In this document: positions 1 to 64,000 of the stretch, piece by piece | Layout of the letters: each line of letters begins with the position of its first letter | Position numbering within the stretch: the stretch's first letter is position 1 | Origin: Gammaproteobacteria bacterium | GTDB taxonomy: Bacteria; Pseudomonadota; Gammaproteobacteria; Enterobacterales; Alteromonadaceae | NCBI GenBank assembly: GCA_018222985.1 | Contig: JAAEZG010000003.1 | Span: 1 to 64,000 of the forward strand | Length of the DNA: 64,000 nucleotides | Direction: 5' to 3' | The notes under the pieces: model-generated | Seen by the model: only the letters and a program-made list of their open reading frames with translations | Told to the model about the DNA's origin: nothing | Databases searched by the model: none | Program-made: the position numbers and the translations under genes

Positions 1-238
<238 letters not shown>

Positions 239-532
239 TTAACCTTCGATGATCGCTAGAATGTCAGACTCACTCATGATCAGGTATTCTTCACCGTCGA
301 TCTTCTGAGTTTTTACACCGTAGCTTTCATTGAATAGCACAGTGTCGCCCACTTTTACGTCTAACGCTTTCACGTCACCATTGTCCAAAATGCGACCATT
401 GCCTACGGCAACAACCTCACCGCGAGTTGATTTTTCTGCTGCTGAACCAGTCAGTACAATACCACCGGCAGATTTGGTTTCTGCTTCCGAGCGCTTGATG
501 ATCACACGATCATGTAAAGGACGAAGTTTCAT
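239..532 (-). CDS. groES: Co-chaperonin GroES (Hsp10)
   Basis: GroES caps the GroEL ring and encloses substrate proteins in the cytoplasm. The 97-residue protein is the standard length, begins [10 protein letters not shown] and has the mobile-loop sequence [16 protein letters not shown] around residues 20-35, which docks on GroEL. It is the first gene of groESL. A sigma-32-like promoter lies about 100 bases upstream, so heat-shock control is expected. Confidence 0.98.
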
Positions 533-621
533 CGTTGATAACTCCTAAACCTAAGGTTGTGGTTAATAACACTGCCCCAGTGATGAGCCGGAGCTGTTAA
601 AAAATGTATGTGCCCCTGTTT

Positions 622-647
622 ATGGGGGAGAAAAAATTGATATCAAG
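622..647 (-). promoter_or_regulatory. Sigma-32 heat-shock promoter of groESL
   Basis: Read on the minus strand, a -35-like CTTGATA (641-647) is followed after 12 bases by CCCCCAT (622-628). The established sigma-32 consensus is CTTGAAA and CCCCATNT with a spacer of about 11-16 bases. It points at groES, whose start is about 90 bases downstream. Transcription-start mapping would be needed for proof. Confidence 0.75.
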
Positions 648-707
648 GTTTTCTGATAAATTTTTTTTGTTTTCGTATACTGAGCAAAACGTTACCAAGG
701 TGAGCTT

Positions 708-1031
708 ATGCAAACTGAATTTCGCTTAGTGCTTTGTAGCTGTCCGGACAAACACGTAGCAAAAGCTATTGCTGACAAAGTGTTGCGCGCACGACTTGCC
801 GCTTGCGTGAATATCTCAGCTGCCAGTACGTCTATGTATTGGTGGGACGATCACATTCACGCTGAAGAAGAAGTGGTTATGCAAATAAAGACGACACAGC
901 AAGCTGTCACTGCGTTATTTGATCTGATTCAAGCCGCGCATCCGTACGATGTGCCAGAATTAATTGCTTTGCCCATAACCGAAGGTTCGCGCGATTACCT
1001 AGCGTGGCTAGAACAGGTAACCAAACCATGA
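708..1031 (+). CDS. cutA: Divalent-cation tolerance protein CutA
   Basis: CutA is a small trimeric cytoplasmic protein with a ferredoxin-like fold. It was first linked to copper tolerance in E. coli, but its biochemical role is unsettled. The 107 residues match the family length and show the family signatures CPD near the N-terminus, AACVNI in the middle and MYWWDD before the second half. It shares ATGA with dsbD downstream (stop 1029-1031, dsbD start 1028), as in E. coli where cutA precedes dsbD, so the two are probably translationally coupled. Confidence 0.95.
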   Translation: MQTEFRLVLCSCPDKHVAKAIADKVLRARLAACVNISAASTSMYWWDDHIHAEEEVVMQIKTTQQAVTALFDLIQAAHPYDVPELIALPITEGSRDYLAWLEQVTKP

Positions 1032-2812
1032 TCAATAAGCTGTACCCTCTTCGTTATTTAATGGCGTATACCGTACTTTTTTTCGCGACATTGCTGTTTA
1101 GTACGCCGTCAGCACATGCTGTGCAAAGCCAATTTGAACTTCCCCAAAATGATGTGTTTGCGCAGCAGAACCAATTTTTGCCGGTGGACGAAGCATTTGA
1201 ATTTGAGTTTCAGCAAAAAGGCAACGAGCTCACATTAATGTGGGACATTGCTGACAGCTATTATATGTACCAGCATCGGTTTCAGGTTAAATCTGCGGTC
1301 AAGTTAGCTGCACAACCTGAACTGCCGCCCGGCGAAGCGCACTTTGATGAGTTTTTCGGCGAAACGACCGTCTATCGCGATTCGGTTCAAATTACCTACA
1401 CCTTGCATTCAGCCACAACGGATCAAGAGTTTATTATTTCCTATCAAGGCTGTGCTGATGCTGGCTTGTGTTACCCACCCACTGAAAAAACTGTTTATTT
1501 AACCGCTGTTCAGGGTGAAGGCGGTGAAGCAATTGACTTCGCCAAAGTGGCCGAAAATAGCCAGCAAAATACCTCCAGTTTTTTTGACACCATCAGTGAA
1601 AAGCCACTGTGGTTGGTGTTATTAATGTTTGTTGTACTTGGTATTGGTTTGGCCTTTACCCCGTGTGTGTTGCCTATGTATCCGATTATTTCGGCTATTA
1701 TTATGGGTCAATCGAACAACGCCACCAAGCAACTGAGCACCCGCCGTGCGTTTACCCTCAGCCTAGCTTATGTACAAGGCATGGCGATAACCTATTCACT
1801 TCTGGGCATTGTGGTTGCGTTAGCGGGGCTGCGCTATCAAGCCATGTTGCAACACCCAGCGATACTCATCACCTTAGCGGTTGTTTTTGTGGTGCTTTCA
1901 TTAAGTATGTTTGGCGTGTACACCCTGCAGTTACCACAACGCTGGCAGAATTACTTTAACCAATTAAGCCAGTCGCAGCGCGGTGGCGCGCACTCCAGTG
2001 TATTTATCATGGGCGCAGTGTCTGGGTTAATTGCTTCACCTTGCACCACGGCACCGTTATCAGGCGTTTTGTTGTTCATTGCGCAGTCTGGCGACATTAC
2101 TATAGGCGGCGCCGTTTTATACGCGCTTAGTGTGGGCATGGGCCTTCCTTTACTAGTGTTTGGCGTTACCGGTGGTAAATTACTGCCAAAAGCCGGCGCC
2201 TGGATGAACACCATTAAGCGCCTTTTCGGCGTGGTATTACTTGGCGTTGCGCTAGTGTTAGTGGAGCGGCTTATTCCTTACGTTGTAGCCGACTGGTTGT
2301 GGGTGCTCTATATCGCTGCCAGCGTTGCCTATTTGGCCGCAAACGATTTGCGTGAATTATCAACCAAAGCGGCTGCGCGATTCACCGCTGCATGGATTGC
2401 CATCGGTGCTGTATTGATCGTCAGTTGGTGGCCTCAGCCACACCATAGCTTGCCATTTACGCAAGTTAAAAGTGTCGCTGAAATTGAACAGGCTTTGCAA
2501 AGTGCTGCGGCTAAGAACCAACTGGTAATGCTTGATCTCTATGCCGATTGGTGTGTGGCGTGCAAGGACTTTGAGCGCAAAACCTTTGCCGACGAAGCGG
2601 TACAGGCGGTAACCTCAGATATGCTGCTGCTACAAGCCGACGTGACGCTAAACTCACCGGAAAATAATGCGATTTTGCAGCGATTTCAGGTACTCGGCTT
2701 ACCAAGTATTGTCTTTTTCGCGCAACAACAAGAGATAAGCCGCTCTCGTGTCACTGGGTTTATGCCACCCGAAACCTTCACTGAACACATTAATGCGTTA
2801 AAAACACGTTAA
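1028..2812 (+). CDS. dsbD: Thiol:disulfide interchange protein DsbD
   Basis: DsbD moves reducing equivalents from cytoplasmic thioredoxin across the inner membrane to periplasmic DsbC/DsbG and cytochrome c maturation. The order of parts is a signal peptide (about 1-32), a periplasmic alpha domain with the cysteine pair in GCADAGLC, a central eight-helix membrane domain with cysteines in FTPCVLP and ASPCTTAP, and a C-terminal thioredoxin-like domain with WCVACK. All six redox cysteines are present. An in-frame GTG at 1004 would give a longer protein, but the ATG at 1028 directly precedes the hydrophobic signal and overlaps the cutA stop, so it is preferred. Reductant for c-type cytochromes is relevant to the nitrite reductase elsewhere in the window. 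Confidence 0.96.
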   Translation: MINKLYPLRYLMAYTVLFFATLLFSTPSAHAVQSQFELPQNDVFAQQNQFLPVDEAFEFEFQQKGNELTLMWDIADSYYMYQHRFQVKSAVKLAAQPELPPGEAHFDEFFGETTVYRDSVQITYTLHSATTDQEFIISYQGCADAGLCYPPTEKTVYLTAVQGEGGEAIDFAKVAENSQQNTSSFFDTISEKPLWLVLLMFVVLGIGLAFTPCVLPMYPIISAIIMGQSNNATKQLSTRRAFTLSLAYVQGMAITYSLLGIVVALAGLRYQAMLQHPAILITLAVVFVVLSLSMFGVYTLQLPQRWQNYFNQLSQSQRGGAHSSVFIMGAVSGLIASPCTTAPLSGVLLFIAQSGDITIGGAVLYALSVGMGLPLLVFGVTGGKLLPKAGAWMNTIKRLFGVVLLGVALVLVERLIPYVVADWLWVLYIAASVAYLAANDLRELSTKAAARFTAAWIAIGAVLIVSWWPQPHHSLPFTQVKSVAEIEQALQSAAAKNQLVMLDLYADWCVACKDFERKTFADEAVQAVTSDMLLLQADVTLNSPENNAILQRFQVLGLPSIVFFAQQQEISRSRVTGFMPPETFTEHINALKTR

Positions 2813-2847
2813 AACTTGCTGCGATCGGCGGTGATAAGACCAGTATT

Positions 2848-2878
2848 TTGCTGCTTATCTGCATTTTTTCTCTATAAT
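2848..2878 (+). promoter_or_regulatory. Sigma-70 promoter of aroQ-accBC
   Basis: A perfect -10 hexamer TATAAT is at 2873-2878. A weaker -35 (TTGCTG, 2848-2853) lies 19 bases upstream, longer than ideal. Transcription would start near 2885 and read through the hairpin at 2896-2921 into aroQ. The position, just after dsbD, suits the promoter of the aroQ-accB-accC operon. Confidence 0.6.
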
Positions 2879-2895
2879 GCTGAAATAAGTGTTGA

Positions 2896-2921
2896 ATTAG
2901 AGGCCTAAGGTGGCCTCTAAT
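2896..2921 (+). other. Perfect 10-bp stem-loop in the aroQ leader
   Basis: ATTAGAGGCC (2896-2905) and GGCCTCTAAT (2912-2921) form a perfect 10-bp inverted repeat around the six-base loop TAAGGT. It sits between the inferred transcription start and the aroQ ATG at 2958. No T-run follows, so it is not a normal intrinsic terminator. It could be an operator or an RNA element controlling the fatty-acid operon. Confidence 0.6.
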
Positions 2922-2957
2922 ATCAATATGATAACGTTCGCAGCAGATAGCAGCATT

Positions 2958-3422
2958 ATGACGACAAATAACCAGAAAAAACACAGAGTTCTCTTGCTCA
3001 ACGGGCCTAACCTTAATTTGCTAGGTACCCGTGAACCCGATGTTTATGGTCATGCCACGCTTGACCAGATTGAACATCACCTGCGTGAACACGCTGAGTC
3101 CATTGGCATTACCTTAGATTGTCGCCAATCAAATGCCGAGCACCAACTTATTGAATGGGTGCACGAGGCGCGCACGACTCACGTCGACTTTATTCTCATT
3201 AATCCGGGCGCATACACCCATACCAGTATTGCTTTACGCGACGCTTTGACCGGTGTGGCTATTCCGTTTATTGAAATTCATCTTTCCAATATTCACGCTC
3301 GCGAAGAATTTCGCCAGCATTCCTATTTAGCAGATATCGCAACTGGTGTTATTTGTGGTTTTGGCGCGCAGGGCTACGACTTTGCGTTACAAGCAGCCAA
3401 ACAGCAACTTTCACAGTCATAA
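2958..3422 (+). CDS. aroQ: Type II 3-dehydroquinate dehydratase
   Basis: AroQ converts 3-dehydroquinate to 3-dehydroshikimate, the third step of the shikimate pathway, as a cytoplasmic dodecamer. The hallmark [13 protein letters not shown], the catalytic-loop tyrosine in [13 protein letters not shown] and EIHLSN are all present. The chosen ATG gives 154 residues, close to the usual 145-150. An upstream in-frame GTG at 2910 and ATG at 2928 would add residues, but the GTG lies inside the leader hairpin. aroQ ahead of accBC is common in gammaproteobacteria. Confidence 0.93.
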
Positions 3423-3453
3423 CTTTTAGTCATTTATTGGGGTTAAAACAGGC

Positions 3454-3915
3454 ATGGATATTCGTAAAATTAAAAAGCTTATTGAACTCGTCGAAGAGTC
3501 AGGCATTGCCGAATTAGAAATTACCGAAGGTGAAGAGTCAGTACGTATTCACCGCGGCGGCAGCCAAAGCGCGCCAATGCATTATCAATTACCACCTCAG
3601 CAGTATGCCCACGCACCAGCGCCGGCACCCGCAGCGCCAGCCGCTGCTCCAGCTGAAGCACCGGCGGCACCAGAGTTCTCTGGTCACGTGGTTAAATCAC
3701 CGATGGTGGGTACCTTCTATGCAGCTCCAGCTCCGGGTGCCGCTGATTTTGTGACCGTTGGCCAACAAGTTAAAGCAGGGGAAACCTTGTGTATTGTTGA
3801 AGCCATGAAGATGATGAACCAAATCGAAGCCGACAAAGGCGGCGTGGTGAAGCAAATTCTTGTTGAGAACGGCGAGCCGGTAGAGTTCGACCAGCCTCTG
3901 TTTGTCATCGAATAA
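3454..3915 (+). CDS. accB: Biotin carboxyl carrier protein of acetyl-CoA carboxylase
   Basis: BCCP carries the carboxyl group between biotin carboxylase (AccC) and carboxyltransferase (AccAD) in the first committed step of fatty-acid synthesis. The 153-residue protein has an N-terminal helical region, a flexible Ala/Pro-rich linker (about 50-75) and a C-terminal biotinyl domain. The biotin-attachment lysine is Lys119 in EAMKMM. accC follows 23 bases downstream, the standard accBC arrangement. In E. coli AccB represses its own operon; whether that holds here is unknown. Confidence 0.97.
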
Positions 3916-3938
3916 ATATATCGATACAGGACATTGTC

Positions 3939-5288
3939 ATGTTAGATAAGGTAGTGATAGCAAACCGAGGCGAGATTGCGTTGCGCGTGCTGCGCGCATG
4001 TAAAGAACTCGGTATTAAAACTGTGGCGGTGCACTCAACCGTTGATCGTAACTTAAAGCACGTTTTACTAGCCGATGAGTCTATCTGCATTGGTAACGCG
4101 CCAGCCACTGACAGTTACTTAAACATTCCGCGCATTATTAGTGCTGCGGAAATCACCGACGCTGCTGCAATTCATCCAGGCTATGGCTTTTTAGCTGAGA
4201 ACGCTGACTTTGCTGAGCAAGTTGAAAATTCTGGCTTTATTTTTGTCGGCCCTACGGCAGATGTTATTCGCTTAATGGGCGATAAAGTATCGGCAATTGA
4301 AGCCATGAAAAAAGCCGGTGTTCCTTGTGTGCCAGGCTCTGGCGGCCCATTAGGTGACGACGAAGCAACCAACAAGAAAATCGCCAAACGTATTGGCTAC
4401 CCAGTTATTGTGAAAGCTGCTGGTGGCGGCGGTGGCCGTGGCATGCGCGTAGTTCGCAAAGAAGACGAATTAGTGCGCGCTATTAGCACCACTAAAGCTG
4501 AAGCCGGTGCTGCGTTCGGTAATGACATGGTTTATATGGAGAAATTCCTAGAAAACCCACGTCACATTGAAATTCAGGTACTCGCTGATGGCCAAGGTAA
4601 TGCGGTTTACTTAGGCGAGCGTGATTGCTCCATGCAGCGTCGCCATCAAAAAGTGGTTGAAGAAGCACCAGCCCCTGGCATTACGCCTGAAATGCGTAAG
4701 TTTATCGGTGAACGCTGTGCGAAAGCATGTATTGAAATTGGCTATCGCGGCGCGGGTACTTTTGAGTTCTTGTACGAAAACGGTGAGTTTTATTTCATTG
4801 AAATGAACACCCGTATTCAGGTGGAGCACCCAGTGACCGAAATGGTAACCGGTATCGACCTCATTAAAGAGCAATTGCGCATTGCTGCGGGTCGTCAGTT
4901 ATCTATTTCACAAGAAGATATCGTGATTCGTGGACATGCGGTTGAATGCCGTATTAACGCCGAAGATCCGAACACATTCGTCCCTTCACCGGGCTTAATT
5001 AGCCGTTTTCATCCACCCGGTGGCTTGGGCGTTCGTTGGGACTCACATGTGTATGCGGACTATAAAGTACCGCCTAACTATGACTCCATGATCGGTAAGC
5101 TCATTACTTACGGTGAAAACCGCGATGTGGCTATTGCTCGTATGCGCAATGCCCTGAGTGAGCTTATTATTGAAGGCATCAAAACCAATGTGCCGTTGCA
5201 GAAAGACATCATGGCTGATGAAAACTTCCAGCACGGTGGTACCAACATTCATTATCTTGAGAAGAAACTTGGCATGGGTGGTCACTAA
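3939..5288 (+). CDS. accC: Biotin carboxylase subunit of acetyl-CoA carboxylase
   Basis: AccC uses ATP and bicarbonate to carboxylate biotin on AccB. The 449 residues equal the E. coli length. The N-terminal domain opens with [12 protein letters not shown]. The ATP-grasp core has the glycine-rich loop [11 protein letters not shown], and the active-site region contains [14 protein letters not shown]. It lies between accB and prmA in a tight co-directional run and is probably co-transcribed with both. Confidence 0.98.
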
Positions 5289-5293
5289 CCCCT

Positions 5294-6175
5294 ATGCCTT
5301 GGATTCAACTAACTATTTCTGCGCCTGAAAAGCATGCCCCACTTATTGGGGACATGCTTGAAGGCAATGGTGCCATGGCCGTTACTTACCGTGACGCCCA
5401 AGATAACCCTATATTTGAACCGCCTATTGGCGAATTGGTGTATTGGCAAGAAACCTTAGTTACCGGTTTATTTCCAGCCCAAACCAATATGCAGCCAATT
5501 ATTGCTAACTTGCAAAAGTCGAGTTACTTCAAAAACGGCCTACAGTACAAAACCGACCAACTTGAAGATAAAGACTGGGAACGCGAATGGATGGATAACT
5601 TTCATCCAATTCAGTTTGGTAAACGCTTGTGGGTGTGCCCCAGTTGGCGCGATATTCCAGACCCAAGCGCCGTCAATATTATGCTAGACCCTGGTATGGC
5701 CTTTGGTACCGGTACTCACCCAACAACGGCCTTATGTTTAGGTTGGCTTGACGGGCAAGACTTGTCAGCTAAAACAGTGGTCGACTTTGGCTGTGGTTCG
5801 GGCATTCTTGCTATTGGTGCTTTACTGCTGGGCGCCAAGCGCGCGGTGGGGATTGATATTGATCAACAAGCCCTAATTGCCAGTAAAGAAAACGCCGAAC
5901 GTAATGGTGTTGCCGAACAACTTGAAGTTTATTTACCAGCAAATCAGCCGTTACTCAAAGCCGATGTGGTGGTGGCAAATATTCTTGCTGGGCCGCTACA
6001 AGAGCTTGCGAGCGTGATTAGCGATTATGTTGCAGATGAAGGCGAATTAGTGATGTCGGGCATTCTTGAGCGTCAAATTGAAGACGTGCAAGCAGCCTAT
6101 GCTGAACACTTTGATTTTAGCCCTGCGCAAATCAAAGAAGGCTGGGTGATGCTACACGCGAAGCGTAAACGGTAA
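5294..6175 (+). CDS. prmA: Ribosomal protein L11 methyltransferase
   Basis: PrmA trimethylates lysines and the N-terminus of ribosomal protein L11 using S-adenosylmethionine. The 293 residues match the family. The N-terminal substrate-recognition domain is followed by a class I methyltransferase domain with VDFGCGSGILAIGAL (motif I) and VVANILAGPL (motif IV). It starts 5 bases after accC and has a conserved place between accC and dusB in many gammaproteobacteria. Confidence 0.96.
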   Translation: MPWIQLTISAPEKHAPLIGDMLEGNGAMAVTYRDAQDNPIFEPPIGELVYWQETLVTGLFPAQTNMQPIIANLQKSSYFKNGLQYKTDQLEDKDWEREWMDNFHPIQFGKRLWVCPSWRDIPDPSAVNIMLDPGMAFGTGTHPTTALCLGWLDGQDLSAKTVVDFGCGSGILAIGALLLGAKRAVGIDIDQQALIASKENAERNGVAEQLEVYLPANQPLLKADVVVANILAGPLQELASVISDYVADEGELVMSGILERQIEDVQAAYAEHFDFSPAQIKEGWVMLHAKRKR

Positions 6176-6213
6176 TATTCGCGCGATTTGTCAAGAGCAA
6201 AAAGTGCAAAAAA

Positions 6214-6253
6214 GGCGGCTTTTGTACAAATTACAGCCTTTTCTTTAGCCGCC
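6214..6253 (+). promoter_or_regulatory. Palindromic upstream region of dusB-fis
   Basis: The gap between prmA and dusB holds a perfect 10-bp palindrome TTTGTACAAA (6221-6230), itself inside a 7-bp inverted repeat GGCGGCT (6214-6220) and AGCCGCC (6247-6253). The dusB-fis operon is growth-phase regulated in E. coli and its promoter lies here by position. No confident -10/-35 pair could be assigned. Which protein reads the palindrome, if any, is unknown. Confidence 0.35.
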
Positions 6254-6299
6254 AAATTCCCTAAAATTTCCCACCCTTGAGTTGCACAGTTTTTAACCG

Positions 6300-7265
6300 A
6301 TGCGGATCGGCACTTATCAATTAGACAATCCGGTAATACTCGCGCCTATGGCTGGAGTCACCGACCTTCCCTTTCGACGCTTATGTCGTGAGTTGGGGGC
6401 TGGGCTTACCGTGTCCGAAATGCTTTCGAGCAATCCGCAGGTGTGGGACACCAAAAAGTCGCGGGACCGAATGGCCCACGCTGACGAACCTGGTATTCGA
6501 GCCGTGCAAATCGCTGGAGCAGAGCCTGAGTTAATGGCGGCAGCAGCTCGGCACAATGTCGAGAATGGCGCTCAGATCATTGACATCAACATGGGCTGCC
6601 CAGCGAAGAAGGTGAATAAGAAGCTTGCAGGTTCTGCATTGCTACAATACCCCGACCTTGTTGAGGACATTATCAAGGCCGTGGTCAACGCAGTTGATGT
6701 ACCTGTAACGCTAAAATTTCGCACAGGGTGGAACCCAGAAAACCGCAACGGTGTTGATATTGCTAAGCTTGCCGAGCAACTTGGTATTCAGTCATTGGCG
6801 GTTCATGGCCGAACTCGCGCTTGTATGTACAAAGGTGACGCAGAATACGACACCATTCGTGCAATTAAAGCCGCTGTGCGAATTCCTGTGGTGGCCAATG
6901 GTGATATTACGTCGCCAGAAAAAGCCAAACAGGTTCTCGATTACACGGGTGCCGATGCCATTATGATTGGCCGAGGTGCCCAAGGTAATCCGTGGCTGTT
7001 TCGCGAAATTGCGCATTATTTGGCAACGGGCGAACAGCTTACTCCGCCGAGCATCGATGAAGTTCGTGAAGTAGTTTTGCGCCATGTCGCAAATCTGCAT
7101 ACGCATTACGGCGAATTCAGTGGGGTAAGGATTGCCAGAAAACATGTGGGTTGGTATTTGCAACAACAGCAACCTGCATCAGCATTTCGGAGAGAGTTTG
7201 TTGGTATAGAACATGCCGACGAGCAAATTGAAGCTCTCACGAAGTTTTTTGCAACAGTAAACTAG
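6300..7265 (+). CDS. dusB: tRNA-dihydrouridine synthase B
   Basis: DusB reduces uridine to dihydrouridine in the tRNA D-loop (position 17 in E. coli) using FMN and NADPH. The 321 residues begin [20 protein letters not shown] and carry the catalytic-cysteine segment [14 protein letters not shown] and the FMN phosphate-binding [13 protein letters not shown]. It precedes fis by 18 bases, the conserved dusB-fis operon, so it likely shares the strong growth-phase control of fis. Confidence 0.97.
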
Positions 7266-7283
7266 AAGAGATAGAGCGCACCT

Positions 7284-7577
7284 ATGTTTGATCAAAACGC
7301 AAATCGTGACCCGATTTCTCCATTTACCACTTTAGGTAATAACGCCCAGCCGAAGCCATTGCGTGACTCGGTGAAGCAAGCAATGAACTCGTTCTTAAAG
7401 CAACTTGACGGGCAAGACCCAGAAGAGCTTTACGAATTGGTTTTGGCTGAGCTTGAAGCTCCGCTGTTGGAAGAGGTCATGACCTACACGCGTGGTAATC
7501 AAACCCGCGCCGCTACGATGCTCGGCATCAACCGCGGTACCTTGCGTAAGAAGCTGAAAAAATACGGCATGAATTAA
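7284..7577 (+). CDS. fis: Nucleoid-associated DNA-binding protein Fis
   Basis: Fis is an abundant exponential-phase DNA-bending protein that activates stable-RNA promoters and organises the nucleoid. The 97 residues nearly equal the E. coli 98. The N-terminal arm is followed by a dimerisation helix pair and a C-terminal helix-turn-helix (about 73-95) containing [20 protein letters not shown]. It is second in dusB-fis and is closed by an intrinsic terminator. Confidence 0.98.
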
Positions 7578-7585
7578 TTGCCCCT

Positions 7586-7615
7586 AAAAAAGAGCGCCCT
7601 GTGTGCTCTTTTTTT
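7586..7615 (+). terminator. Intrinsic terminator after fis
   Basis: AAAAAAGAGC (7586-7595) pairs with GCTCTTTTTT (7605-7614) around a nine-base loop, and the T-run continues to 7615. It separates dusB-fis from purH. Confidence 0.85.
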
Positions 7616-7644
7616 CTTTGTAGACATCAAAAAGGTAGAGCACC

Positions 7645-9213
7645 ATGCAACATCGTCCTATTCAACGCGCCCTTTTAAGTGTTTCTGACAAAACTGGAAT
7701 TGTCGCCTTTGCACAAGCGCTCGTGCAGCGCGGCGTAACTATTCTTTCCACCGGCGGCACCGCCAAATTATTGCGCGAACACCAAGTGCCGGTCACCGAT
7801 GTGTCAGAGCACACCGGGCAAAATGAGATCATGGACGGTCGTGTAAAAACGCTACACCCGAAAATTCACGGCGGTATTTTAGGCCGTCGAGACCAAGACC
7901 AAGCGGTTATGAATGAGCAAGACATTGCACCGATTGATCTCGTCGCGGTGAATCTGTACCCCTTTGCACAAACCGTAGCAGACCCTAACTGTAGCCACGA
8001 AGACGCGGTTGAGAATATCGACATTGGCGGCCCAACCATGGTGCGCGCGGCCGCAAAAAATCATCGCGACGTCACCATTGTAGTTAACGCGAGCGACTAT
8101 GACGCCGTTATTGCCGAAATGGACGCTAACAACAATAGCTTAACCTTTGAGTCACGTTTTGACTTGGCAATTAAAGCGTTCGAGCACACGGCGCAGTACG
8201 ACGGTATGATCGCGAATTACTTCGGCGCTCGTTTACCGCAGCAAGACAGCAAGTTCCCGCGCACCTTTAACGCGCAATTCGTGAAGAAACAAGACTTACG
8301 CTACGGCGAAAATAGCCACCAAAGTGCCGCCTTCTATGTTGAAGAGCAGCCGACTGAAGCCTCAGTGGCCACCGCGAAGCAGTTACAGGGCAAAGCATTG
8401 TCGTTTAATAACATTGCTGATACTGACGCCGCACTCGAGTGTGTGAAGTCATTTGAGCAACCGGCCTGTGTCATTGTTAAGCACGCGAACCCCTGTGGGG
8501 TGGCTGTAGCTGATACTGCGCTCGAAGCCTACAACCGCGCATTTAAAACTGACCCAACTTCGGCCTTTGGCGGCATTATTGCCTTCAACCGCGAACTTGA
8601 TGCCGCAACCGCAAAAGCCATTGTTGAACGTCAGTTCGTTGAGGTGATTATTGCCCCAGTTGTCAGTAGCGAAGCGCGTGACATTGTCGCTGGAAAAGCG
8701 AATGTGCGTTTGCTTGAGTGCGGCACTTGGGAAGCCGACCGCCCTGTCGCCTATGACTTTAAGCGAGTTAATGGCGGGCTACTGGTGCAAGACAGCGACC
8801 ATGGTGAAATTACCCTCGACGACTTAAAAGTAGTGAGCGAAGTGCAGCCCACAGCTGAACAGCTGAATGATTTGATGTTCTGCTGGAAAGTCGCGAAATT
8901 CGTGAAATCAAACGCGATTGTTTATGCCAAAGACGGCATGACTATTGGTGTTGGCGCAGGGCAAATGAGCCGCGTTTATAGTGCCAGAATCGCTGGCATT
9001 AAAGCTGCGGACGAAAACCTTGAAGTTGCCGGTTCAGTAATGGCTTCTGATGCATTCTTCCCATTCCGCGACGGTATTGATGCGGCAGCGGCTGCCGGTA
9101 TTAAGGCGATTATTCAGCCCGGCGGTTCTATTCGTGACGAGGAAATTATTGCTGCGGCTAACGAACATGGTATTGCCATGGTCTTTACCGGCATGCGTCA
9201 TTTCCGTCATTAA
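7645..9213 (+). CDS. purH: Bifunctional AICAR transformylase/IMP cyclohydrolase
   Basis: PurH catalyses the last two steps of IMP synthesis: formyl transfer to AICAR and ring closure. The 522 residues comprise an N-terminal MGS-like cyclohydrolase domain (about 1-200, with STGGTAKLL and [15 protein letters not shown]) and a C-terminal transformylase domain with the catalytic KHANPCG and the substrate-binding FRDGID. purD lies just downstream on the same strand but is separated by a methyltransferase-like gene, a variation on the usual purHD pair. Confidence 0.98.
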
Positions 9214-9299
9214 TTAAACAGCATAAACGACGGATTATTTGCCCATTAGCAAACCACGGTTTAGGATGAATGCACGACAACAACGTTAGGAGCAAGGCA

Positions 9300-10148
9300 A
9301 TGACTGTAAAAAGCGGTATGTTGACATCTCTAGTTGCATCCTTAGCTGTGGTTAGCCTTTTGGGCTGTTCAAATGAACAAACTACATCAACACCCACGGT
9401 TGATCACTTAGCCAATGCCGTGGCCAGTGCTGAGCGCAGCGACACCTATCGCGCCCGCGATGACTATCGTCGACCCTATGAAACATTGCAGTTTTTTGGC
9501 ATATCGCCGAACATGACGGTGGTTGAAATTTGGCCGGGCGGCGGCTGGTATACCGAAATTTTGGTTCCTTATTTACAAGCAGAAGGCACGCTTTACGCAG
9601 CGCACTTTCCGGCTGAAACCACCAGCGACTATTACCAACGATCGCGAAAAAATTTTCTAGCGCGCGTTCGTGATCATGCCAATTTTTCCAAGCTTATTGT
9701 GACCGAGTTTTCACCTTCAGGTACGCAGGCAATTGCCCCCGCCGGTAGCGCTGATTTAGTGCTTACCTTCCGCAACCTTCACAACTGGTACATGGGCGAT
9801 GGCGATAAAGCTGTGCAGCAAGCATTCCGACAGTTTTATGACGCGTTGAAGCCAGGCGGTGTTATGGGCGTGGTTGATCATCGGCTGCCCGAAACCCGCC
9901 CTGACGAAGACATGGAAAGTACCGGCTACATGAAAGAAAGCTATGCTATTGCCATGGCGGAAGCCGTTGGCTTTGAACTTGCAGCGCGCAGCGAAATTAA
10001 TGCCAACCCGAACGATGACGCTGACCACCCTCGAGGTGTTTGGACGTTACCTCCGACGCTTGGGCTTGGTGATGAAAATCGCGATGACTACCTCGCCATA
10101 GGCGAAAGTGATCGGTTTACCCTTAAATTTGTGAAACCTAAAACTTAA
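9300..10148 (+). CDS. Predicted methyltransferase-fold lipoprotein (COG4798-like)
   Basis: The protein resembles a family of predicted SAM-dependent methyltransferases whose members start with an export signal. The chosen ATG has AGGAG seven bases upstream; an ATG at 9270 lacks a comparable site. The 282 residues begin with a lipoprotein signal ending LLGC, giving acylated Cys23. The body carries a motif-I-like segment VVEIWPGGGWYTE and LTFRNLHNW further on. Substrate is unknown. Export is odd, because SAM is not known to be available in the periplasm, so the fold may serve another purpose. It sits between purH and purD. Confidence 0.75.
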   Translation: MTVKSGMLTSLVASLAVVSLLGCSNEQTTSTPTVDHLANAVASAERSDTYRARDDYRRPYETLQFFGISPNMTVVEIWPGGGWYTEILVPYLQAEGTLYAAHFPAETTSDYYQRSRKNFLARVRDHANFSKLIVTEFSPSGTQAIAPAGSADLVLTFRNLHNWYMGDGDKAVQQAFRQFYDALKPGGVMGVVDHRLPETRPDEDMESTGYMKESYAIAMAEAVGFELAARSEINANPNDDADHPRGVWTLPPTLGLGDENRDDYLAIGESDRFTLKFVKPKT

Positions 10149-10159
10149 CGAGAGAGTTC

Positions 10160-11449
10160 ATGAACGTATTGGTGATTGGCGGCGGCGGCCGTGAACATGC
10201 TTTAGCATGGAAAGCGGCGCAAGCCGACGATGTAAATACCGTATTTGTTGCGCCAGGCAATGCCGGAACGGCGCTAGAAGCCAATGTCAAAAATGTACCG
10301 ATCGCTGCTGACGATGTTGAAGGGCTACTTAATTTCGCCCAACAAAATCACATTGACCTCACTATTGTCGGGCCAGAAGCGCCGCTAGTGCTGGGCGTGG
10401 TTGATGCGTTTGGTGCCGCAAATTTGGCGATATTTGGCCCAACCAAGGGGGCTGCGCAACTTGAAGGCTCAAAAGCTTTTAGCAAAGACTTTCTAGCGCG
10501 ACATAATATTCCAACCGCTGCATACGGCACATTTACTGATATCGACAGCGCAAAAAGCTATGTTCAGCAACAAGGCACGCCGATTGTCATTAAAGCGGAC
10601 GGTTTAGCTGCTGGCAAAGGCGTGATTATCGCCCAAACCGAAGCGGAAGCGTTTGCTGCTATTGATGACATGTTAGCGGGTAACCGTTTCGGCGAAGCGG
10701 GCAGTCGCGTCGTTATTGAAGAATTTCTAGTTGGCGAAGAAGCGAGTTTTATTGTCATGGTGGATGGCAAAACCGCTCTGCCGTTTGCATCAAGCCAAGA
10801 TCATAAAGCCCGCGACAATGGCGATAAGGGGCCAAACACCGGTGGCATGGGTGCCTATTCACCTGCCCCTGTTGTTACCCCTTCTGTCCATGACTGGGTC
10901 ATGCAGCATGTTATTCAGCCAACCGTGGAAGGAATGGCTGCAGAAGGTCATCCGTATACTGGCTTTTTATATGCGGGCTTAATGATTGCGCCAGACGGCA
11001 CGGCCAAAGTGTTGGAATATAACTGCCGCTTTGGTGACCCAGAAACCCAACCTATTATGCTGCGTTTGCAGTCAAATCTTGTTGAATTGTGCTTAGCTGC
11101 ATGTGCTGGCGAGCTTGATGGTCGCAACATCGAATTTGACCCACGCGCTACTGTAGGCGTGGTGATGGCCGCTGGAGGCTACCCAGACAGCTACAACAAA
11201 GGCGATGTTATTAGCGGTATTGAAGCTGCCGAAGCTGAAGGCGTCAAAGTATTTCATGCCGGCACCGCGCTGAACGAGAGTAACCAATTAGTTACTGCCG
11301 GTGGCCGAGTGCTTTGTGTGACTGCGTTAGGTGATAACGTGACAGCCGCTCAGCAAAACGCCTATGCTGGTTTGCATAAAATCAGTTGGGACAACGCTTA
11401 TTATCGTACCGACATAGCGCACCGCGCCGTAAGCCGCGAACAAGCATAG
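10160..11449 (+). CDS. purD: Phosphoribosylamine-glycine ligase (GAR synthetase)
   Basis: PurD joins glycine to phosphoribosylamine with ATP, the second step of purine synthesis. The 429-residue ATP-grasp enzyme begins MNVLVIGGGGREHALAWK, binds ATP through KADGLAAGKGV, and has the conserved DHKARDNGDKGPNTGGMG and YNCRFGDPETQ. It starts 11 bases after the lipoprotein gene, so the three genes from purH are probably co-transcribed up to the terminator just after purD. Confidence 0.98.
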   Translation: MNVLVIGGGGREHALAWKAAQADDVNTVFVAPGNAGTALEANVKNVPIAADDVEGLLNFAQQNHIDLTIVGPEAPLVLGVVDAFGAANLAIFGPTKGAAQLEGSKAFSKDFLARHNIPTAAYGTFTDIDSAKSYVQQQGTPIVIKADGLAAGKGVIIAQTEAEAFAAIDDMLAGNRFGEAGSRVVIEEFLVGEEASFIVMVDGKTALPFASSQDHKARDNGDKGPNTGGMGAYSPAPVVTPSVHDWVMQHVIQPTVEGMAAEGHPYTGFLYAGLMIAPDGTAKVLEYNCRFGDPETQPIMLRLQSNLVELCLAACAGELDGRNIEFDPRATVGVVMAAGGYPDSYNKGDVISGIEAAEAEGVKVFHAGTALNESNQLVTAGGRVLCVTALGDNVTAAQQNAYAGLHKISWDNAYYRTDIAHRAVSREQA

Positions 11450-11479
11450 AAAAAACGCGCCTATCTGGCGCGTTTTTTT
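11450..11479. terminator. Bidirectional terminator between purD and maoP
   Basis: AAAAAACGCGCC (11450-11461) and GGCGCGTTTTTT (11467-11478) form a 12-bp stem with a five-base loop. A-runs and T-runs on both flanks allow it to end purD on the plus strand and maoP (stop at 11483) on the minus strand. Confidence 0.85.
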
Positions 11480-11482
11480 GCG

Positions 11483-11851
11483 TTAGTCTTCAACCACCAA
11501 GTCGTCATCGTCGCCACCGCCACTGATTTCAAAAGCTTCATCAGTGTAGCGGCTGCGGCCGTACATGCTGCCCACTTTCGGACGGTTAATGCGCGCTTGG
11601 TATTTCGACCACGCTTTTTCCAGCGGTGACTCTGCGGCTTTTTCGCCACGCGCAACAGAAAGCAATGATTGCTCTTCGGCCGACTCTGGCTCTAATTCGC
11701 CGCTCATCAAAGCTGCAATCAAGCTGCCATGTTTCGCAATTAAGTCACTTTCGCGAATAGAAAAATCACCCGAACGAGCGAACCCGTAGGGATAGTTTTT
11801 GAAGTCGTTAAACGGCTTCTTGATAATGTGATCACGGTTCATTGTTGCCAT
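11483..11851 (-). CDS. maoP: Macrodomain Ori organisation protein MaoP (DUF413/YifE)
   Basis: The 122-residue protein resembles E. coli MaoP (formerly YifE), which with the maoS site shapes the Ori macrodomain of the chromosome. Shared features are YPYGFARSGDF near the N-terminus (E. coli HYPRGFSRHGDF), a central VARGEKAAESPLEKAWSKY (CRGE...VWSKY) and a following RINRP, then an acidic tail. GGAGG lies nine bases before the chosen ATG; a second in-frame ATG is three codons later. Function in this organism is inferred by homology only. Confidence 0.85.
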   Translation of the reverse strand: MATMNRDHIIKKPFNDFKNYPYGFARSGDFSIRESDLIAKHGSLIAALMSGELEPESAEEQSLLSVARGEKAAESPLEKAWSKYQARINRPKVGSMYGRSRYTDEAFEISGGGDDDDLVVED

Positions 11852-11963
11852 TGTGTGCCCATCCTCCAGACCAACAACTACAGGTAAACGGTAACGCCTC
11901 TATGCGTCACTGACGATATAGAGGCGAAACTTAGGTTTGTCAACAATTATTCGTTTTTTGGCA

Positions 11964-14156
11964 TTAAAAAGTATAGTAAAGTGCCGCGCCAACACTTAAG
12001 CCAGACTCGGCAAGCACAGCTAGTTGTGGGTCACCTTCGGCCATGCCACTGACACGCGAATTCCGCCAATACTGTCTGTCCGTTAAGTTGAAAACCCCCA
12101 CGCTTACATTTGCATTGGTATTCACATACCAACGCGTTAACCAGTCCAACGTGGCGTAACCTGGTGCCGAAAATAAATCTTCTCCACCTTCGTCAACCAG
12201 ATCGCGCTGGCCACGAACTGCAGTGAAAACCAATCGAGAGTCCCAAGTATCGGCACTATACTGAATTTCCGCGATAGCTCGAGGTGGTGCGACATCGGCA
12301 ATGGCACGGCCGGTTTGATGGTCCTCTCCGCGGCTGTATTCGGCGCTAAGCGAAGTAGACCATGAATCACTCAGCTGTTGTGAGAACGTCGCTTCTAGGC
12401 CCTCTATGACCACTTTATCGCGGTTTATCGATTGAAACACTAATAGCTGTCGTACGGGGTCAAAACCAAGCGCCGCACGGCTTTGAATAAAGTCGCTGTA
12501 TCGATTGTGATAAGCAGTTAGCGACCACTCACTTTTAGATGAACGTCCGCGAATACCAGTTTCGAACGCATACCCGCGCTCGGCTTTTAAGTCTGGGTTG
12601 GCAATGGCAATGACATTAAACTGCGGATAATACAGCCCGATGTTGACATCAGAGAATGGCGGAGCACGGTACCCGCGCGCGTATTGCGCAAACCATTCGG
12701 CGTTGTCAGCAATCGGCCATACCACGCCAAGCTTTGGTAACCATGCGTCATGAGTTAGGTTGGTAATTTCTGTATTTGGATATCGCGCTTCAAATAATGC
12801 GTCATCACGGGTGCGCAAGCGGTAATGCTCGTATCGCAAGCCTGGGCTAATAACCGGCCCATCGCGCCATAACTCAAATTCGTCATGGGCATACACGCCA
12901 AGCTCGGTAACCCGCGTGCGCGGGAAATCGCGCAATGGAAAGGTTTCACCGAGTAATACGTTGGTTGAGTCGCCAGTGGTTAAGTTTGTCTGCAGGGCGT
13001 CACGCTGATCTTCAAGCTCCGAACTTGATAGCTCGAAGCCATACCCCATTCGATGACGACTATTGGCAAGGTGAAAATCAGTTTCTAAATCTGCGCCCAT
13101 GCCTGTCGTTGCTTGCGAGAAATCAAAGAGCCGTTGAATATCTAAAGGCTCTGGCAACAGCATTCGCTGCTCAAATGAGTCTTGCTCAATAACGCTACGT
13201 TGGTGATAAACACGCCAATGGCCACGGTCAATCCATGCGCTTGGGGTCATGTCCAGGTCAGCCACAACACGATACTGATCACGACTATCATCGCCTATCA
13301 GGCTAGTCGTCGAGCGCAAACGACCGCTACCAATCACCGACTGAATATCAGTGTCGCGCGACTCACGCTGCATATCTAAGGTAATCCGCCACTGGCCCCA
13401 GTCGGAATCCGTCGCTGCGCGCAGCAAAACCGCCTGTTGTCGGCGGTGTTGACGATCGCGCTTATCACTCGGAGCGCCTTCTGCCTGTACGTCTTGACCG
13501 TACTGTAAAGCGGCAGCAATCATCAAACTTGAATTGTTGTTGGCAAATGCCGTGGCTGCCATCGCTTTAGCACGATTACTGTCGCTATTCACGCCCGTCT
13601 GTAACTTTGCCCCGTAATTGGCCGAGGTCAGTACGTCTTCGGCGTCAAGCAAGTGCACCGCCACCACGCCACCAAGGGCTTTGCTGCCGTACAACGTTGA
13701 CGCTGGCCCGCGTAATATTTCAACGCGGCTGGCTAAGCCAAGTTCTAATAAGCCTCGGCCTGTGTTTGAGTAAGTTCCTACCGCAAAATAATCCGCGACA
13801 GGTATTTGATCAATTACGACTGCGGTACGGTTACCGCCAATACCACGAATACGAAAACCGCTGTGACCAAACCGGCTAGTAGTGTCATCGAGTTCGACTC
13901 CAGGTTGATAACGCACCATATCGGCTGCGTTGAGAACGAGGTCGCGCTGTAGGTCTTCTTCACTAATGATAGAGACCGTTCCTGCAACCTCTGAAAGTTG
14001 TCGTGGTTGCCGGTGAGCAACCACGGTGATTGTTTCCATTACCTGCTCTTGCTGAGCTGTTTCTGCTTCGTTCACTTCTTGTGGTAAAGCCAGTGCTAAC
14101 GAGGGCAGTACACCGACTGCCCCCGCCACAACACCAGCAAGTGCTGATAGTTTCAC
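11964..14156 (-). CDS. TonB-dependent outer-membrane receptor, heme-type
   Basis: This 730-residue outer-membrane transporter uses TonB/ExbB energy to import a large ligand. A signal peptide (about 1-23) is followed by a TonB-box-like METITVVA (about 40-47), a plug domain with RIRGIGGNRTAVVIDQIP and VEILRGPASTLYGSKALGG, and a 22-strand barrel ending in Phe. Heme-receptor-like motifs occur in the barrel: YRAP (about 495-498) and NPDL (about 518-521), variants of the FRAP/NPNL boxes. It begins two bases after the nitrite reductase stop, so it is second in that operon. Ligand assignment to heme is an inference from motifs and context. Confidence 0.85.
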   Translation of the reverse strand: MKLSALAGVVAGAVGVLPSLALALPQEVNEAETAQQEQVMETITVVAHRQPRQLSEVAGTVSIISEEDLQRDLVLNAADMVRYQPGVELDDTTSRFGHSGFRIRGIGGNRTAVVIDQIPVADYFAVGTYSNTGRGLLELGLASRVEILRGPASTLYGSKALGGVVAVHLLDAEDVLTSANYGAKLQTGVNSDSNRAKAMAATAFANNNSSLMIAAALQYGQDVQAEGAPSDKRDRQHRRQQAVLLRAATDSDWGQWRITLDMQRESRDTDIQSVIGSGRLRSTTSLIGDDSRDQYRVVADLDMTPSAWIDRGHWRVYHQRSVIEQDSFEQRMLLPEPLDIQRLFDFSQATTGMGADLETDFHLANSRHRMGYGFELSSSELEDQRDALQTNLTTGDSTNVLLGETFPLRDFPRTRVTELGVYAHDEFELWRDGPVISPGLRYEHYRLRTRDDALFEARYPNTEITNLTHDAWLPKLGVVWPIADNAEWFAQYARGYRAPPFSDVNIGLYYPQFNVIAIANPDLKAERGYAFETGIRGRSSKSEWSLTAYHNRYSDFIQSRAALGFDPVRQLLVFQSINRDKVVIEGLEATFSQQLSDSWSTSLSAEYSRGEDHQTGRAIADVAPPRAIAEIQYSADTWDSRLVFTAVRGQRDLVDEGGEDLFSAPGYATLDWLTRWYVNTNANVSVGVFNLTDRQYWRNSRVSGMAEGDPQLAVLAESGLSVGAALYYTF

Positions 14157-14158
14157 GC

Positions 14159-16357
<2,199 letters not shown>

Positions 16358-16398
16358 TAATGTAAGTAGGGTTTTTGGGCCATGGTGGGTACCCCGTA

Positions 16399-17682
16399 TT
16401 AGGTACGCACCTTTAATCCCCAGTCTTGCCAAGCCTGTTTTGCTAACTCCTCGCGAAACTGCGGGGCTGATATGCTAATTAAGGCTTCAGCCCGTTCGGT
16501 TAAGCTTTTTGCCCGTAAATTGGCGACACCATACTCGGTCACCACATAATGCACGTGCGCCCGGGTGGTCACGACACCCGCGCCTGGGTTTAGCATGCTG
16601 CTTATACGCGATACAGTTCCGCCACAGGCGGTTGCTGGTAGAGCGATCACCGAACGCCCACCCTCTGACAAGCTAGCTCCGCGCACGAAGTCCATCTGCC
16701 CGCCAACGCCTGAGTAAATTTTTGTGCCCATGGAATCAGCACAAACTTGGCCACTCAAATCAATTTGCAACGCGCTATTAATTGCCATGACTTGTTTGTT
16801 TTGGCGAATCACCGACGTGTCATTGGTGTACTCCACATCTAAAAACGCCACCATGGGGTTGTCATCAACAAAGTCGTAAAGCTGTTGGCTCCCCATCGCA
16901 AATGTGGTGACAATTCGGCCACGGTGTTTGCGTTTGCGCGAATTGTTTATCACCCCACTTTCTACTAGCGGCAATACACCGTCAGAAAACATCTCAGTAT
17001 GAATACCTAGGTCTTTGTGGTTACCTAAGCAGCGCAAGGTTGCGTCAGGAATAGCCCCTATGCCCATTTGTAAGCAGTCGCCGTCATTAATCAGGCCAGC
17101 CACACGTTCGCCAATTTGCGTGGTGATAGCCGACTGTTCAGGCTGCAAATGCAACGGCATTGGCGCAGAAAACTCAAAATAGCGGTCAATTTGCTTCAAC
17201 GAAATAAACGAGTCGCCATGGGTACGCGGCATTTGTGGGTTCACCCAAGCAATGACTTTTCGCGCCACCTGTAATGCGGCACGCGTCGCTTCAACCGAAA
17301 TACCTAAACTGCAGTTTCCGTGCTGATCGGGTGGAGAAACCTGAATTAATACTGCATCTAAATGCTGCTCGCCGGAGCGAAACAGCTTAGGAATTTCTGA
17401 CAAGAACATCGGCACATAGTCAGCTAACCCTTCATTTACCGCTGCGCGTGTTGATTTACCGACAAAGAACGCGCGCTGCCGTAAGTGACCTTGCAACTGA
17501 GGGTTACTTAAAATTTCACTGTGCTCGGTATGCAATTGCAATAAGGTCAAATTGCGCCGCTGTAACGCAACTTCTGCAAGGCCTTCTAGCAGCTTATACG
17601 GGGTGGCCGCCATGGACTGGCACCAAATAACATCGTCATTTTCAAGAATTTTGAGGGCATCTACCGCATTTTGCACGAGCAT
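16399..17682 (-). CDS. Acetyl-CoA hydrolase/transferase family protein
   Basis: Members move CoA between acyl groups or hydrolyse acyl-CoA through a glutamyl-CoA intermediate (for example acetate:succinate or 4-hydroxybutyrate CoA-transferases). The 427 residues show MGIGAIPDA, HTEMFSDG and GVGGQMDFVRGA, which are conserved in the family; the catalytic Glu cannot be fixed by eye. No partner enzyme adjoins it, so the acyl substrate cannot be named. It is transcribed toward nirS but separated from it by that gene's own promoter. Confidence 0.82.
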   Translation of the reverse strand: MLVQNAVDALKILENDDVIWCQSMAATPYKLLEGLAEVALQRRNLTLLQLHTEHSEILSNPQLQGHLRQRAFFVGKSTRAAVNEGLADYVPMFLSEIPKLFRSGEQHLDAVLIQVSPPDQHGNCSLGISVEATRAALQVARKVIAWVNPQMPRTHGDSFISLKQIDRYFEFSAPMPLHLQPEQSAITTQIGERVAGLINDGDCLQMGIGAIPDATLRCLGNHKDLGIHTEMFSDGVLPLVESGVINNSRKRKHRGRIVTTFAMGSQQLYDFVDDNPMVAFLDVEYTNDTSVIRQNKQVMAINSALQIDLSGQVCADSMGTKIYSGVGGQMDFVRGASLSEGGRSVIALPATACGGTVSRISSMLNPGAGVVTTRAHVHYVVTEYGVANLRAKSLTERAEALISISAPQFREELAKQAWQDWGLKVRT

Positions 17683-17742
17683 AGTGGTTCCTTTTCAGGT
17701 ACATTTTTGCCATATCAATTGGCAACAGTGAGTTTAGATACT

Positions 17743-18114
17743 ATGAAAGTATTCGTTATGCTCGGCGCAATCAATATGGCTATTGGGGTAATTCTTGGCG
17801 CATTTGGGGCACATGGCCTTGAGCACATTATTTCAGCAGATATGATCAAAGTGTTTCAAACAGGTGTGCAGTATCACATTTATCATGCTTTAGGGTTACT
17901 CATGGTTGCCGTATTGCTTATTCCTTATCCGCACGCTTCAGGCTTACGCACCGGTGGGTGGATTATGTTCGCCGGCATCATTTTGTTCTCCGGTAGTCTA
18001 TATTTACTGGCATTAACTGGCCTGAAGTTCTTTGGCCCCATCACTCCGCTTGGCGGCGTTTGTTTCATTGTGGCTTGGATATGGATATTTTGGGCGATGC
18101 TTAAGGAGTTTTAA
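17743..18114 (+). CDS. DUF423 family inner-membrane protein (YgdD-like)
   Basis: A small membrane protein of unknown function, widespread in bacteria. The chosen ATG gives 123 residues, the usual family size; an ATG at 17671 would add a hydrophilic stretch not expected in the family. Four hydrophobic segments are visible, with the family hallmarks GAFGAHGLE near the N-terminus and QYHIYHALGL in the second helix. The next gene starts within its stop codon (TAATG), so the two are coupled. Confidence 0.85.
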   Translation: MKVFVMLGAINMAIGVILGAFGAHGLEHIISADMIKVFQTGVQYHIYHALGLLMVAVLLIPYPHASGLRTGGWIMFAGIILFSGSLYLLALTGLKFFGPITPLGGVCFIVAWIWIFWAMLKEF

Positions 18115-18518
18115 TGACAAAATTCATTCTAATCACTCTATTGCTCGTTTGGGCAAGTCCAACGTTTGCCTGCAACAGCCCGTGGGAAAAATGCTGGGCT
18201 GGGCAAGAATTTAAAGACCATAAATGCAGCGCAGAAGCGCAATTAATGAGTGCTTATGAAGCCAAACGATGGCTACAAGAACACCCCCAGTGGCGGTTAC
18301 CAAACGCAGAAGAGCTGAAGCAACATTTTTTAAGTAGCAATGCCGATCACCTTCGTCAACTCGCTGCTGAGCAAGGGGTCAGCGCGGTATTAAGTGGCGA
18401 CGTTATGCAGCACGGCAATGAGCTACTTGCAGTATCGGTGAATATTCAAAATGGCGCTGTTGAATTGCAGCCATGGCGACAGCCACTGTTGGTGCTATGG
18501 AGGAAAACATCATGGTAA
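18114..18518 (+). CDS. Small exported protein of unknown function
   Basis: I do not recognise a firm family. The 134 residues start with a signal peptide cleaved after about residue 19 (TFA). The mature part has three cysteines (CNSPWEKCW and HKCS). WRLPNAEEL resembles the WRLPT-x-x-EL signature of DUF1566/Lcl_C domains, but the rest is too short for a full domain. It overlaps the stop of the DUF423 gene by one base and the following gene by seven, so the three form one operon. Confidence 0.6.
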   Translation: MTKFILITLLLVWASPTFACNSPWEKCWAGQEFKDHKCSAEAQLMSAYEAKRWLQEHPQWRLPNAEELKQHFLSSNADHLRQLAAEQGVSAVLSGDVMQHGNELLAVSVNIQNGAVELQPWRQPLLVLWRKTSW

Positions 18519-19165
18519 ACCTTAGAAAGGTCATGACACGATTGCCAATTTTTGCTGTTTCAAGCCTATTATTTTTCTTTAGTACGAATGCCAATGCCTG
18601 CTCTTGCATTGCCCCAAATACCGTGCGCGATTTCAATGAGGCGCAACACGTATTTTTGGCGCAAATAAAAGAAGTTATTGTGGTTCGCGCTGGGCATGAG
18701 GCGACCTACGACCCTGGTGAAGTTAATGGGTTATTTGACGTAGTGAAAACCTTTAAAGGCGAACCTGCTTATGTAACCCATTTAGTGGCGCAACATAAGC
18801 CTAACGGCGGAATGTGTGGCGAAACACTCACGCAGCAACTCTATCTTGTTTTTGCTCAAAGTGACGGTACGGTTGGTGTTAGCCTGTGCTCACCGACAAA
18901 AGTTGCGACGCGCTTAAGCCCAAATAAAATTGATCTTATTGAGCGCCTTGCCAACTCAGAGCAAGCCAAATATCTGAACGGTATATTTGATGCCGAAACG
19001 GGGCTTTTAGCGCTAGAGGGCAGTGCACAAGGCCAACCTATATTTGAAGGGCGTTTAGGAGTTTATGAAGGCCGCCATAGTGTTGAATTTGAAGGTTATC
19101 AGTTAACTAGTGGAGACTTGGTCATTAGCCAGGTTATAACCATCAATGAACAGGCTATGAAATAG
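18512..19165 (+). CDS. Exported protein with mature N-terminal Cys-Ser-Cys (TIMP/NTR-like)
   Basis: Function is unknown. GGAGG ten bases upstream selects the ATG at 18512 over two earlier in-frame ATGs. The 217 residues start with a signal peptide ending NANA, so the mature protein would begin CSCIAP (Cys30, Cys32). The following FNEAQHVFLAQI and two later cysteines (GGMCGE, SLCSP) resemble bacterial netrin/TIMP-like modules. The similarity was judged by eye. Its 3' end overlaps arsJ tail to tail by 11 bases. Confidence 0.6.
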   Translation: MVNLRKVMTRLPIFAVSSLLFFFSTNANACSCIAPNTVRDFNEAQHVFLAQIKEVIVVRAGHEATYDPGEVNGLFDVVKTFKGEPAYVTHLVAQHKPNGGMCGETLTQQLYLVFAQSDGTVGVSLCSPTKVATRLSPNKIDLIERLANSEQAKYLNGIFDAETGLLALEGSAQGQPIFEGRLGVYEGRHSVEFEGYQLTSGDLVISQVITINEQAMK

Positions 19166-20366
19166 CCTGTTCGCGCTTAGGAAGCCATGATACGGCTAGC
19201 GCTGCAAGCACCAGCATGGCGCTAGAAACCACTAAGCAGGCATTAAGCCCCCATTGCTGATAAACCCAACCCGACAGAACAGTACCTAGCAGACGGCCTG
19301 CGGCATTCGCCATGTAATAAAAACCGACATCGAGCGACACCCCATCGTGCCGTGAATAAGCCACAATCAAGTAACTGTGTAACGACGAATTGAGCGCAAA
19401 CAAAATACCAAAAATAGCTAGCCCAATAATGACAGTTTCAGCAACCGGCAATTGTTGCCAAAGCGCGATAGCGAGCACTAATGGCGCAGCGCATAACAAA
19501 CCAGCCCACACAACAATGTGCTGCCGTGCTGAAGCCAAGTTTGCACCGGTAAAACGTGGCGCCGCAGCCTGCACCACACCATAACCAATAACCCATGCAG
19601 CCAAAAAGCTTCCCACTTGCCAATGGCTCCAATTTAGCTGTGCAGCTAAGAAAACCGGAAGCGCAACCACAAACCAAACATCGCGCGCTCCAAACAGCAT
19701 AAACCGGGCGGCCGACAAAACATTAATCGGGCGGCTTTTTGACAGTAGCTGGCGAAACTTGGGTTTAAACGAAGCCTTCCCAACATCTTTGGTTAACACC
19801 ACCAAGCTTATTAACCACACCAATGTCAGCATAATCGCCATGCTGGCAATGGCCCAAGTGAAGCCCACCAGCGTGAGTAGCAAGCCACCTAAGAAGAAAC
19901 CAATACCTTTTAAGGTATTTTTTGAGCCTGTTAACAACGCCACCCATTTGTACAATTGGCCTTGATGGCTGTCGTCGACCAAAAGCTTAATGGTGCTTTT
20001 AGCACTCATTTTGTTCAAATCTTTGGCAATACCGGAAAGCGCCTGCGCTAGCATCACCCACAGCACCGTGAGCATGGTTGGCGGCACCAATAACATAGCA
20101 AGCGCTGCAATTTGTAGGCCTAAGCCAATATTCATGGTGCGGTTAAGCCCCCAATGGGCGCCTAACCAGCCACCAAACAAATTTGTTACGACCCCAAAAA
20201 ATTCGTAAAAAACAAAAAGCATGGCAACTTCAAGTGCGCTGTAACCAAGCTGGTGAAAATGCAATACCACCAGCATTCGTAACGCACCGTCGGTAAGGGT
20301 AAATGCCCAGTAGTTGCCGGTAACAATAAGGTATTGCCTAACCGCTGGGGCAAGCTGACTTAACAT
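19155..20366 (-). CDS. arsJ: Organoarsenical (1-arseno-3-phosphoglycerate) efflux permease ArsJ
   Basis: ArsJ is a major-facilitator permease that exports 1-arseno-3-phosphoglycerate, made from arsenate by the companion GAPDH. The product falls apart outside the cell, so the pair works as an arsenate pump. The 403 residues show about 12 hydrophobic segments and the family segments [19 protein letters not shown] and [14 protein letters not shown]. It overlaps the stop of the GAPDH gene by seven bases and is last in the operon. The assignment rests on both sequence and the GAPDH neighbour. Confidence 0.93.
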
Positions 20367-21361
20367 GAGCCAACCTTTTCAATTAGCTCAACGGTGCGAT
20401 TTGCGTAACCCCACTCATTGTCATACCACGCATAGATTTTGACATGGGTGCCGTTGATGACTTTCGTTGATAGCGCATCAATAATACTTGAGCGTGGATC
20501 GGTTTTATAATCAATGGACACCAACGGGCGCTCCTCGTAGCCAAGAATACCCTTGAGCTCATTTTGCGCGGCAGACTTTAGCCAGCCGTTAATTTCAGCA
20601 ACTGAAGTTGGCTTATTCACTTCAAATACGCAGTCAGTTAACGACGCATTGGCCAAGGGTACACGTACTGCATGGCCATCAATTTTGCCTTTAAGCTCAG
20701 GAAATATTTCCACAATAGCGGTTGCCGACCCCGTTGACGTTGGAATGAGGCTCATACCGCAAGCGCGGGCACGGCGCAGATCCTTATGCGGCGCATCGAG
20801 AATACTTTGGGTGTTGGTGAGGTCATGTATTGTGGTGATTGAGGCGTGTTTAATGCCAATTTTATCTTGTAGTACTTTCACGACCGGCGCCAAACAATTC
20901 GTGGTACATGAGGCCGCGGTAACAATTCGATGTTGTGCGGGGTCAAACAAGTGATCATTCACACCCATCACAATATTCAGCGCACCGGGCTCTTTTACCG
21001 GCGCTGAAACCACCACACGTTTTACCCCTTGCTCAAGGTAGTCATTCAGTACGCTGACGGTTTTCATTTTGCCCGATGCTTCGAGCACCACATCACAGTT
21101 GCGCCAGTTATTATCATGAATGGTTTTGTGGCGACTAAAGGCAATACGGCGCTCGCCAATAACTAAGGTGTCTCCATCGGCTGTTGCTTCATGCTGCCAG
21201 CGCCCATGTACCGAGTCAAAATTGAGCAAATGCGCAAAGGTTTCGGCATCGGCACCGGGGTCATTCACTTGCACAATGTCAAAAGCTGGATTATTCCACG
21301 CAATACGAAATGCTAAACGGCCAATGCGGCCTAAACCGTTAATTCCCAATTTAACTGTCAT
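20360..21361 (-). CDS. ArsJ-associated glyceraldehyde-3-phosphate dehydrogenase
   Basis: This GAPDH paralogue uses arsenate in place of phosphate to make 1-arseno-3-phosphoglycerate for ArsJ export. The start at 21361 follows GGAG and gives [15 protein letters not shown]; an upstream start would add 39 unrelated residues. The 333 residues have the NAD-binding [10 protein letters not shown], catalytic Cys152 in SCTTNC and the C-terminal WYDNEWGY. It overlaps the arsC-arsR stop by 11 bases and arsJ by seven. The dedicated arsenic role is inferred from these neighbours; a housekeeping GAPDH should exist elsewhere. Confidence 0.92.
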
Positions 21362-22109
21362 GCTGTGTCTCCAAATATTCTGTGCTTGCCGAACAATGTA
21401 TGGGTGTCGGGTAAAGCTGTGGATTATGGTTCGCTGTGGTGTCGATAACTTGGCCCATCCAATCGGGCATGCTTTCATTTAACCGGTAGTAAACCCAGCG
21501 CCCCTGCTTACGATCAATGAGTAACCCAAAGTCTCGTAATTGCGCTAAGTGACGCGATACTTTGGGCTGCGACATGCCGGTCGAATCGACAAAATCGCAC
21601 ACACATAGCTGAGCATGTTGCGCCAACATTAAGATCATAGACAGCCGTAATGGGTCTGCCATTATTTTGAAAAAATCTTCGGGGCTATTGAATAATTGCT
21701 TGTGCCTACTGCCTTTGCGCAAAATCAGCAAGAACATACGTATGCGCTCGCTTAACTCATGCACAGTACGTGCGTAGGCTTGCGGATCTGAGCTACTCAC
21801 CGGGTCTGGAAAGTCCCAAGCAATGAATTTGCTATCTCTAAATTCCGCTTGGCATTCATGGCGAGCGCGGTCACACAAACTAATGACATAATCAAACTCA
21901 TGGGTAGGCAAGTCAGCGAGGCTTTTGGCGCGAAGCTCCGTGGTATCCACCTTAAACTTCTGAAGTGTTTCCAGCGCTTTCGGCTCCACCGCTGTTGGTG
22001 CTGACCCAGCGCTATATACCTGAATGCCTTGGCCAACAAACTGCCGCAAAATAGCTTCGGCCATAATGGAGCGTGCTGAATTTGCAGTACACAAGAATAA
22101 TATCTTCAT
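21351..22109 (-). CDS. Fusion of ArsC arsenate reductase (LMW-PTP type) and ArsR repressor
   Basis: The N-terminal half (about 1-130) is a low-molecular-weight-phosphatase fold like thioredoxin-coupled ArsC: the active-site loop CX5R is Cys7-Arg13, the acid loop is DFPDP (99-103), and a Cys79/Cys86 pair spaced like Cys82/Cys89 of S. aureus ArsC completes the three-cysteine relay. The C-terminal half (about 140-252) is an ArsR winged helix with CVCDF (Cys169, Cys171) and [13 protein letters not shown]. The third metal-site cysteine of E. coli ArsR (CVCDLC) is replaced by Val174. It heads the operon and probably represses it from the palindromic region just upstream. Confidence 0.92.
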
Positions 22110-22121
22110 GAAGCACCATAC

Positions 22122-22162
22122 ATCTGATTAATCATATATATGGTATAGCGAATATATCAGAT
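22122..22162 (-). promoter_or_regulatory. Probable ArsR operator/promoter of the ars operon
   Basis: Nested symmetry is visible upstream of the ArsC-ArsR start: an outer inverted repeat ATCTGAT (22122-22128) and ATCAGAT (22156-22162), and a perfect 10-bp palindrome CATATATATG (22133-22142). AT-rich dyads are typical ArsR targets. A minus-strand promoter TTGCCG-N17-TACCAT can be fitted across it. Binding is inferred. Confidence 0.55.
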
Positions 22163-22191
22163 CGGCAAGAGCATTTTGGAGAACAAAAAGC

Positions 22192-22226
22192 AAAAAGCCC
22201 GAAGGCGTAAGCCTTCGGGCTTTTTT
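22192..22226 (-). terminator. Intrinsic terminator of tRNA-Gly
   Basis: AAAAAGCCCGAAGGC (22192-22206) pairs perfectly with GCCTTCGGGCTTTTT (22211-22225) around GTAA. It starts six bases beyond the CCA end of the tRNA. A T-run on each strand means it could also work in the other direction. Confidence 0.88.
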
Positions 22227-22231
22227 AAATT

Positions 22232-22307
22232 TGGAGCGAGAAACGAGATTCGAACTCGCGACCCCAACCTTGGCAAGGTTGTGCTCTACCAGCTGAGCTA
22301 TTCTCGC
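22232..22307 (-). tRNA. tRNA-Gly (anticodon GCC)
   Basis: A complete 76-base cloverleaf on the minus strand: acceptor GCGAGAA/TTCTCGC, D-arm AGCTCAGCTGGTAGAGC, anticodon stem CAACC/GGTTG with loop TTGCCAA (anticodon GCC, reading GGC and GGU), T-arm with GTTCGAATC, discriminator T and encoded CCA. It stands alone with its own promoter and terminator. Confidence 0.98.
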
Positions 22308-22326
22308 AATGTGTTAACGAGGGCGT

Positions 22327-22354
22327 ATTTTACGGATCAGGGCATTCTCGTCAA
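22327..22354 (-). promoter_or_regulatory. Promoter of tRNA-Gly
   Basis: On the minus strand TTGACG (22349-22354) and TAAAAT (22327-22332) are separated by 16 bases, with a start near 22320. The discriminator after the -10 is GC-rich (CGCCC), a mark of stringently controlled stable-RNA promoters. Confidence 0.75.
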
Positions 22355-22357
22355 CCA

Positions 22358-22384
22358 CTTTTTTCGGTTTTTTCGCTTTTTTCG
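22358..22384 (-). repeat. Three phased A6-tracts upstream of the tRNA-Gly promoter
   Basis: Three tandem 9-base units, each six A followed by G or C and then CG on the minus strand, lie immediately upstream of the -35 hexamer, at about -39 to -62. Phased A-tracts here would bend the DNA or act as an UP element for the RNA polymerase alpha subunit. Confidence 0.6.
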
Positions 22385-22400
22385 TTCGTTCGCTCGTTAA

Positions 22401-22664
22401 TTAAACATTCTGGTGTTTTTTCCACGCAACCACAACCGGACTCTCGGTTTTCATACCTTGGTTATCCACAAATGCGATAGAGTTCTTTTTTACCCGATCA
22501 AACCACGATTGCACCACGCCCACCTCGTCAATAAAATTCTGTGCCTTGCAATACCATTGCTGTAGGTCAGAAACAGTGTCTGAAGTTTCTTGGGCAGCCA
22601 TCACTGGCAAACTCGTCATACTCATAAAACCAAGTAAGATGATTGCTGTTAAAACATTGCGCAT
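22401..22664 (-). CDS. Small exported protein of unknown function
   Basis: I do not recognise this protein. The 87 residues begin with a clear signal peptide (about 1-24, ending VMAA) and continue as a mostly helical, hydrophilic domain with a single cysteine (WYCKAQNF) and a cluster of basic residues at the C-terminus. Its start codon shares one base with the stop of the larger upstream gene, so the two are translationally coupled and probably work together. Confidence 0.65.
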   Translation of the reverse strand: MRNVLTAIILLGFMSMTSLPVMAAQETSDTVSDLQQWYCKAQNFIDEVGVVQSWFDRVKKNSIAFVDNQGMKTESPVVVAWKKHQNV

Positions 22665-23980
22665 TATTCAGTCTCCTTGGCTTTAGTGATCAACTTCGCT
22701 TCTAATTCTACCAGCCGCTGCGGTGGTTCTCCCGGCAACACCAAATACAGGGAGTTACTTAACACCGGCATGCCATCAGGCATGACTTTGTTCTCAAAGA
22801 CCAACTCAATATTCAGCTTGGCAACATGACTGTCGTTACGAAATGACGGATTGAGGAATAGATCGGGCTTCACACCATTAGTTGATATTTCTTGCGGAAA
22901 TAAGGACGACATTGCGCGCGCGATGCGCTTACCTATTAACCGCTTAAATTCTTGCTCATAGTCATTCAAGCGTGCGTCAACCGGCATGTAGCGATAGACC
23001 GAATAAGTGAGATACGCTTCAGCATGACGCACAAGGTCATCGCGTTGGCGCTGCGATTGCGCACGCCCTAAGGTTCTAAATAAAGTGTCGCTGACATAGG
23101 TTTTAAACCCTTCACGAAGATCGGTTAAAGGCCGCCATTGACGCGCAGTGAGAATGGCTTTGGCGCAACTTCGGGCTCGGCTATCCCAATTCTCATAAAG
23201 CTCTGACATACTCGGCACGCCGCTGCCATGCAGCTCTAATAGCCACTGTTTGGCGGCCTGACTCATACGCTCTTCAAAGTACCCTTCAAACTTCATGAAC
23301 TTTTTATATTCGCCTCGGGTTAGCGCGAGCACTCCAGGCTCCATTTGCAACTTTAACGGCAGAAAGCGTTGTTGATGATCACGATTGAACGCCAACATTT
23401 TAGCAACGGCGCCATTAAACACGCGTTCCTCGTCATTGAGCGACGAGCGTGACAACGACTGAATATAGCTCTCATACAGCTGCTCACGTGCCTGCTTGGC
23501 TTTGCGACGCAACCGAAATGGTTTATACGGAACGTCTTTAGTCAGCTTGAGGAAATTTTCATAAGCAATGATGGTATTGCGTCGCTCGGCCAAATAGAAA
23601 TTTCTTTTATGAGACTGCACCTGGCGAAGCGCGAAAAAACCGATACTCAGCAGCTTTTGCAATCCGAAAAAGAAAGGCGGCAACAGCCACCACAAATAGG
23701 TTTTGACAAAACCGCCAGGAATCGCAAACGGCACGCTTGTTTCGCGCAATTGCTGTGGCGTCAGTGCTACTTCGCTATCTACTTCAGGCGCATACCAAAC
23801 CAGTTCAGCTAACGCCTGAATGGGTAGCCAACGGTTAACATGCCACGCCAAATAAGCAGTTTGCTGCCCATATGGCGTTTCAATTAGTGTTTGCTGTTCA
23901 GCAAAAACGACATATTTGGGCGGCCCGAAAGTAAACCCAAGAAGTACAACTAAACCTCCGACAATAAGGAGCTTTAACAT
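22664..23980 (-). CDS. Membrane-anchored protein of unknown function
   Basis: No family is recognised. The 438 residues have an N-terminal hydrophobic helix (about 1-20), a periplasmic stretch, a second hydrophobic region (about 93-118, rich in Trp and Phe), then a long basic, helix-rich region (about 120-330) and a C-terminal beta-rich part with KLNIELVFENKV. The two-helix layout would place most of the protein in the cytoplasm. It lies downstream of orn and is coupled to the small exported protein at 22401. Confidence 0.65.
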   Translation of the reverse strand: MLKLLIVGGLVVLLGFTFGPPKYVVFAEQQTLIETPYGQQTAYLAWHVNRWLPIQALAELVWYAPEVDSEVALTPQQLRETSVPFAIPGGFVKTYLWWLLPPFFFGLQKLLSIGFFALRQVQSHKRNFYLAERRNTIIAYENFLKLTKDVPYKPFRLRRKAKQAREQLYESYIQSLSRSSLNDEERVFNGAVAKMLAFNRDHQQRFLPLKLQMEPGVLALTRGEYKKFMKFEGYFEERMSQAAKQWLLELHGSGVPSMSELYENWDSRARSCAKAILTARQWRPLTDLREGFKTYVSDTLFRTLGRAQSQRQRDDLVRHAEAYLTYSVYRYMPVDARLNDYEQEFKRLIGKRIARAMSSLFPQEISTNGVKPDLFLNPSFRNDSHVAKLNIELVFENKVMPDGMPVLSNSLYLVLPGEPPQRLVELEAKLITKAKETE

Positions 23981-24016
23981 GTGCTTCGTATTCCTTGTTG
24001 TTGTTATTATCTAATT

Positions 24017-24562
24017 TCAGGATTTAAATAAATGAGTGCGATAGTATTTGAGCTCTTCTATCGACTCACGAATATCTGCCAAAGCAGTGTGCGCGCCTTG
24101 TTTGGTTAGGCCGCTTGCCACGTCGGGCGCCCAGTATTTTGCTAATTGCTTCAGTGTACTGACATCTAAATTGCGGTAATGAAAATAAGCTTCAAGCTGC
24201 GGCATATGCTGAGCTAAAAATCGGCGGTCTTGGCAAATGCTATTACCACACATAGGCGAGCTTCCCGCCGTAACCCATTGTTCTAAAAACGCAATCGTTT
24301 CATCACTTGCTTGTTGCTCATCATAACGGCTCTCTTGCACGCGCGCTACTAAGCCAGATGTCGTATGGGTGCGAACGTTCCAGTCGTCCATTTTATCGAG
24401 GTTCGCTTGCGGTTGATGCACCGCAATCACTGGCCCTTCAGCAAGTACGTTCAAGTCATAATCCGTCACAATGGTGGCAATCTCAATAATGTGGTCATAT
24501 TCAGGGCTCAAACCTGTCATTTCGAGATCAATCCAAATAAGACGTTCTGCACTTGCGCTCAT
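24017..24562 (-). CDS. orn: Oligoribonuclease
   Basis: Orn is the essential 3'-5' exonuclease that clears dinucleotides and other very short RNAs, including pGpG from c-di-GMP breakdown. The ATG at 24562, with AAGGA just upstream, yields 181 residues, the E. coli length; an upstream ATG adds 13 unlikely residues. The DEDDh acidic residues are in WIDLEMTGL, the [11 protein letters not shown] region and QDRRF, and the late histidine and aspartate in [10 protein letters not shown]. It is divergent from rsgA, as in E. coli. Confidence 0.97.
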
Positions 24563-24653
24563 AGTTTGTCCTTGCTGTTGGTTACAATTAAGTTCAGGCA
24601 CTATTGTGCGTAATAATGTATGATCAAATCCAGTATGAACTGGAAATTATTAC

Positions 24654-25712
24654 ATGGCAAAACAACGACGACTGAATAAAGGACAACTGCGCCGTATTCG
24701 TTCGAACCAAGAAAAACGTATACAGCAAGCAGAGCTGGAAACCGACATTCAAGATGCCGTGCTAGGTAGTTCTGAAGCCGGCATTGTGGTTAGCCGATTT
24801 GGTCATCAAGCAATCATCTGTACCGACAGTGAAGCTTCACTGCGGTGTCATATTCGTCGCACCGTCGACTCATTAGTTTGTGGTGACGTGGTGGTATGGC
24901 GACGCTTTCAGCAAGTCTCCGGCGATGTGGTTGGGGTGATTGAAGCGGTTCAGCCGCGTCAGTCACTGTTGTGTCGCCCCGACTATTACGACGGTTTAAA
25001 GCCGGTAGCGGCTAACGTTGACCAAATTCTTATTGTTTCAAGTGTGGTTCCTGCGTTTTCGAGTCAAATTATTGACCGCTACCTAGTTGCCTGCGAAGAC
25101 ATTGAAGTGACCCCGGTTATTGTGCTCAACAAAGCCGATCTCATTGCAGATTTAGATGAAACCGAACAGCAAGAAATTTACAATGCGCTCGATGTTTATC
25201 GCGATATTGGCTACCAAGTATTAGAGGTCAGCGCGAAACACCCGCAATCGCTGGTTGAGCTGCATCGATTGTTAGATGAGCATGTGTCGATTGTGGTGGG
25301 TCAATCTGGGGTCGGAAAGTCATCGTTGGTCAATGCGTTATTGCCAGACATCGATGCCGATGTTGGTGCCGTATCGGACAACTCCGGGCTTGGGCAGCAC
25401 ACAACCACCGTAGCCACTCGCTATGTTGTGCCCACGGGCGGTATTTTAATTGACTCACCCGGTATACGCGAATTTGCATTGTGGCACCTAGAGCCAGAGC
25501 GCGTTGCTTGGTGTTATCGCGATTTTCGGCCATACCTTGGCCAATGTAAATTTCGCGACTGTAAGCACATTGATGACCCTGGTTGTGCCTTACAAGAAGC
25601 GCTGGAAGCAGGTGACCTGCACGCGCTTCGGCTGTACAATTTCCATAGAATCATTGAATCCATGTCGGCCAACAAGCCGACCAGAGCAAATACTCGAGGT
25701 AAAAAGTCGTGA
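24654..25712 (+). CDS. rsgA: Small ribosomal subunit biogenesis GTPase RsgA
   Basis: RsgA is a circularly permuted GTPase that helps late 30S maturation. The 352 residues carry an N-terminal basic tail and OB-fold, then G motifs in permuted order (NKAD, then [12 protein letters not shown], then DSPGIREF), and a C-terminal zinc-binding region with cysteines in CKFRDCKH and PGC. A small hairpin (TCCAGT/ACTGGA, 24629-24644) overlaps the expected ribosome-binding site. Its stop overlaps the psd start (GTGA). Confidence 0.97.
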
Positions 25713-26578
25713 ATTGGGATCGCGTAAAAATTCAATTGCAGCATTGGCTACCGAAGCATGCATTGTCACGTTTAGTCGGTAAGTTCGCTGCAGCGCAAGC
25801 AGGCTGGTTTACGCAGGCATTTATTCGGTGGTTTATTCGCCAATATAAAATTGACATGAGTGAAGCGATTCACGAAGACCCGCGCGCCTACAAAACCTTT
25901 AATGCGTTTTTTACGCGCTATTTAAAGCCTGAGCTACGCCCATTAAAAGCCGACCAGCCGGAATTATTTGCGCACCCGGTTGACGGTGCTATTAGTCAAT
26001 TAGGTGACATTGAAGAAGGGCGTATTTTTCAAGCGAAAGGTCATGACTACAGTTTGACTGAATTAGTTGGTGGTGACCCGCGCGACGCACATGCTTTTCG
26101 CGAAGGCGATTTTGCGACGATTTATTTAGCGCCTAAAGATTATCATCGCATTCATATGCCGTGCGATGGCGTGCTGCGCAAAATGATTTATGTTCCGGGT
26201 GACCTCTATTCAGTGAACCCGCTGACCGTTGCCAACGTGCCCAACTTATTTGCCCGCAATGAGCGCGTCGTCGCTATTTTTGAAGGCGAGTTTGGTAAGT
26301 TCGCAATGGTGCTCGTTGGGGCTACCATAGTCGCAAGCATTGGTACCGTATGGTCGGAAACCGTTACGCCACCACGTGGCACAGATGTTCACACTTGGGA
26401 ATATCCAGCGAGCGGCGAGCAGGCAATTACGCTTAGAAAAGGCGAAGAAATGGGTCATTTTAAATTGGGTTCAACAGTTATTCTGTTATTCCCAGAAGAC
26501 ACCATCGACTTTGCTGAAGAGCTTACCGCTGGCACCGTCACTCGCATGGGCGATGTGCTCGGTAAACGCGACGACTAA
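25709..26578 (+). CDS. psd: Phosphatidylserine decarboxylase proenzyme
   Basis: Psd makes phosphatidylethanolamine from phosphatidylserine at the inner membrane. The 289-residue proenzyme cleaves itself at LGST (Gly254-Ser255), converting the serine to the pyruvoyl cofactor. The family segments [24 protein letters not shown] and VGATIVASI are present. The start is GTG, overlapping the rsgA stop, the same rsgA-psd order as in E. coli. Confidence 0.97.
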
Positions 26579-26580
26579 AC

Positions 26581-27309
26581 ATGCTTATTTTTGCGCATCG
26601 CGGTGCAAGTTTTGAAGCCCCAGAAAATACCATTGCGGCTTTCGGGCGAGCACTTGATGCGCAAGCTGATGGCATTGAAATTGATGTGTATCCATTAGAA
26701 GACGAATGGGTTGTCTTTCATGACCGTTACTTAGCTCGACTAACCGCTCAGGAAGGCCGCCTACAAGACTTTACGTTAGCGCAACTGCGTAGCTTAAAAG
26801 TGTTTGGCCAACAGCCTATTCCCACCTTAGATGAGGTGCTCGACTTTATTGGTGGACGTTGTATTGTCAACATTGAGCTCAAGGGCGCAGATATCACTCG
26901 CGGCCTAACGCGACACCTACGGCGGGCAGTGGCGCAGTCTGGTTTTCACCCCGAACAACTTTTAGTTTCAAGCTTTAATCACCACTGGTTAAAGCAACTT
27001 AAAGACGACCATCCAGAACAGCCTATCGGCGCACTCACCACCAGTTGCCCACTAAACTATGCCTATTTTGCCAGTGAGCTTAACGCTTGGTCGGTGCACA
27101 TTGATGTTGACTTCGTAACCCCAGAGTTTGTTGCTGACGCACACCAACGTGGCTTAAAAGTGTTGGTATTTACCGTCGATGAACCGCGAGATATGTTGGA
27201 GCTTGAGGCTATGGGGGTAGATGGTATTTTTACCAACCACCCCGCTCTTGCAAAGAATGTCTTAAGCGGACTTTATGTAGACGCCAAAGAGTCAAACCGC
27301 TGGATATGA
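26581..27309 (+). CDS. Glycerophosphodiester phosphodiesterase
   Basis: The enzyme hydrolyses deacylated phospholipids (glycerophosphodiesters) to glycerol-3-phosphate and an alcohol. The 242-residue TIM-barrel has the signature FAHRGASFEAPENTIAAF, the metal ligands in GIEIDV and the conserved histidine in VFHDRYLARLT, and closes with GVDGIFTNHP. No signal peptide is seen, so it acts in the cytoplasm, like UgpQ. It starts two bases after psd, a sensible lipid-metabolism operon. Confidence 0.92.
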   Translation: MLIFAHRGASFEAPENTIAAFGRALDAQADGIEIDVYPLEDEWVVFHDRYLARLTAQEGRLQDFTLAQLRSLKVFGQQPIPTLDEVLDFIGGRCIVNIELKGADITRGLTRHLRRAVAQSGFHPEQLLVSSFNHHWLKQLKDDHPEQPIGALTTSCPLNYAYFASELNAWSVHIDVDFVTPEFVADAHQRGLKVLVFTVDEPRDMLELEAMGVDGIFTNHPALAKNVLSGLYVDAKESNRWI

Positions 27310-27325
27310 ATAACCAGCGCCACAA

Positions 27326-30300
27326 CTAGTTCGGCGCCTCGCTTTTATTGTCCGGATGCTGCTGTTCTAGCGCAGCGAGTTCATGAGCTAACTGCTCTGG
27401 AGATGAAGTATTACGAGCTAGCAGTGAATACAACGCTGGAATAATAAATATTGTCAGAAATGCTGACAGCGCTACCCCAGAGAAAATCACGATACCAATA
27501 ACCATACGGCTTTCAGCGCCAGGCCCGGAGCCTAAAATCAACGGCACTGAACTCATGAGAGTCGTAAATGCAGTCATGACAATAGGACGCAAACGTTGCT
27601 GTGAGCCTTTGACAATTGCATCATCAAACTTCATCCCAGCGTCGCGCAATTGGTTGGCAAATTCGACAATAAGAATGCCGTTTTTCGCCGCTAATCCAAT
27701 AAGCATAACAATACCGATTTGACTATAAATGTTAATCGTCATACCGGTTGTGTATAAGCCAATAATCGCCCCTAGGAACGCGATAGGTACCATAAGCATA
27801 ATCACCAACGGGTGAATAAAGCTTTCAAACTGCGCAGCTAACACTAAATAAGCAATAAGAAGTGCAAGTACAAAAACAAAGATAACCGAGCTGCCACTCT
27901 CTTTGTACATTTGTGACTCACCTTTGTAATCAATAGTGACGTCTTCTGGCAGTTCGCTGCGAACAATATCCTCTAAGTAGCTTAACGCCTCGCCTAACGA
28001 GTACCCTTCAGCAAGGTTCGCTTCAATAGTAATACTGCGCATGCGGTTGTAGCGGTTCAACGAGCCAGAGGTAGCTTGCTCTTCAACCGTGACCAAGTTC
28101 GATAACGGTATTAACGAGCCAGAGCTGCTTGAGCGCACATAAATGTTGTCAATGGCGGTTGGGCTGCGGTAATCAGAGCGCTCGCCTTCTAAAATAACAT
28201 CGTATTCTTCACCCCGATCTAAATAGGTTGTTGCACGCCGCTGACCTAGCATGGTTTCTAGCGTGCGGCCGATGTCACCCACAGATACGCCTAAATCTGA
28301 AGCGCGCTCTTGGTCAATGCGAATCAACAATTGCGGCAGCGTCGCTTTGTAGTCGCTATCAAGGTCGAGTAAATTCGGATTTTGGCTTGCCTTTTCAATG
28401 ACGATGTCGCGATACGCGGCTAACTGCTCATAGGTGTTGCCTTGCAGTACAAACTGCACTGGGCGGCCACCACCGCCGCTAATACCACTGCGCATAAATG
28501 CAAATGCACGCACGCCCGTCACTTCGTTCAGTTGCTTCGACACATCGTCCATAAGCTCGAACGTTGACCACTCGCGTTCTTCAAAAGGCACGGCACCAAC
28601 AATCGCGATACCGGCTGAGTTCCCCCATCCTGGGGCGCGAATAATTAATCGGTCCACTTTGCCTTGATCAATATAAGGCATTAATATGCTTTCAATTTCG
28701 CGCATATTGGCAGAGTTTGATTCGAAACTGGCGCCTTCTTCGCTGCGAACCATTACATAAAAGGTTCCGCGGTCTTCGGGGGGCACAAATTCTTGCTCAA
28801 TAAACTGCATCATGCCGTACGAAAGAACACCCGACATAATAACCAGTAAGGCCGCCATCCACGGGTAGGCTAAGGTGCGTTTTAGCACACGAACATAACC
28901 TGCTTCTACCCAGTTGAAGCCCTTGTCGATAACCTGCCCCAACTTACTTGAGCGCTCTTTTTTATGCAGAATTTTCGAGCTCAACATCGGCGACAAGGTT
29001 AGTGCTGCAATACTTGAGAACGCCACCGCGGCGGCGATAGCCAAAGCAAACTCAGTAAACAACTGGCCAATATTCCCATCTAAAAACGCAAGCGGCACAA
29101 ACACCGAAATGAGCACTAATGTGGTTGCAACAACCGCGAAGCCAACCTCGCGCGCCCCGCGATAGGCAGCAAGCAATGGTGGCTCACCAGCCTCTACGCG
29201 GCGATAGATGTTCTCTAACACCACAATCGAGTCATCGACCACCAATCCAATAGCTAACACTAACGCTAAAAGCGTTAACAGGTTAATTGAAAAGCCCATT
29301 GCGAACAGCGCAATGTAAGATGCAATAATCGCCACTGGCACGGTTAACGCCGGTATTAAGGTTGCCCGAATATTTCCCAAAAACATGTAAATAACCACAA
29401 CCACAAGGGCCATAGCGATGCCTAAGGTGTTGTATACCTCGTCAATTGAACCTTTGATGAAAATCGACGAGTCGTAACTTGGTACCATGAACATGGTTTC
29501 CGGCAACGTTGTCGAAATTTGATCAATTTCGCGCTTAACGTTTTCCACTACTTCAAGCGTATTGGCTTTGGACTGCTTAACAATGCCAATACCAATCATA
29601 TTGATACCATTGCCACGAAAATCCGTTTTGTCGTTCTCGGACCCCATTTCAATGCGTGCAACTTCTGCCAAGCGCACTAGCTGACCATTATCTCCGCGTT
29701 TAATGGTCAGTCGTTTGAAGTGTTCTGGGGTAAGATAGGTGCGGGCAACTCGTACGGTAAACTCTCGGTCTATGGACTCCACTTCACCGGCCGGTAGCTC
29801 CACGTTTTCTGAACGCAACCGGTTTTCAATGTCTGTTACCGTAATATTGCGTGCCGCCATAGCGTCACGGTCTAACCATACGCGCATGGCGTAACGACGC
29901 TCACCACCTAATTGCACTCGAGCCACACCATCGACCACCGACAAACGGTCTGCAATGTAGCGGTCGGCATAGTCTGTTAGCTCAAGTACCGACATGGTTT
30001 CACTGCGTAGGTTGTACCAAACAATGGTACTTTCATCGGAGTTCGCTTTGGAAACCTCAGGTGGGTCAACCTGCTCTGGCAGGTTATCAAGCACGCGTGA
30101 CACTCGGTCGCGAACATCGTTCGCCGCGGCATCAATGTCACGGTTAAGGGTAAATTCAATACTAATTCGCGAGCGACCATTGCGGCTGCTCGAATTAATA
30201 TTTTTGATACCTTCAATGCCGCTAATACGGTCTTCTATAACTTGCGTAATTTGCGTTTCGACGATGTCGGCCGAAGCGCCTCGGTAACTGGTATCAATGG

Positions 30301-30436
30301 ACACAACCGGCGGGTCAATGTCAGGGTATTCACGCAGCGGCAACATGCTAAACGCGACAATACCAAACACAATCAGCAGTATATTAACGACCGAGGCAAA
30401 AACTGGGCGTTTTACCGATACATCTGAGAGCAACAT
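27326..30436 (-). CDS. RND multidrug efflux permease (HAE1 family)
   Basis: This is the inner-membrane proton-driven pump of a tripartite efflux system. The 1036 residues show the expected 12 transmembrane helices and two large periplasmic loops; the proton-relay DD occurs in VVDDSIVVLENIYRR (near residue 405). The N-terminus VKRPVFASVVNI and the late GLAAKNGILIVEFANQ are typical of HAE1 permeases. It begins three bases after the adaptor gene. No outer-membrane TolC-type gene adjoins, so a general channel is presumed. Substrates cannot be predicted. Confidence 0.95.
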   Translation of the reverse strand: MLLSDVSVKRPVFASVVNILLIVFGIVAFSMLPLREYPDIDPPVVSIDTSYRGASADIVETQITQVIEDRISGIEGIKNINSSSRNGRSRISIEFTLNRDIDAAANDVRDRVSRVLDNLPEQVDPPEVSKANSDESTIVWYNLRSETMSVLELTDYADRYIADRLSVVDGVARVQLGGERRYAMRVWLDRDAMAARNITVTDIENRLRSENVELPAGEVESIDREFTVRVARTYLTPEHFKRLTIKRGDNGQLVRLAEVARIEMGSENDKTDFRGNGINMIGIGIVKQSKANTLEVVENVKREIDQISTTLPETMFMVPSYDSSIFIKGSIDEVYNTLGIAMALVVVVIYMFLGNIRATLIPALTVPVAIIASYIALFAMGFSINLLTLLALVLAIGLVVDDSIVVLENIYRRVEAGEPPLLAAYRGAREVGFAVVATTLVLISVFVPLAFLDGNIGQLFTEFALAIAAAVAFSSIAALTLSPMLSSKILHKKERSSKLGQVIDKGFNWVEAGYVRVLKRTLAYPWMAALLVIMSGVLSYGMMQFIEQEFVPPEDRGTFYVMVRSEEGASFESNSANMREIESILMPYIDQGKVDRLIIRAPGWGNSAGIAIVGAVPFEEREWSTFELMDDVSKQLNEVTGVRAFAFMRSGISGGGGRPVQFVLQGNTYEQLAAYRDIVIEKASQNPNLLDLDSDYKATLPQLLIRIDQERASDLGVSVGDIGRTLETMLGQRRATTYLDRGEEYDVILEGERSDYRSPTAIDNIYVRSSSSGSLIPLSNLVTVEEQATSGSLNRYNRMRSITIEANLAEGYSLGEALSYLEDIVRSELPEDVTIDYKGESQMYKESGSSVIFVFVLALLIAYLVLAAQFESFIHPLVIMLMVPIAFLGAIIGLYTTGMTINIYSQIGIVMLIGLAAKNGILIVEFANQLRDAGMKFDDAIVKGSQQRLRPIVMTAFTTLMSSVPLILGSGPGAESRMVIGIVIFSGVALSAFLTIFIIPALYSLLARNTSSPEQLAHELAALEQQHPDNKSEAPN

Positions 30437-30439
30437 AAA

Positions 30440-31498
30440 TTAGTCCTCCCGAACGGTTACAGCAACACCATCGCGCAGACGCACCATGCCTTCTGTGACT
30501 ATGCGGTCTCCCGGCTTGACGCCGTTAATCACTTCAACGATACCGGGCTTACGACGCCCCAAAGTGACCGGCGTTTGCTTCGCGATATTATTTTCGTCAA
30601 TCACGTACACAAAGCTTTGTTCACTAATTGGAACAATCGCTTTTTCTGGCAAGATCATGGTTTTATCGACACTGCGCAGCAAGTTCACCCGAAGCAACAT
30701 GCCAGGGCGCAGCTTATTGTCGGTATTAGGCAGTACGGCCCGCACTAAAATAGAGCGCGTTAACGGGTCAACCCGCGAGTCAATACTGCGAATTTCGCCG
30801 CGAAACTCTTCCCCTGGGTAGGCACCGCTGCGCGCAGCAACACTTTGCCCAACGCTTAAACTAGCAAAGTAAAGTTCAGGCACATTAAAGTCGAGTTTAA
30901 TTGGGGTGACATCATCTAGCGTAGTAATTTGCTGACCTGGCGACACCAATGAGCCAACACTCACGTGGCGAATACCTAAACGGCCATCAAACGGCGCCAC
31001 AATACGCTTTTGGGCAAGTAAGGTTTCGGCAACTTCCAGTTCAGCAATAATGTTTTTAACCGCGACATCTTGGGTTTCTAGCTGTTGCTGTGAGGCGGCA
31101 TTTTGGCGGCGCAAATCGACCAGACGTTGATACTGCCGGTTGGCTTCAGCTAAACGGAATTTTAATTCCTGAACACGGGCTTTTTCTTCGCGTGAGTCAA
31201 GCTCAACGAGCAAGTCACCTGCTTTGGCCTTATCGCCGTCGTCAAAGTGTACCGCCATAACCACATCTTGAGCTTGCGCCGTTACCACGATAGATTCATT
31301 GGCTTGGGCCGTACCTAAGGCTTCAATGACGTCACGAAACTCGCTCACTTGCGCTGTTTGAATGCGCACAGGCACTGGCTTTTGAGGGCGCTCTTCTTTG
31401 CCCGCATTAGGGTCGGCAAAACCGAAAAAGTACACAGCGGCAGCGGCGATAAGCACCACAACAATGAAAATTGGATTGAAAAGATTTCGTGCGGCCAT
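30440..31498 (-). CDS. RND efflux periplasmic adaptor (membrane fusion protein)
   Basis: The adaptor links the RND permease to an outer-membrane channel. The 352 residues have one N-terminal membrane anchor (about 10-27), a split lipoyl domain (VVTAQAQDVVMAV ... RIVAPFDGRLGIRHVSVG) flanking a helical hairpin, then beta-barrel and membrane-proximal domains. GAGGG precedes the ATG. It is first in the two-gene operon. Confidence 0.94.
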   Translation of the reverse strand: MAARNLFNPIFIVVVLIAAAAVYFFGFADPNAGKEERPQKPVPVRIQTAQVSEFRDVIEALGTAQANESIVVTAQAQDVVMAVHFDDGDKAKAGDLLVELDSREEKARVQELKFRLAEANRQYQRLVDLRRQNAASQQQLETQDVAVKNIIAELEVAETLLAQKRIVAPFDGRLGIRHVSVGSLVSPGQQITTLDDVTPIKLDFNVPELYFASLSVGQSVAARSGAYPGEEFRGEIRSIDSRVDPLTRSILVRAVLPNTDNKLRPGMLLRVNLLRSVDKTMILPEKAIVPISEQSFVYVIDENNIAKQTPVTLGRRKPGIVEVINGVKPGDRIVTEGMVRLRDGVAVTVRED

Positions 31499-31542
31499 AA
31501 ATCCCTCAGGTTACAACGTTGGCTTCATGTCAATATGACTCT

Positions 31543-31587
31543 ATTGTAACCTAGGGATAATATCGGACATCCCCGCTTATCGGACAT
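31543..31587 (-). promoter_or_regulatory. Promoter and direct repeats of the RND efflux operon
   Basis: On the minus strand a -10 TACAAT lies at 31543-31548. Two exact copies of TATCGGACAT (plus-strand sequence; 31561-31570 and 31578-31587) follow upstream with a 17-base period, one overlapping the -35 position. Such a placement suits an activator or repressor of the efflux genes, but no regulator gene adjoins. Confidence 0.45.
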
Positions 31588-31608
31588 TCAACGGGGTTTA
31601 CCGCAAAT

Positions 31609-31625
31609 TTGCCGCCCAGCGGCAA
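31609..31625 (-). terminator. Weak stem-loop after hemE
   Basis: TTGCCGC (31609-31615) and GCGGCAA (31619-31625) pair around three bases, three bases beyond the hemE stop. The following minus-strand tract is AAATTTG rather than a real T-run, so it is at best a weak terminator. Confidence 0.35.
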
Positions 31626-31628
31626 TGC

Positions 31629-32693
31629 TTACTTGTGGTAAGCAGGGCTAAGCTTGTGAACAGCCTCAATAAATGCCCCTGCGTGCTCTGGGTCCACCTC
31701 TGGGTGAATACCATGCCCTAGGTTAAATACATGCCCATGCCCATGCCCATAGCTAGCTAAAATGGTTGCAACTTCTTCTTCAATGCGAGCTGGCGGCGCA
31801 TAAAGTACGCTTGGGTCCATGTTGCCTTGCAAGGCAACCTTGTCATTCACGGCTAACCGCGCGGCACCCAGGTCTGTCGTCCAATCCACACCAAGCGCAT
31901 CGCAACCAGTGGCAGCCATATCGCCTAACCAAGCGCCACCGTTTTTGGTAAACAAAGTTACGGGCACTTCACGGCCGTCTGCATGGCGAGTCAAACCGTC
32001 TACAATTTTCTGCATATAGCCCAATGAAAACTCGCGATAGTCGCGCGGGCTAAGCACACCGCCCCAGGTATCAAAAATCATGACAGCTTGAGCACCTGCG
32101 GCGATTTGTGCGTTTAAGTAGCTGGTTACTGACTGAGCCAGTTTGTCCAGCAACATGTGCATGGCTTGTGGTTCACTAAACATCAGCTTTTTCACTTCGC
32201 TGAAGTTCTTCGTGCTTCCGCCTTCAACCATATAGGTTGCCAACGTCCACGGGCTACCCGAGAAACCAATTAATGGAACTTGGCCATCAAGCTCACGGCG
32301 AATGGTGCGCACGGCGTCCATCACATAGCGAAGCTCTTGTTCTGGGTCGGGGACACCGAGCTTGGCAATGCTGGTAAGGTCACGCACTGGGTGCTTAAAT
32401 TTTGGGCCTTCGCCGGCCTCAAAGTACAAACCTAAGCCCATAGCATCTGGAATGGTTAAAATATCAGAAAACAAAATAGCTGCGTCTAGCGCGAAACGGC
32501 GTAACGGCTGCAATGTCACTTCACAAGCAAGTTCAGGATTTTTACACAAAGCCATGAAGTCACCGGCTTGCTTACGCACTTCACGGTATTCCGGCAGATA
32601 ACGCCCCGCTTGACGCATCATCCAAATTGGCGTGCGCTCAGTAGGCTGGCGTAATAATGCGCGTAAGTACAAGTCGTTTTTCAATTCTGCCAT
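31629..32693 (-). CDS. hemE: Uroporphyrinogen decarboxylase
   Basis: HemE removes four acetate carboxyls from uroporphyrinogen III to form coproporphyrinogen III in heme synthesis. The 354 residues equal the E. coli length and carry the signature [16 protein letters not shown] near the N-terminus, the catalytic aspartate region [13 protein letters not shown], and [17 protein letters not shown]. It lies after nudC on the same strand, preserving the E. coli rsd/nudC-hemE arrangement. Confidence 0.98.
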
Positions 32694-32754
32694 GGTCTTG
32701 AGTATCCCGTGTAAATCTGGTGTGAGTCACCTTTATTTAAGTAAGGCTATTTTA

Positions 32755-33582
32755 TCAGGATTCGGTTTTTCTTTCCTGATCAATTTCAGCTTTTACGCGC
32801 ATAATCAACTTATTGGCAATAGTGCCCTGCCCCGGAATTTTAGGTAACTTATTGATATCAAACCAGCCGCCTTCTTCCAGCTCAAAGGGGTCTATGCGCA
32901 CATCGCCACCAGCCCAGTCGGCAATAAAACCAACCATCAACGAATTCGGAAACGGCCACGACTGGCTGCTCACATAGCGCGGGTTTTTAATATGCACGCC
33001 CGCCTCTTCCATCACTTCGCGTGCTAAGGTTTGCTCCAGCGCTTCGCCAGCTTCAGCAAAGCCGGCAAGTACCGAATAAAGGCCCTCTGGATGGCGCTTT
33101 CCGCGCGCTAACAAAATCTGGTTGTCACGCCGAATAGCCACAATAATGCACGGCGAAATACGTGGATAACAGCGATGTTGGCAACTATGACAATGCATAG
33201 CTAATTCCCAGTCTACGGCCTGCATGCGCGCGCCACAGCGGCCGCAAAAACGGTGAGTGGCTAAAAAGTCTGCCACTTGTTTCGCTCGCGCAGCCATTGC
33301 GAATAACTCATCATCGTCTTCGGTGATCAGTTCGCGAACACTGATAAAGTCGCCAACCGCGCCGAAATTGGTGTCCCCAAAATCAGCGATCACCAAATAA
33401 CAATGCCTTTCGCGCAACTCGCCAATGAATACCGTTTTATATTCACGCAAATCAGGCATCGGCAATTCGCTTAAATAACCGTGAGGTATTTGCTTATCTT
33501 CGGTGACTAAAATGTCGCCAGCAGAAATCACAAACCACCATACGGGTTCGTCTTGTGCAGGTTTTTGGTACGGTTTATTCAT
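32755..33582 (-). CDS. nudC: NADH pyrophosphatase / NAD-RNA decapping hydrolase
   Basis: NudC removes the NAD cap from RNA 5' ends and hydrolyses free NAD(H). The 275 residues contain a four-cysteine zinc ribbon (CGRCG and CHSC), the Nudix box from GFAEAGEALEQ to REVMEEAGV, and SQSWPFPNSLM, a variant of the SQPWPFPxS motif for NAD substrates. It is divergent from rsd. Confidence 0.95.
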   Translation of the reverse strand: MNKPYQKPAQDEPVWWFVISAGDILVTEDKQIPHGYLSELPMPDLREYKTVFIGELRERHCYLVIADFGDTNFGAVGDFISVRELITEDDDELFAMAARAKQVADFLATHRFCGRCGARMQAVDWELAMHCHSCQHRCYPRISPCIIVAIRRDNQILLARGKRHPEGLYSVLAGFAEAGEALEQTLAREVMEEAGVHIKNPRYVSSQSWPFPNSLMVGFIADWAGGDVRIDPFELEEGGWFDINKLPKIPGQGTIANKLIMRVKAEIDQERKTES

Positions 33583-33670
33583 GCGGTATTCACCTGATTG
33601 TGTGAAAAACAGTTGACGCTAGCTTAGCATCATCAGTAGATTGGAAGCTATTCAGCAAACGGAGACAACC

Positions 33671-34141
33671 ATGTTACGACGTAACGAGCAAGCCAAGCAA
33701 CGCTGGGGAGGCGCCCACGCCGCTGTGGATACTTGGTTACATGAACGACAAGCCATGCTCATTGAATATTTCAAATTAGCTGGTTTGCCACCGTATGAAC
33801 GTGATGCCCATGCATTGCCTGCTGCACAGGACGTTAGCAACTTTTGCGGACTGCTCATGGACTATGTGTCGGCTGGTCACTTTGAAATATATGACCAAAT
33901 AATCAGTAATAGCCGTTCCGCGCCGGAGTCTACCCGTGAGCTGGCCGAAGAGCTATTTCCACTCATCAGCGACACCACAGAAATCGCTCTGGACTTCAAT
34001 GACAAATACAGCGAAGTAACGCCTGAGTCTGAGCTGAATGGCTTTGATCGTGACCTATCAAATTTGGGTGAAGCGATTGAGCTACGAATGGAATTTGAAG
34101 ATAAGTTATTAAATACCTTAGAGCAGCATCAGCTACTCTAA
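33671..34141 (+). CDS. rsd: Regulator of sigma-70, Rsd
   Basis: Rsd is a stationary-phase protein that binds sigma-70 and favours alternative sigma factors. GGAGA places the start at the ATG at 33671; the in-frame TTG upstream is unlikely. The 156 residues align with E. coli Rsd: WLHERQAMLIEYFKLAGL matches WLHVRKHLLVAYYNLVG, and LMDYVSAGHFEIYDQI and LGEAIELRMEFEDKLL are conserved. The divergent pairing with nudC-hemE supports the call. Confidence 0.93.
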   Translation: MLRRNEQAKQRWGGAHAAVDTWLHERQAMLIEYFKLAGLPPYERDAHALPAAQDVSNFCGLLMDYVSAGHFEIYDQIISNSRSAPESTRELAEELFPLISDTTEIALDFNDKYSEVTPESELNGFDRDLSNLGEAIELRMEFEDKLLNTLEQHQLL

Positions 34142-34172
34142 GGTCATTGGTAACGTTTTTGGTTACGCTTGA

Positions 34173-34193
34173 GCCAAGCAATTATTGCTTGGC
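34173..34193. terminator. Stem-loop at the rsd/fkpA convergent junction
   Basis: GCCAAGCAA (34173-34181) and TTGCTTGGC (34185-34193) form a perfect 9-bp stem with loop TTA. The loop is the complement of the fkpA stop codon. Neither side has a T-run, so termination is uncertain, but the place between converging genes suits a bidirectional element or an mRNA-end stabiliser. Confidence 0.45.
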
Positions 34194-34961
34194 ATCAACC
34201 TCAACGTCAGGCTGTTCTGGGTCTTCTGGCTGAACCACTTCAAGCAACTCAACTTCAAAAATCAAGGTTGCGTTTGGTGGAATTTGACCGTTGCCTGCGC
34301 CTCGCTCACCGTAAGCAAGATCAGCAGGAATAACGAAACGGTACTTGTCGCCAGCGCTCATTAACTGTACGCCTTCAGTCCAACCAGGAATAACGCGGTT
34401 GAGTGGGAATACAATTGGCTCGCCTCGGTCTACCGAGCTGTCAAACACCTCACCATTAACCAGCGTGCCATGATAGTGTACTTTTACCAAGTCAGTTGCA
34501 GCTGGTGATGCACCACCTTCAGGGCCCTCAGCCATGACTTCGTATTGCAGACCAGATTCAGTAACCTGTACACCTTCTTTTTTGGCGTTTTCTTCTTGGT
34601 ACGCCAAACCTTCTTCTAAGGCTTTGCCGCCAATGACTGAGCTGCGTTGCTCAGCAATTTTAGCCTGCATAGCCATAATCAATTCTTCAGCTTCCGCCTG
34701 AGGAATTTTGGCTTCGCCTTTAATGGCGTCAACAAAACCAGTGATCACGAGTTCACGGTCCAAAACAAATTCTGCTTCGTCTTGGCGATCAAGGGTTTGC
34801 CCTACAAACTCACCTAAGCTTGAACCGAATGCGTAAGCCATTTTCTCTTGTTCAGCTTCTGGTGCAGCTTCACTCACTGGGTATTTCTCTTCTTGCTGCA
34901 TACATCCAGATACTGCAAGCGCGATAACTGCCAGCGCTAATGGCTTTTTAAATTGCTTCAT
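34182..34961 (-). CDS. fkpA: FKBP-type peptidyl-prolyl isomerase, FkpA-like lipoprotein
   Basis: FkpA assists folding of periplasmic and outer-membrane proteins. The 259 residues start with a lipoprotein signal ending AVSGC, unlike soluble E. coli FkpA. They continue with an N-terminal helical dimerisation domain containing YAFGSSLGEF and a C-terminal FKBP domain with VKVHYHGTLVNGEVFDSS, GWTEGVQLM and PPNATLIFEVELL. slyX is next to it in the opposite direction, matching the E. coli fkpA-slyX neighbourhood. An acidic tail (about 245-259) ends the protein. Confidence 0.9.
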   Translation of the reverse strand: MKQFKKPLALAVIALAVSGCMQQEEKYPVSEAAPEAEQEKMAYAFGSSLGEFVGQTLDRQDEAEFVLDRELVITGFVDAIKGEAKIPQAEAEELIMAMQAKIAEQRSSVIGGKALEEGLAYQEENAKKEGVQVTESGLQYEVMAEGPEGGASPAATDLVKVHYHGTLVNGEVFDSSVDRGEPIVFPLNRVIPGWTEGVQLMSAGDKYRFVIPADLAYGERGAGNGQIPPNATLIFEVELLEVVQPEDPEQPDVEVDAKQ

Positions 34962-35048
34962 TTATTGTCTCCAGGATTGAATTCTCTGTCAGAGTAAGTT
35001 GTAATTCGTCGCGCTAAATATACTACACACAATTAGGGGTGTTTGCCT

Positions 35049-35282
35049 ATGGCTGCGCACGATCAAGATGACTTAATGCAACGAATAGCTGATCTCGAAA
35101 GCCAACTGGCTTTTCAAGAAGACACCATCGAAACGTTGAATCAATTAGTAACGCAACAAGCGCGCGAGTTCCAAACTCTTCAGCGTAAGATGCAAGTTTT
35201 AGGCGAAAAGTTCCAACAAATTAATGATCGCCAGGGCGATACGCCGAGCAATCCGGCTGATGAGGTTCCTCCACATTACTAA
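35049..35282 (+). CDS. slyX: SlyX family protein
   Basis: SlyX is a small coiled-coil protein found in many gammaproteobacteria; its function is unknown. The ATG at 35049, preceded by AGGGG, gives 77 residues; an upstream TTG is less likely. A continuous heptad-rich helix runs from about 8 to 58 (RIADLESQLAFQEDTIETLN), and the C-terminus ends PPHY as in other SlyX proteins. Confidence 0.9.
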   Translation: MAAHDQDDLMQRIADLESQLAFQEDTIETLNQLVTQQAREFQTLQRKMQVLGEKFQQINDRQGDTPSNPADEVPPHY

Positions 35283-35350
35283 CTTGCACAAAACTTGACC
35301 CGCCGCGAGCGACCCCGTATAACATTCTTTCTACTTTTTGCGGAGGTCTC

Positions 35351-36244
35351 ATGTCCATTCAACATCCTATTATTGCCGTAACGGGCTCATCTGGTGCAGG
35401 TACCACCACCACCAGCCAAGCTTTACGTCATATATTTCGTTCGTTGGATGTTGAGGCTGCTTGTGTTGAAGGTGATAGCTTTCACCGCTATTCACGGCCG
35501 GAAATGGAACTAGCAATTCGTAAGGCCCAAGAACAAGGTCGCCATATTAGTTACTTCGGCCCAGAAGCCAACGACTTTACCCGTTTAGAAGCTTTGTTCC
35601 GGCAGTATGGCGCAACCGGTAATGGCGAGATTCGCCGTTATTTACACAGTTTTGATGATGCGGTGCCATATAACCAGGTACCCGGTACTTTTACCCCGTG
35701 GGAGCCACTGCCGGCCGATACCGACTTGTTGTTCTATGAAGGCTTGCATGGTGGTGTTGCAGGCGAAGGTTATGACGTCGCACAACATGTTGACCTGCTT
35801 ATCGGCATGGTGCCCATTGTTAACTTAGAATGGATTCAGAAACTTCTGCGTGATACCTCTGAGCGCGGTCATTCGCGCGAAGCTGTTACGCAAAGTATTG
35901 TGCGCAGCATGGAAGACTATATTCACCATATAGTGCCGCAGTTTTCGCGTACCCATATTAACTTTCAACGCGTACCGACCGTCGACACCTCGAACCCGTT
36001 TAGCGCCAAAGATATTCCGTCGCTCGATGAAAGCTTTGTGGTGATTCGTTTTCGCGGCATGAAAAACGTCGATTTCCCATATTATCTGCGCATGATAGAC
36101 GGCGCATTCATGTCACGCATGAACACCTTAGTGGTACCCGGCGGAAAAATGGTATTTGCTATGGAATTAATATTAGCGCCGCTTATTGAAGAAATTCTTG
36201 ATAAACAGCGCAATGGGGGCCACATCGACTGGCTAAGCCGTTAA
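35351..36244 (+). CDS. prkB: Phosphoribulokinase-family kinase PrkB
   Basis: The protein belongs to the phosphoribulokinase/uridine kinase P-loop family; in gammaproteobacteria without a Calvin cycle its substrate is not established. The 297 residues match E. coli PrkB. Visible are a P-loop variant GSSGAGTTTT (residues about 12-21), GDSFHRY and FYEGLHGG. It is near slyX and the OsmC gene yhfA, as in E. coli. Its stop and that of rlmJ share the palindrome TTAA. Confidence 0.92.
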   Translation: MSIQHPIIAVTGSSGAGTTTTSQALRHIFRSLDVEAACVEGDSFHRYSRPEMELAIRKAQEQGRHISYFGPEANDFTRLEALFRQYGATGNGEIRRYLHSFDDAVPYNQVPGTFTPWEPLPADTDLLFYEGLHGGVAGEGYDVAQHVDLLIGMVPIVNLEWIQKLLRDTSERGHSREAVTQSIVRSMEDYIHHIVPQFSRTHINFQRVPTVDTSNPFSAKDIPSLDESFVVIRFRGMKNVDFPYYLRMIDGAFMSRMNTLVVPGGKMVFAMELILAPLIEEILDKQRNGGHIDWLSR

Positions 36245-37083
36245 AGCCAAATCGCTTGATATTCCGCGCCGCGCTCTTGTGCCAGTATGGGCGTTAAGTA
36301 CGCCATAATGTCGTCGGCCTGCTGCGTTAAGCCAAACGGTGGATTGATAAATAGCATGCCACAGCCGTTGAGTTTCGAAGTGTCTTGCGCTTGGCGAATC
36401 AAAATATCCACCGCGAATAACTTTTCAACGCCCGTTATTGCTTTCACTTTTTGATGAAAATCACCCACCGTTAGCGGATCTTTTATCGGGTACCAAACCG
36501 CATATATGCCGTTCGCCCAGCGTTTGACGCCTTCGCGCAAGGCGCGCACCACTTGTTCAAACTCATCCCGCTGCTCAAACGGCGGGTCAATGAGCACCAT
36601 ACCGCGTTTATGAGGCGGGGGCAGCAGCGCTTTAATCGCGCCGTAACCATTGCTCGCTTGCACCTTAATTTGTCGCGCAGTAGGAAATTCTCGAACATTT
36701 TCACTGAGCTCTTGGGCGTCTTGAGGGTGCAACTCGCACAAGGTGAGTTGATCATTAGCCCGTAGGTGCGACGCACTAAACCAAGGCGAGCCGGGATACC
36801 AGCGCAGCTCGTTATCAGGGTTGTGGCTACGCACCATGTCGACATATCGTTGTACGGCCGCAGGTAGGTCATCGCGCACTAGCAAACGCGCAACACCATG
36901 TTCAGCCTCAAGCGTTTTTTGCGCTTGCTCACCGAGCAAGTCATACATGCCCACACCGGCGTGGGTGTCGAGCAGAAAGAACGGTTTATCTTTTTGTTGC
37001 AGATAATCTAATGCAACACACTGAAGGACGTGTTTGACAACATCGGCAAAGTTGCCGGCATGGTAACTATGCCGATAGTTCAT
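36241..37083 (-). CDS. rlmJ: 23S rRNA (adenine-2030-N6)-methyltransferase RlmJ
   Basis: RlmJ methylates A2030 of 23S rRNA. The 280 residues match the family. The N-terminus MNYRHSYHAGNFADVVKH is diagnostic, LLDTHAGVGMYDL is the SAM-binding segment, and LIDPPFEQRDEF carries the catalytic DPPF. It converges on prkB with a four-base overlap. Confidence 0.95.
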   Translation of the reverse strand: MNYRHSYHAGNFADVVKHVLQCVALDYLQQKDKPFFLLDTHAGVGMYDLLGEQAQKTLEAEHGVARLLVRDDLPAAVQRYVDMVRSHNPDNELRWYPGSPWFSASHLRANDQLTLCELHPQDAQELSENVREFPTARQIKVQASNGYGAIKALLPPPHKRGMVLIDPPFEQRDEFEQVVRALREGVKRWANGIYAVWYPIKDPLTVGDFHQKVKAITGVEKLFAVDILIRQAQDTSKLNGCGMLFINPPFGLTQQADDIMAYLTPILAQERGAEYQAIWL

Positions 37084-37094
37084 TGGGGTACCTT

Positions 37095-37538
37095 CTATTC
37101 TTCTTCAATGCTGTAGCTGTGAGTTATTGTGACCGATGCTTCAAGCATTTTCGCAACTGAGCAATATTTATCAGCAGACAATGCAACAGCGCGTTCCACA
37201 TGCTTTTCAGCAACATTGTGGCCGGTTACCACAAAATGTAAATGCACTTTGGTAAAAACAGCCGGCACCGCATCGGCACGCTCGCCATTTACTTCACAGC
37301 GTACGCCAGACACCTGTTGTCGCGCTTTTTCCAAAATGCTGACCACGTCAACCGATGAACAGCCACCAGCAGCCATTAACACAAGCTCCATTGGGCTAGC
37401 TGCGTCTGCTTTGTTACCGTCCATGGTGACGCTATGGCCAGAACCCGAGGTTGCGTCAAAAACCAAGCCTTCACGCCAGTTTACGGTTGCTTTCATTGCT
37501 GCTGCCATTGCCAATTTCTCCTCGTTTTGCAAAGCCAA
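37095..37538 (-). CDS. OsmC family protein, YhfA-like
   Basis: OsmC/Ohr-fold proteins use a cysteine pair to reduce peroxides, although the YhfA branch has no proven substrate. The 147 residues have the two conserved cysteines in AAGGCSSVDVV and DKYCSVAKML. The gene lies between rlmJ and the ast genes, where E. coli has yhfA next to crp. Confidence 0.88.
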   Translation of the reverse strand: MALQNEEKLAMAAAMKATVNWREGLVFDATSGSGHSVTMDGNKADAASPMELVLMAAGGCSSVDVVSILEKARQQVSGVRCEVNGERADAVPAVFTKVHLHFVVTGHNVAEKHVERAVALSADKYCSVAKMLEASVTITHSYSIEEE

Positions 37539-37548
37539 AAAGCTGGGC

Positions 37549-40046
<2,498 letters not shown>

Positions 40047-40090
40047 ATAAGGTCTCCGCCTTCCTTTTTCTTAGCCCAAATTAGCCAGAA

Positions 40091-41349
<1,259 letters not shown>

Positions 41350-41440
41350 GGTGAACTATTTTGTGGCCATATTATTGCAGAAAAAAGCATCGCTGTCGTG
41401 CTCGCGGCGTAGAAAAAACGGGGGATTTCGGTAACTTAAC

Positions 41441-41471
41441 TGGATTTGCACAAGGCGTGCATAAGTATTCA
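41441..41471. promoter_or_regulatory. Possible tandem ARG boxes (ArgR sites)
   Basis: TGCAT-AAGT-ATTCA (41458-41471) matches the ArgR box TGMATNNNNATKCA apart from one G in the A/T-rich centre. A poorer box (41441-41454, left half TGGAT) lies exactly three bases away, the spacing known for tandem ARG boxes. The site lies about 140 bases upstream of argD/astC. Arginine-responsive control is inferred. Confidence 0.4.
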
Positions 41472-41483
41472 ATTCCGGCGGTT

Positions 41484-42071
41484 TTATGCTGAATAGGTAA
41501 GCGTTAAAAAATTTTCAAAAACGTCATGCCCATACTCACTTTCAATCGCTTCTGGGTGGTATTGCACCCCCCAAATAGGCAAGTCGCGATGATGCACCGC
41601 CATAATTTCCCGCTCCCCCTCAGCATTAGTCACCCACGCATCAACAATCAATGTTTCCGGAATGGAGTCGGCAGCTAACAGCAGAGAATGATAGCGAGCC
41701 ACCCGAAAGCTTTGCGGTAGGTTTGCAAATAGCCCCTGACGATTGGTTTCTAACCGAGAGGTTTTACCGTGCATGACCTGCTTGGCCCGCACCACATGGG
41801 CGCCGAACACTTGGCCTATGGCCTGGTGCCCCAAGCACACGCCAAGAATTGGCACCTTACCGGCAAAGGTACGAATTGCTTCTAAGGTAATGCCCGCTTC
41901 ATTCGGCGTGCAAGGCCCGGGCGATATGACAATGCCTGTTAATGGCATGGTGCGCATTTGATCAATACTAATGTGATCGTTGCGCACCACGTCTATTTCC
42001 GCACCAAGCTCGCGAAAATAGCGAGCTACATTGTGGGTAAACGAGTCATAGTTGTCGATGAGTAACAACAT
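41484..42071 (-). CDS. pabA: Glutamine amidotransferase subunit PabA/TrpG
   Basis: The subunit supplies ammonia from glutamine for aminodeoxychorismate (folate) or anthranilate (tryptophan) synthase. The 195 residues begin MLLLIDNYDSFTHNV and contain the catalytic cysteine in GVCLGHQAIG and the His-Glu pair in QYHPEAIESE. The argD-pabA adjacency favours PabA, but a shared role cannot be excluded because no trpE or pabB adjoins. Confidence 0.92.
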   Translation of the reverse strand: MLLLIDNYDSFTHNVARYFRELGAEIDVVRNDHISIDQMRTMPLTGIVISPGPCTPNEAGITLEAIRTFAGKVPILGVCLGHQAIGQVFGAHVVRAKQVMHGKTSRLETNRQGLFANLPQSFRVARYHSLLLAADSIPETLIVDAWVTNAEGEREIMAVHHRDLPIWGVQYHPEAIESEYGHDVFENFLTLTYSA

Positions 42072-42074
42072 AAA

Positions 42075-43079
42075 TTATGGGCGAGGTACAAACCCTATCA
42101 CGTCGTACACCTTGCGCAACGTTTGTGCAGCATGCTCACTGGCAGCGTCCGCACCTTTGGCCATGACTTGATTGAGGTAGTCACGATTGTTTCGCAACTC
42201 GTGATAACGCTGCTGCACAGGTTCTAACATGGCGACCACTGCAGCGGCCGTGTCGCCCTTTAAATGACCGTACATTTTGTCTTCATAGTCGGGCACTAAA
42301 TCGGCAATAGCACGCCCAGTTGCCGCAGACAGAATAGACAATAAATTCGATACGCCTGGTTTTTCTTCGGTATCAAAATAAATTCGCGCCTGCTCGTCTG
42401 AGTCGGTCACTGCACGTTTTAGCTTTTTGGTGATCACTTTCGGGTCTTCTAACAAACCAATAAAGTTATTGGCGTTGTCGTCCGACTTTGACATTTTCTT
42501 GGTTGGGTCTTGCAGACTCATCACACGTGCACCCACTTCCGGAATAAAGGGGTCCGGAATAGTAAATACATCGCCATAAATATTGTTAAAGCGAGTTGCC
42601 ACGTCGCGCGCCAGCTCAAGATGCTGTTTCTGGTCGTTGCCAACAGGTACTTCGTTTGCTTGATACAACAAAATATCGGCAGCCATGAGTGCTGGGTAGG
42701 TAAACAAACCGGCATTAATGTTGTTGGCATGACGGTCAGACTTGTCTTTGAACTGAGTCATGCGGTTTAACTCACCCATTTGGGTGTAGCAATTCAAAAC
42801 CCACGCCAGTTGCGCGTGCTCTGGCACATGAGACTGCACAAAAATAACGCTCTTGTCTGGGTCTAAACCACAGGCCATATAAAGTGCTAAACCGTCGAGG
42901 GTTGCCTCACGCAATGCGACGGGGTCTTGCCGCACAGTAATCGCGTGCAAATCAACGAGCATAAACCGACAGTCATGGGTGTCTTGCATGTTTACCCACT
43001 GGCGCAAGGCGCCAATGTAGTTGCCAATAGAAAGTTGTCCTGATGGCTGACAGCCACTTAATACAATCGGTTTACTCAT
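42075..43079 (-). CDS. trpS: Tryptophanyl-tRNA synthetase
   Basis: TrpS charges tRNA-Trp. The chosen ATG at 43079 yields [16 protein letters not shown] and 334 residues, the E. coli length. The class I motifs are SIGN (HIGH variant) and KKMSKS. The rpe-trpS order follows E. coli rpe-gph-trpS, but gph is missing here. A few bases separate it from pabA downstream. Confidence 0.97.
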
Positions 43080-43098
43080 GGTTGTTGGGTCCGTTTTT

Positions 43099-43770
43099 TT
43101 ACGACACAGACGCAAGCTGTTCGCGCATATCGCGAATCACTTTTGCGTAATCAGGTTGGTTAAATATCGCAGATCCTGCGACAAACATATCGGCGCCAGC
43201 TGCGGCAATTTCCGCAATATTATCGACTTTGACACCGCCGTCAATTTCTAAACGAATATCACGACCGCTGGCGTCGATAAGCTGTCGTGCTTGGCGCAGT
43301 TTATCCAGCGTGGCTGGAATAAATGACTGGCCGCCAAAGCCAGGGTTCACTGACATCAACAAAATGACATCGACTTTATCCAGCACATAATCTAAATAAT
43401 GCAATGGTGTTGCTGGGTTAAACACCAAGCCGGCTTGGCAGCCAGCGTCTTTGATTTGTTGTAGTGACCGGTCGATATGGGTCGATGCTTCTGGATGAAA
43501 GGTAATGATGGACGCGCCAGCTTTGGCGAAGTCGTCAATCATACGGTCCACCGGCTGCACCATTAAATGCACGTCAATTGGCGCGGTAACGCCGTAATCT
43601 CGTAAAGCCTTGCACACCATTGGACCGATGGTTAAGTTCGGCACAAAATGGTTGTCCATAACATCAAAGTGAACGACATCGGCGCCCGCTTCTAACACAT
43701 TTTCGACTTCTTCGCCTAGGCGCGCAAAGTCGGCTGATAGTATCGATGGAGCAATAAGAAAATCGCGCAT
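43099..43770 (-). CDS. rpe: Ribulose-phosphate 3-epimerase
   Basis: Rpe interconverts ribulose-5-phosphate and xylulose-5-phosphate in the pentose phosphate pathway. GAGGA just before the ATG at 43770 sets the start, giving 223 residues beginning [15 protein letters not shown]. The metal-binding and catalytic segments [18 protein letters not shown] and LEIDGGVK, and the closing VAGSAIF are present. trpS follows 19 bases downstream. Confidence 0.97.
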
Positions 43771-43930
43771 AATGTCCTCGCCGGTCACAAAGTTGCCATA
43801 GTGTACCAAAGGTGGCGCAACCCTTGCCACGCTTATGCTTAATTAAGCCTCAAAAAATAACAGAATAGAGTTGGCAGATTGGTTGATTTCTTGCTATTTT
43901 AGTAGCTCAATTATTAAGCGGAGGTTCTCC

Positions 43931-44233
43931 ATGAAACTGTCATTCATGTCAGTAGTGGTTGCAACAGGCTTTGTGCTCATCAGCGCAACGTCCGCTTATG
44001 CTTGGCAAAATGACCAAGCAAAAACCGTCAGTGAGTGCGAAGCGCTCATGAAAAACAGTGAACACGTTGACGCGCAATCTATCTGCCAAGCTCCTGAGCA
44101 AAGTGTTACATGGGGCGGTTGGTTCAGTGGCAAAAGCCGCTCAACCCAATTTCACTTCCTCGATTTATTTGAACTGCTCTTTGGTAGCGGTGAGTCAAAC
44201 CAACGCGACTATAACCGCCCAATAAGCGGTTAA
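43931..44233 (+). CDS. Small exported protein sharing a motif with DUF2970
   Basis: Function is unknown. GGAGG upstream of 43931 selects this ATG over an earlier in-frame one. The 100 residues have a signal peptide (about 1-24, ending AYA), a Cys pair (SECEAL and ICQAP) and a C-terminal segment LFGSGESNQRDYN. That segment resembles LFGVQSDKNRQRDFN in the DUF2970 protein encoded four bases downstream. The two genes are evidently co-transcribed. Confidence 0.65.
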   Translation: MKLSFMSVVVATGFVLISATSAYAWQNDQAKTVSECEALMKNSEHVDAQSICQAPEQSVTWGGWFSGKSRSTQFHFLDLFELLFGSGESNQRDYNRPISG

Positions 44234-44237
44234 CCCA

Positions 44238-44456
44238 ATGTCTGAACACATGCCCGAACAACAGCCACAAAAGCCTCGGTTCTGGGATATCGTTGTTAGT
44301 GTTCTAGCAGCTCTTTTTGGCGTGCAATCTGACAAAAATCGCCAACGCGACTTCAACCACGGTAACCCCGCGGTTTATGTCGCCATTGGCGCTGTGTTTG
44401 TCATTCTTTTCGTACTTACGCTGGTGCTGGTCGTTAGCTGGGTTGCTCCAGGCTAA
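44238..44456 (+). CDS. DUF2970 family small membrane protein
   Basis: DUF2970 proteins are short single-helix membrane proteins of unknown function found in gammaproteobacteria. The 72 residues carry the family motif VLAALFGVQSDKNRQRDF (about 21-38) followed by one transmembrane helix (about 47-68). The 3' end overlaps prlC tail to tail by 23 bases. Confidence 0.82.
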   Translation: MSEHMPEQQPQKPRFWDIVVSVLAALFGVQSDKNRQRDFNHGNPAVYVAIGAVFVILFVLTLVLVVSWVAPG

Positions 44457-46491
44457 CAATACCACTGTGGCGCAGCAGCGCATCCACACTTGGCTCACGC
44501 CCGCGAAACTCCTTAAATAGCTCCATCGCGTCACGCGAACCACCGCGCTCTAAAATAGCCCGAAGAAAGTCCTGCCCGGTATCACGATTGAAAATACCCT
44601 CTTCTTCAAAGCGCGAATAGGCGTCTGCAGACAATACTTCGGCCCACTTATAGCTGTAGTAACCTGCCGCATAACCGCCGGCAAAAATATGCCCAAAGCC
44701 ATGTTGAAAACGGTTGTACGCTGGCGGCTTGCGCACTGCAACCTGTTCACGAACCGCATCAAGCGTTTGCTGAATTGTGTCGCCATCTGCTGGGTTGTAG
44801 TCACGGTGTATGCGCAAGTCAAACAGACTAAACTCCAATTGCCGAACCATTTGCATGGCCGACTGAAAATTACGTGCAGCTAGCATGTTATCAAGCAGCT
44901 CTTGTGGCAAGGGTTCGCCCGTTTCATAGTGCCCAGAAATCATCGCCAATGCTTCCGGTTCCCAGCACCAGTTTTCTAAAAATTGTGACGGCAGTTCAAC
45001 CGCATCCCAAGCCACGCCGTTAATACCTGACACGCCAGCCACATCTACTTTGGTGAGCATATGGTGCAACCCATGACCAAATTCATGAAACAAGGTCAGC
45101 ACTTCATCATGGGTAAACAGCGCCGGCTTACCGCCGACAGGCTTATTAAAATTACAGGTTAAATAGGCTACCGGTAACTGCAATTGGTGTTGTGCGGTAA
45201 TTCGACGCACCGCGCATTCAGCCATCCATGCACCGCCGCGCTTACCCGTGCGAGCATACAAATCAAGGAAGAAACTACCGCGCACATCGCCATTGTTGTC
45301 GGTAATAACGAAGTAACGTACCTGAGGGTGCCAGGTTTCGACGTTTTCTTGCTCTTCAATACGTAACCCAAATAACGTCTGTACCACGTTAAATAAGCCA
45401 CTCACAACCTGTTGCTCAGGAAAATAAGGGCGTAGTTGCTCATCAGAAATAGCATAACGCTGTTGTTTCAGCTTTTCGCTGTAATAGGCAACGTCCCAAG
45501 CTTCTAGGTGTGTAACACCAAAGTTTTGCTGTGCAAAATCAAGCACTTCTTGGTAGTCTTGGCGCGCTTGCGGTAGCGAATGCTGCGCTAAGTCCATTAA
45601 AAACTGTTCAACCTGCGCCGATGACTCCGCCATTTTGGTTGCCAAGCTCAGTTCGGCATAATTGGCAAAGCCGAGTAACTGTGCCAGCTCATGGCGCAGT
45701 GCCAAGGTTTCGGCCATGATCGCACTGTTGTCATATTGGCCAGCCTGAGGCCCCTGTTCAGACGCTCGGGTGCAAAAGGCGTCATACATAATACGTCGTA
45801 ATTCTTGATTATCGGCGTAGGTCATTACCGGCAAATAACTCGGAAAATCTAAGCCAAAACGCCAGCCTTGTTGCTCATGTTCTTCGGCAGCAGCTTTGGC
45901 TGCGGCAAGCGCACTCTCAGGTAAACCCGCTAACTCGGCTTCATCGGTCACTAAATAGTGCCAGCCGTCAGTTGCATCCAATAAGTGATTACTAAACTGC
46001 GAAGACAACTCAGATAGTTTGGTCTGAATTTCAGCGTAACGTTGTTTCTTCTCAGGGGGTAGTGCAATACCCGACAGTTCAAAGTCACGCAAGGTGTCGG
46101 TGACCACTTTGCGCTGTGCTTCAGTTAAATTGACGAAGTTGTCACTGCCGTGTAGTGCTTTAAACCCTTGATACAAGCCTTCATGCTGACCAACAAAGGT
46201 GCCGTAATCTGACAATAGCGGCAAACACTGGTCATGGGCAGCGCGTAAGTCGGCTGAGCTAACCACCGCGTTTAAATGCGATACTGGCGACCAGCTGCGT
46301 TCCAATAGGTCATCAACCTGTTCAAGTGGCTCAACCAACCCTTCCCAGCTAAAATCGCCCGTAGCAACCACCTGCTCGATGGTTTGTTTACAATCGGCAA
46401 TTCGTTGCGTTATCGCTTCGACTATGTGCTCAGGTTGTATGGCAGAAAATGGCGGTAAATGGTAATCACTGAGCAAAGGGTTTTGACTCAT
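44434..46491 (-). CDS. prlC: Oligopeptidase A
   Basis: PrlC is a cytoplasmic zinc metallopeptidase (family M3) that degrades short peptides, including cleaved signal peptides. The 685 residues match E. coli (680). The zinc site HEFGHGLHH lies near residue 470, with the downstream glutamate in AWDAVELPSQFLENW. It and the DPP IV-like gene are divergent, and it lies near gor, as in E. coli. Confidence 0.96.
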   Translation of the reverse strand: MSQNPLLSDYHLPPFSAIQPEHIVEAITQRIADCKQTIEQVVATGDFSWEGLVEPLEQVDDLLERSWSPVSHLNAVVSSADLRAAHDQCLPLLSDYGTFVGQHEGLYQGFKALHGSDNFVNLTEAQRKVVTDTLRDFELSGIALPPEKKQRYAEIQTKLSELSSQFSNHLLDATDGWHYLVTDEAELAGLPESALAAAKAAAEEHEQQGWRFGLDFPSYLPVMTYADNQELRRIMYDAFCTRASEQGPQAGQYDNSAIMAETLALRHELAQLLGFANYAELSLATKMAESSAQVEQFLMDLAQHSLPQARQDYQEVLDFAQQNFGVTHLEAWDVAYYSEKLKQQRYAISDEQLRPYFPEQQVVSGLFNVVQTLFGLRIEEQENVETWHPQVRYFVITDNNGDVRGSFFLDLYARTGKRGGAWMAECAVRRITAQHQLQLPVAYLTCNFNKPVGGKPALFTHDEVLTLFHEFGHGLHHMLTKVDVAGVSGINGVAWDAVELPSQFLENWCWEPEALAMISGHYETGEPLPQELLDNMLAARNFQSAMQMVRQLEFSLFDLRIHRDYNPADGDTIQQTLDAVREQVAVRKPPAYNRFQHGFGHIFAGGYAAGYYSYKWAEVLSADAYSRFEEEGIFNRDTGQDFLRAILERGGSRDAMELFKEFRGREPSVDALLRHSGIVSLEQPS

Positions 46492-46646
46492 ACAACTTCC
46501 TCTTGAATAATGCGCATATACGCGAAGTAAGCGCGAACTGAATAATGACTTAATTGACGCTCAATTCGCACTCTCAATTCTGCTTTAATTATGGGTCTTG
46601 TTGGCTTTTTTCAAGGCACAACACGACCTAACAACAGGGAACTATT

Positions 46647-48932
46647 ATGACAACACACACCGCAAGTTGGTTGCGTCATACGGCACTAGGCATAGCAACC
46701 GCTGTATTGATATCAGGTTGTAGCACACTTCCTGGCGCCAGTGAACCAGCGCCAGTGACATCTGCAGATGAATCGCATATTAATCTCGACGCGCTGTATG
46801 CTGAAGGCAAATATAACGCCCGCGGCGTAGGCCCAACCCGTTGGTTAGCTGATGGTAGTGGCTATACAGTATTAGAAAGCGCAGCAACGGGCGGCCATGA
46901 CTTAGTGCGTTATCATCCAGAAACCCAACAACGCACCGTGTTAGTCAAAGCCGATGAAGTTCGCCCATCAGCCAATGAAGAGCCCCTGCAGATTGCCGAT
47001 TACAGCTGGTCAGAAGACGGCGATAAGTTACTCATATTCACCAACACCAAGCGCTCGTGGCGTACGCATACCCTGGGCGACTATTGGGTGTTTGATCTCA
47101 ACAGCAAGCGCCTACAAAAACTGGGCGGCCAAGCTGAACCCTCTACCTTGCAATTTGCCAAGTTTGATCCGCAAGGTCATCGCGTTGCCTACGTAATGAA
47201 AAACAACATTTACGTGGAAGAGCTTGCAAATTCACGCATTACTCAGCTTACGCAAGACGGCAACGCCACCATCGTCAATGGCACTTTTGACTGGGTCAAC
47301 GAAGAAGAGTTTTTCTTACGCGATGGTTTTCGCTGGAGCCCTGACGGTAAGTCTATTGCCTATTGGCAGCTAGACACCGAGGGTACCCCGTTGTTCACCA
47401 TGATTAACAACACCGATGCGTTGTACCCGACATTAAAACAGTTTCCGTACCCAAAAGTAGGTGAAACCAATGCAGCAATGCGCATTGGCGTCATGCCGGC
47501 AAGCGGCGGTAAAACCACTTGGATGAAAGTACCTGGCGACGCCCGCCAACATTATTTGGTGCGCATGCAATGGGCCGGTAATAGCCAGCAGCTACTCATT
47601 CAACAATTAACCCGCTCGCAAGCGGTCAATAAGGCGTTTCTGGCCAACGCTAAATCAGGCGCCGTACGTGAACTTTTGCAAGAAACCACCGACAGCTGGG
47701 CTGAATATGTTGACGACGTACAGTTTATTGACCAAGGCCAAGCATTTACTTGGTTAAGCGAGCGCAGCGGCTTCCGCCACATTTATGTGGTGCAACGCGA
47801 CACTGGGCGACTAAGCACCATCACCCGCGGTAACTGGGACGTCATTGAAGTACTACAAATTAATCCAAAAACCGGTTGGGTGTACTTTATTGCCTCACCA
47901 GAAACCCCACTTGAGCGCTATTTGTTCCGCGCTAGCTTAGACGGCAGTGGCAAGCTTGAACGCTTAACGCCAGACCAGCCTGGCACGCACAGCTATCAGC
48001 TTTCTGCAGACGCGAAATACGCCGTGCATACTTTTACCGACGTGAACACCATGCCGGTGGTGGACATGATTAGCCTGCCCGATCACCAAAGCATTCGCGT
48101 TATTAAAGATAACAACCAAGCACAAGATGCATTTGATAAGCTCAAACGCGGCGTGTTTGAATTTTTTCAAGTGGAAGCCCGCGACGGCTTAAAACTTGAC
48201 GGCTTTTTGATGAAGCCCGCTGATTTTGACCCCAACAAAAAGTACCCTATTGTATTTTATGTCTATGGCGAGCCATGGGGGCAAACCGTCAGCAACAGCT
48301 GGGGCGGTGAACGCTTTATGTTTCACAACTACTTAACCCAACAAGGTTATATCGTTGCCTCGGTGGATAACCGTGGCACACGCTCGCCGCGGGGTTTTGA
48401 ATGGCGCCGTTCTATTTATAAAAACCTCGGTGTTGTTACTGTGCGCGACCAATACGATGCGCTGCAAGCCATGCTCGACCGCTGGGCCTTCATTGATGCC
48501 AATCGGGTGGGTATTTGGGGCCACAGTGGTGGTGGTTCGCAAACATTAAATGCGCTGTTCCGCTACCCAGACGCTTATCATGTGGGCATGGCCTTAGCAC
48601 CAGTGCCTGATCTGACCTTGTACGACACCATTTACCAAGAACGTTATTCAGGTTTGCTACCCGAGTCGGCCGAAAGTTACCGCGAAACATCGGCCATTAC
48701 CCACGCCCAAAACTTACAAGGCGACTTGTTGCTAGTGCACGGTACCGGCGATGACAATGTGCATTTTCAAGGCTCAGAACGCTTAGTGAATGAGTTGGTA
48801 AAACATGGCAAGCAATTTGATTATTTTGCTTACCCTAATCGTACCCATGGTATTGCCGAAGGCGAAGGCACAACGCAACACTTACGAACCATGATGGTTG
48901 AATTTTTAAAGCAAAACTTACCGGCCAACTAA
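46647..48932 (+). CDS. Dipeptidyl-peptidase IV-like lipoprotein (family S9)
   Basis: The enzyme is expected to remove dipeptides, typically after proline, from peptides in the envelope. The 761 residues have a lipoprotein signal ending LISGC, an N-terminal beta-propeller (DPP IV N domain, about 80-480) and a C-terminal alpha/beta-hydrolase domain. The nucleophile serine is in GHSGGGSQT (near 626), with the acid in GTGDDNVHF (near 702) and the histidine in RTHG (near 734). GHSGGG replaces the GWSYGG of classical DPP IV, so specificity may differ. Confidence 0.9.
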   Translation: MTTHTASWLRHTALGIATAVLISGCSTLPGASEPAPVTSADESHINLDALYAEGKYNARGVGPTRWLADGSGYTVLESAATGGHDLVRYHPETQQRTVLVKADEVRPSANEEPLQIADYSWSEDGDKLLIFTNTKRSWRTHTLGDYWVFDLNSKRLQKLGGQAEPSTLQFAKFDPQGHRVAYVMKNNIYVEELANSRITQLTQDGNATIVNGTFDWVNEEEFFLRDGFRWSPDGKSIAYWQLDTEGTPLFTMINNTDALYPTLKQFPYPKVGETNAAMRIGVMPASGGKTTWMKVPGDARQHYLVRMQWAGNSQQLLIQQLTRSQAVNKAFLANAKSGAVRELLQETTDSWAEYVDDVQFIDQGQAFTWLSERSGFRHIYVVQRDTGRLSTITRGNWDVIEVLQINPKTGWVYFIASPETPLERYLFRASLDGSGKLERLTPDQPGTHSYQLSADAKYAVHTFTDVNTMPVVDMISLPDHQSIRVIKDNNQAQDAFDKLKRGVFEFFQVEARDGLKLDGFLMKPADFDPNKKYPIVFYVYGEPWGQTVSNSWGGERFMFHNYLTQQGYIVASVDNRGTRSPRGFEWRRSIYKNLGVVTVRDQYDALQAMLDRWAFIDANRVGIWGHSGGGSQTLNALFRYPDAYHVGMALAPVPDLTLYDTIYQERYSGLLPESAESYRETSAITHAQNLQGDLLLVHGTGDDNVHFQGSERLVNELVKHGKQFDYFAYPNRTHGIAEGEGTTQHLRTMMVEFLKQNLPAN

Positions 48933-48942
48933 GCTCTTTGAG

Positions 48943-49650
48943 TTACACCTGGTAATCTAAGTAATCCGCGTTAAGCACGGTGATGCCGTGCTTACGCAAC
49001 CACACTTCCGCATCTTGAAAGTCTGGCGAGTGGCGCTCAACCAACTGCCAAAACGCTCGGCTATGGTTAAACTCACGCAAATGACACAGTTCATGAATAA
49101 CCACGTTGCGCACCACCCACTCTGGCGCTATCCATAGTTTCCAAGTGAATTTTAATTCGCCCTGACGCGTACAGTGCCCCCATTTACTACGAAAGTCGCC
49201 CACCGACCAACCACTTGGGTTCAAGCCATGCTGCTCGGGCCACTGCGCAAAGAATTCATCAAGCCAAACGTGCGCCTGCTGTTTATACCAAGCCACAATC
49301 GACAGCCGTGGCTCTCGGTCGCCATGACTACGCGGCGTTATGGTAGCGATAAGCTGAGCGCCTTGGCGCGTTACCTGCTTACGACTAGCATGCTCGACCA
49401 CTAACTGCAGCGGCTCACTTAACCAACGCAGACGCTCTCCGGTTTGCCACTGCCGACGCTGCAACCGACCTAATTGTTGCTGCTGCCGCGACAAGTGACG
49501 CTCCACCCATTCGCGCTTCTGCTCAACAAACTGCTGAATGGTCTGTTCGCTCATATGCCACGGAGCCTGCACGACGAGCTCTCCGTGCTGAACTTTTAAG
49601 GCTAAGTTGCGCCGCCGTTTGCTGCGATTAATGCTATAGCTTGATGTCAT
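48943..49650 (-). CDS. YgjP-like metal-dependent hydrolase (DUF45, M48-like)
   Basis: This family has a zinc-protease-like motif but no well-established substrate. The 235 residues show the metal motif HELCH in VIHELCHLREFNHSRAFW (near residue 185), the preceding KWGHCTRQGELKFTWKL and a basic N-terminal half. It converges on the DPP IV-like gene, ten bases from its stop. Confidence 0.85.
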   Translation of the reverse strand: MTSSYSINRSKRRRNLALKVQHGELVVQAPWHMSEQTIQQFVEQKREWVERHLSRQQQQLGRLQRRQWQTGERLRWLSEPLQLVVEHASRKQVTRQGAQLIATITPRSHGDREPRLSIVAWYKQQAHVWLDEFFAQWPEQHGLNPSGWSVGDFRSKWGHCTRQGELKFTWKLWIAPEWVVRNVVIHELCHLREFNHSRAFWQLVERHSPDFQDAEVWLRKHGITVLNADYLDYQV

Positions 49651-49829
49651 GGATTCTTACCGCAAATTACTGCCATAAATTAAGGTCGTCGATTGAGGTC
49701 ATCGTTTTTTTCGGCTCATTTTTGGTCACTTACCGCTCGGGTTGCATTGCACCGCGTGGCAATTTCGGCGATCATAGTCATCTTTATGGACTTAATTCAA
49801 CACGCTAGCATGTCTTAGGAGTAAAGCAC

Positions 49830-51182
49830 ATGACTCGACATTACGATTACCTGGCAATCGGCGCCGGCAGTGGCGGCATTGCATCAGCTAACCGCGCAGC
49901 CATTCGTGGCGCTAAAGCCGCTGTTATTGAAGCAAAAGCGGTTGGTGGAACCTGCGTTAATGTTGGTTGCGTACCGAAAAAAGTCATGTGGTATGGCGCT
50001 CATATTGCTGAGGCAATTAAATACAGCTCGGCTTACGGCTTTAACATTGAACAAAAAGGCTTCGACTGGGCCACGCTAGTGAAAAACCGCGAAGCCTATA
50101 TTGAGCGCATTCATGGGGGTTACAAACGCGGCTTTGAAAGTAACGGTGTCGAATACATTGAAGGCTTTGCCCGCTTTGTTGACGCCAACACCGTCGAAGT
50201 GAACGGCGAACACATTACCGCTGACCACATTACCATTGCTGTGGGTGGTCGAGCGATGATTCCTGACGTACCTGGTGCCGAATATGGTATTGACTCAGAT
50301 GGCTTCTTTGCGATGAATGAGCGCCCTAACAAAGCCGTTGTGGTTGGTGCTGGTTATATTGCGGTAGAAATTGCTGGGGTATTACACGCCCTTGGCAGTG
50401 ATGCGCACTTGCTGGTTCGTGGCGACCGCCCGCTGCGTTATTTCGACCATGATATTACCAACGCCCTGCTTGAGCGCCTAAAACAAGACGGCCCAGAGCT
50501 ACACACCGGTTGTATTATTGATCGCGTTGAAAAAAATGATGACGGCTTGCTCAGTGTCTATTGTGAAAACGGCCAAGTTATTGAGGGCGTAGACTGTTTA
50601 GTTTGGGCCATTGGTCGGGAACCAGCAACGGACAAAATTAACTTAGCGGCAGCTGGTGTGCAGGCCGATGCGCATGGGTTTATTCGCACCGATAAATACC
50701 AAAACACCAATGTGAAAGGCATTTATGCGGTTGGCGATATTACCGGTGAGGCACAGTTAACGCCGGTTGCCATCAAAGCTGGCCGTTTGCTTGCTGAGCG
50801 TTTGTTTAATAAAGACATGCCAGACGCGCACATGGATTACAGCTTAATACCGACTATTGTATTTAGTCATCCAACCATTGGTACCGTGGGCTTAACGGAA
50901 GCCGAAGCGCGTGAAGTGCACGGCGACGCCGTTAAAGTTTATAAGTCTCAATTTGCAGCCATGTATAACGCAGTTACGCCACATCGTGCGCTCAGTACAT
51001 TTAAGTTAGTGTGCGCGGGCCCAGAAGAGCGCGTCATTGGTTTGCATGGTATTGGCGAAGGCATGGATGAAATTTTACAAGGCTTCGCGGTCGCTATGAA
51101 AATGGGCGCAACCAAGGCTGATTTTGATGCCACGGTAGCACTGCACCCAACGAGCGCAGAAGAGTTCGTCACCCTGCGGTAG
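49830..51182 (+). CDS. gor: Glutathione-disulfide reductase
   Basis: Gor regenerates glutathione with NADPH. The 450 residues equal E. coli Gor. The FAD-binding [10 protein letters not shown] opens the protein, the redox disulfide is Cys42-Cys47 in [13 protein letters not shown], a second Rossmann motif is [11 protein letters not shown], and the catalytic histidine of the partner subunit is His439 in [10 protein letters not shown] stem-loop lies just after the stop codon. Confidence 0.97.
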
Positions 51183-51192
51183 CCGTGACAGG

Positions 51193-51213
51193 CGTGCGGC
51201 TTAACCCCGCACG
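51193..51213. terminator. Stem-loop between gor and the Tag-like gene
   Basis: CGTGCGG (51193-51199) and CCGCACG (51207-51213) form a 7-bp stem with a seven-base loop between converging genes. No T-run follows on either strand, so termination is only suggested. Confidence 0.35.
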
Positions 51214-51214
51214 T

Positions 51215-51889
51215 CTATCCCCGTACATCTATCGACATCGACAAAATACGCGACAAATGGCTATATGGCATGCCGGTTTCCGCATGCCATTGATTAAACA
51301 CGCGTTGAATTTGCTCGGCGCCACGCTTGCTATAGGGTGATGCGTCAAGCAACTTGTGATTACGCAATGCGGTAAGGTTATCGGGCGTTAACAGATAACC
51401 ATCCCACCCAACACGTCGCAGCACATGCTGGGCTGCGGTTCCACCTAAGCGCGCGCCATGTTTTTTCAAATAAGCCAATAACTGGTGTTGCTCTGAGCGC
51501 GGCCAGTTCGCCAAAAACGCACCAAAACTGCCATGTTGCTCTGCAACCTCAACAATCATGCGTGCATTAAGCGGAACCGTGGCGATTTTTTGTGGGTTGC
51601 GAACAATACGCGTGTCGCGGGCTAACTCGTCAAGCCGCTCAGGGGGGACCTGTTGCCAGTAAATAGGCAAAAAACCGGCGAACGCATCTTCAAAACCTTG
51701 CCATTTATTCTTAATAACTTGCCACGCAAAGCCTGCACGAAATACACAGCGGGTTATTTCCGCCAAAATTCGGTCATCGCTTATTTCGCGAATTTGTTCA
51801 TTCGCAGCAACACTGGGTAAACGCCCAGCAATTTCCTGTTGGCTACCATGGCGTGCTATCGCTTGGTCGTAAAAGTACGAAAACTTCAT
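51215..51889 (-). CDS. DNA-3-methyladenine glycosylase I-like protein
   Basis: Tag-family enzymes excise 3-methyladenine from alkylated DNA. The 224 residues carry the family core ILAEITRCVFRAGFAWQVI and NKWQGFEDAF, and later KHGARLGG and LRRVGWDGYLLT. It belongs to the longer, divergent Tag branch rather than the E. coli-type one, so the call is to family level. It overlaps the GNAT gene by four bases. Confidence 0.78.
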   Translation of the reverse strand: MKFSYFYDQAIARHGSQQEIAGRLPSVAANEQIREISDDRILAEITRCVFRAGFAWQVIKNKWQGFEDAFAGFLPIYWQQVPPERLDELARDTRIVRNPQKIATVPLNARMIVEVAEQHGSFGAFLANWPRSEQHQLLAYLKKHGARLGGTAAQHVLRRVGWDGYLLTPDNLTALRNHKLLDASPYSKRGAEQIQRVFNQWHAETGMPYSHLSRILSMSIDVRG

Positions 51890-52446
51890 GAGTGTGCTGC
51901 CAAGCCATTAATGCCACAGCTATAAAGCACAACTTGCACCGGCCCAAGCGGGTCCGGGTGAAGATACTCAGATTGAAAAGTCATACCTAGCTTTTGCATC
52001 ACCTTTATTGATGCCTTGTTGTCTGGCTTTGCGATGGCGCTAACTCGGCTAATCTCGGCATTAGCTTGGCTTACTTGCAGCGCAATGTGACGAGCCGCTT
52101 CGGTAGCAATACCTTGGCCCCATAAACTGCGTTTAAAGCGCCAGCCCAATTCTAAATTAGTGTCGTCTCGTTGCTCATTGAAAAAATGCATTGGCCGCGT
52201 AAGCACCCAGCCCAAAAAGTCGTTGGTCGATTTATGGTGAATTGCCCATATTCCCCAACCGCGCTCGGCGTTTCTATAGGACATCATGCGCGGAATATAG
52301 ACGTCATTGATCTCTTCACGTGTGGTCATTTTACCGTTCGTTAAATACTTCATAACTTCAGTGTCTTGATCAAGCTCGAACAATAGGTCTGCGTCATTCT
52401 CGTCCATTAAACGAAAGCTAAATCGGTTAGAGTCTTTAATATTCAT
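51886..52446 (-). CDS. GNAT family N-acetyltransferase (RimJ/RimL-like)
   Basis: GNAT enzymes transfer acetyl from acetyl-CoA to an amine; the substrate here is unknown. The 186 residues show LMDENDADLLFELDQDTEV at the N-terminus, the acetyl-CoA-binding loop around RSLWGQGIATEAARH, and the following NKASIKVMQKLGM typical of the RimJ/RimL group. The start of the glycosylase gene overlaps its stop. Confidence 0.85.
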   Translation of the reverse strand: MNIKDSNRFSFRLMDENDADLLFELDQDTEVMKYLTNGKMTTREEINDVYIPRMMSYRNAERGWGIWAIHHKSTNDFLGWVLTRPMHFFNEQRDDTNLELGWRFKRSLWGQGIATEAARHIALQVSQANAEISRVSAIAKPDNKASIKVMQKLGMTFQSEYLHPDPLGPVQVVLYSCGINGLAAHS

Positions 52447-52470
52447 GATGCCCTAGAATAATGTGCTGAA

Positions 52471-52513
52471 AAATAAAAAGGTAGAAAGCCATAGTATTCA
52501 GCTTTCTACCTTT
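52471..52513 (-). terminator. Intrinsic terminator after the DUF3300 gene
   Basis: AAAGGTAGAAAGC (52477-52489) pairs with GCTTTCTACCTTT (52501-52513) around an 11-base loop. On the minus strand a T-rich tail (CTTTTTATTTTT) follows, so it ends the DUF3300 transcript before the GNAT gene. Confidence 0.8.
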
Positions 52514-52544
52514 AGTTTCAATGTAAAACCCCGTTCAAACTGGG

Positions 52545-54041
52545 TTAAAAATCACGTCCATTATTTCGGTTAGCGCGCGCCGGTAAAGTGACATTTTGGC
52601 TACGCGGTGACGACTTAATGGATGGACTCGAACGTTTCACCGGTTGAGTTAGGTTGGGTTGACGAACCTGAGGCTGACGAACCTGAGGCTGACGAACCTG
52701 GGGCTGACGCACAGGAGCCTGACGCACACTCGGCCGAACGACATCAGGTTGGCGCACAACCGGAGTCACACTATCATATCGCGGCTTGACCTGGCGTATA
52801 CGTTTGTCCGATGGACGTATGCTTGGTGAGCCCACATCTGGTTTACCTCTTTCCGGCTGACGAACCTCCGGCATACGCACACTGCGACGATCAACTCTTG
52901 GCTGCTCAATTCGTGGCCGCTCCGCACGTGGCGAAACAATGCGCTTATTATTTGGCGAAATAGCGCGAGTTGGTTGTTTCATACCCACTGAAGGCTCGCG
53001 TAACTCACGTTTCACCGACGCAAACTTGGGCCGTGGTTTGGGGTCCTCAATGCGCATGTTTCGTACCGGCGCATCACGATTGACACCTCGCGCACTGAGT
53101 ACCGGTTGTACAACCTCACCTTGCACCATATGGTACTTCGGCTGCCGTGGCTGCAAATCACGGTGGCGATATTCAACCCCACGACGGTGACGCGGATTGT
53201 GATTCCAACGTTTTCCGTCATGCTGGGTCATGTAATAGTCACGACGCTTTTTAGGCGGAGCTGTGTAGTAGTGATGATTAATCACCACATAACGTTGTGG
53301 CCAGAAAAAGTGGCTAAAGTAAAAACGCGATGGCACTTGATAACTAATACCCCAGTAAATACCCGAACCAATACTGACGGTTAACGACGGGCGTGACCAA
53401 TACACGGGTGGGTGATTATGCCACCACCACGAGCCATACACGACGCGCGTGTCATAATAAGGCACATACACCACTTCACGGCGGACGTTCTCAATAACAA
53501 TGGTTCGTTGCGCACGTTCAACACTCACATGCTTGTTCGACTTCAAGTTGCCGGCATCATAGGCATGCTGACGCAAGGTTTGAACACGATCGAGTACATC
53601 TTCTTGCTGCGCTAAAAAAGCTTCGCCAACTGCTTGGGTCCAAGTTAAATCTTCGCTCATCTGTTTTAGCACGTCAGGCGTGCCAACCAGCGCCTTAACA
53701 CTAGCGTCCCAAGGCTGGTCTTGCGCACGTTCCAACGCTTGCTCTGGCGTTAAATGCGCGTACTTTTGCGCCCAGCGTTCGGCCTGCACCACTTCTAAAG
53801 GGTAGGTCGCGGCAATGAGAATATGCGTCAATAGGCTATCTGGATAGAGTGCTACTGGCGCCAATAGACGATCAAGCTCAGCTTCGGAATAGTAAACTGC
53901 GTTTGCCTGCGCGCTGTCTTGATAGGTTTCAGCGTAAGCGGGGGTTGTTACGGTGGTCAACGCCACCGCACCCGTTGCCCATGACAAAGCTAAAGCCAAG
54001 GCCGACAGGCCGGCGCGTTTCTTAAATTGAGTGTTATGCAT
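52545..54041 (-). CDS. DUF3300 exported protein with a basic, proline-rich tail
   Basis: DUF3300 proteins are exported and of unknown function. The 498 residues comprise a signal peptide (about 1-37), the DUF3300 domain (about 50-280) with LLAPVALYPDSLLTHILIAATYPLEVV and a Trp/Tyr/His-rich stretch (WWWHNHPPVYW), and a low-complexity basic tail (about 280-498) rich in Arg, Pro, Gln and Val, including tandem VRQPQ pentapeptides. The tail may bind cell wall or polyanions; that is only an inference. Confidence 0.82.
   Translation of the reverse strand: MHNTQFKKRAGLSALALALSWATGAVALTTVTTPAYAETYQDSAQANAVYYSEAELDRLLAPVALYPDSLLTHILIAATYPLEVVQAERWAQKYAHLTPEQALERAQDQPWDASVKALVGTPDVLKQMSEDLTWTQAVGEAFLAQQEDVLDRVQTLRQHAYDAGNLKSNKHVSVERAQRTIVIENVRREVVYVPYYDTRVVYGSWWWHNHPPVYWSRPSLTVSIGSGIYWGISYQVPSRFYFSHFFWPQRYVVINHHYYTAPPKKRRDYYMTQHDGKRWNHNPRHRRGVEYRHRDLQPRQPKYHMVQGEVVQPVLSARGVNRDAPVRNMRIEDPKPRPKFASVKRELREPSVGMKQPTRAISPNNKRIVSPRAERPRIEQPRVDRRSVRMPEVRQPERGKPDVGSPSIRPSDKRIRQVKPRYDSVTPVVRQPDVVRPSVRQAPVRQPQVRQPQVRQPQVRQPNLTQPVKRSSPSIKSSPRSQNVTLPARANRNNGRDF
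52661..52735. repeat. Five 15-base tandem repeats within the DUF3300 gene
   Basis: The units GACGAACCTGAGGCT at 52661-52675 and 52676-52690 are identical; the third (52691-52705) differs by one base, and the fourth and fifth (52706-52735) are more diverged. They encode a Val-Arg-Gln-Pro-Gln-type pentapeptide. Repeat number could vary between strains by slippage without changing the frame. Confidence 0.85.
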
Positions 54042-54160
54042 GCTTCATGCCTCCAAACGGCAGATAGCTACAACTGCTATCAGTTACTAGTTTAGTCGCT
54101 TTTTTGGCCAGTATAGTTGCATGCAGCACCAATATTTTTGTAAAGATTGCGTTAACCGCG

Positions 54161-55513
54161 CTATACCAAGCCTTGCTCAAGCATGGCGTCGGCTACTTTT
54201 CTAAAGCCAGCAATATTAGCTCCAAGTACCAGCTGGCCTGGCTTACCGAACTCTTCGGCGGTTCGCGAAATGTCTTGGTAAATAGTTTTCATCACTTGTT
54301 TTAAGCGCTCATCAACTTGTTCAAAGCTCCAACGTTGCATGCTCGCATTTTGTGCCATTTCTAACTGGCTGGTTGCCACACCACCAGCATTTGATGCCTT
54401 ACCTGGGCCGTAGGCCATTTGGCTTGCCAGCACGGTATCGAACGCTGACTCTGTTAACGGCATGTTTGCCCCTTCGGTCATAGCAATACAGCCGTTTTCA
54501 AGTAAGCATTCAACATCGGCACGGGTCACCTCATTCTGCGTGGCACAAGGAAATGCTAAATCAACTTGGTAGCGCCACACTTGATGACCATCAGATGGGT
54601 AGTCATCGCGAGGCGTGTACTCAGCTGACGTATGGGTTTCAAGATACTTTTCTAGGCGCTCATGCTGCCGCTCTTTAAGTTGTTTGAGTAAATCTAGGTC
54701 GATGCCGGTTTCATGATAGATGGTGCCCGACGAGTCGCTGCACGTGACTGGCTTAGCCCCTAATTCATAGAGTTTTTCCATGGTGTAAATGGCCACATTG
54801 CCTGAGCCGGACACCGCGCAACGCTTGCCTTCAAGCTTCTGATCTCTATCAGCCAGCATATAATTGGCAAAGTAGACGCAACCATATCCCGTTGCCTCTT
54901 TGCGCACGTACGAGCCGCCCCATGCTAGCCCTTTGCCGGTCAACACACCGTCAAACTGATTTGCTAGCCGTTTGTATTGGCCAAACAAGTACCCAAGCTC
55001 GCGCGTACCCACGCCGATATCGCCGGCTGGTACATCGGTTGTGGGCCCAATGTGACGATACAGTTCGCTCATAAAGGACTGACAAAAACGCATAATTTCA
55101 GCGTTTGATTTACCTTTCGGATTAAAATTAGCCCCGCCCTTGCCGCCACCAATAGGCAAACCGGTAAGCGCATTTTTAAAGATTTGCTCAAACCCCAAAA
55201 ATTTAATAATGGAGCCATTAACGCTCGGGTGAAAACGCAAGCCGCCTTTATACGGCCCAAGCGCTGAATTGAATTCAACACGATAACCTTTGTTTACTTG
55301 CACTTGGCCTTCGTCATCCATCCACGGCACACGAAACATAATCTGCCGCTCAGGCTCAACAATACGGGCAAGAATGGCTTGCTCACGGTAATGCGGGTTT
55401 TGTTCAAGCAACGGCTCAAGACTTTCCAACACATCTTCCACGGCTTGGTAAAACTCGGTCTGCGCTGGGCTTGTGTGTTTTAGCTCTTCAATCGTGTCGT
55501 GAATATATGTCAT
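54161..55513 (-). CDS. gdhA: NADP-specific glutamate dehydrogenase
   Basis: GdhA interconverts 2-oxoglutarate plus ammonia and glutamate. The 450 residues match E. coli GdhA (447). PYKGGLRFHPSVN and the active-site lysine segment PIGGGKGGANFNPKGKS are diagnostic of the hexameric enzyme, as are DVPAGDIGVG and the NADP-binding VSGSGNVA. It stands alone between two terminator-bounded transcripts. Confidence 0.96.
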   Translation of the reverse strand: MTYIHDTIEELKHTSPAQTEFYQAVEDVLESLEPLLEQNPHYREQAILARIVEPERQIMFRVPWMDDEGQVQVNKGYRVEFNSALGPYKGGLRFHPSVNGSIIKFLGFEQIFKNALTGLPIGGGKGGANFNPKGKSNAEIMRFCQSFMSELYRHIGPTTDVPAGDIGVGTRELGYLFGQYKRLANQFDGVLTGKGLAWGGSYVRKEATGYGCVYFANYMLADRDQKLEGKRCAVSGSGNVAIYTMEKLYELGAKPVTCSDSSGTIYHETGIDLDLLKQLKERQHERLEKYLETHTSAEYTPRDDYPSDGHQVWRYQVDLAFPCATQNEVTRADVECLLENGCIAMTEGANMPLTESAFDTVLASQMAYGPGKASNAGGVATSQLEMAQNASMQRWSFEQVDERLKQVMKTIYQDISRTAEEFGKPGQLVLGANIAGFRKVADAMLEQGLV

Positions 55514-55571
55514 GTTCGTTCCTTATCCATAAAGCCTTGTTGTTTATACTCACGTTAGTCTTATTTGGCAC

Positions 55572-55606
55572 AAAAAAAAAGCGCTTGGCCAAGCCAAGCG
55601 CTTTTT
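55572..55606. terminator. Intrinsic terminator of the nuclease gene
   Basis: GCGCTTGGC (55581-55589) and GCCAAGCGC (55593-55601) form a perfect 9-bp stem with loop CAA, flanked by nine A and five T. On the minus strand the T-run of nine marks it as the terminator of the secreted nuclease gene, 19 bases past its stop. Confidence 0.88.
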
Positions 55607-55624
55607 CGCTAACCTAGACTAGGT

Positions 55625-58132
55625 TTATACGCGACGGCGTACCAAACCTAAGAACAAGCCGCTTAATACCAACCACAGTGGGAATGAGCTGCTTGTGCTC
55701 GCGTGGTCAATGTTTACATGCTCTTCTTCTTCAGTAGGTGCATCACCATCTGTATCACCGCTACCTTCGTCAGTTGGGTCATTCGCTTCGGTAGTGAATG
55801 CCACAATAACTGGGTCGTGGTCTGAGCTACGGTACTGATCTTCTGCATAATAAGTCGCTTGCAGTTCGGTCGACTTATATTCAGTGTTGTAGTCTAGCGC
55901 TTCAGGCTCATCAGCGTTGATGTGCCAAGCTTGCGCTGCAACAACTTTCGCAGTTAATTCAGCCGAAGCAAACGCATGGTCTAAGCTACCTGACTCGTTT
56001 TGGTACACATAAGTATGCGTTGTTGCGCCGTTCGCGAAGTCTGCTTTTAGGTTGGTGAAACCACCAGCAACCATTTCAGCAATTGGGTCTTCCATGCTGT
56101 ACGCGTTCATGTCACCCATCACTAGTACATCCGCAACAATACGGCCAGTCGGGTCACCCGCTAACCACGTTTGCAACTGCTGTACAGCAGCAACACGGGT
56201 AGCATTCCAGCAGCCTTGGCCATCGTTTGCATCAGCGTCACCGCCGGTTGCTCCGCCACAGCTACCTTTTGAGCGCAAGTGCGTAACCACAAAAGTGAAC
56301 TCGTCTTCGTTAACTAAGTCTTTGAAGGTTTGTGCAACTGGTGGACGGTTGCCATAGTCAAACGGGTCAGCTGTGGTAAATACGGCTGTACCTGTTTCTG
56401 CAACACGGTCGCTACGATAAATAATCGCATTGGTAATTGCATCGGTGCCAACCAAGCCACTTCCGCCAACGTTCGCGAAAGCCCACTCGCCAGAACCTTC
56501 AGCATTCAACGCAGCAACAAGTTGCGCCAACATGCCGTTTTCGCCGTTGCCGTCGTTTTCAACTTCAATCAAACCAACCACGTCGGCGTTAAGCGCAACG
56601 ATTGCTGAAACAACTTTCGGCAACTGACGCTCATATTCCATGATGTTATCTGCGCCACGCTCGGTTGGGAAACCGCCGCCTTGGCCATCACCATTGAACA
56701 AGTTCAATACGTTAAATAAAGCGACACGAACATCACCTTGTCCCGCGACATCTGGCTGCGCAGTACGTGGGTTTGCATCAACAAACTGCAGGTCAACTGT
56801 TGGTGCTAAACGATATTCGTTAAAGCTGTAATAGATAATACCTTCAGCGTTGGTGATTTCGGTACCAAGACGCAAAGAGTTTTGCGCGCTAAGACCACCC
56901 GCCGGGAACGGCACATAAGCTGGGCCCGCACCACCTTGTACATCATCGATTAAGAATTGACGCGCGTCTTTTAATGCCGCATAAGCGTTTGCTTCGTCAC
57001 CTGGAGCGTGAATTTCAGTTGGGCTCATAATACGTTCATCAGCCACCCAGAACTCACCATATTGGTCGAGGGTATCGGTACCGGTAACCACTAATGGGTT
57101 TGCAGAAGCAACCAGCATGCCTTCATAAGCTTCAAATTGGTCACGCGAAGTTAACGGCAATTCAAGTGCTGCTGGGGTTACGGTTTGGCCTTCGGCACAA
57201 ACAACAACCGCGGTTACGTTAGAAAGCTGCGTACCGTTGTAGTATTCAGCCACTTCACCTTGTATGCGAATTTGCTGACCGACAGTTGGCGGTGTACCTT
57301 CAGGGAAGTACACAAACAAACCTTCTGAGCTGTTTGGATCAGCATCTTGATCAGCGTCTTCTTCTTGAATGAAGAAACCAGCCAATGGCTTAGCACCGTC
57401 AAAGAATGTACCGGTAACAACCGCTTCTAGGGTGACAACGTTGCCAAGTAGTGGGCTTGCACCGCCGTCTTCGACAACTGTATTACCCTGTACTTCGTGA
57501 ATCATAGTAGCTGGGTCAGTACACGCACCAATTTCTGGCGTCGGCTCAGGATCTGGATCTGGCGGAGGCGTGCTGCCGAAGCCATTGTGCGAACCTAAGT
57601 TGCTAATATCGTCGATTGCAAAAGAGTCCCACTCAACATCAGGGAAGAATTCATTGGTTTCGTCAGTATCACCTGCTGTGATTGTTGATTTACGACGAAT
57701 GGTTTGGTTTTGCATGGATACGCCATTGCTTTCCCATGCAGTACCTGGGTCAACACCAACTTGACCCATGGCATCAATAACAGCGGTGCCATTTTTAAAT
57801 ACGATGGCGTCATCACCATTGTAGTAAAGGTTGCCGGTTTGATTGGCTAATGCCAAAATTTCCGCGTTGGCCGATGGGTGGGCTACAACGTAAATGCCGT
57901 TCGCATCAAGTGAGCCTGACAGTTGGATGGTCTGGCTTGCGGTCGTGCCACCGTTCGAATAAATTTCGATAGTGTAAGTGCTTAAATCAACCGCGGTATC
58001 ACCCGGGTTAAAGATTTCTAATGCTTTATTATTGCTCGAGCCTTCAATGTGCTCTGAAAGAAACAGTTCAGCACTTGCAGTACCTGACACAAGCAGGGCT
58101 GAAAGCGCGATAGCTAGATTGTGGCGTTTCAT
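55625..58132 (-). CDS. Large secreted ExeM/NucH-like endonuclease with lamin-tail domain
   Basis: The protein is expected to degrade extracellular DNA. The ATG at 58132 precedes a standard signal peptide (MKRHNLAIAL...); an upstream in-frame ATG does not. The 835 residues comprise the signal peptide (about 1-22), a lamin-tail domain with ALEIFNPGDTAVDLS (about 25-150), an OB-fold-like part (about 205-330), and an endonuclease/exonuclease/phosphatase domain (about 430-760) with ALFNVLNLF, GLIEVEND, VLVMGDMNAY and SSDHDPV. An acidic linker leads to a C-terminal hydrophobic helix and RRRV, like GlyGly-CTERM-type anchors. Confidence 0.88.
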   Translation of the reverse strand: MKRHNLAIALSALLVSGTASAELFLSEHIEGSSNNKALEIFNPGDTAVDLSTYTIEIYSNGGTTASQTIQLSGSLDANGIYVVAHPSANAEILALANQTGNLYYNGDDAIVFKNGTAVIDAMGQVGVDPGTAWESNGVSMQNQTIRRKSTITAGDTDETNEFFPDVEWDSFAIDDISNLGSHNGFGSTPPPDPDPEPTPEIGACTDPATMIHEVQGNTVVEDGGASPLLGNVVTLEAVVTGTFFDGAKPLAGFFIQEEDADQDADPNSSEGLFVYFPEGTPPTVGQQIRIQGEVAEYYNGTQLSNVTAVVVCAEGQTVTPAALELPLTSRDQFEAYEGMLVASANPLVVTGTDTLDQYGEFWVADERIMSPTEIHAPGDEANAYAALKDARQFLIDDVQGGAGPAYVPFPAGGLSAQNSLRLGTEITNAEGIIYYSFNEYRLAPTVDLQFVDANPRTAQPDVAGQGDVRVALFNVLNLFNGDGQGGGFPTERGADNIMEYERQLPKVVSAIVALNADVVGLIEVENDGNGENGMLAQLVAALNAEGSGEWAFANVGGSGLVGTDAITNAIIYRSDRVAETGTAVFTTADPFDYGNRPPVAQTFKDLVNEDEFTFVVTHLRSKGSCGGATGGDADANDGQGCWNATRVAAVQQLQTWLAGDPTGRIVADVLVMGDMNAYSMEDPIAEMVAGGFTNLKADFANGATTHTYVYQNESGSLDHAFASAELTAKVVAAQAWHINADEPEALDYNTEYKSTELQATYYAEDQYRSSDHDPVIVAFTTEANDPTDEGSGDTDGDAPTEEEEHVNIDHASTSSSFPLWLVLSGLFLGLVRRRV

Positions 58133-58236
58133 AATCCATTCTCTTATTGTTGTGTAATCCCAAGACGACGGGTTGATCACTATAACTTATTTCGGTTAAC
58201 AATTTAATGACTTTTTGTGACAGCTAGGTGACAAAA

Positions 58237-58677
58237 ATGCAGAAAAAATACACAGTACTTTTTAAACGCGCTTATGACAAGGCATGCACAGAAGATGGCC
58301 AACGTATACTGGCCGACCGACTCTGGCCGCGCGGCATTAAAAAAGAAGATCTCAAGCTTGATGTCTGGTGCAAAGACTGTTGCCCATCCAACCAGCTACG
58401 CAAAGACTATCACGCTGAAAAGCTCGATTTTAAAAGCTTTGCCGAAGCTTACTTCAGTGAGCTTGAAAATAATCCAGATGCTCTAATTCCACTGATGAAA
58501 GCGGCGCGAGAAAGCAAGATTACATTAATTAGCGCAGTAAAAGCGTTTGAGTATTCGCACCTTCCAGTGTTAAAACATGCGCTACTTAAAGCATTAGAAC
58601 AAGAAGACAGCGAAGCTGACGGTGATGCACTGAGTTCACCGGTTTGTTTCGGCAACGACTTTAATTATTGGGGATAA
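58237..58677 (+). CDS. DUF488 family protein (YeaO-like)
   Basis: DUF488 proteins have no established biochemical role. The 146 residues show the family pattern RAYDKACTEDGQRILADRLWPRGIKKEDLKLDVW split around residues 11-45, and a conserved ITLISAVKA near the C-terminal third. The start ATG is preceded by AGGTGA. The 2OG oxygenase gene begins two bases after its stop, so the two form an operon. Confidence 0.85.
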   Translation: MQKKYTVLFKRAYDKACTEDGQRILADRLWPRGIKKEDLKLDVWCKDCCPSNQLRKDYHAEKLDFKSFAEAYFSELENNPDALIPLMKAARESKITLISAVKAFEYSHLPVLKHALLKALEQEDSEADGDALSSPVCFGNDFNYWG

Positions 58678-58679
58678 GT

Positions 58680-59375
58680 GTGAGTAACGATTTTATTGAA
58701 GTATACGACAATGCATTACCCGCTGACTTTTGCGACCGTTTTGTCGAATTATTTGAACGCAGCCCGCATAAGCAGCCAGGCCGCACTGGCGGTGGCGTCG
58801 ATACCGAGAAAAAACTCAGCGAAGATTTATACTTGAACCAGCACCAAGATTACGCAAGTGAATTACAAACCATTTGCGATGCCACCACTAAATACGCGCT
58901 AGAGTATTTCAAAAAATATCACTTTGCTCTCATTGCGCCAGTTGCGCTCAAAGTTAAGCATCCTAGAACCGGTGAGCCAGTGAATTTAACCCATGAAAAC
59001 TTTAGTGAAGTAGCCGCTGGAAATGAGCAGGCCTATATGCAGTTGTTATATCGACTCGGGCCCATTCAGGCACAAAAATATTTAAAAAACCAAGGCAACT
59101 ATAATTACTGGCACTGCGAGGTTTACCCCGAGAAGAACAGCGTTGAAGCACTTCACCGCAGCTTATTATTTATGTTTTATTTAAATGACGTGGAAGACGG
59201 CGGCACCACTGATTTTTACTATCAAAACCGCAGCATTCAACCGAAGCGCGGACGCATGGTTATTGCGCCCGGCTATTTTACCCATACCCACCGAGGCACG
59301 GTGCCAAAATCTAACGACAAATATATTCTTACCAGTTGGATATTAATGAATTCCGGTAAGCAACTATTCGGGTGA
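58680..59375 (+). CDS. 2OG-Fe(II) oxygenase family protein
   Basis: The enzyme is expected to hydroxylate a protein or small molecule using 2-oxoglutarate and Fe(II). GGGG seven bases upstream selects the GTG at 58680 over an in-frame TTG, giving 231 residues. The iron-binding facial triad is the His-x-Glu of YWHCEVYP and the distal histidine of THTHRG; the 2-oxoglutarate contact is in KYILTSW. FYLNDVEDGGTTDF is typical of the prolyl-4-hydroxylase-like superfamily. The substrate is unknown. Confidence 0.82.
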   Translation: MSNDFIEVYDNALPADFCDRFVELFERSPHKQPGRTGGGVDTEKKLSEDLYLNQHQDYASELQTICDATTKYALEYFKKYHFALIAPVALKVKHPRTGEPVNLTHENFSEVAAGNEQAYMQLLYRLGPIQAQKYLKNQGNYNYWHCEVYPEKNSVEALHRSLLFMFYLNDVEDGGTTDFYYQNRSIQPKRGRMVIAPGYFTHTHRGTVPKSNDKYILTSWILMNSGKQLFG

Positions 59376-59813
59376 TTTGAGCACCTGTCCGGCGTCGTCC
59401 AATACGGTGACATCAACATGAATGCCGTTGCGGACGCTTTGGGTAACCACACAAAAGTTTTCAAACTGTTCTAACACTCGGTCGAGCTTGTCTATGTGCT
59501 CAGCCGCTTGGCCCAAATTCAGTTCCACCTGCATGGCTGAAATACGTAAGCGCCCATCAACACGCTCCATATCCCCTTGCACTTTGGCGGTAACTTGGCC
59601 TGGGTCACCTTTGTATTTGCGTATTGCGAACATCAAACTAGCCGCTAAGCAGTTAGCCACTGCAGCAGCGAGCAACTGGCTTGGCCCTGGCCCTTCACCG
59701 TGCCCTACCGGTTCGTGCTCATCGGTAATAATTTGCCCAAACTCACCAAAATCAACTTCGAATTTATAATGCTCAAGCAATTTTAAATTCACCACAAAAG
59801 CCGGATTTTCCAT
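59364..59813 (-). CDS. OsmC family protein
   Basis: This is the second OsmC/Ohr-fold protein of the window. The 149 residues hold the cysteine pair in VANCLAASLM and NFCVVTQSV, expected to act on organic peroxides. GPSQLLAAAVA matches the usual GP-x-x-LLLAA-like helix start. It overlaps the oxygenase gene tail to tail by 12 bases. Confidence 0.88.
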   Translation of the reverse strand: MENPAFVVNLKLLEHYKFEVDFGEFGQIITDEHEPVGHGEGPGPSQLLAAAVANCLAASLMFAIRKYKGDPGQVTAKVQGDMERVDGRLRISAMQVELNLGQAAEHIDKLDRVLEQFENFCVVTQSVRNGIHVDVTVLDDAGQVLKSPE

Positions 59814-59907
59814 GTCTTCCTCCGTTTAATCTGCAATAATATACGGTTCATTCAGTTAGCTATTGCCCCCATTGAATACGTTACGTGTAGCGCAAGGAGA
59901 ATGATTC

Positions 59908-61587
59908 ATGAAGAATCCGTTGTATATTCCTTATGCAGGCCCTAATTTGCTAGAAACACCGCTGCTTAACAAAGGTAGCGCGTTTACTCGTGAAGAGCGA
60001 ACTGCATTTAATTTAACCGGTTTATTGCCACCTCGCTACGAAACCATTGAAGAGCAAGTACAACGCTGCTACATGCAGTATTCAAGCTTTGACACTGCAA
60101 TTAACAAGCATATTTACTTGCGCGCTATTCAGGACAATAACGAAACCCTATTTTATCGCTTGCTACAGCAGCACCTTGAAGAAATGATGCCCATTATCTA
60201 CACCCCAACTGTAGGCGATGCATGCGAGCAATTCTCTGATATATATCGCAGTTCTCGCGGGTTATTTATCTCGTACGAAGACCGTGACCAAATGGACGAC
60301 ATCTTGCGCAATGCCACCAAGCGCAAAGTAAAAGTGATTGTGGTAACCGACGGTGAGCGTATTTTAGGGCTAGGTGACCAAGGTATTGGTGGCATGGGCA
60401 TTCCAATTGGCAAATTAAGCTTATATACCGCCTGTGGTGGTATTAGCCCAGCGTATACCTTGCCGGTTTGCTTAGACGTGGGCACCAACAATGAAAAGCT
60501 ACTCAACGACCCTATGTACATGGGCGCACGCCACAAACGCATTAATCAAAATGAGTACAACGCATTTGTTGATCGCTTTATGACGGCTGTGCGTCGCCGT
60601 TGGCCAGAGGCTATGGTGCAATTTGAAGACTTCGCACAACCGAACGCCATGCCGTTGCTGCGCAAGTACCGTGACGATTACTGCTGTTTTAATGATGATA
60701 TTCAAGGCACCGCCGCGGTAACTGTGGGAACCCTGCTGGCAGCATGTCGTAGTAAAGGCGTGCAACTCAAAGACCAAACGGTTGCTTTTGTCGGTGCTGG
60801 ATCAGCGGGCTGCGGCATTGCCGAGCAAATTATTCAGCAAATGGTTGCTGAAGGTCTTACCGACGAGCAAGCGCGTCGGCAAATTTATATGGTAGACCGG
60901 TTTGGTTTGCTTACTGAGGGCATGAGCGATTTACGTGACTTTCAGCTGGCATTAGCCCAACCGCTGAGCCACCTTAACGAGTGGCAACACAGCGGTGACT
61001 ACGCCTCGCTACTTGACGTGATGCACTGTGCCAAACCAGGGATTTTGATTGGCGTGTCAGGCCAACCTGGATTGTTTACCGAGCAAGTCATTCGCGCCAT
61101 GCACCAACACACCCAACAGCCAATTATATTTCCGCTTTCTAATCCGTCGCGACAAATAGAAGCGCACCCAGCACATGTGGTTGAGTGGACCAATGGCGAC
61201 GCAATTATCGCCACCGGCAGCCCATACGACCCCGTTAAATATCAGGGTCAGGAATACCCGATAGCGCAGTGCAATAACAGCTATATTTTTCCGGGAATTG
61301 GTTTAGGCGTCATTGCCATCAAAGCGCGTATTATTTCTGATGAAATGCTGATGGCTGCCAGTAATACCTTGGCTGACGCGTCACCGCGGGTGTTAGGGAC
61401 AAGTAAAAGTTTGCTTCCAGCAATCACCAACATTGCCGAATTAAGCAAACAGATTGCCTTCAATGTAGCCAAAGTGGCTCAGCAACAAGGTCTTGCACTT
61501 GAAGTGAGCGATGAAACTTTGCGTACGCGCATTGAGGCCAACTTCTGGCAACCTGAATACCGGCGCTACAAACGCGTTAGTATTTAA
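59908..61587 (+). CDS. maeA: NAD-dependent malic enzyme
   Basis: The enzyme oxidatively decarboxylates malate to pyruvate. The 559 residues match E. coli MaeA (565). Recognisable are [26 protein letters not shown] split around residues 73-98, the [16 protein letters not shown]-like [17 protein letters not shown], the metal-binding FNDDIQGTA and the dinucleotide-binding [18 protein letters not shown] rather than NADP preference is inferred from the MaeA-type length. AAGGAG precedes the ATG. Confidence 0.95.
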
Positions 61588-61655
61588 CGTTTCTTAACTA
61601 GCCGAATTCGACTTTTCCTTGTATCTTCAGTACATAACAGATGCAAGGAGGTCGA

Positions 61656-62651
61656 ATGCGTTTGGCCATTGCACTGCTGCTATCGGTCGCCATACCAACA
61701 GCCGTGGCACAGCCTCAAGAATCACCGCCGCAACAACAGTCAACGTCGGCAGAATCGCAGTCAAAAGATGACCGCGAGGAAAGCGCCATGATTGACGATT
61801 TTCGCGCGGGCCTCACCAATTCGGTCAACGCATCTGCCGCCTGGATAGATTCGTTTTTCGCTGACTCGGTGAACCCCGACGACTATGACACAGCGTCTGG
61901 CAGCCTTACCCTAACGCCCGAATGGGACGAACATGACGGCTTTGAGCTGGACTCAAGTTTTCGCGCTCGGGTTGTATTTCCTCATGCAGAGCGCCGATTT
62001 TCCGCCATTATAGGGCGTGGCGACTTCGACGATTTTATCAACGATACCCAACAAACTCGGCCCACCGTTATACGTCGCGATCAGTCTGACGAAGAATGGA
62101 TGGTTGGGCTAGGTTTTGACCCCTACGTGCAAACGAATCACAGTGTGTCGTTTGGTGCTGGTTTTCGAGGGGGCATAAACATGGACCCTTATGTGCGCGC
62201 TCGCTATCGCTACGAAACCATCATTGATCACAACGCCGAGCTGCATATGCAGTCGGTGGCTTTTTGGCGCGACAGCGACGGTTTTGGCGTAGCACAAACC
62301 TTTGAATACGATACCGCGCTGTCTGCCAAATGGTTCGGCAAGTCATGGATACGCGGCACATTTGCTGAGCGTACCGAAGGCGTGCGGTGGCAGGCTTCGC
62401 AAAAAATCTATTACCTGTATCATCACGAGCGTGCTATTGGCGCTGATGTTTGGTGGTATGGAGAAACCGAAAACGCCGTGCCAATGCGAGACTATGGCAT
62501 TCGCGCGCTACACCGCAGTCGGTTTAGCCGCGAATGGTTATTTTTAGAAGGGTGGGTTGGCATGCATTGGCCACGAGACACACTCGACGACCAACGCGAG
62601 CCACGTTGGATAGTTGGTATTGAAATAGAAATGCTATTTGGTGGCGACTAA
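61656..62651 (+). CDS. Exported protein of unknown function, possibly outer-membrane
   Basis: No family is recognised with certainty. GGAGG places the start at 61656, giving 331 residues. A signal peptide (about 1-19) is followed by a Gln/Ser-rich linker and a region with alternating polar and aromatic residues (for example FRARVVFPHAERRFSAIIG, YRYETIIDHNAELHM) that could form beta strands. The C-terminus is not the Phe-ended strand of a classical barrel protein. It lies 68 bases after maeA. Confidence 0.6.
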   Translation: MRLAIALLLSVAIPTAVAQPQESPPQQQSTSAESQSKDDREESAMIDDFRAGLTNSVNASAAWIDSFFADSVNPDDYDTASGSLTLTPEWDEHDGFELDSSFRARVVFPHAERRFSAIIGRGDFDDFINDTQQTRPTVIRRDQSDEEWMVGLGFDPYVQTNHSVSFGAGFRGGINMDPYVRARYRYETIIDHNAELHMQSVAFWRDSDGFGVAQTFEYDTALSAKWFGKSWIRGTFAERTEGVRWQASQKIYYLYHHERAIGADVWWYGETENAVPMRDYGIRALHRSRFSREWLFLEGWVGMHWPRDTLDDQREPRWIVGIEIEMLFGGD

Positions 62652-62653
62652 GC

Positions 62654-63862
62654 TCAGAGCCAGCCAAAAGCAGCTGCAATACTGCGTGCCCCTAGGCCAA
62701 TTGCAACCGCGCAAACGAACCCACCTAAAATATTTTGTTTGATAGAGTTACGATACTCACCCAGCCTGCGATGATTGCACACCCACACCAAAAACAGCGC
62801 CATAACGGGCAGTAACAAACCATTGGCCACCTGCGCAAACAGAATCACCTCAATTGGCTTTAGCCCAAGCGAAGCAATAATAACGCCAATACTGAGTATG
62901 CTTAGCCATATTGCACGAAACTTGTTGTCTTTTAAGTTATTTGAATACCCCAACACTCCGCTTAGCGCATAAGCTGAAGCAAGCGGTGCTGTTAGTGACG
63001 AAGACAAACCGGCGGCAAATAAACCTATCGCCATAAACGCGGTGGCACTGTCGCCAAACAATGGCGTTAAGGCTTGGCCCAAATCAGCAGCCCCTTCAAT
63101 GGTCACCGCTTGGCCAAAAAACGCCGAGGCTGCCGTGGCCACAATGGCCATAGAAATAAGCCCACCTAACGGAATAGAAACGTAAATATCTTGGCGTGCT
63201 TGTTGCAGGCTGTCCGCCGACTGCCATTTTTGCGCGCAGCTCGATGCATGTAAGAACAAGTTATAAGGCACAACTGTAGTACCAATAAGCGCCACCACCA
63301 TGAGTAAGCTACCGGAAGGTATAGACGGCACGAACAAGCCTTGAAATAAATCCCCCCAATTCGGCTGGGTAAGAATGAAGGTAGCTAAAAACGCTAAACT
63401 CATTAACAGCACTAAGCCGATGAGTACTTTCTCAATGACTTTATAACTCCCCTGCCATAGTACTGCGGCCGCCAATACACCCAAAATCACTGGTATCCAC
63501 TGCCCATCGATGTGAATCAAGTCGGCTAACCCCATGCGTGCACCGCTAATATTGCCACCTTGATATACGCTATTGCCAACAATGACTGCCGCAAAAATAA
63601 GCACGACAACAAATAGCCGTACGCTTGGGTGGGCAATCGCCTCGCGAATATTTTCCCCCAACCCCTTACCAGTGACCACGCCTAGTCGTGCTGCCATTTC
63701 TTGTAAGATAATGGTTGCTAGCACCGAAAAAACCAGTGCCCACAACAGCGCGTAACCAAAGTTTGCGCCAGCTAATGACGCCGTGACCACTGTACCTGGC
63801 CCAATAAAGGCCGCCGCAACTAGCGCCGCTGGGCCCATGCTAAAACGTGACTTTTGTTTCAA
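62654..63862 (-). CDS. Nramp-like divalent metal transporter with non-canonical metal site
   Basis: Nramp transporters bring Mn2+ or Fe2+ into cells with protons. The 402 residues have about 11 hydrophobic helices and general Nramp similarity (ILQEMAARLGVVTGKGLGENI). The helix-1 DPGN motif is GPGT (residues 21-24) and the helix-6 MPHN motif is VPYN in TTVVPYNLFLH, so the key metal-coordinating residues are replaced. The start is TTG at 63862, chosen because AGGTGA lies just upstream; the first ATG, eight codons later, has no such site. Substrate is uncertain. Confidence 0.8.
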   Translation of the reverse strand: MKQKSRFSMGPAALVAAAFIGPGTVVTASLAGANFGYALLWALVFSVLATIILQEMAARLGVVTGKGLGENIREAIAHPSVRLFVVVLIFAAVIVGNSVYQGGNISGARMGLADLIHIDGQWIPVILGVLAAAVLWQGSYKVIEKVLIGLVLLMSLAFLATFILTQPNWGDLFQGLFVPSIPSGSLLMVVALIGTTVVPYNLFLHASSCAQKWQSADSLQQARQDIYVSIPLGGLISMAIVATAASAFFGQAVTIEGAADLGQALTPLFGDSATAFMAIGLFAAGLSSSLTAPLASAYALSGVLGYSNNLKDNKFRAIWLSILSIGVIIASLGLKPIEVILFAQVANGLLLPVMALFLVWVCNHRRLGEYRNSIKQNILGGFVCAVAIGLGARSIAAAFGWL

Positions 63863-63882
63863 ATTTCACCTTTCTTGTTGTT

Positions 63883-64000
63883 TCATTCGACTTCAAACTC
63901 GCGCCTGATCATGTCATTATCAGGGTCCATTCGGTGCATTGTTTCATTAATGCTGCTGACAAAATAATGGGCTACTAGGGGAATAATAACAATGACAAAT
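63883..64000 (-). CDS. C-terminal end of an unrecognised membrane protein (partial)
   Basis: An open frame enters from the right edge and ends at TGA (63883-63885), giving 38 visible residues. It begins with a hydrophobic stretch FVIVIIPLVAHYFV and continues with a charged tail ending RREFEVE, the look of a last transmembrane helix and cytoplasmic end. Its stop lies 20 bases before the Nramp-like start, so the two genes are probably co-transcribed. The family cannot be named. Confidence 0.6.
   Translation of the reverse strand, partial: FVIVIIPLVAHYFVSSINETMHRMDPDNDMIRREFEVE

Follow-up and report, generated by a model that had tools for sequence, protein, structure and literature searches.

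Operons built around arsJ need to be switched by arsenate, yet their usual repressor reads arsenite, and the locus described here raises the question of whether an arsenate reductase fused to such a repressor might bridge the two. The window (the whole stretch of DNA analysed, 64,000 nucleotides of contig JAAEZG010000003.1 from a member of the Alteromonadaceae) holds an open reading frame joining an ArsC-like domain to an ArsR repressor immediately ahead of gapdh and arsJ (Table 1), and this fusion is real, recurrent and mechanistically suggestive.

Table 1. Features of the fusion operon and its upstream region, in window coordinates.
Feature	Position	Strand	Basis
arsJ, MFS organoarsenical/arsenate efflux permease	19155..20366	-	NF033734, 603 bits, cut-off 400
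gapdh, ArsJ-associated glyceraldehyde-3-phosphate dehydrogenase	20360..21361	-	NF033735, 559 bits, cut-off 450
ArsC-ArsR fusion, 252 aa	21351..22109	-	ORF, ATG start, TAA stop; Pfam; AlphaFold2
Tail cysteine C239, putative third As(III) ligand	21393..21395	-	co-occurrence with CxC
ArsR winged-helix domain, residues 140-217, As(III) motif C169-V-C171	21459..21692	-	Pfam, NCBIfam
ArsC (LMW-PTP-type arsenate reductase) domain, residues 3-129, C7/R13/C79/C86	21723..22103	-	profiles, Foldseek
Sigma-70-like promoter CTGATA-18-TATGAT, weak	22131..22160	-	consensus scan 9/12; 6 found in the region, 4.5 expected
Operator-like site ATATTCGCTATACCATATAT (candidate)	22136..22155	-	pattern ATATN6TACCATATAT
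Terminator-like hairpin, 15-pair stem and T tail, between tRNA-Gly and operon	22192..22225	-	4 found, 5.2 expected
tRNA-Gly (gcc)	22232-22307		directly upstream of operon

The initial annotation had described an ArsC with Cys7/Arg13 and Cys79/Cys86 joined to an ArsR winged helix, and the residues and both Pfam domains were confirmed, LMWPc covering residues 3-127 of the fusion (E 1.1e-17, above the gathering score) and HTH_5 residues 152-197 (E 2.7e-13, 50 bits against a cut-off of 22). The ArsC half carries the P-loop C-X5-R (C7, R13), two relay cysteines seven residues apart (C79, C86) and D102-P103, and the ArsR half the motif QLCVCDF with C169 and C171 intact; the roles of C7/R13/C79/C86 and of C169/C171 we take to be those of the S. 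aureus and R773 proteins. Of the NCBIfam models, the ArsR/SmtB metalloregulator families NF033788 and NF007528 were passed (103.1 vs 97 and 88.9 vs 55 bits, respectively); thioredoxin-ArsC models scored the fusion far below cut-off (71.1 vs 215 and 65.1 vs 174.3 bits), and the N-terminal half is for that reason filed only as ArsC-like. These low scores, together with the broken ArsC site of 5 among 73 fusions compared below, would suit a reading in which the N-terminal domain works as a tyrosine phosphatase or survives as an inert remnant, the ArsR half alone being of consequence. We find this scarcely credible, as all four relay residues and D102-P103 are present, arsenate reductases are the best matches in both sequence and fold, and purifying selection is strong. 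The solved structures nearest by sequence are ArsC for the first half and SmtB/ArsR for the second. An AlphaFold2 monomer model had a mean pLDDT of 91.1 and a pTM of 0.63, with an uncertain linker, and Foldseek searches with it placed ArsC structures at ranks 1-11 and phosphatases from rank 12 onwards, the ten best ArsC matches having target TM scores of 0.83-0.90 and the first half being the part aligned in 50 of the 50 matches listed.

Full-length fusions 96% and 94% identical to the window protein are encoded in two other genomes of the genus, ruling out a frameshift or assembly artefact as the origin of the fusion. Over the three pairs formed by the window protein and these two nearest relatives, dN/dS was 0.04-0.08 for ArsC and 0.004-0.05 for ArsR, values which indicate that, within this close group, both sites of the window protein evolve under purifying selection.

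The earlier claim that the fusion heads a gapdh-arsJ operon is borne out by overlapping genes and by both ArsJ-specific cut-offs being passed. The fusion's stop codon (21351-21353) falls within the beginning of gapdh, whose ATG is at 21361, gapdh in turn overlaps arsJ, and ArsJ has a single match in the window's genome. The operon contains no arsenite pump. Upstream, the operator-like pattern was found, with at most one mismatch, at one place genome-wide, a count that is weak alone because a reversed-pattern control likewise gave one. The element CCATATAT or its complement (ATATATGG) lies within 110 bases upstream of 13/14 fusions of the genus (window included) as against 8/59 others. Control of the orphan acr3 by the fusion through a shared operator is rejected, since inspection by eye of 280 bases ahead of acr3 showed no such site and the genome has a single occurrence of the pattern. 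By eye, this tRNA's end together with the hairpin is also seen ahead of the fusion in other genus members, 5 of the 14 having them when the window is included.

The reading favoured here, which we hold to be evenly poised between right and wrong, is that the fusion would act as autorepressor of the ArsC-ArsR/gapdh/arsJ operon and that arsenite made by ArsC beside the sensor would induce the operon. In the resting state the ArsR half, as a dimer, would occupy an operator in its own promoter. Arsenate entering the cell would be reduced by the ArsC half via the C7-C79-C86 relay, whose arsenite product would be captured on the spot by C169/C171, perhaps together with tail cysteine C239; the repressor would then leave the DNA, and GAPDH and ArsJ would clear the remaining arsenate. 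Both domains, the named residues, the operon layout and one candidate operator can be read directly from the DNA, and we infer that the protein dimerises, binds DNA, reduces arsenate, binds As(III) and hands arsenite over locally between its halves. This self-fed sensor is favoured because both sites are intact and under purifying selection among the nearest relatives, because the best sequence and fold matches are arsenate reductases, because of the operon layout and candidate operator, because a tail cysteine accompanies CxC across the family (see below) as a three-thiol As(III) site would, and because a published ArsR-ArsC fusion reportedly responds at lower arsenic.

Local feeding of the sensor may be unneeded in this cell, since the window's genome encodes a second ArsC-family protein as well as an orphan Acr3, the latter being its single Acr3 and lying on another contig without a neighbouring arsR. 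The ArsC-family gene (TIGR00014, over cut-off) is present in 26/26 genus genomes, the window's included, on which ground the fusion is rejected as the cell's only reductase, though this gene may be a housekeeping relative. ArsB was not found in the window's genome, nor in any of the 26 genus genomes. Given these genes, a somewhat unlikely alternative is one of bifunctional economy, in which ArsC carries out bulk reduction, an Acr3 encoded elsewhere exports the product and ArsR senses cytosolic arsenite whatever its origin, the fusion serving simply to hold the two gene products together, with no local hand-over. It would fit the Acr3 and second ArsC-family gene of the window's genome, the acr3 gene adjoining the fusion in 23/47 proteins with both sites, and the occurrence on plasmids of separate, adjoining arsC and arsR genes, which are likely precursors and are named in 23 of the 30 plasmid matches listed. 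Of 3689 matching plasmid records, 93 contain 80% or more of the query at a single place. Against it, Acr3 over cut-off is missing from 9 of the 14 fusion-bearing genus genomes (the window's genome not being among the nine, one of which has a weak sub-cut-off match and one of which is only 77% complete) and ArsB from all of them; with Acr3 and ArsB as the exits considered, bulk reduction would trap arsenite in these cells. In these nine genomes the ArsC half seems to serve signalling more than bulk detoxification, an argument that is weaker for the window because its own genome has Acr3 and a second ArsC-family gene.

The fusion is present in 14/26 genus genomes, in 12 as one two-domain match and in two (G748 and G776) as two pieces in one frame, and gapdh and arsJ are in its neighbourhood in 14/14. 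Across the order, window excluded, at least 30 of 197 genomes have a single two-domain match, among the matches listed. The fetched flank contains gapdh and arsJ in 21 of these 30, gapdh only on a short contig in 1, and neither gene in 8; acr3 directly follows the fusion in four of the eight (G164, G187, G011, G138), and G099, one of the 21, carries the fusion in divergent orientation to an arsR-gapdh-arsJ set that has its own arsR. In the named genomes, among the best 80 loci, gapdh and arsJ accompany 10/11 fusions, and a co-occurrence of fusion and arsJ, which had been put forward as a check, is thus observed both in the order (21/30) and in the named genomes (10/11). A stricter profile search of the class (E 1e-35) returned one two-domain match besides the window in 369 genomes, and outside the order the ArsC-ArsR form is thin in this sample. 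Around one CxC-less fusion (Vibrio harveyi NBRC 15634, L042 5989-6729), the 12.7 kb fetched yielded no gapdh and no arsJ.

ArsJ itself is present in 187/394 genomes of the order. In 100 arsJ loci, hand-picked across its genera, the regulator nearest arsJ was the fusion in 32 and a stand-alone ArsR in 55, with none found in 13. A stand-alone ArsR with intact motif, and neither ArsC nor acr3 in the fetched region, was present at 26 of the 100 loci, indicating that it is nothing unusual for an arsenate operon to have an As(III) sensor. CxC was missing from 14 of the 55 stand-alone ArsRs (L177, L179, L180, L182, L193, L194, L197, L205, L208, L221, L226, L227, L235 and L247). At one locus (L232, G014:C1:1-20000) a stand-alone arsC-gapdh-arsJ set occurs in two inverted copies approximately 11 kb apart, with an additional ArsC match.

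The fetched loci yielded 113 fusion ORFs, of which 73 were distinct after removal of repeats. Both sites are present in 47 of these, the ArsC residues without CxC in 21 and CxC without the ArsC residues in 5, with L255, whose N-terminus is masked, counted as intact and with L278 and L279 placed among the 21 by choice; none lacks both sites, where about 1.4 would be expected if the two states were independent, a difference that is not significant. In the two genus fusions so placed (L278 5743-6525, G776; L279 5764-6537, G748) the motif region is expanded by insertion and contains extra cysteines and motif-like stretches. Trees built after masking of the trait columns call for 5 changes in the CxC state and 3 in the ArsC state, starred branches forcing at least 3 of the former and, in the two tree runs, at least 2 or at least 3 of the latter; these trees are unrooted and we infer the direction (loss), and both runs flag long branches, one of them flagging a possibly false long-branch join among the CxC-less rows. 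As judged from these residues the two halves come apart in evolution, a finding that is new from the present comparison. The ArsC of CxC-less fusions gave dN/dS values of 0.045-0.18 in 11/18 pairs, the rest being saturated, and the one pair of broken-ArsC fusions a value of 0.29. The acidic residue at position 102 is missing in 5 of the 21 CxC-less fusions.

The CxC state was associated with two further characters. A tail cysteine is found in 47/52 fusions with CxC vs 2/21 without (Fisher p 5e-11, kinship ignored), which suggests that it may be a third As(III) ligand, represented by C239 in the window protein; among the genus fusions with CxC it is present in 7/12 and absent from 5/12. An acr3 gene is found no more than 300 bases from the fusion for 23/47 proteins with both sites, 4/5 with broken ArsC and 0/21 without CxC, a count that includes some loci with short flanks, and the comparison of the CxC-less group with the other 52 (27 with acr3) gave a Fisher p of 8e-6, kinship ignored. 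Among the arsJ loci for which a regulator was found (87), the fetched region had no acr3 in 20/22 CxC-less and 34/65 CxC-containing cases (p 0.001, kinship ignored). Independent-pair tests on the trees were not significant, the starred branches supplying 2-3 pairs and the full set of branches 5-6. Three of the five broken-ArsC fusions (L256, L257 and L258, from G187, G011 and G138) have acr3 next to them, and their fetched flanks contain neither gapdh nor arsJ.

Since the 21 CxC-less fusions keep their ArsC residues, ArsC cannot there be feeding that motif, and an explanation other than the self-fed sensor is needed for these relatives. The boldest, which may hold for these relatives but which we regard as distinctly unlikely for the window protein, is that the ArsC half is itself an arsenate receptor, in which bound arsenate, a Cys7-arsenic adduct or a disulfide intermediate would move the winged helix and free the DNA, CxC being a dispensable arsenite input. 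Retention of C7/R13/C79/C86 without CxC in 21/73 fusions over five tree changes, at least three of them forced, would be expected of such a receptor, as would purifying selection on ArsC in the unsaturated pairs and an acr3 neighbour for 0/21 CxC-less fusions vs 27/52 others and 4/5 in the broken-ArsC state; there is also a reported precedent in TtSmtB, an ArsR/SmtB protein that prefers arsenate according to the available text of PMC5658604. Nevertheless, CxC is retained in the window protein, the loss of CxC from 14/55 stand-alone ArsRs nearest arsJ needs no ArsC half, the acidic residue at position 102 is missing in 5 of the 21, the independent pairs are too few for significance, and the absence of double loss may be chance. 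A family-wide form of the same idea, also unlikely in our judgement, is that the ArsC half of the fusions became a receptor whose arsenate-bound or oxidised state, not free arsenite, would drive the winged helix off DNA, with CxC as an optional arsenite input, retained in operons that include an arsenite pump and dropped from those dealing with arsenate alone; the window protein would then have both inputs. If true, a phosphatase-fold enzyme would have been turned into the input domain of a one-component transcription factor.

Counted against the self-fed sensor are the sub-cut-off scores with the thioredoxin-ArsC models, the 21 of 73 relatives without an As(III) motif and the 5 without a working ArsC site, the absence of a C239 counterpart from 5/12 CxC-containing genus members, and a structure model that is a monomer with an uncertain linker. 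The proposal that the reductase feeds its own sensor consequently stands as a fit to the window protein, with a reported precedent, and is weakened as a general reason for the fusion by the CxC-less fusions, the stand-alone ArsRs and the window genome's own ArsC and Acr3. With reductase and repressor in one protein, and either site missing in several lineages, the question of how arsenate is sensed becomes testable, and the family would offer natural parts for arsenate biosensors.

Each half has well-known counterparts in the ArsC of S. aureus pI258 and B. subtilis and in SmtB/ArsR, which share fold or sequence family and the key residues of the respective half but are separate proteins. A literature search, in which subscription journals were thinly covered, found no ArsC-ArsR fusion in an arsJ operon, and the available text of the arsJ accounts PMC6947025, PMC5930303 and PMC12016528 mentions no fusion. 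The gapdh-arsJ pair is shared with Pseudomonas aeruginosa DK2 (PMC6205960) and with Halomonas elongata, in which the operon is arsJ-gapdh-arsC (PMC12002479), and no fusion is reported for either in the available portions of these papers. The Vibrio cholerae var operon, arsR-varG-varH-arsJ, is described as arsenate-inducible and ArsR-repressed and, like the window operon, combines an ArsR-type regulator, GAPDH and ArsJ (PMC9601151). In the available text of that account its regulator VC1068 is called an ArsR homologue with no mention of a fusion, and the system differs from that of the window in its changed As(III) motif, an extra phosphatase, VarH, and the lack of arsenate reduction. The study reports substitutions in the As(III) motif of the V. 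cholerae ArsR, suggests that this regulator probably senses arsenate and urges further work (PMC9601151). VarH is there termed rather exclusive to Vibrionaceae. DSP-type phosphatase genes, VarH-like in kind, were seen near 33 of the fusion loci, beyond Vibrionaceae too (e.g. L037, Pseudoalteromonas prydzensis).

The initial annotation had remarked that such fusions may already be recorded, and this proved correct insofar as ArsR-ArsC proteins are published and the ArsC-ArsR form recurs beside arsJ. The accessible passages report ArsR-ArsC fusions from Leptospirillum ferriphilum, Microbacterium and Sinorhizobium (PMC6205960) and from Actinobacteria clusters C4 and C7, for which one sentence has ArsC-ArsR (PMC6514093); these combine the same two families as the window fusion and are known here by the name ArsR-ArsC. 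The nearest precedent is the Paracoccus ArsRC fusion (Chen, Galvan, Nadar, Yoshinaga, Rosen 2022, Environ Microbiol 24:1977), credited in a review (PMC9479143) with sharper sensing, on the ground that reduction takes place within the one protein, and with a response at lower arsenic, and going by that review the idea of a self-fed sensor is not new. ArsRC likewise has an As(III) repressor and an arsenate reductase in one polypeptide, but it comes from another host and its domain order, judged by its name in the same review, is the reverse of the ArsC-then-ArsR order in the window. Because of this opposite order, the window fusion is placed as a variant of ArsRC and not as a member.
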